A DNA stretch of 32,294 nucleotides from Candidatus Bathyarchaeota archaeon. GTDB lineage: Archaea > Thermoproteota > Bathyarchaeia > Bathyarchaeales > DTEX01. This document shows, piece by piece, positions 1 through 32,294 of this stretch. The DNA is taken from positions 1-32,294 of the forward strand of contig JAGTQD010000010.1 of assembly GCA_018396405.1 (NCBI GenBank), written 5' to 3'. The notes below the pieces were generated by a model that searched no databases, had not been told where the DNA came from, and saw nothing but the letters and a program-made list of their open reading frames with translations. Both the position numbers and the translations under genes were made by a program. Numbering within the stretch: position 1 is the first letter of the stretch; each line of letters opens with the position of its first letter.

Positions 1-1
1 C

Positions 2-154
2 AAAATAAATATCCGGGGGGTTAAAGTTATTGGTGAAAAAAGGATAAGTGAGCTAAGTCTATTAACAGACAGTATTTTAAGAAAGGCGAAAAAAAGCTCT
101 ACGATATTTGTCGCTCTTGGAGCTCTTCTTATAATGATCCTTATGAGAATCTAA
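2..154 (+). CDS. C-terminal fragment of a protein ending in a hydrophobic segment (truncated by window start)
   Basis: Open frame from position 2 to TAA at 152-154: ...KINIRGVKVIGEKRISELSLLTDSILRKAKKSSTIFVALGALLIMILMRI*; C-terminal TM-like stretch. Confidence 0.4.
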   Translation, partial: KINIRGVKVIGEKRISELSLLTDSILRKAKKSSTIFVALGALLIMILMRI

Positions 155-259
155 GTAATATATAAGATAGAAAATTTTAAGGAAAACGTTATATCATAGT
201 TGTGCAAAGATTAAGGTGATTTAAAAGGAGACGTAAACGAAAAGGAGTAGAGATGCGCT

Positions 260-538
260 ATGGTCGAAGAGAGTCAGGTGATGATTGGAAAGAAACCAGT
301 AATGAATTATGTGGTTGCATGCCTTACCGCCTTTAACTCCGGCGCCAAGAAGGTTGTGGTGAAGGCTAGGGGAAGGGCAATAAGCAGGGCTGTTGATGTT
401 GTTGAGCTGCTCCGCAGAGCCTTCCTAAAGGACATAACTATTGAAAAGATCGATATAGGTACACAGGAAATGAGCAGCCCAGACAGGCCAAAGGTGAACG
501 TCTCGACGATCGAGATATCACTAGTGAAAAAGGAATAA
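260..538 (+). CDS. albA: DNA/RNA-binding protein Alba
   Basis: [47 protein letters not shown] is characteristic of Alba. Confidence 0.95.
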
Positions 539-586
539 ACACAGCAAAACATCCTTTATCTATTTTTATTATTTGTGATGTATTAT

Positions 587-1444
587 TTAGAGTCCTGAAG
601 GTATGCGCTCTATCGTAATAATCTGCGTTTTATCTTTAGAGTGCAGCTCAAGTCTCCCATCAAAGCGCTCTTTAACCCTCACCCAAAACACTATAGCGTA
701 TCTTCCAACATGAGACTCTGAGACGAGATCAGCATTCTTATCCCAGAGTACGAGAGTAGCTTTACCATTATCTGCTAGATCAATCCGTCTTACCTTGCCC
801 TCTGTACCATTTTGCCGCTTAAATGTGGTTATCGGGTAGACTTGCTCGATTAGACCGAGGACATTAATAGTGCTTCCTTTATACTGGGGTATCTCTCCAA
901 CTCTCTTTATGAAAAGGGTTAGGGGTGGGTAATCCCAGCTTTTAGCTTCTGTAGGATCAACCTCGATTGTGCTTCTTGGCCCGGCTCTTAGCTCCAAGTT
1001 TCCTCCAGCCCTACGCCTTACAGAGAGATGAGATAATCTTACAATTCTATCTATTAGACTTTCAGGGCTTGAGGAAATAGCCTTGTCATCCCACAGGATA
1101 ACTTTGGCGACACCAGTTTTATCAGCTATATGTATGCTCCTTCTCACCCTCTCCCTTCCATCTGGTCGATTAAACTTTTCTAGCTGAGATACGTATATCA
1201 CCCGGCCAGTAACAGTAACATCACGTAGGCCGGAAACCAGATCCTTTATTAGGGTCTCATACTTAAAATTGGGCTTAATGGCGACGCCCAGCTCGGCGGC
1301 TAATGATAGAGCAGCACTCTCCCGTGTTAGAAAGCCGCCAGCTAATTTTTCCCTTTCCTCAATCATCTTCATGATCTCTTCTCTAGTTAATCCAGGTTTC
1401 TCGGAAAGGATTTTTGTAATAATCTGTTCAAGAGTTAGCGTCAT
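587..1444 (-). CDS. OB-fold single-stranded nucleic acid-binding protein (RPA/replication factor A-like)
   Basis: Two OB-fold-like repeats (VTVTGRVIYVSQLEKFNRPDGRERVRRSIHIADKTGVAKVILWDDKA; INVLGLIEQVYPITTFKRQNGTEGKVRRIDLADNGKATLVLWD). Confidence 0.85.
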   Translation of the reverse strand: MTLTLEQIITKILSEKPGLTREEIMKMIEEREKLAGGFLTRESAALSLAAELGVAIKPNFKYETLIKDLVSGLRDVTVTGRVIYVSQLEKFNRPDGRERVRRSIHIADKTGVAKVILWDDKAISSSPESLIDRIVRLSHLSVRRRAGGNLELRAGPRSTIEVDPTEAKSWDYPPLTLFIKRVGEIPQYKGSTINVLGLIEQVYPITTFKRQNGTEGKVRRIDLADNGKATLVLWDKNADLVSESHVGRYAIVFWVRVKERFDGRLELHSKDKTQIITIERIPSGL

Positions 1445-1527
1445 TTTAAACCAACTGAAATTAGAATTATTTAGGGGGCTATAAGAATATAACTATGCTC
1501 TAAAATTATATTTCTAGGGACGCCGGC

Positions 1528-1809
1528 ATGAGTACGCTTTCAGCCAGCGTTACTGCCGTAGGCTGGCTTTTAATAACCATTGGAATAATAGTGTTCTTTG
1601 TGGGCGCGATAATGATTATTGCCAGCTCTGTGAGGGGTTATAAGCGGAGGGGTAGGTTTAGGGGAGGAGGATTAATTATGCTTGGGCCGATACCAATAAT
1701 ATTTGGGTCAGATAAAGAGTCTGTTCGTCTCCTTATTCTCCTATCTATAATATTAATAGTAGTTATGTTGATCTTCATCATAATTGTGAAATTCATGCTT
1801 GGCGGGTAA
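1528..1809 (+). CDS. DUF131/TIGR00304-like small membrane protein
   Basis: Two TM segments flanking a RGGGLIMLGPIPIIFGSD motif. Confidence 0.7.
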   Translation: MSTLSASVTAVGWLLITIGIIVFFVGAIMIIASSVRGYKRRGRFRGGGLIMLGPIPIIFGSDKESVRLLILLSIILIVVMLIFIIIVKFMLGG

Positions 1810-2248
1810 ATGCTGGAGCTGTGGGATGATGAGGGTATGTGAGAAGTGTGGCAAGAGGAACTCAAGGTATATCTGTCAGGAGTGCGGCCGAGCCGTATGT
1901 GAACAATGTATAGATTTATACACATGGCTATGCTCAGATTGCTATAGAAAGAGTGGGGTGGAGGAGCTTCCAGGAGAACTTGAGGAAACGGCGCCATCAT
2001 TTTCAACGGCCATGAAGGTGCTCTTCGCTGGATTCATAATAGTGTTCATTGGGGTGATTATTTTAATGATAGCAGCTTTATTCTCAGGGTTCGCAGGTTC
2101 TTCCGGCATAATTCTCCTTCTAGGGCCAATACCCATAATCCTTGGGGCAGGAGCAAATGTAACTCTTCTCTTAGTGGTCGCTGCAATATTAACAATATTA
2201 TGTATTACAGTATTCGTAATATTTGGTAGGCGTGCAGTAAAGCTTTAG
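1799..2248 (+). CDS. N-terminal zinc-finger (B-box-like Cys cluster) fused to a DUF131-like membrane domain
   Basis: CEKCGKRNSRYICQECGRAVCEQCIDLYTWLCSDCY followed by two TM segments with LLLGPIPIILG; TTG start at 1799 overlaps the upstream ORF, ATG at 1826 is an alternative. Confidence 0.65.
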   Translation: MAGKCWSCGMMRVCEKCGKRNSRYICQECGRAVCEQCIDLYTWLCSDCYRKSGVEELPGELEETAPSFSTAMKVLFAGFIIVFIGVIILMIAALFSGFAGSSGIILLLGPIPIILGAGANVTLLLVVAAILTILCITVFVIFGRRAVKL

Positions 2249-2294
2249 ATAATTTACCTGAAGATTTTGGGAGGCGCTGATAAACTTATAGCGA

Positions 2295-2969
2295 GTGTTA
2301 TTAGTCTCTTTTATTGGAAGTGATTTGATATTGGGCAGGGCGAAGGGTGAGTCCCCTTATCGCGTCTCAATCGAGATTGTTAATAAAGAGTGTAAAATAT
2401 TGAGGTTATTGAAAGATTTAGGTATTCCCAGGTTCACAGTTCTTGATGTCAGGCGTCTGCGTCGTGGAGTCTCTAGGCATTTAGTGAGAATATCGAGGGG
2501 TGACCTCAACAAGGTTACAAAACATTCTAGCGTGAAGTTGAAAAATAGTGTTGCGTTTGGGGATGAGGCAACAGCATGGTTTGAGACCGAAGGTTGTAAT
2601 GTATGCAATACAATAATTTCTAAGGGAGCCTTCCTAATGACCGCGTGGAGTGTTGGGGAAGATAAGTTTATCTATACATTCGTAGCCCCTAACCCCGAAA
2701 CAGCGCAGGACATAATCTCAATACTGGAGTCCCTCAACTTTAAGCCCAGGGTTTTAGGTATTGGGAGATATAGTAGGAGAACTTCGCTATTGACTGAAAA
2801 GCAGGAGGTAGCCCTGTGGTTGGCCTTAGAAACCGGCTTCTTCGATCACCCAAAAAAGATTGGTATAGTGGAGCTCTCACGTAGGCTTAAGATAAGCCCA
2901 TCAACCCTCTCTGAAATCCTAAGAAGGGGGATGCGGAGACTCCTAGAAAACTATTTTGAGACCATCTAA
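2295..2969 (+). CDS. HTH-type transcriptional regulator, bacterio-opsin activator (HTH_10) family
   Basis: C-terminal LTEKQEVALWLALETGFFDHPKKIGIVELSRRLKISPSTLSEILRRGMRRLLENYF is typical HTH_10. Confidence 0.85.
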   Translation: MLLVSFIGSDLILGRAKGESPYRVSIEIVNKECKILRLLKDLGIPRFTVLDVRRLRRGVSRHLVRISRGDLNKVTKHSSVKLKNSVAFGDEATAWFETEGCNVCNTIISKGAFLMTAWSVGEDKFIYTFVAPNPETAQDIISILESLNFKPRVLGIGRYSRRTSLLTEKQEVALWLALETGFFDHPKKIGIVELSRRLKISPSTLSEILRRGMRRLLENYFETI

Positions 2970-3032
2970 AGGGGGTACGGGGATCCTAGAGAAACACATT
3001 CCGAAAAATTAAGGGAAAATTATATACAATGA

Positions 3033-3056
3033 CCCCCCGAATTATTAATTGGGGGG
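3033..3056. promoter_or_regulatory. G/C-armed inverted repeat directly upstream of the DUF438 gene start codon; possible operator or 5'-UTR hairpin
   Basis: CCCCCC-G-AATT-ATT-AATT-GGGGGG (10 bp with one bulged G), 4 nt before ATG 3060, just downstream of TATA-like attatatacaat. Confidence 0.5.
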
Positions 3057-3059
3057 AAA

Positions 3060-4370
3060 ATGTCCCAAATTAGTAGGGAGAAGATTGAGACTCTAAAGAA
3101 TATTTTGAAGGAATTGCACAAGGGCTCATCCATAGAGGAGTTGAAACGTAAGTTTAAAGATGCTTTAGAGGGGATTTCGCCCTCTGATATACCTTTAGCT
3201 GAGCAGGAACTTCTAGAGGAAGGTATACCTATCTCAGAGATTCTCAGACTCTGTGATTTACATATCGAGTTGCTGAGGGATCTATTATGCCCTGCAGAGC
3301 TTAAGAGCATTCCAAAGGGCCACCCATTAGAACTCCTCTCTAGGGAGAATGAGCGCATATATAAGTTGGCGGAAGCCCTGAACATATATGCCGAGTCTTT
3401 GAGTAAAGCGGAGCCGAACGAAGCTATAAGTTATTTGAGGGCTATTATCGATGTGGTGTCTGAGCTCAGAAGATTTAGGCTGCATTATAGGAAGATTCAG
3501 ATGCTCATATTTCCATATCTTGAGAGGAGGGGCATAACAGCCGTCCCAAGAGTTCTATGGGGTAAGGAGGATCAGGCAGTACTCAAGATTAGAGAGCTGG
3601 CTATACTTATTGAGAGGGGGTTATCCGATCCATCCAGCTATGCTAAGAGCGTAGCTGAGAAAGCTAGGGAGCTGGCGAAAGATTTAACCGACTTGATCTT
3701 CAGGGAGGAGAGAATACTCTTCCCATCAATATCAGTCCTCTTCTCCGAGGGAGAATGGGCGGCCATACATGAAGAGGCGAAGAGAATAGGTTACTTAATA
3801 CCAATTGAGGTTGAGTGGACGCCTAAAGCCAAGCCTATACTGCCACATGAGGTTAGTGGCGTTATCACACCAGAGCAGATCGAGAAGCTCCCAGATGAAT
3901 TTAGATTTGCTGCAATAGCTACACTAGCGCCAGACACTTACCAAGCGAGATCTGAGGGAGATCTAGAGTTTGAAACCGGCTTTCTTAGCAGAGATGAAGT
4001 TGAGGCAATTTTTAGGCATCTGCCGATAGAACTAACTTATGCTGACACCAATGACAGGGTAGTATTCTTCTCCGAGAGCATATTCAGAAAAGGGTTTGCT
4101 AGGACAAAGACCCTTATAGGTAGGAGAGTCGAATACTGTCACCCACCCAGACTTGAGAGTCTCATTAGAAATATTGTTAATGAACTAAAGGGCGGCAAGA
4201 TAGATCACAGGGAGTACTGGACTAGGCTCGGGGATAGAATAATTAGAGTTATTGTAACCGCTGTTAGGGATAAAGATGGAAATTATCTTGGAACCCTTGA
4301 AATGGTTGAAGACTTAACCGAAATAGTGAATAATCCTGAAGAGGTCAAGAAGAAGATAATTATTCTGTAA
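3060..4370 (+). CDS. DUF438/hemerythrin-like and PAS domain-containing protein
   Basis: Order DUF438 (SDIPLAEQELLEEGIPISEILRLCDLH), GHPLELLSRENE hemerythrin-like region, and C-terminal PAS domain (FRHLPIELTYADTNDRVVFFSE...GRRVEYCHPP). Confidence 0.85.
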   Translation: MSQISREKIETLKNILKELHKGSSIEELKRKFKDALEGISPSDIPLAEQELLEEGIPISEILRLCDLHIELLRDLLCPAELKSIPKGHPLELLSRENERIYKLAEALNIYAESLSKAEPNEAISYLRAIIDVVSELRRFRLHYRKIQMLIFPYLERRGITAVPRVLWGKEDQAVLKIRELAILIERGLSDPSSYAKSVAEKARELAKDLTDLIFREERILFPSISVLFSEGEWAAIHEEAKRIGYLIPIEVEWTPKAKPILPHEVSGVITPEQIEKLPDEFRFAAIATLAPDTYQARSEGDLEFETGFLSRDEVEAIFRHLPIELTYADTNDRVVFFSESIFRKGFARTKTLIGRRVEYCHPPRLESLIRNIVNELKGGKIDHREYWTRLGDRIIRVIVTAVRDKDGNYLGTLEMVEDLTEIVNNPEEVKKKIIIL

Positions 4371-4552
4371 TAACCATTCGCCATCAAAATCAATAACATT
4401 TATACTCTGACCTAAAAACAAGAACCACTAAATTAAGGCTCCTACTAAAGGTTACGAGGGACGAAGAGGAGTGCCCACCACAGTTTTATTAAGATTGCTT
4501 TGTTATTTATGATGAAAGCCGAAATTTTTCGGGAAGATTTTAATAGGATGCA

Positions 4553-4864
4553 TTGAGTGAAATTAAACTGAGTGTGTTTATGATGTTTAAGCGTTGCCCA
4601 GGTATAAGGAGCCTGGTTGAGCCGCAGATAATAATTAGAAGATGCCCCTTTTGTGACGAAGAAATAGAATTCTTTGAGTATGAGACGCATCTTACATGCC
4701 CCAAGTGTGGCAGGATCGTTTACCGCGAGCCATCAGAATCATGCCTATCCTGGTGTGAATATGCGGAAAGGTGCATCACCGATCTAGAAAGTAGGGGACT
4801 CATTAATAAGGATAGAGCTAAGGAGCTAAGAAAATTTATTGGGGAGGAGCGAGGGAGTAGATGA
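4553..4864 (+). CDS. Small zinc-ribbon protein with C-terminal CxSWCxYAExC motif
   Basis: CPFCDEEIEFFEYETHLTCPKCG plus ESCLSWCEYAERC; resembles the small Zn-ribbon protein seen near DUF438/ferredoxin genes in anaerobes. Confidence 0.7.
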   Translation: MSEIKLSVFMMFKRCPGIRSLVEPQIIIRRCPFCDEEIEFFEYETHLTCPKCGRIVYREPSESCLSWCEYAERCITDLESRGLINKDRAKELRKFIGEERGSR

Positions 4865-5289
4865 GCATTCAATGGCCAGTTAAAATTCTTTTAGCTCATC
4901 CGCAAGCACCATTTCTAATGCAAGATAAAGTGATCATAGCTGCCGACTGCGCAGCCTTACTCGGCGAGGAGATCGGAAAACAATTTAGGGAGGGTAGCCC
5001 AGTCATAATTGGCTGCCCGCTCCTCGAAGACCCCAATAGGATGATGAGTAAAATCTCCCTGATCATAAAGGAGACTAAGGCTAGAGACCTAGAGGTCTAC
5101 GCTATGGAGGTTCCATGCTGCCACGCATTACACATGATGATTGCAAGAGCTATCAAGGAGACTGGGAAAGAGATAAACTCTAAACACTACATCGTTAGGG
5201 TGTATACTCGTAAGATAGAGCCTTATAGACCGGGGGTACTTGATGAATCAATGATGAGAGCTGAGAGAGAAGTGCATGGGCACCACTAA
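4861..5289 (+). CDS. Stand-alone homologue of the C-terminal domain usually fused to a 2x[4Fe-4S] ferredoxin
   Basis: IQWPVKILLAHPQAPFLMQDKVIIAADCAALLG...IIGCPLLED...VYAMEVPCCHALHMMIARAIKETG matches the QWPVQL..PFL...LIAADC...GCPKLD...MEVPCC pattern. Confidence 0.75.
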   Translation: MSIQWPVKILLAHPQAPFLMQDKVIIAADCAALLGEEIGKQFREGSPVIIGCPLLEDPNRMMSKISLIIKETKARDLEVYAMEVPCCHALHMMIARAIKETGKEINSKHYIVRVYTRKIEPYRPGVLDESMMRAEREVHGHH

Positions 5290-5310
5290 AAATAAGCGGG
5301 CTGATTTGTT

Positions 5311-5601
5311 ATGCCTAGAAGTGTAAGGTTAATTGTAGTAGTGGACGAAGATAAATGCGTCGGATGTGGTAGATGTATTGAAGCTTGCCTAACCGGGGCC
5401 CTCCAGATAGTTAATGGTAAGTCTAAACTTGTTGATGAGAGACGTTGTGATGGTTTTGGCTCGTGTATAGCTGTATGCCTGAATAACGCCATAAGGCTTG
5501 AGATGCGAGAAGCGGAGGAATTTGATTGGTCTATTCTCAACGAGATGACCTATGATAAGCTAATAAAGAAACTTGAGAGAGCAAGCGCGCCCATAATCTA
5601 A
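5311..5601 (+). CDS. 2x[4Fe-4S] ferredoxin-domain protein (stand-alone N-terminal module)
   Basis: DEDKCVGCGRCIEACLTGALQIVNGKSKLVDERRCDGFGSCIAVCLNNAIRLEMREAEEFD. Confidence 0.85.
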   Translation: MPRSVRLIVVVDEDKCVGCGRCIEACLTGALQIVNGKSKLVDERRCDGFGSCIAVCLNNAIRLEMREAEEFDWSILNEMTYDKLIKKLERASAPII

Positions 5602-5628
5602 CTCCAATTTTTTGGTTAAGTTTCAGGT

Positions 5629-6954
5629 CTACTGATATGCTGAAAATATAGCCGTAATAGTCCCGCAGGCAGCTATAAAAGCATATATCAATAGTACTGT
5701 TTCCATGGAAACTATAAATGGCTTTAGTGCGAGCATTGACGCTGTTAATATCGATGTGCTTAAAGACTGGCCCAGAAACCTCATTAAACCCAGGAATGAT
5801 GATGCCAATGCAAATGCTTCTCTTGGGACGCCATGCATAACCTGTGTTGTGTTTGGTGATGCGAAGAACGCGAAGCCTATTCCGATAAGGAATAATGAGA
5901 CGATTAGTGAGATTAACCATTTATATGTTATCACCGAAGATCCTATGCCTAATACGATTAAGGCCATACCAACAGCTGTAAGTAAACTTGGGTTCAATTT
6001 ATCGGCTAAATGTCCAGCTACTGGGGATAAAAGCATTTGGGGGAGTGGCTGCGCCAGTAGTATAATTCCCGCTTCTCTAGCCTTAAATCCCCTTTCAACC
6101 TGCAAGAAGTTACTGAATAATATTGAAAGAGCGTATGTAGCGACATAATTCAGAAGGGCCGTTATATATGCTAAGAAAACTTTTCTTCCAAAAATCTCCT
6201 TAATGAGGTTTAGGGTCTTTTCATATTCTATATATAACGTTGATATAAATGCTATCAGCCCCAAAGATAGAATTATTGAGCCGTGTAAGCTGCTGATATA
6301 TGAGGAGCCAATGGTAACTAGGATTGCGGATATGGCAAATATTAATAGTGTTTGAAATCGCGGCTTTCTTCCTAAACTCTTTTTGGTAACATCTACTGCG
6401 AGAGGAGCTAATATGGCGCTTAGGAGGGCAACTGCACCCACTAGTATGAAAAGTGAGCGCCACCCAGCGTAATCGACGAGGAAGCCGCCTAAAGATGGGC
6501 CGAGCGTCGTCCCCACATACACGGCTGCCGTATTCAGCCCAATCGCAAAGCCAGTTTTCTCCGGAAATATGCTAGCGAGTATTGCAACGGCTGTCCCAGA
6601 GATCATGGCGGATCCAATTCCTTGAAGGCATCTTAAAACTATAAGGAGAGCAAAGCTCCCTGAATATGGGGTTAAGAATGATGTGGCCGCGAAGATTATT
6701 GCTCCAATAACAAATACTGGCTCTTTTCCAATCCAGTCTGCTACAGCTCCTATCAGCAATATTGTTGAAGCCATAGAGATCAGATATGAATTAGCGACCC
6801 AATTAGCGATAGTGAGATCGACGTTAAAGGCGTTAGATATGGATGGAAGAGCGATATTCACGGCTATTGCTATAAATGGGGTTAAGAATGATGCCATAAC
6901 CGAGGCTACCAGAAATAGTTCTCTTCCCTTTAACATGAAATCATCTCTTGGCAA
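5629..6954 (-). CDS. MFS transporter (DHA2-like drug/H+ antiporter type)
   Basis: Many TM segments; NIALPSISNAFNVDLTIANWVANSYLISMA, LRCLQGIGSAMISG, YVGTTLGPSLGGFLVDYAGWRSLF. Confidence 0.9.
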   Translation of the reverse strand: MPRDDFMLKGRELFLVASVMASFLTPFIAIAVNIALPSISNAFNVDLTIANWVANSYLISMASTILLIGAVADWIGKEPVFVIGAIIFAATSFLTPYSGSFALLIVLRCLQGIGSAMISGTAVAILASIFPEKTGFAIGLNTAAVYVGTTLGPSLGGFLVDYAGWRSLFILVGAVALLSAILAPLAVDVTKKSLGRKPRFQTLLIFAISAILVTIGSSYISSLHGSIILSLGLIAFISTLYIEYEKTLNLIKEIFGRKVFLAYITALLNYVATYALSILFSNFLQVERGFKAREAGIILLAQPLPQMLLSPVAGHLADKLNPSLLTAVGMALIVLGIGSSVITYKWLISLIVSLFLIGIGFAFFASPNTTQVMHGVPREAFALASSFLGLMRFLGQSLSTSILTASMLALKPFIVSMETVLLIYAFIAACGTITAIFSAYQ

Positions 6955-7100
6955 TATATTTTTAAAGTTGCAAGCATTCTTACGTCTCCTCAGAACCGCT
7001 ATCAGATGTAAAAAGGAGAATTTCGTTTTATATTTTTAGCGTCATATGTTTTTACGCTTTACGACATTTTTGGCTTTTAAAAACATCAATTTGAATTGGT

Positions 7101-7877
7101 TCATCTTCCGCTCTCTATTCTTTCTGGAAATGTATATATGTTGAAGTATCTTCTCCCGATAAGTCCTATGAGTGTTAACCCGAGATTATTAGCTATACTT
7201 ATGCCTAAGCTTGTTGGAGCTGCAAGTGAGGCTAGAACTGGTATCCCAACCTGAGCGGCTTTAACGACTATTTCTGATGTAAGTCTGCCAGTGGATGCTA
7301 AGAGTAGTCTCGTGAGGTCTACGCCCTTAAGGGCGGCGTCGCCAATAACTTTGTCGATCGCATTATGCCTGCCAACATCCTCCGAAAACGATATAACATT
7401 TCCATCCTCATTAACGAGGACTGCGCCATGAGAGCCCCTCGAAGCCCTGTAAACTGAGGAGAACGAGTCCAATGCCTCGACAGCCCTAAAGACGACTTCA
7501 ACAAAAAACTTAGCTTTACTAGGCCTCATTTTGTGAATTTTCTCTAAAAGATGCTGTTGAATCTTACTACCACTACAAAAAGTAGTTATCAATCGTTGTT
7601 CCCTAGGAGCAGATGGAGTATTACCATGTAATTTAACATAGATGTTTTTTCCAGAGACCTCTATGCCTACAATATTTTTAACGTCTTCTATTATGCCTTC
7701 GGTTAGGAGGTGCCCCACTATAAGCTCCTTGAGCTGCGTGGGTAGGCAGTGGAAAGATGCGTAGAAATCCCCATTAATATATATGTTGATTATCTCCTCG
7801 AGCACAATGGCATTCTTTAAGGATTCAAAGGTGCGATTAAGTAGGTCGAATCTTACGACCTCATACTCAACCAGCAT
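7101..7877 (-). CDS. fdhD: FdhD-family formate dehydrogenase accessory sulfurtransferase
   Basis: SRGSHGAVLVNEDGNVISFSEDVGRHNAIDKVIG and STGRLTSEIVVKAAQVGIPVLASLAAPTSLGI are diagnostic of FdhD. Confidence 0.9.
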   Translation of the reverse strand: MLVEYEVVRFDLLNRTFESLKNAIVLEEIINIYINGDFYASFHCLPTQLKELIVGHLLTEGIIEDVKNIVGIEVSGKNIYVKLHGNTPSAPREQRLITTFCSGSKIQQHLLEKIHKMRPSKAKFFVEVVFRAVEALDSFSSVYRASRGSHGAVLVNEDGNVISFSEDVGRHNAIDKVIGDAALKGVDLTRLLLASTGRLTSEIVVKAAQVGIPVLASLAAPTSLGISIANNLGLTLIGLIGRRYFNIYTFPERIESGR

Positions 7878-7971
7878 ATCTGATCACTTTTTAATTCATG
7901 TAACATGTTTCAGCTTATATTTATAACTATGTTATGTTTAATAAAATTGATGTAGAGGAGCTATAAAATAT

Positions 7972-8973
7972 ATGGTGTTAAGAAGAGATAAGCCGAGAGC
8001 TCTTGTATTACTTTCTGGCGGCTTAGATAGCTTACTCGCTACAAAAATAGTCCTGGAACAGGAAATAGATGTTGATGCAATCCACTTTGTAACACCCTTC
8101 TATAAATATAACCCCAAATTCATAAACGAGATCTCTGAGGAGCTAGGTATAAAGGTTCATGTAGTCTTTCTAGGCCAAGATTTCCTTGATATTGTTGTTA
8201 ATCCGCGACATGGTTATGGAAGCCAGATGAATCCATGTATAGATTGCCGAATACTCATGTTTAAAAAGGCTAAAGAGGTTGCTGAGAAGATAGGCGCCGA
8301 TTTCCTTGTGACGGGGGAGGTTCTCGATGAGAGGCCATTCTCTCAAAGATTTAGGGCTATGCAGATAATAGAGCGGGAAGCAGGGCTTGAGGGCAAGGTT
8401 CTAAGGCCATTATCGGCCAAACTTCTGCCGCCAACTGAAGCCGAGAGAATGGGGTGGATTGATAGAGAGAAGCTATTTGCCATCAGGGGTAGGAGAAGAA
8501 AGATGCAGATTGAGTTGGCTGCGAAATATGGCCTAAAAAATTATCCAACCCCCTCTGGAGGGTGCTTATTAACCGACCCAGAGATCGCCCGCAGATTAAG
8601 AGATCACTTAAGCCACGAAGGGAAATTAACCCTAGACGATGCCATCCTTCTGACGACTGGTAGGCACTTTAGGATTAATGGGGTTAAGGTTATAGTTGGA
8701 AGGAATATGGATGAAAACAATAGGCTTTTGTTAATAGCCGAAAAGAACATGATGCCATACTTGTCTGTCAGCGATTATGTGGGGCCAATAACGCTGATCA
8801 TAGGTGAACCGAGCTTAAAAGTTGTGGAGAAGGCAGCGGCATTAACAGTACGCTACTCGGACGCTCCAAAAAATGTTCAAGTAAAAGTGATCTTCAGGCG
8901 CGGAGGAGAGAGGAGCGAGATAATGGCGGTGGCAATAGATGACGCCCAAATAAGGGAATTCAGAATAACATGA
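7972..8973 (+). CDS. PP-loop ATPase, ThiI/MnmA-like tRNA thiolation-type protein
   Basis: LLSGGLDSLLATKI PP-loop, MNPCIDCRILMFKKAKEVA, GGCLLTDP. Confidence 0.75.
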   Translation: MVLRRDKPRALVLLSGGLDSLLATKIVLEQEIDVDAIHFVTPFYKYNPKFINEISEELGIKVHVVFLGQDFLDIVVNPRHGYGSQMNPCIDCRILMFKKAKEVAEKIGADFLVTGEVLDERPFSQRFRAMQIIEREAGLEGKVLRPLSAKLLPPTEAERMGWIDREKLFAIRGRRRKMQIELAAKYGLKNYPTPSGGCLLTDPEIARRLRDHLSHEGKLTLDDAILLTTGRHFRINGVKVIVGRNMDENNRLLLIAEKNMMPYLSVSDYVGPITLIIGEPSLKVVEKAAALTVRYSDAPKNVQVKVIFRRGGERSEIMAVAIDDAQIREFRIT

Positions 8974-9071
8974 TATATCTTTGAGAGGTTTTCCTCCCCT
9001 AGTAACTTGGCAATACTTTTATACTCTCTGGGCGAAAATAGTAAAAGTAATAACCTGGTGATACAGCGTTT

Positions 9072-9758
9072 ATGCTTGCGAGAAAAGCCGCATTCATAGG
9101 AATTTTTGCTTCTCTTCACATAATATTATATCTTATGCCGTTTGAGCTATGGCGCAACTGGGCAATTTATCTTGAGCCCATCGAGGGCATTGTTCTTGGT
9201 CCTTGGGCTGGCTTTACATCAGCATTTATAGGCAGCGTGGTCGCTAGAATAATTAAGCCCACAGATTTTTGGATGTTTGGAATAACTGCTGAGCCAATAG
9301 GGGCTTTAACTGCGGGGCTTCTTGCCAAAGGGAACTGGAGGTCAGTCATAGCCATTTATGGCGTAATGCTTTCAGCATACTTTATACATCCGCTTGGAAG
9401 AGAACTTCCATTATGGGCTATAATAGATATATTCATTGCGCTTGTCCTAATTTACCCAGTAGCAAAAATCGGTAGAAGAATCTATAATGAGGATTCAAAG
9501 CATCTAACTGTGCCTTTGGCTCTAATATCTTTTATATCGACGGCGACAGATTCTTTGGTGAGAATTTTTCTCTTTATCCCAGCGGGTCTCTTCTCCTTTT
9601 TTGGTCTAACAACCGAGGCGGTATACGCTATCTTCATAGCCGGAGCAATAAGCTCATACATAGAGGACATATTGGTAGTGATAGTCTCCTTAATAGTAGG
9701 TATCCCAATACTTCTGTCCATGAAGAAGATTCAAGGCTTCAAGATCCCATTAAGCTAA
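9072..9758 (+). CDS. Multi-spanning membrane protein, ECF transporter S-component-like
   Basis: ~228 aa, about 6 TM segments; AAFIGIFASLHIILYLMPFELW...GIVLGPWAGFTSAFIGSVVARII. Confidence 0.5.
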   Translation: MLARKAAFIGIFASLHIILYLMPFELWRNWAIYLEPIEGIVLGPWAGFTSAFIGSVVARIIKPTDFWMFGITAEPIGALTAGLLAKGNWRSVIAIYGVMLSAYFIHPLGRELPLWAIIDIFIALVLIYPVAKIGRRIYNEDSKHLTVPLALISFISTATDSLVRIFLFIPAGLFSFFGLTTEAVYAIFIAGAISSYIEDILVVIVSLIVGIPILLSMKKIQGFKIPLS

Positions 9759-9795
9759 AGCTGACAGAAAACTTAAAAATAGCAGAGTAGCAAGA

Positions 9796-9807
9796 AAATA
9801 TTTAATT
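9796..9807 (+). promoter_or_regulatory. TATA-like box A for the permuted tRNA transcript
   Basis: aaaatatttaatt-type AT-rich motif about 25-40 nt upstream of the BHB-forming leader. Confidence 0.4.
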
Positions 9808-9835
9808 GATGCTCATAATCATATTTTAACTTGGG

Positions 9836-9948
9836 GCTCCAGCGCAGAAAGCCGGAGGTCGGGGGTTCAAATCCCCCCGGGTCCGCCAACAAACGTATTG
9901 GACCCGTGGTCTAGCCAGGATTATGACGTCGGCCTGCGGAGCTGGGGC
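9836..9948 (+). other. Bulge-helix-bulge (hBHBh') splicing motif formed by the outer flanks of the permuted tRNA
   Basis: Outer helix 9836-9843 GCTCCAGC : 9941-9948 GCTGGGGC (8 bp, one G.U); bulge GGA 9938-9940; central helix CTGC 9934-9937 : GCAG 9844-9847; bulge AAA 9848-9850; then the anticodon stem. Predicted cuts GG^A (after 9939) and AA^A (after 9849). Confidence 0.92.
9850..9939 (+). tRNA. Circularly permuted tRNA-Arg(GCG): 3' half (9850-9885 + encoded CCA 9886-9888), 11-nt linker (9889-9899), 5' half (9900-9939)
   Basis: Acceptor GGACCCG(9900-9906):CGGGTCC(9878-9884) 7/7 bp; T-arm GGGGG-TTCAAAT-CCCCC; anticodon stem TCGGC(9929-9933):GCCGG(9851-9855); D-arm GTCT-AGCCAGGATTA-TGAC; T8/A14, G15/C48, G18G19/T55C56, A20 and G73 present; spliced loop CTGCGGA gives anticodon GCG. 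Confidence 0.93.
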
Positions 9949-10104
9949 ATAATTTATTTTAAGCCTTTAAATTTTCATTTTAAAAAAGCAAAGTTTATTA
10001 GTTTCTCCTTTATTGTTTATTTTGCCATAGAGTTGCTGGGGTATGATGGAACCTTTATATAATTCTAGTTTTAAGCTTATGGTCTTAGGAGGGATATAAA
10101 GGGG

Positions 10105-13100
10105 TTGATTAGCCCTGAGGAAGCTTTCATAGTGCTTAAATCGTTTATTGAAGAGAAGGGTCTTGTTAGGCAGCATCTTGACTCATATAATGAGTTTATA
10201 GAGCACGGCCTCCAGGAGATAATTAACGAGGTTGGTGAGATAGAGATAGAAGTTCCTGAAAAGCCATATAAAATAAGGTTTGGTAAAGTTTTTATTGCGC
10301 GTGAGACTGAGAATGGTGTTATTTATGGGCCCTATACCACCGAGGTTGATGGCACACGGCATGAAATTTATCCCATGGAGGCCCGACTGAGGAATCTGAC
10401 ATACGCTATGCCAATCTCAGTTGAGATGATAACCGTTCTCGGCGGCAAAGAGGTAGAAAAAGAAGTCGTTTATATAGGCGATATTCCCACGATGCTTAAA
10501 TCTAAATTCTGCCATCTCTATGGTTTATCAGAGGAAGACCTTATTGCGCATGGTGAGGATCCTCTAGATCCGGGAGGATACTTTATAATTAATGGTTCTG
10601 AAAGAGTCATCGTCGCGCTTGAGGATCTCGCTCCAAATCGTATTCTTGTGGATGCCGAGATAAAGGGATCAACTCCAGTCTATAAGGCTAAAATCTTCTC
10701 GACAACTGTTGGTTTTAGAGCCAGGATAGAAATGCGCATGAAGCCGAACGGTGCGCTAAGTATTTCTATACCCGGAGTCCCATCAGAAATACCTTTTGTT
10801 GTTTTGATGAGGGCTCTTGGGCTTGAATCAGACAAAGAGATAGCTGAAGCCGTCTCTTTAGATAAGGAAATTCAAAGCGAGCTTGAACCATCATTTGAGG
10901 AGGCTGCCGAAGTAACTACCGTTGAAGAAGGTTTACTATATATTGGAAACAGAGTTGCGCATGGTCAAGTTAAGAGCTATCGACTACAGAGAGCTGAGGC
11001 AATACTAGATAGAATTTTCATGCCACATATTGGGAGAACACCTAGCAAAAGAGTTGAGAAAGCATATTTACTCGGCGAGATGGCTGCTAGGCTCATTGAG
11101 TTGAAATTGGGTAGGCGGAAACCAGATGATAAGGATCACGTGAAGAATAAGAGGCTAAAGTTAGCTGGCCCGCTTCTCGCCGACTTGTTCCGTGTGGCTT
11201 TCAGGAATCTTTGCCGCGACATTAAATATCAGATTGAGAGGATAGGTTCAAAAAAGCGTATAATAAGCATCTCTGTTGCCGTCAGACCTGGGATAATAAC
11301 CGAGAAGTTGCAGCATGCCCTAGCAACTGGAAATTGGGGTCGCGGCAGGGTTGGTATAACACAGCTCCTCGATAGAACCAACTTAATATCAACCTATAGT
11401 CACCTCAGGAGAGTTCAGTCGCCATTAAGTCGCGGCCAGCCAAATTTTGAGGCTAGGGATCTCCATGCAACCCATTGGGGGAGGTTCTGTCCAAATGAGA
11501 CACCTGAGGGCGCAAATTGCGGGCTTGTTAAGAATCTTGCTCTCTCAGCATCCCTCTCAATCGGCATTGACCCAGATAAGGTTAGACGGGAACTATATAG
11601 GCGTGGCGTTGTTCCTCTACTCGAAGCTGACGAGAACTTAAAGAGGAATGGCGCAAAGGTTTTTGTGAATGGTGCTCCAATAGGCTACTGTGAGGATCCA
11701 GAATACTTAGTTGAAAACTTGAGAAGGGCTAGGCGTAGGGGAGAAATTTCGCCTGAGATTAACGTCGCTTATTTCGATAAGAGATATGGTGTTAATAGAC
11801 GTGAGGTTTATGTTAATTGTGATGAGGGGAGAATACGTAGACCTCTGATAATTGTTGAGAATGGTGTGCCAAAATTAAGGAAAGAGCATATTGAGAGAAT
11901 AATCTCTAGGGAGTGGTCTTGGAGCGATTTGGTAAAGAACGGTATAATCGAGTATTTGGACGCTGAGGAGGAAGAGAACGCCTACATAGCCCTTTATCCA
12001 GAAGATGTAACCCCCGAGCACACTCACCTTGAAATAACGCCTTACGCGATCCTTGGGATATGCGCCTCGCTAATACCCTACGCAGAACACAACCAGTCTC
12101 CACGTAACTCCTATGAATCAGCCATGGCGAAGCAAGCTCTTGGAATATATGCATCAAACTTCCCATTGAGGGTTGATTCAAGATCCCATATACTCCACTA
12201 CCCGCAAAAGCCTCTCGTCAAAACTAAGCCTATGGAAATAATCGGCTATAATTTGCGACCCTCCGGGCAAAACTGCATTGTTGCAGTTCTCTCATATGAA
12301 GGATATAATATGGAGGATGCAATAATAATTAACAAGGCTTCGATAGAGCGTGGTTTGGCTCGCTCAACATTTTATAGGCTTTATGAGGCTGAGTGCCGCC
12401 AGTATCTGGGGGGATTAAGAGATAAATTAGCTATACCTGAGCCGGGAACAAGAGGCTATCGTGGTGAGCAATATTATCGTCTTCTTGAACCCGATGGGAT
12501 AGTTGGCCTTGAAGCCGAGGTCTCGGGCGGAGATATATTAATAGGTAGGATAAGCCCGCCGAGGTTCTTAGAAGAGTATAAGGAGTTCGAGGTTCGAGGC
12601 CCGACGATGAGAGATTCATCTGTTGAGATGAGACCCTCAGAGAAGGGTATTGTCGACGCGGTCTTCATAACAGAAACAAATGAAGGGAACAAACTGGTTA
12701 AGGTTAGAGTTAGGGATGAACGAATACCTGAGATAGGCGATAAGTTTGCCTCAAGACATGGGCAGAAGGGCGTTATAGGAATGGTTGTCCCACAAGAGGA
12801 CATGCCCTTCTCAGTAGATGGAATCGTTCCAGATATAATAATTAATCCCCACGCTATCCCATCTAGGATGACGATAGGACAATTTTTAGAGTCTATGGCA
12901 GGTAAGATAGCCGCCCTTAAAGGAGAATTTATGGATGGAACACCGTTTGTGGGAGAAAAGAGGGGCGAGATCTTAAAGCGGATGCTTATTGACTTAGGCT
13001 TTAGTTATACTGGTCGGGAAGTCTTTTATAATGGTATAACCGGAGAAAAATATGTGGCGGATGTATTCGTTGGGGTTGTTTATTACCAGAAGCTGCATCA

Positions 13101-13476
13101 TATGGTTGCTGATAAAATACATGCGAGGGCTAGGGGCCAAGTCCAAATGTTAACTAGGCAGCCTACTGAGGGAAGGGCTAGGGGCGGTGGACTGCGCTTT
13201 GGGGAGATGGAGAGAGACTGCTTAATTGGTCATGGAGCCGCCATACTCCTTCAAGATAGGCTTCTTGAGGAATCGGATAAGTATACGCTTTATATATGCG
13301 AAAACTGTGGTTTTATAGCCTATTATGATATGAGGCAACGGAAGTACGTATGTCACTTATGTGGCGATAAAGCTAGAGTATCCCCAGTTGTAGTCTCATA
13401 CGCATTTAAGTTATTGCTCCAGGAATTGATGAGCCTATGTATTGCGCCAAGACTTAGGTTAAAGGAGAGGACATAG
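10105..13476 (+). CDS. rpoB: DNA-directed RNA polymerase subunit B (unsplit)
   Basis: 1123 aa; GDKFASRHGQKGVIG, RARGGGLRFGEMERDCLIGHG; TTG start after aggaggg-like SD. Confidence 0.98.
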   Translation: MISPEEAFIVLKSFIEEKGLVRQHLDSYNEFIEHGLQEIINEVGEIEIEVPEKPYKIRFGKVFIARETENGVIYGPYTTEVDGTRHEIYPMEARLRNLTYAMPISVEMITVLGGKEVEKEVVYIGDIPTMLKSKFCHLYGLSEEDLIAHGEDPLDPGGYFIINGSERVIVALEDLAPNRILVDAEIKGSTPVYKAKIFSTTVGFRARIEMRMKPNGALSISIPGVPSEIPFVVLMRALGLESDKEIAEAVSLDKEIQSELEPSFEEAAEVTTVEEGLLYIGNRVAHGQVKSYRLQRAEAILDRIFMPHIGRTPSKRVEKAYLLGEMAARLIELKLGRRKPDDKDHVKNKRLKLAGPLLADLFRVAFRNLCRDIKYQIERIGSKKRIISISVAVRPGIITEKLQHALATGNWGRGRVGITQLLDRTNLISTYSHLRRVQSPLSRGQPNFEARDLHATHWGRFCPNETPEGANCGLVKNLALSASLSIGIDPDKVRRELYRRGVVPLLEADENLKRNGAKVFVNGAPIGYCEDPEYLVENLRRARRRGEISPEINVAYFDKRYGVNRREVYVNCDEGRIRRPLIIVENGVPKLRKEHIERIISREWSWSDLVKNGIIEYLDAEEEENAYIALYPEDVTPEHTHLEITPYAILGICASLIPYAEHNQSPRNSYESAMAKQALGIYASNFPLRVDSRSHILHYPQKPLVKTKPMEIIGYNLRPSGQNCIVAVLSYEGYNMEDAIIINKASIERGLARSTFYRLYEAECRQYLGGLRDKLAIPEPGTRGYRGEQYYRLLEPDGIVGLEAEVSGGDILIGRISPPRFLEEYKEFEVRGPTMRDSSVEMRPSEKGIVDAVFITETNEGNKLVKVRVRDERIPEIGDKFASRHGQKGVIGMVVPQEDMPFSVDGIVPDIIINPHAIPSRMTIGQFLESMAGKIAALKGEFMDGTPFVGEKRGEILKRMLIDLGFSYTGREVFYNGITGEKYVADVFVGVVYYQKLHHMVADKIHARARGQVQMLTRQPTEGRARGGGLRFGEMERDCLIGHGAAILLQDRLLEESDKYTLYICENCGFIAYYDMRQRKYVCHLCGDKARVSPVVVSYAFKLLLQELMSLCIAPRLRLKERT

Positions 13477-13477
13477 A

Positions 13478-16400
13478 ATGGCGGTTGCCGAAGAGATATA
13501 TAAGATAATAGATCATATTAAATTCGGGATTCTCTCACCACAAGAAATCAGAAGGCTATCTGTGGTAGAGATACAAACGGCTGACACTTATGATGAAGAT
13601 GGGGCGCCAATATCTTCAGGCCTTATGGATAGCCGCCTCGGGGTCCTAGAGCCAGGACAAAGATGCAAAACATGTGGCAATACATCAGTTAATTGCCCGG
13701 GGCACTTTGGCCACATAGAACTCGCGGTGCCAGTAATCCATGTAGAATTCGCTGAGATTATCTATAATCTCTTACAGGTTATCTGCAGAAATTGTGGTCG
13801 CCTATTACTTCCGGATAAAACGATAAAATCTTTGAGAGCTAGGATGGAGAGGCTTAAAAAGATTCTTGGGAATGTGCCATCAGCCTTCTATAATAGAGTT
13901 TTTGAGGAGGCTAAAAAGAACCGTGAGTGTCCGTGGTGCGGCGTAAAGCAATATAAGATAGAGTACACAAAACCAACAATATTCCATGAGTACATGGAGG
14001 AGGGTGGGTCGCAGCGATTAAACGCGAGCGTTATACGAGAGAGGTTTGAGAGGATCCCAGATGAAGACCTTGAATTACTTGGTTTTGATCCAAAAAGCGC
14101 CCGTCCTGAATGGATGATTATACAAGTGTTGCCAGTCCCGCCAGTATATGTTAGGCCATCTATAACCCTTGAATCTGGAATAAGATCTGAAGATGATTTA
14201 ACACATAAGCTTGTCGACATAATAAGGATAAATCAGAGATTAAAGGAGAATATCGAGGCTGGAGCACCTACCCTAATAATACAGGATTTATCTGAGCTTC
14301 TGGAGTATCACGTCACAACATACTTTAATAATGAGGCATCGGGTATACCACCCTCGAGGCATCGCTCTGGGAGAGCTCTCAAGACATTATCCCAGCGCCT
14401 TAAGGGTAAGGAGGGTAGATTCAGGGGCAATCTTTCAGGTAAGAGGGTTGACTTTTCAGCCCGCACAGTTATCAGCCCAGACTCAAACTTAGACATAAAT
14501 GAGGTTGGCGTCCCGATAAGCATTGCCATGAGATTAACTGTTCCAGAAAAAGTTACACCATGGAATATTGAGAGTCTCCGCCAGCTTGTGAGAAACGGGC
14601 CGAACGTTTATCCCGGAGCCCAATATATTATTAGGCCTGATGGTAAGCGTATTAGGCTTGAATTCGTTAGTGATAGAGAGAAGCTTGCTGAGGCACTTGA
14701 GCCGGGCTTTATTGTTGAGAGGCATCTCCGGGATGGCGATATAGTTATATTTAATAGGCAGCCCTCCCTCCACAGAATGTCTATAATGGCCCATTATGTT
14801 AAGGTGCTCCCCGGTAAGACTTTTAGGCTCCACTTATGTGTCTGTCCGCCATACAATGCGGACTTCGATGGAGATGAGATGAACCTTCATGTCCCACAAA
14901 GCGAGGAGGCCCAAACGGAAGCCCGTCTGTTAATGCAGGTTCAGGATCATATACTTTCACCAAGATTCGGTGGTCCTATAATAGGCGCTATAAGAGATTT
15001 TATTACGGCAGCCTATCTTCTAACAAGAAAAGATACTCTCCTAAATAAGAAAGAAGTCTGCGAATTATTAACTGCAGCTGGTTATGATGGACCTCTCCCC
15101 GAGCCCGCTATTAAAAAGCCTGAGCCCCTATGGACTGGAAAGCAAATATTTAGTTTATTCCTGCCAAAAGACTTTAATTATACCATTAAATCAAGCGTCT
15201 GTAGAAATTGTAATGTGTGTTTGAAGGAGCAGTGTCCATATGATGCTTATGTTGTCATTAAAGACGGTGTCCTGATCAAGGGTGTTATTGACAAGAACTC
15301 CATTGGCGCTGAAAAGTCTGAAAGCGTGTTACATAGGATAATAAAGGATTATGGCACGGAGACTGGCAGAAAATTCCTTAATCAGCTATGCCGCCTTCTT
15401 AATGCATTCATAACCATGCGGGGCTTCACATATTCAATTGATGAGCTTGATCTATCGGCTGAGGCTAAAAAGAAAATACGCCAAATAATAAGGAATTCTG
15501 AGAGGAAGATAGAGTCGCTGGTCAAAGCTTTACGCGAAGGGACCCTTGAGAGACTTCCAGGCCAAACTCTTGAGGACTCCTTTGAGCTCTACGTGATGAA
15601 TGAGCTTGCCGAGGCTAGAGAAAAAGCCGGGAAAATTGCTGAAGAGGATCTCAGTATGGAGAATTCTGGCATAATTATGACAAAAACAGGTGCTCGGGGG
15701 ACAACCTTAAATATTGGTCAGATGACTGCCATGCTTGGGCAGCAGTCTGTTAGGGGAAAGCGTATTATACGTGGATACATGGAGAGAGCCCTACCGCACT
15801 TCATGCTCGGGGATCCGGCGCCTAAGGCTAGAGGCTTCGTATACTCATCTTATAGGGATGGTTTAGATCCAATAGAGTTCTTCTTCCACGCAATGGGTGG
15901 GCGTGAAGGTCTAGTAGATACGGCTGTGAGAACCCAGCAGAGTGGTTACATGCAGAGGAGGTTGATTAATGCTCTTGAGCACCTACGCGTTGAATATGAT
16001 GGAACTGTGAGAAATCCTCTGGGTGAAATAATCCAGTTCGTTTACGGTGAAGACGGTGTAGACCCATCTAAGAGCGACCATGGAAAGGCCGTAAATATTA
16101 GTAGGCTTATTGAACAGGTTAGACTCATGGTTGAGGCGGGTGAGCCAGCCCCAAGAGAATATATAGAAGAACAGGTGAATAAAATCAAGGGTGAGCTCAC
16201 ACCGCTACTTACACGTGAGCTTATGGAGGGGCTCCTAACCTCTAATCTAAGTAAGGAGGGCGTAGACCTAGCTGTTAATTTAGCCGTGAAGCGATATAAG
16301 AAGGCGCTGGTTGAACCCGGAGAGGCCGTTGGGATCGTGGCAGCTCAATCTATTGGCGAACCCGGCACGCAGATGACTCTTAGAACGTTCCACTATGCCG

Positions 16401-17308
16401 GTGTTAGAGAGCAGAATGTAACCCTCGGTCTACCACGGCTAATTGAAATTGTTGACGCTAGGAGAGAGCCCTCAACACCAGTGATGACAATTTATCTCGA
16501 TGAGGAGCATAAGAGGAGCCGGGAGAAGGCGATGGAGGTTGCCCAAAACATTCTGTATACAACCATTGGAGATATTTCGGATGAGACTTATATAGACCCA
16601 GAGACTGGCAGCATAATAGTTAAGCTGAATAAGCGGAGTATGAATGAGCGCGGCATAACTTTGGAGTTTCTGAGTAAAATAGTTAATATTCCAAACTGCT
16701 CGGTAAGATTTGAGGAAGATAACATGATTGTTGAGCCTAAGAAGAAAATGGATACGAAAAAGCTATTGAGTAAGGTTATATCTTATCATGTGAAGGGTAT
16801 ACCTGGTATAAAGAGGGTTTATGTGTCTGAAGAGAATGGAGAGTGGATTATAAGGACTGATGGATCTAAGCTATCCAAGGTTTTAGAGGTTATTGGTGTC
16901 GATCCAACGAGAACAACGACAAATAATATTCATGAGATAGAGAAGACGCTGGGTATAGAAGCTGCTAGAAACGCTATTATTGAGGAGGCTATGAGCGTCT
17001 TACATGAACAGGGATTAGATGTTGACATTAGGCATGTAATGCTTGTGGCTGATGTAATGACCGTTACTGGCACTGTTAGGCAGATAGGCCGCCATGGAGT
17101 TAGCGGCGAGAAACCAAGCGTTTTAGCCAGAGCAGCCTTTGAGATAACAGTCCCAAATATTGTTGAGGCAGCCATTAGGGGCGAGGTCGATCCTCTCAAG
17201 GGCGTGGCTGAGAACGTCATTGTTGGCCAAATAATACCCGTTGGCACGGGAATAGTGGATATTTATGTAACAGCACCCTTTGGTTATGGGGGCGGGTCGG
17301 AGAGTTGA
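13478..17308 (+). CDS. rpoA: DNA-directed RNA polymerase subunit A, fused A'+A''
   Basis: 1276 aa single ORF containing NADFDGDEMNLHVPQ (A') and EAVGIVAAQSIGEPGTQMTLRTFHYAG...IRGEVDPLKGVAENVIVGQIIPVGTG (A''). Confidence 0.98.
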   Translation: MAVAEEIYKIIDHIKFGILSPQEIRRLSVVEIQTADTYDEDGAPISSGLMDSRLGVLEPGQRCKTCGNTSVNCPGHFGHIELAVPVIHVEFAEIIYNLLQVICRNCGRLLLPDKTIKSLRARMERLKKILGNVPSAFYNRVFEEAKKNRECPWCGVKQYKIEYTKPTIFHEYMEEGGSQRLNASVIRERFERIPDEDLELLGFDPKSARPEWMIIQVLPVPPVYVRPSITLESGIRSEDDLTHKLVDIIRINQRLKENIEAGAPTLIIQDLSELLEYHVTTYFNNEASGIPPSRHRSGRALKTLSQRLKGKEGRFRGNLSGKRVDFSARTVISPDSNLDINEVGVPISIAMRLTVPEKVTPWNIESLRQLVRNGPNVYPGAQYIIRPDGKRIRLEFVSDREKLAEALEPGFIVERHLRDGDIVIFNRQPSLHRMSIMAHYVKVLPGKTFRLHLCVCPPYNADFDGDEMNLHVPQSEEAQTEARLLMQVQDHILSPRFGGPIIGAIRDFITAAYLLTRKDTLLNKKEVCELLTAAGYDGPLPEPAIKKPEPLWTGKQIFSLFLPKDFNYTIKSSVCRNCNVCLKEQCPYDAYVVIKDGVLIKGVIDKNSIGAEKSESVLHRIIKDYGTETGRKFLNQLCRLLNAFITMRGFTYSIDELDLSAEAKKKIRQIIRNSERKIESLVKALREGTLERLPGQTLEDSFELYVMNELAEAREKAGKIAEEDLSMENSGIIMTKTGARGTTLNIGQMTAMLGQQSVRGKRIIRGYMERALPHFMLGDPAPKARGFVYSSYRDGLDPIEFFFHAMGGREGLVDTAVRTQQSGYMQRRLINALEHLRVEYDGTVRNPLGEIIQFVYGEDGVDPSKSDHGKAVNISRLIEQVRLMVEAGEPAPREYIEEQVNKIKGELTPLLTRELMEGLLTSNLSKEGVDLAVNLAVKRYKKALVEPGEAVGIVAAQSIGEPGTQMTLRTFHYAGVREQNVTLGLPRLIEIVDARREPSTPVMTIYLDEEHKRSREKAMEVAQNILYTTIGDISDETYIDPETGSIIVKLNKRSMNERGITLEFLSKIVNIPNCSVRFEEDNMIVEPKKKMDTKKLLSKVISYHVKGIPGIKRVYVSEENGEWIIRTDGSKLSKVLEVIGVDPTRTTTNNIHEIEKTLGIEAARNAIIEEAMSVLHEQGLDVDIRHVMLVADVMTVTGTVRQIGRHGVSGEKPSVLARAAFEITVPNIVEAAIRGEVDPLKGVAENVIVGQIIPVGTGIVDIYVTAPFGYGGGSES

Positions 17309-17631
17309 GTAAATTTAGTAAGAGTGAAATAGATAAATCTCTCAGCATAGCTGTTAGGAGTGGAAAAGTTTTATTTGGCTCAAATACTGCTGTGAAAAGT
17401 GCTTTAACTGGTAGGGCCAAAATGATAGTTATTGCCTCAAACTGTCCACAAAATATACGTGAAAAGATCGAAAAGTATTGTAAATTATCCAGCATTCCGT
17501 TACTTATATATCCTGGCTCCAGCATAGATTTAGGCTCAGTATGTGGAAAACCTTTCATAGTTGCTGCCCTCACTATAAGAGACCCGGGCGACTCAAATAT
17601 ACTTGAGTTTGCGGGTGGTGAAAATGTCTAA
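17305..17631 (+). CDS. rpl30e: Ribosomal protein L30e
   Basis: Position in the rpo operon and KVLFGSNTAVKSALTGRAKMIVIASNCPQNIREKIEKYCKLSSIPLLIYPGSSIDLGSVCGKPF. Confidence 0.95.
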   Translation: MSKFSKSEIDKSLSIAVRSGKVLFGSNTAVKSALTGRAKMIVIASNCPQNIREKIEKYCKLSSIPLLIYPGSSIDLGSVCGKPFIVAALTIRDPGDSNILEFAGGENV

Positions 17632-18061
17632 GGGTATTCGCCTAACCAATGAAGAGCTGGAGCACATGCGTCTCTTTGAAAGCATAACTGGCGCCATGGT
17701 TAGAGACTGCATAATCGACAACAAATTTGATAGAATAATCTTCGTGATTAAAGAGGGAGAAGCTGGTTTAGCAATAGGTAAAGGCGGAAGAAATATAACG
17801 CTCCTTGAAAAAATTACCGGGAAGAAATACGAGATAGTTGAGTTTTCCGAAGATCCCGTACAGTTCTTAAAGAATGTTTTGAAGCCAGCGAATGTTAAAG
17901 AGGTCCGTATAACTAAGAGGGCTAATGGAAGTGTGATAGCTGTCATTTCAGTAGATGGTAAAGATAAGGGTGTTGCTATAGGGAAAAATGGGCGGAACGC
18001 CGAAAAAGCAAGGATTCTCGCAAAGCGTTATTTTAATATAGATAATGTTTTAATAATCTAA
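17624..18061 (+). CDS. nusA: NusA-like transcription elongation/termination factor (KH domains)
   Basis: IRLTNEELEHMRLFESITGA; AIGKGGRNITLLEKITGKKYEIVEFSEDP; second KH AIGKNGRNAEKARILAKRYF; ATG at 17624 preferred over the track TTG at 17603. Confidence 0.95.
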   Translation: MSKGIRLTNEELEHMRLFESITGAMVRDCIIDNKFDRIIFVIKEGEAGLAIGKGGRNITLLEKITGKKYEIVEFSEDPVQFLKNVLKPANVKEVRITKRANGSVIAVISVDGKDKGVAIGKNGRNAEKARILAKRYFNIDNVLII

Positions 18062-18096
18062 GTTGGCAAATAATGTGAAGATGCAGGGTAAGGAAC

Positions 18097-18534
18097 ATGG
18101 CTAAGAAGCCAAAAGGGGAATTCGCGGCAAGAAAACTTAAATTAAGAAGGAAGAAGTTCCGTTGGAAGGATAGATACTATAAGAGACGTATGCTGATGCT
18201 CGATGAAAAAGCGGATCCCCTCGAAGGCGCTCCAATGGCCCGCGGTATAGTTCTAGAGAAAGTTGGCAGGGAGAGCAAACAGCCGAACAGTGCTATACGA
18301 AAGTGTGTTAGAGTCCAGTTGATAAAGAACGGCAAGGTTGTAACAGCCTTCCTACCTGGCGACGGAGCTCTGAATGTTGTTGACGAGCATGATGAGGTCA
18401 TTATTGCTGGGATAGGTGGCTCGAGAGGGCGCTCCATGGGGGATATCCCGGGAGTCAGATGGAAAGTCGTAACGGTTAATGGTATAGCCCTTAAAGACTT
18501 AATTACTGGTAAGAAAGAGAAGCCTAGGCGTTAA
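18097..18534 (+). CDS. rps12: Ribosomal protein S12
   Basis: [56 protein letters not shown]. Confidence 0.98.
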
Positions 18535-18550
18535 AAAAGAAGAATTATCG

Positions 18551-19012
18551 TTAGTCTAAAGGGGATTCTAAAAGATCCTCTATAATTTCCTCCCTCTCTC
18601 GCTCATTATCATACTCTATTGGTAAATGTCTTCTTAATGATGGTATTAGAAAATGCAGTATCCTATTATTAGGATCATCCCAAATCTCGATTATATCCTT
18701 TTTCACTATCAGTTGGGATCTTCCTCTTATAACCTCATATAATTCGTTGAAGTGCTCAATAGCCTTTGACAAGTAGATCTCGCCCCTAACCTTCAACGCG
18801 TATATACCGAGATCCTTTTCGGCAATCTTCTCCCTTACAAGATTAAAGACATAGTTTACATTAGTTCTTATGTCGGTTATTAACCCATAATCACTTTTAC
18901 TCTTTAAAAAGCTCCTCAAGAGTGTTTCAATAAGGTTATTTGCGCAAGCGCTCTCATCGAATTCTTCCTCAACTCTCCTTTTAAGGGATTTTCTTTTTTG
19001 CGACTGCATCAA
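18551..19012 (-). CDS. Hypothetical protein, no family recognised
   Basis: 153-aa ORF, highly charged, no antisense competitor; between convergent rps12 and the superoperon end. Confidence 0.55.
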   Translation of the reverse strand: MMQSQKRKSLKRRVEEEFDESACANNLIETLLRSFLKSKSDYGLITDIRTNVNYVFNLVREKIAEKDLGIYALKVRGEIYLSKAIEHFNELYEVIRGRSQLIVKKDIIEIWDDPNNRILHFLIPSLRRHLPIEYDNEREREEIIEDLLESPLD

Positions 19013-19235
19013 GGACTCACTCTGTCAAGAGTGTAACCTTTTACACCGAAAATATATCTTCTCAAAGAAGGTAAAAACTTAACCAAGTAATATTTAATCG
19101 GAAATTTATCCGCGTAATATTTTTTATGGGCTAATTTCTAAATGGGCAACATGCTCATAAGATAAATACCTAAATTGTCATCATTTCCTTTTGCAGTAAG
19201 ATAAATTTAAGGGCAAAGGCATTATCTATTTTGGG

Positions 19236-19292
19236 ATGATGTGGGAAGAGTCAAGGGATAAGTAAGCCTATGACCGAGAGTTACTCATCTGA
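19236..19292 (+). ncRNA. Candidate C/D box sRNA
   Basis: C-like box ATGATGT (19236-19242), D box CTGA (19289-19292), flanking TTGG/CCAA complementarity, possible C' TATGACC, TATA-like ataaatttaa (19201-19210) upstream. Confidence 0.35.
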
Positions 19293-19326
19293 CCAATCCC
19301 TATTTTAAGATCCCTCCAAACATTTT

Positions 19327-20235
19327 TCATGAACTAATTATGCGATTTACAATTACTTCAGGCCTAAAGACCTCTATATCATCATATTTTTGCCCAATTC
19401 CCAGAAATAGTATTGGTTTCTTGGTGACATAAACTATTGATATTGCCGCGCCACCCTTTGCGTCAGCATCCATTTTAGTTAGTATTGAACCATTTATATT
19501 CACATGCTTATTAAATTCCTCGGCCTGCATGACAGCATCGTTCCCCGTAAGAGCATCGCCAACAAATATCACGAGATCTGGTCTAATAACGCGCACGATT
19601 TTCTCCATCTCAGCCATAAGATTCTTGTTCGTTTGCATCCTTCCGGCGGTATCTACTAAGACAACATTTATTCCCTTAGCCCTGGCATGTTGGACAGCGT
19701 CGTAGGCGACTGCTGCAGCGTCCGAGCCATATTTATGCTTTATCATTGGAACACCCAGCTTTTTGGCATGTTGCTCGAGCTGCTCTATTGAGCCAGCCCT
19801 AAATGTATCGCTGCAGGCTAATAATACGGAGTAACCCCTTCTAAGAAGAAGGTTTGCCATTTTAGCTATCGTTGTAGTCTTCCCAGTACCATTTACTCCA
19901 ACAAAAACAATTATACATGGTTCTCTCAAACTACGCTTTCTCTCTACGAGGTTAAATAGGTCTACTTCGCCCTGGGGCATAAATAGGTCTAAAAGAACAT
20001 TCCTTAATATTTCCTTGACTATTTTACGTCTATCCTCAAATCTGCTGACCTTTAGGCCAGAAAGCCTCTTCTCCACCTCACCACATATATGCTCTGCAAC
20101 GACTAATGCCACATCATTTTCTATGAGTGTAAGTTTTAGCTCCCAGAGTATCTCCTGAATTTTATCTGGCTTAAGTTCAACTGTGGAGATCTTTTCTATA
20201 AGCCCAGATAAATTCTCGCGTAATCTCTCAAACAT
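19327..20235 (-). CDS. ftsY: Signal recognition particle receptor FtsY
   Basis: VGVNGTGKTTTIAKMANLL, DTFRAGSIEQLEQHA, DTAGRMQTNKNLMAEMEKI, TKMDADAKGGAAISI. Confidence 0.97.
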   Translation of the reverse strand: MFERLRENLSGLIEKISTVELKPDKIQEILWELKLTLIENDVALVVAEHICGEVEKRLSGLKVSRFEDRRKIVKEILRNVLLDLFMPQGEVDLFNLVERKRSLREPCIIVFVGVNGTGKTTTIAKMANLLLRRGYSVLLACSDTFRAGSIEQLEQHAKKLGVPMIKHKYGSDAAAVAYDAVQHARAKGINVVLVDTAGRMQTNKNLMAEMEKIVRVIRPDLVIFVGDALTGNDAVMQAEEFNKHVNINGSILTKMDADAKGGAAISIVYVTKKPILFLGIGQKYDDIEVFRPEVIVNRIISS

Positions 20236-20681
20236 TACTTTTTCATCTCATCTCTCTTTAACAAGGGAGCCAACTCCTGTAACCTACTCTGCCCTTCCTG
20301 TATTCTAGCTAAAACTTGGCTCAATTGCTGCTCTAATGCTGCCTTAGCCTTATTTAGCTCGGCTATCCTATTTGCAAGGTCCTCCTTAGCCTCCCTAAGC
20401 GGCTTCTCGATAGCTACCCCAGCACCTATTCCATATACGACCTTATCGGTGTCCTCAAGTCTAGCTTTGATATATGATCCCCCTCCAATAGGAACAAAAA
20501 TGTGGTCGGAGCTCTTATTTTCAATACCCTCAAGCGCCATGCTAGCCAAGCTGTGCTCTACTAAAGCTGCGTTAATAATGTTCATCCTAGCCTGTAGCTG
20601 TTCAGCCGTGCTTTCGAGAAGCCTAATCTCAAGTATTAGTCTCCTAATTTCATCTTCCACATTTTTAGGCTGCGTTGACAT
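20235..20681 (-). CDS. pfdA: Prefoldin alpha subunit
   Basis: Coiled-coil/beta-hairpin pattern, HIFVPIGGGSYIKARLEDTDKVVYGIGAGVAIEKPLREA; between LX and ftsY. Confidence 0.93.
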   Translation of the reverse strand: MSTQPKNVEDEIRRLILEIRLLESTAEQLQARMNIINAALVEHSLASMALEGIENKSSDHIFVPIGGGSYIKARLEDTDKVVYGIGAGVAIEKPLREAKEDLANRIAELNKAKAALEQQLSQVLARIQEGQSRLQELAPLLKRDEMKK

Positions 20682-20723
20682 GATAAAGACACCTTGTTAA
20701 AGCTTTATCGACGTAATATTATA

Positions 20724-20927
20724 TTAACGCTTCTCATCTCCGACGGTCTCTTCGATCTTCATAATCTTTATGTGGAAGCGCTTAACCCTATGTTTACTGC
20801 CAATCAGCTTATATATTTCCTCTACCGCATGCTCTGGTTTTAACGCCCTGACATTCTTTTTAAACATTATTTTAAAGTTTGGTTTGTTTATCCTTCCAAT
20901 AATCATATACGTTTTAATCTCACTCAT
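20724..20927 (-). CDS. rplX: Ribosomal protein LX/L18a
   Basis: KTYMIIGRINKPNFKIMFKKNVRALKPEHAVEEIYKLIGSKHRVKRFHIKI. Confidence 0.93.
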   Translation of the reverse strand: MSEIKTYMIIGRINKPNFKIMFKKNVRALKPEHAVEEIYKLIGSKHRVKRFHIKIMKIEETVGDEKR

Positions 20928-21606
20928 TTTCTCCGACCACCTTAAGCGCCTGACCTATTATAAATAGCTCCGGACCAGTTGTTAATGAGCCCGCAACTAC
21001 AACCGTGCTGTTTCCCACGAGACCGGTTCCCACATACGGTATTCCACAATTGACCGTGCCAACACTAACTTGAGTTTTCAATACCTCGCTTAAAAGTTTT
21101 TCTTCTTCTGGCTTAAGTAGAGGATGCGCTAAAACCCCCCTATTTGTCGCAAACGCCAGTGACCCAACATATGGTGATCCGGCTATCTCCCCCTCTACAA
21201 CCTCAACACCCAATGTATCAGATATTAGTTTAATTTCATTTCTTTTAAGTCTTGGATCAGCGATTGCTCCATAATCATTTGATAAAACCAAATTTCCGAA
21301 AGCTGTTCTCTTGCTTTCCTCCATTATAGTAATGTTGATATCCTTACCTAAAGCCTTGAACGCTGAGAGTTCTTCGTCTCTCACAAAATGTGGTAATACT
21401 ATACCGTTTGAGTTAGCGCATACAAGTGAACCTATAAGCACAGATCCGCCTATATTAGTTCTTATAACAGGAATCTTAAACCAACTTTCGATCCTCTTTA
21501 TCCTACTCTCTGGAAACTGGTTCGGCACGATTACGACTCTCTCTGTTACACGCATGAAAACGCCTATACTCGCACTTCCAAATACATCTAAAAGAAAGAT
21601 CGGCAT
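20920..21606 (-). CDS. eif6: Translation initiation factor 6
   Basis: GTVNCGIPYVGTGLVGNSTVVVAGSLTTGPELFIIGQAL; repeated pentein-type motifs. Confidence 0.96.
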   Translation of the reverse strand: MPIFLLDVFGSASIGVFMRVTERVVIVPNQFPESRIKRIESWFKIPVIRTNIGGSVLIGSLVCANSNGIVLPHFVRDEELSAFKALGKDINITIMEESKRTAFGNLVLSNDYGAIADPRLKRNEIKLISDTLGVEVVEGEIAGSPYVGSLAFATNRGVLAHPLLKPEEEKLLSEVLKTQVSVGTVNCGIPYVGTGLVGNSTVVVAGSLTTGPELFIIGQALKVVGENE

Positions 21607-21607
21607 A

Positions 21608-21916
21608 TCATCCTCCTTCGGCTAAATGGACAGTTACGATTCCCTCTTTATCTTTTGTAACTCTTACCCTTATCTTACGGGGAGGCTTCTGGATCCCCCT
21701 ACTCCAAATCTTCTCATTAACCTCACTTGTGATTTTTATTGAGTCTTCCTCAACCTTCATATGTCTCTTTATGAAGGCTTTAAGCAGGCGGATTGCCCTC
21801 GGAGCCCTTTTTGTTCTAGGCATAATCCAGGATCTACTAAGCGGGACAGTATAAATACGCTCTTCTATCACCTCAGCACCCTCTTCCTTTTTCTTCTCCT
21901 CCTTCTCTTCGCTCAT
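21608..21916 (-). CDS. rpl31e: Ribosomal protein L31e
   Basis: RIYTVPLSRSWIMPRTKRAPRAIRLLKAFIKRHMK. Confidence 0.96.
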   Translation of the reverse strand: MSEEKEEKKKEEGAEVIEERIYTVPLSRSWIMPRTKRAPRAIRLLKAFIKRHMKVEEDSIKITSEVNEKIWSRGIQKPPRKIRVRVTKDKEGIVTVHLAEGG

Positions 21917-21925
21917 ATAATTCCC

Positions 21926-22078
21926 CTAAGGCTTTATTTTAGTCCTTCTCCAATGCCTTTTGGGCAGCCGCGTAACTTTACCTAGAGTCTTCGCTATAAC
22001 CCACGAGGGAACAGGTCTATTCTCTTTTTCAGCGCTTATCAACCTAAGTTTTTTGGCTAGTGGTTTATACCTAGCCAC
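21926..22078 (-). CDS. rpl39e: Ribosomal protein L39e (missing from supplied ORF track, 50 aa, GTG start)
   Basis: Reverse strand reads (GTG)[49 protein letters not shown]. Confidence 0.96.
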
Positions 22079-22080
22079 GT

Positions 22081-22419
22081 TTATATCCTCCTTATCTGAA
22101 TATCCTTTTTACCCGCCTGCAGCCTTCTTAGAATCTCCTTCAGCTGTTCGTCATCTATCGGGATCTGAAGGAGACCACGCTGCACAAGCTGAATAAGTTG
22201 TGTCTCCAGCTGAGCCGCAAATTCTGGCTTAACCATCTTTATGTTCGCTAGCCTTTGTCTAGCCTCGGGGGTCAATATCCTTCTGAGTACAGCTTGTCTC
22301 TGCATTTCAGCTCTCTTTTGCGCTTCGATAGCCTCTTGCTCCTGAAGAATCTTCTGCTGCAGCTCCATAAGCTTTCTCCTCCTTATCTCCTCGATCTCCG
22401 CATCATCGCCGAAACTCAT
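22081..22419 (-). CDS. PDCD5-like DNA-binding protein
   Basis: [16 protein letters not shown]...[42 protein letters not shown]. Confidence 0.93.
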
Positions 22420-22430
22420 ATTTGCACCTC

Positions 22431-22886
22431 CTAATATTTACTTAATGCTGGAATAACCTTTTCAAGATCCCTTTTAATATCCGCTGAAAGCATATCTAAT
22501 AACTTTCTTCCCTCGGGGGTCACTACCCTCCCTTTACCCCTAATTGTCTGCACCAACCCAGCCCTCTCAAGCTGCTGAAGAGCCTTTCTAATTATCGCGC
22601 CACTGCCCTTCGCTGCATGTTTTGGTCTAACGCCTCTATTCTTTCTGCCACCATACTTGGCTCTCAAGCGCTCCACACCAATAGGGCCAAGAATATAGAT
22701 CTTTCTGAGAATCGAGGCGCATCGAGTATACCACCAGTCTGGGCTTTGAGGCGCGCGCTCAGCATGTACACCAGTTTTCACGTAGGCTGCCCATGGAGGC
22801 GGCTCTATAACATCAAAATTCTCTTTTAGATATTTTGCTAGCCTATTAATTAATGTTGATGCGGGCACATCGAATGGTGTCGGCAT
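22431..22886 (-). CDS. rps19e: Ribosomal protein S19e
   Basis: PWAAYVKTGVHAERAPQSPDWWYTRCASILRKIYILGPIGVERLRAKYGGRKNRG. Confidence 0.97.
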   Translation of the reverse strand: MPTPFDVPASTLINRLAKYLKENFDVIEPPPWAAYVKTGVHAERAPQSPDWWYTRCASILRKIYILGPIGVERLRAKYGGRKNRGVRPKHAAKGSGAIIRKALQQLERAGLVQTIRGKGRVVTPEGRKLLDMLSADIKRDLEKVIPALSKY

Positions 22887-22969
22887 TCTTACTCCCCGCT
22901 ATTATTTTCCTTTCACTATTCTAGAAGGGGTCTTATAAATACTTATTTTTTGCTGTTCATGAAACTTGT

Positions 22970-23245
22970 CTAGGCCCTTCTCTTTTTAGGCTTAGGCTTA
23001 TAAAGTGTAAATGTGTGTCCTATCACTTGGATTGTTTTTGAGCCTGTCTCTTGAGCCACTTTCTGGGCTATTTCCTCTATGGTGTTTTCTGCTAAAGCTG
23101 ACCTTAACACCTTAACCTTAACTCTCTTTCTCGCATCAAGCTGTTTTATTATCTCCTTTATCTGGGCTTCAGTAACTCCCTTCTTCCCTATACGAACCGT
23201 TGCCTCTATATGTGTACTCATCCTTCTAGCCCGCGGTTTCCCCAT
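22970..23245 (-). CDS. YhbY/CRM-domain RNA-binding protein
   Basis: EATVRIGKKGVTEAQIKEIIKQLDARKRVKVKVLRSALAE...GHTFTLYKP. Confidence 0.9.
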   Translation of the reverse strand: MGKPRARRMSTHIEATVRIGKKGVTEAQIKEIIKQLDARKRVKVKVLRSALAENTIEEIAQKVAQETGSKTIQVIGHTFTLYKPKPKKRRA

Positions 23246-23552
23246 GTCTTTCCCTTCTCAATGGTCTCCTCATATACTTGCCGCAATATAAGCATGTTAT
23301 AACTATATGGGGCTCTCTCCTCGGCTGCAGGCGGACGCGTGAACTTACTCCTGGAAAGATAAATCGTTTGCAGTGCCTGCATATCAGCATTCGCTTTTCT
23401 TTTCCCATTCGTACTCTTGCGCGCATAGCTATTTTCCTAGCTATTTCAATATATCTCTGCGATAGATCTGGTCGTTCCTTTAGCATCTTAATTGCGAGGT
23501 TAAATAATCGCTCAATTCGGCTTAAAGCTATTTCCTTAATTTTATTCCTCAT
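23226..23552 (-). CDS. rnp4: RNase P protein component 4 (Rpp21/Rpr2 family)
   Basis: IARKIAMRARVRMGKEKRMLICRHCKRFIFPGVSSRVRLQPRREPHIVITCLYCGKYMRRP. Confidence 0.93.
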   Translation of the reverse strand: MRNKIKEIALSRIERLFNLAIKMLKERPDLSQRYIEIARKIAMRARVRMGKEKRMLICRHCKRFIFPGVSSRVRLQPRREPHIVITCLYCGKYMRRPLRRERHGETAG

Positions 23553-23571
23553 TCTCTCTGCCCCTACAGTA

Positions 23572-23844
23572 TTAATGGGTTTCTTTCTCTAAGAAATCAT
23601 AGATACTTTTAAGTGATATAATCCAGCTCAGATACGAGTTTATCGATGCCCTCAAGGCGACGGTATCCTTTGCCTCAAAGGTTAATGTTATATATTCACC
23701 GCTCCTCGAAACATTAACTTTAGTCCGATACCTTAATACGACTCTCGTCTCTGGCCGAATTGCTTTATAAATAATTTCGGCTTCTCTTTCGCTAGGATAC
23801 TTTATGCGTAAAGTGGCGTAAGCTCCCCTAATCATACATCCCAC
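23572..23844 (-). CDS. pcc1: KEOPS subunit Pcc1-family protein
   Basis: ARASINSYLSWI-type pattern: LTFEAKDTVALRASINSYLSWIISLKSIYDFL. Confidence 0.8.
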   Translation of the reverse strand: MGCMIRGAYATLRIKYPSEREAEIIYKAIRPETRVVLRYRTKVNVSRSGEYITLTFEAKDTVALRASINSYLSWIISLKSIYDFLEKETH

Positions 23845-24389
23845 ACAATATGTGAGATTTTTATGCGTGGACCAATCTCGATTCTGCTTGGCAGACGAAA
23901 AAATGATATAATTGCCCAGCAGTCCACCCCAGCAGTTATGTTCATATATGCTTCATATCCAAGCGTTTCAGTACTCACCTTAAATGTCGGTATCCCGAAG
24001 AATTCTGAAATAGTCAGTTTAAATTCTTCTATTTCTGAACTTTCTTCCCCATCCTCTTCTAAGAAAAGAAGGTTAATTTTCTCTTTAACCCACTCTCGAG
24101 GTATATTGAATTCCCTCCGTAGCTTTATTCCGGTGATATAGAGGCGGGGAGGTGTCTCCTTAACCCCTTCTTCCGTTATCTTAAAAAGCCTTATTCTCCC
24201 AGGTCCACCCTTCCACCTATCAACTATGATAAACTTATCAGAATTCATTTGAACAGCTTTTTCTCCAACCTCAATTAAATTCATTTTTCCGCGATTAACT
24301 TTAATGAGCCCCGGTATCGAGTACGTTAAATCGTTACATAAGCTTCTAATCCTTCTTGTGGGTCTACGAGAAGTTGTTACTAGGATCAT
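23832..24389 (-). CDS. Brix domain ribosome-biogenesis protein
   Basis: ILVTTSRRPTRRIRSLCNDLTYSIPGLIKVNRGKMNLIEVGEKA. Confidence 0.92.
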   Translation of the reverse strand: MILVTTSRRPTRRIRSLCNDLTYSIPGLIKVNRGKMNLIEVGEKAVQMNSDKFIIVDRWKGGPGRIRLFKITEEGVKETPPRLYITGIKLRREFNIPREWVKEKINLLFLEEDGEESSEIEEFKLTISEFFGIPTFKVSTETLGYEAYMNITAGVDCWAIISFFRLPSRIEIGPRIKISHIVWDV

Positions 24390-24406
24390 AACTAAAACTC
24401 AATTTT

Positions 24407-24658
24407 TTAAGTGCCCTTCGTCGAATGCTCAGCAGTTGCACCAATTTTTGTCGTTGGTGTATATGCTCCGCCAGCGAATCTAAGTCCGCATTTCCGACAT
24501 ATCCATATACCGATGCTCTCTCTGCGCACGGCTTTAAACCCGCATTTCGGGCAGGTATGTTTTTTCCTCATCTCGGCGACTATGCTAACCCAGCGTCTCC
24601 TAACTGAAACTCCGTATCTTGCGCCGAATCCTCTGGCTGGGCCAACCTTTTTAACCAA
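24407..24658 (-). CDS. rpl37ae: Ribosomal protein L37Ae
   Basis: GFGARYGVSVRRRWVSIVAEMRKKHTCPKCGFKAVRRESIGIWICRKCGLRFAGGAYTPTT. Confidence 0.97.
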   Translation of the reverse strand: MVKKVGPARGFGARYGVSVRRRWVSIVAEMRKKHTCPKCGFKAVRRESIGIWICRKCGLRFAGGAYTPTTKIGATAEHSTKGT

Positions 24659-25454
24659 GGCTATCCACCACTAACCTTCTTAATTCTCTGGCTTTCTCCT
24701 TAGCTATGCAAACAGCCTCTAAAATCTGTTGTGGTGCTAGGGCCCCCCCCCCACCCTTCTGTATAGCACTTATCTTATCATCCTTATCAACGGTCACTGT
24801 TAGACGCGTGCTCATAACCTCTTCTTCCTCAAGCCATGGATCAACTATCATCTTGTCACCAATGTTCGCAAAGGTTACGGCAATCGGATAATTCCTTATT
24901 GGCAGGGGCATATATTCAGAGGTCTTCCTGATCTCACCATTCTCAACAGTATAAATTGGTATCTTAGTGTTCATTAAGGCCGCTAAGGCTGCAAGCGCAG
25001 ATGCATCTATTAGGTTACCATCATGATTAAGAGTATATATGTCTATAAATATGACATAAACTTTCTTACCTGGAACTAAACAAAGCTTTTCAAGGTCGAT
25101 TGCCTGCGATTCACGTATTCCTCTATCAACCACCCTGGCAAGCTCAATAGCGTCTTCATTTGGCGGCCCTGGCTCAAACTCTGGTGAGGCTAGTGGCACA
25201 AGCTCCGAGTTAACTGTAAAGGTTCCCTCGTTAGGCCTATCTGGGAAGGGCTCACCAACCTCAACTTTTACTCCGGCGATAACCTCAGTTTTGCCAAGTA
25301 AAACCCTCGCTGAACCCTCAGCCCTCTCAATAATTCCCTTCTCTATTTTTATTGGTCGGTAGTCTGTCAGGCCCCTACCGTCAAGCCTCTTTCCGGAGGA
25401 TATCACCTGATATATCTGTCTCTGCCTTATTTTGGATGTCATGATTGAAGACAT
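24651..25454 (-). CDS. rrp42: Exosome complex subunit Rrp42
   Basis: [55 protein letters not shown]. Confidence 0.96.
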
Positions 25455-26167
25455 GTCTCAACCTCCTCCTTTATCGCCACATACTTTGCCTTTAAAGCCT
25501 CCTTCTGTAACTTATATATTTGCTTACATCCCTCTAATGCAAGGTTAAGCACCTGCTTGAACTCTTCAAAGGTTAGGCTTCCATCCATCTGTAGAAGTGA
25601 TATTAAGCCTAAGTTAGGCATGTAAGATACTGGCATATCAGCCTCACCCTCCTTATCTTCTATGTCATTAAGGTCTAGAACCAAGACTCCATCAACCTTC
25701 CCAGCAGCACATGCTGCAACAAGGTCTCTCATGGGTATTCCAGCATCAGCTAGCGCAAGGGCTGCAGCAGTTGTACCAGCGCATCTTGTTCCGCCGTCAG
25801 CCTGTAAGACCTCAATAAATATATCGATTGAGGTTCTCGGAAACTTCTCTAGGAATATTGCTGGTTCAAGAGCCTCTCTTATAACCTTAGAGAGCTCTAT
25901 CTCACGCCTACTCGGAGCAGGAGACTTTCGCTCTTCAACGGAGAATGGCGCCATATGATATCTGCACCGTAAAATAGCTCTGTCTGGAAGCGCAAGGTGG
26001 CGTGGATGTAGCTCTCTTGGGCCATAAACCGCCGCCAATACTTTACTTTTCCCCTGCTCGATATAGGCTGATCCATCAGCATTACTTAACACTCCAACCT
26101 CCATTTTTATCGGCCTAAGCTCATTTGGCCTCCGCCCATCAGTCCTTAAACCTTTCTCATCAATCAA
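25439..26167 (-). CDS. rrp41: Exosome complex subunit Rrp41
   Basis: [89 protein letters not shown]. Confidence 0.97.
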
Positions 26168-26181
26168 CTTAATCTTCCCGG

Positions 26182-26877
26182 CTATGATTTCACCCCCTTC
26201 TCCCTTCTTATCATTTCAGCTATTCTGTCGGTTAACCCCGAGGTATGAGCCTCCTGGGCTATCTTTTCGATTGCTAAGATGGCGAGTTTTTCATGATCTG
26301 GGGTTGGCCCAGAGACCAAAATTATACCATTCTGCCCAACGGTTATCTTGCATTCTGTTTCCTTCTTAAGAAGGTTTATCATTGATGCTTTCCGTCCAAT
26401 TATCCTCGGTATCTTTGCCGGAGACACTTTTACTATTTGCCCGTGAGTTATTTTTCCGAGGCCAGCTTCGCGTATCGAGAGTAATGGATCCATGGTTCTA
26501 TCAAACGCTATAACCTTTGCTAAAATGAGATCCCCAACATCAAGAAGACTTGTCAAATCATCCTTTTGTTGTCTGAATGGTTTATTTATTGCATCGCTTA
26601 CTCTTAAAAGAGCTTTATAAGGAGAGTTTATATCAACTATCCATCCATTAATATTTAAATCCTCAATTCTCCCAATAACCTGATCCCCTGGGGATGGAAT
26701 ATAAACTGTATTTAAGGCAATAACTTGCACTGTTTTTCCTTGGTATTCAACAAGCCCTAATCTACTTGCATAAATTTTATTCCCAATCTTATGAGTATTA
26801 TTCCCAGCAACATAATCTCCCTCGGCTAAAAGATCCCCGGGGGTCACGATCTGCCTATTTTCAAAATAAATCTTCAT
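26182..26877 (-). CDS. rrp4: Exosome complex RNA-binding subunit Rrp4 (S1/KH)
   Basis: [59 protein letters not shown]. Confidence 0.95.
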
Positions 26878-26915
26878 ATAACAACCTCATAAAAAATTTT
26901 ATATTTAGCCTAATT

Positions 26916-27605
26916 TTACTTAAGGATCTTTACTTCAACATTCCCACGAGTTATCTCACCCATCTTTTCTAAAAATGGACCGTAAAAACCCGCTGGCATC
27001 TCTAGAATCACTGAGAGCGATCCATCAGTCAGCCAATTTTCGCTCTTTATTGTGCCAAAAGATTTGAGTGCTCCATACACTTTACCCGAATATTCCGGCG
27101 ATATTTTAACCGCGACAGATATCCTTTCAATACTTATTGGTAGAACCTTGCGTAGAGCCTTGATTGCCTCGTTAACCTGCTCCTCAACATTTTTAAATGG
27201 ATCTACTGAAAAGCCAACCTGCTCGAGAGCTTGCTCTATGCGTGTTGGTGGGTGTGGAAGTTTTGTCCTCGGATCAATGGCATTTCGCGATATAAAATCA
27301 ATTATCTGCCTACGTTTATCCTCGATTAGCTGTCTTCTCTGCTGAGCCGTTAACTGTAATACTCCTCTCTTTAATATAATCTTCGCTATCTCTACAGGAT
27401 CTGTTGTCCCAAATGCTTCTTTAAGTTTCTTTTCAGAGGCTCTTTGACCCTTATTTGCATCCGTAAATATCTCTTCTACCACTAACACATCTGATATTGA
27501 GATGGATTTACCACTCCTGAAGGCGAACGCTGGATCAGGTTTTACAAGTATCTCGAAATTTTCTCCGCCAATATTTATGCGCGCGATGGTATAATTTTTA
27601 CTCAT
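26916..27605 (-). CDS. sbds: Ribosome maturation protein SBDS/Sdo1
   Basis: EIFTDANKGQRASEKKLKEAFGTTDPVEIAKIILKRGVLQLTAQQRRQLIEDKRRQIIDFISRNAIDPRTKLPHPPTRIEQAL. Confidence 0.98.
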   Translation of the reverse strand: MSKNYTIARINIGGENFEILVKPDPAFAFRSGKSISISDVLVVEEIFTDANKGQRASEKKLKEAFGTTDPVEIAKIILKRGVLQLTAQQRRQLIEDKRRQIIDFISRNAIDPRTKLPHPPTRIEQALEQVGFSVDPFKNVEEQVNEAIKALRKVLPISIERISVAVKISPEYSGKVYGALKSFGTIKSENWLTDGSLSVILEMPAGFYGPFLEKMGEITRGNVEVKILK

Positions 27606-28339
27606 TGCCTCCCGCTACCCAATACCTCTTCCATATATCTTTCTATCTCTTCGTCTGTCAGGATTCTGAACTTTTTAGTTGAGACTGGCACTATAGCCAT
27701 TCTGATTCTAGGCTGTTCTCCTCTAGCCTGCATAGACTTAACTAAGCATTTAATGCCCAGCTTTATGGCTTCTTCAAGAGTCATATCATCGCGGTACTCC
27801 TCTTTAAGGATATTCTCGGCTACCTCACGCCCTATCCCTATGGCAACCGCCTTATATGCCCTATACGTTCCACTTGGATCAGTAGTAAATAATTGGCACC
27901 CACCCTTATCTACGCCAGCAAAGATTATGGATACTCCGAATGGTCTAACACCACCATGCTGCGTATACATCTGCTTTATATCACCTATCCTCTTGGCAAC
28001 CATCTCTACATCGATCGGCTCATCATACATTAACCTACTTGTCTGCGCGAATATTCTAGCCTCATCAATCAGCACGCGAGCATCTGAACTCAGCCCGACG
28101 ACGGCTGCACCAATATGCTCATCAACCTCATATATCTTCTGAGTGAACTTTGGATTCTGTAGCTTCGACTCAATCTTCTCCTCAGCCCCAATAACAATTC
28201 CTTCTGGGCATACTATACCGACGATCGTCGAACCCCTATAAACTGTTTCTAGGGCGTATTCCACCTGAAAGAGACGCCCATCCGGAGAGAAAACGGTAAT
28301 AGCTCTGTCATATGCTCCTGGAACGGCGAACACCGACAT
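27602..28339 (-). CDS. psmA: Proteasome alpha subunit
   Basis: YDRAITVFSPDGRLFQVEYALETVYRGSTIVGI. Confidence 0.98.
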   Translation of the reverse strand: MSVFAVPGAYDRAITVFSPDGRLFQVEYALETVYRGSTIVGIVCPEGIVIGAEEKIESKLQNPKFTQKIYEVDEHIGAAVVGLSSDARVLIDEARIFAQTSRLMYDEPIDVEMVAKRIGDIKQMYTQHGGVRPFGVSIIFAGVDKGGCQLFTTDPSGTYRAYKAVAIGIGREVAENILKEEYRDDMTLEEAIKLGIKCLVKSMQARGEQPRIRMAIVPVSTKKFRILTDEEIERYMEEVLGSGRQ

Positions 28340-28425
28340 TTTCTATAGTCCCCCTCGTTTCTTACGTATATCCTCCCTTTATGAGAATAGTAGGAAGATA
28401 CTAAAAATCTTTTGTTATAACTCCG

Positions 28426-28686
28426 CTATATATACTTTCCCTTCACGGAGACTATAACCTTCTCCGCCGTAGCTACGCAGCTTAAGAGATCATCAATCGT
28501 TGATAAGAGAGTTGCAATGTTTTCTCCATAATACTTTATAACAGTAATAACTTTCTTATCCACGGATCGGGTGTCCACAACTAGTCCCTCTGGACATATT
28601 AGATTATCTGGCGAGACACTTTTTGAGATTGCTGAAGCCTCCTCTGAATCATCATACACTAATATTATTTCAGCCTCAGCCTCCAC
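28426..28686 (-). CDS. Second Pcc1-family protein (candidate Pcc2 of archaeal KEOPS)
   Basis: ASAISKSVSPDNL...VITVIKYYGENIATLLSTIDDLLSCVATAEKVI; CTAG/Pcc1-like pattern next to recJ-like and rps15. Confidence 0.65.
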   Translation of the reverse strand: MEAEAEIILVYDDSEEASAISKSVSPDNLICPEGLVVDTRSVDKKVITVIKYYGENIATLLSTIDDLLSCVATAEKVIVSVKGKYI

Positions 28687-30133
28687 TCTTCTTCCCCGTC
28701 AAGCATTCTCCTACGATCAAGTTAATATAGTTTAAGAACTCCATTTTCTTTTCATAGGGCACCTGCGCCCCAGCTGCAATATCATGCCCGCCGCCTGTTC
28801 CAGAACACCTCTCAGCGGCAACACGTACTATTTCTCCGAGATTAATCCCCATTTTGACAAGCGAGTCCATCGCGCGCGCAGATACTTTAATTGTCTTTTC
28901 CTTAGGCATATAAGAATATGCTATTAAAGGTTTATTTGGGTTAGGAAGACTCGTTGATATTATTGTTGATATTGTGCTTATCGTCTTCTCATCTATATCC
29001 TTCTCTCCATGTAGAACGTAAATATGCTCCCACTCTTCTATTCGATCCGGGTTTTTGCTGAGCCATGCAAGATACCTGCTAACCATCTGCCTATATTCAT
29101 CCAGCGTTTTTAGAGCTTCCTCGTATGCTTTACCCCTATCCCCCATACATATTGCTACACCAACGCCTGGCACATTCATTCTCCCAGTCGCATTTAGTAG
29201 AAGCGCGAACTCCCTGGCATCTCTAAGCGGCGTCCACGGCTCCTCCTTTATCAATATGTAAACGGTTCCAATAAGATTCATTGCGATATCACTTTTGTAT
29301 CCCTTCGAGATAAGGTAATCATGTAACGCGGAGAATAATTTACGTTTCTCCTCTTGGGATAAATCCCTTAGGGCGCGCCACCTATCATCTTTTTTAAGGT
29401 CAATATTGAGACTGCTTAGGAAGGCTAGGCACTTATCCTCCTCACCGCTTATTCCTGGTATATATGGATTTGTGAGATAAGCTAATGCCTTATGTAATGG
29501 TCGTGTCTCCCTACCAAAAAGGAGTATATCTGTCTCCACACTTAGGAAGCCGGCTTCAACAGAGTCTTTTACAATAATGTCGTTTAGTCCACCCAGCTTT
29601 TTCCCCTTATATTTATCTTGTAAGTCGCCTAAGGCCCCTACGACAGCTAAATGCGCTAAATCAATATTCTTTTTATCCATGAACTTAGCGACGAGATAGG
29701 AGATACCCGCCGAGCTTATCTCCCTCGCTCCATCTATCCCAAAGAGATGTGGGTTAACGTGAAGGAAGTTCTCAGCAGTCTCCCCAACGGGTTGATGATG
29801 ATCAAATATTATTGCATGTCTCTTCTCGAGCTTAGCTCTTAAAATGTCAAGGTATCCGCTCCCCATATCAACAAAAATGGGTAGGAGTTCTTCCTTAGCG
29901 CGTAGAGAAGCTTCCTCGGCAACCCTCTCTTCCATCCACCTCTCTATCCTAATGGAAAAAATTGCCCCGGCTCTTAGAAGAGCTTTGCCCAGTATTCCGA
30001 CGGCAGATATGCCATCGGCATCGAGATGCGAGATTAAAAATATCCTTGTTCCTTTGTTAACGCTTTTAAGAACTTCTTCTGCCGCCCTTTTTGTCTCCTC
30101 TATGAATTCATCCGTGCGGTCCACTTTCACCAT
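28676..30133 (-). CDS. DHH-family RecJ-like exonuclease (archaeal RecJ/GAN type)
   Basis: FLISHLDADGISAVGILGKAL, IIFDHHQPVGE, CSGTGGGHDIAAGAQVP. Confidence 0.93.
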   Translation of the reverse strand: MVKVDRTDEFIEETKRAAEEVLKSVNKGTRIFLISHLDADGISAVGILGKALLRAGAIFSIRIERWMEERVAEEASLRAKEELLPIFVDMGSGYLDILRAKLEKRHAIIFDHHQPVGETAENFLHVNPHLFGIDGAREISSAGISYLVAKFMDKKNIDLAHLAVVGALGDLQDKYKGKKLGGLNDIIVKDSVEAGFLSVETDILLFGRETRPLHKALAYLTNPYIPGISGEEDKCLAFLSSLNIDLKKDDRWRALRDLSQEEKRKLFSALHDYLISKGYKSDIAMNLIGTVYILIKEEPWTPLRDAREFALLLNATGRMNVPGVGVAICMGDRGKAYEEALKTLDEYRQMVSRYLAWLSKNPDRIEEWEHIYVLHGEKDIDEKTISTISTIISTSLPNPNKPLIAYSYMPKEKTIKVSARAMDSLVKMGINLGEIVRVAAERCSGTGGGHDIAAGAQVPYEKKMEFLNYINLIVGECLTGKKSGG

Positions 30134-30144
30134 ATAAACACCAT

Positions 30145-30585
30145 TTAGCTTACGGAGGCAACTAATGTCTTATATTCCCAGTTTGGTGGTAGTATGCCTC
30201 TCTCCTTATAATATTCTGCTAAACGGTGTATCTTAGACTCGACAAGCTGTAGTGCCCTTCTATTATGCTTATCCTTCCTATTTTTCTGTAAATGTGCTGT
30301 TATCCGTATAGCCTTCTTAATAAGGTTCTCGAGATCCTCCGGTATTTTTGGCGCTAACCCATTTTCTTTCAATATTTCAAGTATACTCTTGCCAACTATG
30401 GGCTTAACAAGCGGGATGCCGTATTGATCACGCAATATCACGCCTATTTTGCTCGGCGGATTACCATCCTTAGCAAGTTTAATAACTAGGGCTACAACTT
30501 CTTCAGGAGTATATTTGCACCATGTAGGCGGCCTTTTTCCAACAGGTCTAGTTGAGTGGGAGCGACCTTTCTCCTTCTTAGGCAA
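30145..30585 (-). CDS. rps15: Ribosomal protein S15 (S13e type)
   Basis: SHSTRPVGKRPPTWCKYTPEEVVALVIKLAKDGNPPSKIGVILRDQYGIPLVK. Confidence 0.97.
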   Translation of the reverse strand: MPKKEKGRSHSTRPVGKRPPTWCKYTPEEVVALVIKLAKDGNPPSKIGVILRDQYGIPLVKPIVGKSILEILKENGLAPKIPEDLENLIKKAIRITAHLQKNRKDKHNRRALQLVESKIHRLAEYYKERGILPPNWEYKTLVASVS

Positions 30586-30668
30586 GACCAGTCCTCCACC
30601 AATTTAATAAAAACAGAAGGATACAAATATACTTAAAAGCTTTGCTTTCCCTTCAATAAAATTAAAAG

Positions 30669-31214
30669 ATGCTCATTAAATATAATAATATTTGTGAGAG
30701 CTGGTCAGTTATGTGGGATAAAGTGAAGAATAGTTTAGGGGGTTATCCGGAGAGGCTTAATGTCGCAAAAGTTCTGATTAAATATGGTTTGAGCGTGAGG
30801 AATGGAAGGATTTATTGTGGTGATATAGCTATACCAGTGGTTAGAATAAGCCGTGCTGCCAATGTCGATAGAAGGACGGTTATTGAGACAATAAAAATGA
30901 TCGAGGGTGACCCAGAGCTAAAGATCATTTTCGGGAATATAAGCCCAGCAGGCCCCTCCCTTCGTGAAGTGGCAAGATACTTGAACTTTGGGGTTATCGA
31001 GATAACTCCGATTGACGCCAGGATGCCGGGAATACTGGCTGCGGCAGCCTCAATAATTGCCCAAAAAAATATAAGCATAAGGCAAGCGATCGTCGATGAC
31101 CCGGAGCTCACCCCTGAACCAAAACTCATTTTAATTACTGAGACGAAAGTACCCGGCGAACTCATTCCTGAATTTCTTAAGATAAGAGGAGTCGAGAAGG
31201 TTTCGGTTTACTAG
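30669..31214 (+). CDS. HTH + ACT-domain predicted regulator of amino-acid metabolism
   Basis: VRISRAANVDRRTVIETIKMI (HTH) and GVIEITPIDARMPGILAAAASIIAQKNISIRQAIVDDPELTPEPKLILITE (ACT-like); ATG 30711 is an alternative start. Confidence 0.75.
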   Translation: MLIKYNNICESWSVMWDKVKNSLGGYPERLNVAKVLIKYGLSVRNGRIYCGDIAIPVVRISRAANVDRRTVIETIKMIEGDPELKIIFGNISPAGPSLREVARYLNFGVIEITPIDARMPGILAAAASIIAQKNISIRQAIVDDPELTPEPKLILITETKVPGELIPEFLKIRGVEKVSVY

Positions 31215-31230
31215 GATTGAGGAAGAATTC

Positions 31231-31890
31231 ATGCTTAATCTTTTTTGGATCGGCTTTTCATCCTTTCTAGCAGCCCTCTCCGGAGCCATTGTCCCAGGAC
31301 CGGTCTTCACTTTAGTTCTCACAGAATCTCTTAAAAGTGGTAAGATTACTGGTCCGCTAATTGTTCTGGGGCATCTTCTCATTGAGGGCGCTATAATATT
31401 ATTGGTCTTTATTGGTTTACAGCCGGTTCTTCAATCTAGGGAGGTTATGATGATAGCTGGCTATATTGGCGGGGCTGCGCTAATGCTTATAGGCTTAAAA
31501 TTAATCCTTGACTCTCTGAGGGTAAAAATCAAAGATTCTTTAAATGTAGAGGGTATTGCCGGGCGTGGGAAAACGCCAATATATAAATTGGTCTTCCTAG
31601 GATTTTTAGCGAGCTGCTCAAATCCTTACTTTTTCCTATGGTGGCTGGCAACCGGTCTCCCAATAATGGTTAGCTCTATCTCAATAGCTGGTGTATCTGG
31701 CTTTCTCTCCTTTCTGATCGGGCATGCCGCCGCGGATCTCTCGTGGTTCAGTTTTGTAAGCTATTCTGTGCATGAGAGTAGAAAAATCATGGGTGAGAGA
31801 ACCCTTCAAATAATCCTTTTATGTAGCTCTGTTTTCCTCATATCTTTTGCAGCATATATAGTTTTCTCAGCTGCTTTTCTCGGACGATAA
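31231..31890 (+). CDS. LysE/RhtB-family translocator
   Basis: GFSSFLAALSGAIVPGPVFTLVLTESLKSGKITGPLIVLGHLLIEGAI; SNPYFFLWW. Confidence 0.8.
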   Translation: MLNLFWIGFSSFLAALSGAIVPGPVFTLVLTESLKSGKITGPLIVLGHLLIEGAIILLVFIGLQPVLQSREVMMIAGYIGGAALMLIGLKLILDSLRVKIKDSLNVEGIAGRGKTPIYKLVFLGFLASCSNPYFFLWWLATGLPIMVSSISIAGVSGFLSFLIGHAAADLSWFSFVSYSVHESRKIMGERTLQIILLCSSVFLISFAAYIVFSAAFLGR

Positions 31891-32004
31891 TTAATATTCT
31901 CCTAAATATTTGCATAAAAGATGCGGCAAATACTTTTTCTTTATCCCTACACTTTTATTTTTTAAATTATTTAGGTAAGATTTAGCGGGCGCTGGCTGGT
32001 CGCT

Positions 32005-32294
32005 TTGAGCGTTATAGATCAGCGGCAGGTCCAGGGCGTTGAAGTGGGAAAAAACGCGTTTGATATGCTAGCCCGCCCCATCCGTAAACTTATCGAGAAA
32101 AAAGGTTTTAAGAGCCCAACAGAGCCCCAAGAAAAAGTTATACCAAAGATACTTGATGGGAAGAATGTGCTCCTAATATCTCCGACCGCCAGCGGGAAGA
32201 CGGAGGCAGCCTTTCTCCCAGTATTACATATGCTTATCCAAATGCCAAAGAGGGAGCCTGGAATAAAAGTCCTCTATATTACGCCCCTGAGGGC
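32005..32294 (+). CDS. Lhr-type DEAD/DEAH helicase, N-terminal part (runs off window)
   Basis: ...AFDMLARPIRKLIEKKGFKSPTEPQEKVIPKILDGKNVLLISPTASGKTEAAFLPVLHMLIQMPKREPGIKVLYITPLR: Q-motif and Walker A; TTG 32005 start tentative (GTG 32044 alternative). Confidence 0.85.
   Translation, partial: MSVIDQRQVQGVEVGKNAFDMLARPIRKLIEKKGFKSPTEPQEKVIPKILDGKNVLLISPTASGKTEAAFLPVLHMLIQMPKREPGIKVLYITPLR

What the first reader, a model, noticed from the sequence alone, without database searches (positions are those of the whole stretch)
9836..9948. Circularly permuted tRNA-Arg(GCG) gene: 3' half encoded upstream of the 5' half
Seen directly: T-arm, 3' acceptor strand and CCA (9850-9888) lie 11 nt upstream of the 5' acceptor, D-arm and 5' anticodon strand (9900-9939). 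Reordered, the RNA is GGACCCG TG GTCT AGCCAGGATTA TGAC G TCGGC CTGCGGA GCCGG AGGTC GGGGG TTCAAAT CCCCC CGGGTCC G CCA. It has a perfect 7-bp acceptor stem, perfect 5-bp T-stem, 5-bp anticodon stem (one U.G), conserved T8/A14/G15-C48/G18G19-T55C56, Arg-type A20 and a normal 5-nt variable loop. Established knowledge: permuted tRNAs are known from some algae and, among archaea, from Thermofilum pendens; I do not know of a permuted archaeal tRNA-Arg(GCG). Standard linear tRNA searches would miss it.
Basis: partly seen in the sequence, partly recalled or inferred. Interest (0 to 1): 0.96.

Follow-up and report, generated by a model that had tools for sequence, protein, structure and literature searches.

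The report
Permuted arginine tRNA gene in Bathyarchaeia
In this uncultured archaeon and 12 related species, the gene for one arginine tRNA is written with its back half before its front half, and its ends carry the folded RNA signal from which the cell's tRNA-splicing enzymes could rebuild a normal tRNA; only one archaeal species was known to have such genes.

Summary
Window 9836-9948 encodes a tRNA-Arg(GCG) in the order 3' half - 11 nt - 5' half. Reordered, ARAGORN calls a normal tRNA-Arg(gcg); as written, nothing is called.

The gene is a conserved feature, not a relic or misassembly. Thirteen genomes from two genera of one Bathyarchaeia family carry the same arrangement. The leader/trailer helix lies outside the mature tRNA, yet all 8 of its pairs vary and stay 99% paired, three with compensatory changes. 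No linear tRNA-Arg(GCG) was found in any of these 13 genomes, and CGC/CGU codons are used. Splicing-endonuclease alpha and beta subunits, RtcB and RNase P RNA are present.

Relatives have ordinary linear genes. One congener (G008) has the linear gene at the same locus where its neighbours have the permuted one.

Known archaeal permuted tRNAs are Thermofilum pendens iMet and Tyr, split at 59/60. This 37/38 type was known only from algae. It is a new member of a known kind, unusual for being clade-wide in Archaea. No RNA evidence exists here; processing through a circular intermediate is inferred.

The parts
9795..9805 (+). TATA-like box (AAAATATTTAA), the likely single promoter
   Evidence: TTTATA/ATTTAA-like elements lie about 37-44 nt upstream of the leader helix in 11 of 13 orthologues by regular expression (two more, G018 and G019, have AAAGATTTATGA there by eye). 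No transcript data.
9836..9847 (+). Leader strand of the BHB: outer helix GCTCCAGC (9836-9843) and central 4-bp helix GCAG (9844-9847)
   Evidence: Pairs with 9934-9937 and 9941-9948. MFE fold of the precursor gives 4/4 and 8/8 of these pairs with both bulges open; covariation.
9848..9850 (+). 3-nt bulge AAA; predicted cleavage between 9849 and 9850 (5' side of position 38)
   Evidence: Unpaired in the MFE fold; cut position from the standard BHB rule (inference).
9850..9888 (+). 3' half of tRNA-Arg(GCG): positions 38-76, with encoded CCA
   Evidence: Sequence; reordered ARAGORN call.
9889..9899 (+). Intervening sequence ACAAACGTATT, loop closing the acceptor stem
   Evidence: 9-34 nt in the 13 orthologues.
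9900..9939 (+). 5' half of tRNA-Arg(GCG): positions 1-37; anticodon GCG at 9936-9938
   Evidence: Sequence; reordered ARAGORN call.
9938..9940 (+). 3-nt bulge GGA; predicted cleavage between 9939 and 9940 (3' side of position 37)
   Evidence: Unpaired in the MFE fold.
9941..9948 (+). Trailer strand of the BHB outer helix GCTGGGGC
   Evidence: Pairs with 9836-9843; all 8 pairs vary across 13 species, 99% of cells paired, 3 pairs with changes on both sides.

Best explanation
Window 9836-9948 is a functional, circularly permuted (type II, junction 37/38) tRNA-Arg(GCG) gene and, as far as the assembly shows, the genome's only tRNA for CGC and CGU codons. One transcript starts at the upstream TATA-like box and contains leader - 3' half - spacer - 5' half - trailer (inferred). 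The leader and trailer pair into a canonical hBHBh' motif (shown by folding and covariation). The alpha/beta tRNA-splicing endonuclease cuts both bulges, and RtcB joins G37 to A38, giving a circular RNA in which the spacer closes the acceptor stem (inferred from the algal pathway and from the enzymes present). RNase P and a 3' endonuclease then cut out the spacer to free the 5' G1 and the encoded CCA end (inferred). The permuted sequence most likely arose once in this family. It exists today beside linear relatives, including a linear gene at the same locus in one congener.
For: Reordered ARAGORN call and zero random hits. Full-length permuted orthologues in 13 of 21 genomes of the family. The model R1 scores those 13 at 131-150 bits; the next best in 163 order, 257 class and 398 phylum genomes scores 65 bits, and the weak hits inspected are linear or tandem linear tRNAs. 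BHB helix covariation: 99% paired, 3 compensatory pairs, covariation score above all 500 shuffles and all slid controls. The mature parts are nearly invariant while the spacers are free in length and sequence. No linear GCG copy in the permuted genomes; full-length linear homologues there are Arg(CCU). EndA alpha with Tyr, His and Lys, EndA beta without the His, RtcB and archaeal RNase P RNA are present. CGC+CGT are 74 of 5326 codons in 12 window genes. The G008 linear and G006 permuted genes share both flanks. All permuted mature sequences cluster apart from the family's linear ones.
Against: There is no RNA evidence of transcription, circle formation, splicing or aminoacylation. The organism is known here only as a 95.6% complete, 108-contig assembly, so a linear copy in a gap cannot be fully excluded for this genome alone. 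MFE folding misses the central helix in 2 of 13 precursors: G018 has a mismatch there, G016 folds otherwise. Four family genomes have no GCG gene detected in either form.
Confidence: 0.93

Rival explanations
1. Split tRNA: the two halves are separate transcripts joined in trans by the same BHB.
For: The BHB would serve trans-splicing equally well; split tRNAs joined at 37/38 are known in Archaea (PMC3218864).
Against: The halves are 9-34 nt apart on one strand in all 13 genomes, too short for a promoter and leader. The only conserved TATA-like element is upstream of the 3' half. The halves stay adjacent through large rearrangements of their surroundings.
Confidence: 0.04
2. Relic or pseudogene: a scrambled remnant, with the working tRNA elsewhere.
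For: No RNA data; the assembly is incomplete.
Against: Acceptor, anticodon and T stems are intact in all 13 species; BHB ends covary; no linear GCG copy in any of the 13 genomes.
Confidence: 0.02
3. Assembly artefact that swapped the halves.
For: All genomes involved are draft assemblies.
Against: Thirteen genomes with different spacers and different BHB helices have the same order, some on contigs above 100 kb.
Confidence: 0.005

Closest known systems
Circularly permuted tRNA genes of type II (junction 37/38) in algae (Cyanidioschyzon, Ostreococcus, Micromonas, Bigelowiella nucleomorph; PMC3978253)
   Same: 3' half before 5' half on one strand; short intervening sequence; BHB at the ends; junction at 37/38.
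   Different: Archaeal; CCA is encoded; tRNA-Arg(GCG) is not in the 2014 table (algal Arg cases are CCT and TCT); conserved across two genera.
[quoted passage not shown]
   Same: Archaeal; encoded CCA; BHB at the ends; single upstream promoter proposed.
   Different: Junction 59/60 in the T-loop; both also carry a 37/38 intron; spacers of 7 and 1 nt; one species.
Permuted SRP RNA of Thermoproteus (PMC4731332)
   Same: Permuted archaeal RNA gene whose termini form a BHB cut by the splicing endonuclease and are joined to a circle.
   Different: SRP RNA, and it stays circular; a tRNA must be reopened at the acceptor stem.
Split (trans-spliced) archaeal tRNAs, e.g. tRNA-Asp(GUC) of Aeropyrum joined at 37/38 (PMC3218864)
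   Same: Two halves with BHB ends joined at 37/38.
   Different: Halves lie in separate transcripts, not in one reversed transcript.

Membership tests
Circularly permuted tRNA gene | 3' half encoded upstream of 5' half, same strand, short spacer | tested here: met
   same order in 13 genomes, spacer 9-34 nt.
Circularly permuted tRNA gene | Reordered sequence folds as a complete tRNA with conserved residues | tested here: met
   ARAGORN tRNA-Arg(gcg) after reordering, none before.
Circularly permuted tRNA gene | Termini of the precursor form a BHB at the junction | tested here: met
   canonical hBHBh' with compensatory changes.
Circularly permuted tRNA gene | One transcript from one upstream promoter | tested here: inconclusive
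   TATA-like box upstream only; no RNA data.
Circularly permuted tRNA gene | Circular RNA intermediate, then acceptor-stem cleavage | not testable with these tools
   Needs RNA; the enzymes EndA, RtcB and RNase P RNA are present.
Type II permuted tRNA (junction 37/38) | Splice between nucleotides 37 and 38 | tested here: met
   Bulge positions place the cuts at 9939/9940 and 9849/9850.
Thermofilum-type (IV, 59/60) archaeal permuted tRNA | Junction in the T-loop at 59/60 | tested here: not met
   The T-arm is contiguous, 9861-9877.
Split tRNA | Halves in separate transcripts | not testable with these tools
   Spacer of 9-34 nt and no inner TATA make it unlikely.

The most novel reading that the evidence does not exclude
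A tRNA needed to read CGC/CGU codons has been carried in permuted form by a whole archaeal lineage, and one locus has changed between linear and permuted order in situ within a single genus (G008 linear, G006 and others permuted). If so, permutation arises or reverts by local recombination in living archaea and is not an ancient remnant.
Probability: 0.6. Interest if true: 0.8.

Novelty: new member of a known kind. Interest (0 to 1): 0.72.

Why it matters
In the papers held here, archaeal permuted tRNAs are known from two genes of one species, both joined at 59/60. This adds the 37/38 type for Archaea, a new isotype, and above all a set of 13 related species with 4 linear relatives. That makes two open questions testable by comparison: whether permuted genes are old or recent, and how they form. 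Ordinary tRNA finders do not see the gene, so genomes like these will be reported as lacking a CGC/CGU decoder.

Tried and rejected
(1) Other permuted tRNAs: model R1 over order, class and phylum samples gave many 30-65 bit hits. Those fetched and inspected were intron-rich linear tRNAs or tandem linear genes whose neighbouring ends mimic a permuted acceptor stem. Only 8-20 candidates per genome were scored and R1 is built on 37/38 Arg genes, so permuted tRNAs with other junctions would be missed. (2) A hidden second Arg(GCG): the full-length linear homologues in permuted genomes proved to be Arg(CCU). (3) An intron-bearing linear Arg(GCG) as donor of the BHB: a scan of fetched loci found none resembling the leader/trailer. 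ARAGORN calls L306 (G186, another order of the class) a linear Arg(GCG) with a 24-nt intron, and by eye there is a further insert after CCTGCGG. So introns in this tRNA exist in the class, but the duplication-of-an-intron-gene origin stays unproven. (4) Two independent origins in g1 and g5: the mature permuted sequences cluster together and the BHB outer strands are nearly the same (G005 and G018 share GACTCCAGC), so one origin with later loss or replacement, or transfer, fits better. On the RpoB tree one gain with two losses and two gains with one loss both need three changes.

Full report
Observation. The sequence at 9836-9948 holds the 3' half of a tRNA (9850-9888, with encoded CCA), an 11-nt spacer and the 5' half (9900-9939) on the same strand. 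ARAGORN and Rfam find no tRNA in the window as written. Reordered, ARAGORN calls tRNA-Arg(gcg) with perfect acceptor and T stems; the native order and a flipped control give nothing. A strict scan finds one such place in the window and none in 60 Markov windows.

The splice signal. The leader GCTCCAGC-GCAG-AAA (9836-9850) and the 5'-half end plus trailer CTGC-GGA-GCTGGGGC (9934-9948) pair as an 8-bp outer helix, a 3-nt bulge, a 4-bp helix, a second 3-nt bulge, and then the anticodon stem. This is a canonical hBHBh', and the minimum-energy fold of the whole stretch contains it. The bulges place the cuts at 9849/9850 and 9939/9940, exactly position 37/38.

Conservation. A DNA search of relatives found full-length permuted homologues in 13 genomes of one family: ten of genus g1 (G000-G007, G009, G010) and three of genus g5 (G016, G018, G019). 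RpoB relatives name the group: Candidatus Bathyarchaeota MAGs. L061 (JZ-2_2_bin_4.3.1) and L066 (QZM_A2_bin_23) correspond to G003 and G001 and carry the permuted gene. Anticodon and acceptor stems are invariant, spacers vary from 9 to 34 nt, and the flank helix covaries: all 8 outer pairs vary, 99% of cells pair, 3 pairs change on both sides, and the covariation score exceeds 500 of 500 shuffles and every slid control. Since that helix is not part of the tRNA, the selection is on splicing.

Distribution. A covariance model of the precursor scores the 13 at 131-150 bits. In samples of 163 order, 257 class and 398 phylum genomes nothing else exceeds 65 bits, and inspected lesser hits are linear or tandem linear genes. 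Other family members G008, G011, G012 and G015 and genomes of other families have linear tRNA-Arg(GCG) genes without an intron; four family genomes (G013, G014, G017, G020) show neither form.

Sole gene. A search with the reordered tRNA finds no second Arg(GCG) in the window's genome. In the other permuted genomes the full-length linear homologues are Arg(CCU). CGC+CGT make 74 of 5326 codons in 12 window genes. By established knowledge archaea read both codons with GCG, so the permuted gene is probably required.

Machinery. The genome has two splicing-endonuclease genes. One aligns to archaeal catalytic subunits with the His retained; the other aligns to the M. jannaschii enzyme but lacks the His (the second was read in the congener G002), as in two-subunit enzymes. 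RtcB and archaeal RNase P RNA are present. A TATA-like box lies about 37-44 nt before the leader helix in nearly all orthologues, and none was noted in the spacer. The processing order given is inferred from the algal pathway (PMC3978253).

History. In G002, G006, G007, G009 and G010 the permuted gene follows the same gene cluster. In G008, a member of the same genus by RpoB, the linear gene sits after that cluster; G008 and G006 also match on the far side, and their tRNA halves match in swapped order. By sequence the permuted genes of g1 and g5 form one set, and the G008 linear gene is closest to G012's linear gene (3 differences). The best reading is one origin of the permuted form, then loss or replacement by a linear copy in some lines; transfer between g1 and g5 is not excluded. 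The tree does not decide.

Known kinds. The papers held list 34 permuted tRNAs by 2014, 32 in algae and two in T. pendens (PMC3978253, PMC3218864). Archaeal ones join at 59/60; 37/38 was algal. Later papers found here cite the same archaeal case, and no paper pairs permuted tRNA with Bathyarchaeota; subscription papers and preprints were largely not searchable. So this is a new member of a known kind: first in this class and, as far as I can see, the first 37/38 type in Archaea.

Limits. Everything at the RNA level is inference. The genomes are drafts. The covariance search would miss other junction types.

Noticed in passing
L269, L270, L271, L260, L261, L265 (G002, G010, G007, G006, G009, G008): The non-catalytic (beta) tRNA-splicing endonuclease gene lies about 2.5-3.5 kb upstream of the tRNA-Arg(GCG) gene in genus g1, in permuted and linear species alike.
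   Followed up: partly
G000:C70:2350-2442 (L025, L161): tRNA-Arg(CCU) has a 15-nt anticodon-loop intron in the window's genome, while the congeners checked have the same gene without an intron.
   Followed up: no
L182, L191, L199, L201, L214, L228 and others: Many tRNAs of this family carry anticodon-loop plus apparent D-loop introns and are miscalled or missed by ARAGORN (e.g. Trp with an 89-nt intron).
   Followed up: no
[quoted passage not shown]
   Followed up: partly
L306 (G186, another order of the class): ARAGORN reports a linear tRNA-Arg(GCG) with a 24-nt intron; by eye a further insert follows CCTGCGG. Possible model of the ancestor of the permuted gene.
   Followed up: partly
window 9072-9758 (+): ECF-transporter-like gene directly upstream of the permuted tRNA in the window replaces the gene cluster seen there in congeners; a homologue lies 2.6 kb from the permuted gene in G016 of the other genus.
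   Followed up: no

What the first reader, a model, noticed from the sequence alone, without database searches (positions are those of the whole stretch)
9836..9948. Textbook bulge-helix-bulge assembled from the two outer ends of the permuted gene
The 5' flank (9836-9850) and 3' flank (9934-9948) are separated by the entire tRNA yet pair as 8 bp (GCTCCAGC:GCTGGGGC) / 3-nt bulge GGA / 4 bp (CTGC:GCAG) / 3-nt bulge AAA / anticodon stem. This is the canonical substrate of archaeal tRNA-splicing endonuclease (cut between second and third bulge nucleotides), placing the junction at the canonical 37/38 position and yielding loop CTGCGGA. Such geometry is very unlikely by chance and argues the gene is functional.
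Basis: partly seen in the sequence, partly recalled or inferred. Interest (0 to 1): 0.85.

Follow-up and report, generated by a model that had tools for sequence, protein, structure and literature searches.

The report
Inside-out arginine tRNA gene in Bathyarchaeia
In a group of uncultured archaea the only gene found for one arginine tRNA is written back to front (second half first), and its two outer ends fold into the exact shape that the tRNA-splicing enzyme cuts; 13 species keep that shape with paired mutations, so the gene is almost certainly working and can show how such scrambled genes come and go.

Summary
The flanks 9836-9850 and 9934-9948 pair as 8 bp / bulge / 4 bp / bulge / anticodon stem, a strict bulge-helix-bulge (BHB) around a circularly permuted tRNA-Arg(GCG). 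Joining 9939 to 9850 gives a 79-nt tRNA that ARAGORN calls Arg(GCG); standard tools miss the genomic gene. The host is a Bathyarchaeia MAG. The same permuted gene is in 13 of 21 genomes of its family. Permuted and colinear Arg(GCG) genes never co-occur in the family, and the genome encodes a two-subunit splicing endonuclease, RtcB and archease. Junction 37/38 ('type II') is known from algae; reported archaeal cases (Thermofilum pendens) are at 59/60. No other type-II candidate appeared in 260 Bathyarchaeia genomes or 401 drawn from the phylum (CCA-encoding genes only). One congener (G008) has a colinear gene at the same syntenic site while nesting among permuted species, suggesting reversion or replacement in place (AU p=0.002 combined, 0.14 on RNA-polymerase genes alone). 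No RNA data exist; expression and cleavage are inferred. New variant of a known kind.

The parts
9836..9843 (+). outer helix h', 5' strand (GCTCCAGC), in the leader of the precursor
   Evidence: pairs with 9941-9948; covariation in 13 genomes
9844..9847 (+). central 4-bp helix, leader strand (GCAG)
   Evidence: pairs with nt 32-35; fully paired (G.U allowed) in 12 of 13 loci
9848..9850 (+). first 3-nt bulge AAA; predicted cut between 9849 and 9850, so A9850 = nt 38
   Evidence: AAA or AGA in all 13 loci; cut inferred from the known BHB rule
9850..9888 (+). 3' half of tRNA-Arg (nt 38-76, encoded CCA at 9886-9888)
9889..9899 (+). 11-nt intervening sequence ACAAACGTATT between CCA and nt 1; 9-34 nt in the 13 loci
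9900..9939 (+). 5' half of tRNA-Arg (nt 1-37); anticodon GCG at 9936-9938
9934..9937 (+). central 4-bp helix, tRNA strand (CTGC, nt 32-35)
9938..9940 (+). second 3-nt bulge GGA; predicted cut between 9939 (nt 37) and 9940
   Evidence: invariant in all 13 loci
9941..9948 (+). outer helix h', 3' strand (GCTGGGGC), in the trailer
9796..9835 (+). A/T-rich stretch (AAAATATTTAATT) where most of the 13 loci have a TTTATA-like box about 43-58 nt before nt 38; likely single promoter for the whole precursor
   Evidence: inference, box weak in this genome

Best explanation
It is a working, circularly permuted tRNA-Arg(GCG) gene of the anticodon-loop kind. One transcript carries leader, 3' half with CCA, 11-nt spacer, 5' half and trailer. 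Leader and trailer pair into a strict hBHBh' motif. The two-subunit archaeal splicing endonuclease cuts after 9849 and after 9939; RtcB with archease joins nt 37 (9939) to nt 38 (9850), giving a 90-nt circle; RNase P cuts before G9900 and a 3' activity removes the spacer after CCA 9888, giving a mature tRNA for CGU/CGC codons. Shown here: anatomy, exact BHB geometry, conservation with compensation, presence of endonuclease alpha and beta, RtcB and archease, no second Arg(GCG) gene found. Inferred: transcription, cleavage, ligation, circle, end trimming, charging.
For: BHB in sequence and MFE. Rejoined molecule is a complete cloverleaf called Arg(GCG) in all 13 genomes. Acceptor, T and anticodon stems 100% paired across halves; outer helix 99% paired with three pairs changed on both sides; the covariation score beats all 500 shuffles and all slid controls. 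No other tRNA with a GCG anticodon found in G000; CGU/CGC make 73 of 417 arginine codons in 15 window ORFs, including 19 in rpoB and 20 in rpoA. Across the family, permuted and colinear Arg(GCG) genes never co-occur. Endonuclease alpha keeps the Tyr/His/Lys triad and aligns with crenarchaeal alpha chains (3p1z, E 7e-48), beta has lost the His; RtcB; archease beside the beta gene.
Against: No RNA data. All genomes are drafts; absence of a second Arg(GCG) gene rests on a 95.6% complete assembly with 4.3% contamination. G018 has an A.C at the outermost pair of the 4-bp helix and G005 an A.C in the outer helix. T13.T22 mismatch in the D stem of G000 (a position that is often unpaired).
Confidence: 0.93

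Rival explanations
1. [quoted passage not shown]
For: The same BHB would serve trans-splicing; Aeropyrum pernix Asp(GUC) has adjacent halves on separate transcripts (PMC3218864).
Against: The spacer is only 9-34 nt, too short for an archaeal promoter, and the order 3'-half then 5'-half on one strand is fixed in all 13 loci, with a TATA-like box only upstream.
Confidence: 0.04
2. Decayed tRNA remnants or an integration scar that happens to pair; not functional.
For: tRNA genes are common integration and rearrangement sites; the gene is invisible to ARAGORN and Rfam.
Against: Mature sequence nearly invariant while flanks and spacer diverge; compensatory changes; sole Arg(GCG) found; orthologue at a conserved locus.
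Confidence: 0.02
3. Assembly or binning artefact.
For: All genomes are MAGs; contig ends and contamination exist.
Confidence: 0.01

Closest known systems
Type II permuted tRNA genes (junction 37/38) of Cyanidioschyzon merolae, prasinophyte green algae and the Bigelowiella natans nucleomorph (Soma 2007; Maruyama 2010; review PMC3978253)
   Same: 3' half before 5' half, short spacer, junction 37/38, terminal BHB, circular intermediate as the processing route
   Different: Junctions of green algae and the nucleomorph are relaxed (hBH); here strict hBHBh' with a conserved 8-10 bp outer helix; CCA is encoded; host is an archaeon with an archaeal endonuclease
[quoted passage not shown]
   Same: Archaeal, permuted, encoded CCA, single upstream promoter, BHB at the ends
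   Different: Junction 59/60 in the T loop, plus an extra intron at 37/38; known from one species; here junction 37/38, no intron, isotype Arg(GCG), 13 species
Split tRNAs of Nanoarchaeum, Caldivirga and Desulfurococcales
   Same: Halves brought together by complementary flanks into an hBHBh' motif, often at 37/38
   Different: Two transcripts in trans; here one permuted transcript

Membership tests
circularly permuted tRNA genes | 3' half encoded upstream of 5' half on the same strand, short spacer | tested here: met
circularly permuted tRNA genes | halves rejoin into a full cloverleaf of one isotype | tested here: met
   ARAGORN Arg(gcg) for all 13 rejoined sequences; stems 100% paired except the last D-stem pair
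circularly permuted tRNA genes | precursor termini form a BHB at the junction | tested here: met
circularly permuted tRNA genes | circular RNA intermediate and mature tRNA present in the cell | not testable with these tools
   no RNA-seq or culture
type II (37/38) subgroup | junction between nt 37 and 38 | tested here: met
   bulges AA|A and GG|A place 38 and 37
Thermofilum-type (type IV, 59/60) archaeal permuted tRNA | junction at 59/60 in the T loop | tested here: not met
   T arm is intact within the 3' half
(alpha beta)2 archaeal splicing endonuclease in the host | catalytic alpha with Tyr/His/Lys plus a beta subunit lacking the His | tested here: met
   assembly as a heterotetramer not tested
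split tRNA | halves on separate transcripts | tested here: inconclusive
   9-34 nt spacer leaves no room for a second promoter; no transcript data

The most novel reading that the evidence does not exclude
Permuted and colinear forms of one tRNA gene interconvert in place: the Arg(GCG) gene was permuted in an ancestor of this genus and then became colinear again at the same locus in G008, beside the splicing-endonuclease beta gene. This would be the first seen return from a permuted to a normal tRNA gene and would show that permutation is not a one-way ratchet.
Probability: 0.4. Interest if true: 0.8.

Novelty: new variant of a known kind. Interest (0 to 1): 0.66.

Why it matters
Archaeal permuted tRNAs have rested on two genes of one species, both at 59/60. 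A strict, covarying 37/38 permuted gene in 13 Bathyarchaeia species brings the algal 'type II' form into archaea, gives a natural comparative set for what the endonuclease requires, and offers permuted and colinear orthologues at one syntenic site, so that origin (tandem duplication, replacement, reversion) becomes testable. It also explains a tRNA that standard annotation reports as missing.

Tried and rejected
The first genome contigs pattern scan returned nothing, but my pattern was one base short in the acceptor stem and would have missed known positives; it is not evidence of absence. Searches for Arg(GCG) in G013, G014, G017 and G020 found neither form; with 66-95% completeness I draw no conclusion, though G014 (95%) is a real puzzle. 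Generic pattern hits outside the family were checked for acceptor complementarity and rejected as tandem tRNAs or chance (2-6 mismatches of 7). That pattern needs an encoded CCA and a spacer up to about 33 nt, so permuted genes without CCA would be missed. Considered a split tRNA, a pseudogene and an assembly artefact; all rejected as above.

Full report
OBSERVATION. 9836-9843 GCTCCAGC pairs with 9941-9948 GCTGGGGC (one U.G); 9844-9847 GCAG pairs with 9934-9937 CTGC; the bulges are AAA 9848-9850 and GGA 9938-9940; the next helix is the anticodon stem. The unconstrained minimum-energy fold of 9831-9953 contains this motif (-55.6 kcal/mol, z -2.67). In 400,000 simulated flank pairs of the same dinucleotide make-up, both helices together at the required spacing never appeared. 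ARAGORN and Rfam report no tRNA in the window.

WHAT IT IS. Cutting each bulge between its second and third base (the established BHB rule) and joining 9939 to 9850 gives GGACCCG...CTGCGGA...CCA, 79 nt, which ARAGORN calls tRNA-Arg(gcg). The 3' half is 9850-9888 with encoded CCA, the spacer 9889-9899, the 5' half 9900-9939.

RELATIVES. A DNA search found the same permuted gene in 13 genomes: G000-G007, G009, G010 of the window's genus, and G016, G018, G019 of another genus of the family. Among 21 family genomes, four have a colinear intron-free Arg(GCG) gene (G008, G011, G012, G015) and in four neither form was found (G013, G014, G017, G020). No genome has both. A generic pattern for a CCA-encoding 3' half followed by a 5' half found, in all 260 Bathyarchaeia genomes held and in 401 genomes drawn from the phylum, only this gene once acceptor complementarity was required.

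COVARIATION. On 12 distinct precursors the stated structure has 98.7% standard pairs; the outer 8-bp helix is 99% paired, none of its pairs is invariant, three show changes on both sides (GC/AU, CG/UA, AU/GC), five change on one side to G.U or U.G; cells changed on both sides number 14 against 3.8 in shuffles, with 0 of 500 shuffles as high; slid controls collapse to 34-49% paired. Shuffling leaders against trailers among genomes reached the observed pairing in 7 of 20,000. Bulges are AAA/AGA and an invariant GGA. Exceptions: G005 has one A.C in the outer helix, G018 an A.C at the outermost pair of the central helix, and G001/G003/G016 a G.U in the central helix. Relatedness of the sequences inflates such counts, but the changes occur at different pairs in different lineages.

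MACHINERY AND NEED. All 21 relatives searched carry the splicing-endonuclease domain, 18 of them in two copies. In G000 one subunit (C32) aligns with crenarchaeal alpha chains (3p1z, E 7e-48) and keeps Tyr, His and Lys; the other (C20) lacks the His: the pattern of the (alpha beta)2 enzymes (classification in PMC12397907). RtcB is present and archease lies near the beta gene. In 15 window ORFs CGU+CGC make 73 of 417 arginine codons, and no other GCG-anticodon tRNA was found in G000. The host's other Arg tRNA genes are themselves rich in introns.

EVOLUTION. In G001, G002, G003, G006, G007, G009 and G010 the permuted gene lies next to a divergent small gene (76-84% identical to that of G008), then an M48-like peptidase gene and the endonuclease beta gene (an MtnA-like gene beyond it where the contig reaches); in G005 the same genes are there without the small one. 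In G008 the colinear gene sits at exactly this place and orientation. So the switch happened in place. A tree of RpoB, RpoA, both endonuclease subunits, the peptidase and MtnA nests G008 with G006 inside the permuted genus (99.5/99); making the permuted genomes a clade without G008 is rejected with all genes (AU 0.002) and with the non-polymerase genes (0.038) but not with the polymerase genes alone (0.14). Reversion or replacement in G008 is therefore favoured, not proved. Its mature sequence is closer to the colinear gene of G012 (3 differences) than to G006's permuted one (5), which hints at replacement by a colinear copy rather than a literal un-permuting. The two permuted genera are not sisters, so loss in between, transfer, or two origins are all open. 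An origin by tandem duplication of an intron-bearing gene followed by loss of the outer halves would explain why leader plus trailer look like a split intron; no intron-bearing Arg(GCG) at 37/38 was seen.

KNOWN. The review of permuted tRNAs (PMC3978253) defines type II (37/38) from C. merolae, green algae and a nucleomorph, and states that archaeal cases are at 59/60; those are the two T. pendens genes (PMC3218864). Searches of the held open-access library found no archaeal 37/38 permuted tRNA and none in Bathyarchaeia. bioRxiv and most subscription papers are not held, so a prior report cannot be excluded.

Noticed in passing
G000:C20:17440-21590 (L090) and L075-L081, L086, L087: The splicing-endonuclease beta gene sits with archease (in G000) and an MtnA-like gene, and in nine genomes of the genus lies within about 6 kb of the tRNA-Arg(GCG) gene; in G000 the two are on different contigs.
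   Followed up: partly
G014 (whole genome, 95% complete): Neither a permuted nor a colinear Arg(GCG) gene was found although its closest relative G019 has the permuted one; could be an assembly gap or a further disrupted form.
   Followed up: partly
G000:C43:16300-16750 (L292), G000:C23 (L293), L201-L226: Several Arg tRNA genes of this family carry two or more introns, including in the D arm and anticodon stem, so that ARAGORN mis-assigns their isotype.
   Followed up: no
13478-17308: RNA polymerase RpoA is one unsplit gene of 1276 aa (Rpb1 domains 1-5), directly after rpoB.
   Followed up: no
L006 (G018) around 1501-1610: A.C mismatch at the outermost pair of the central 4-bp helix: a natural relaxed BHB at a permuted junction.
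   Followed up: no
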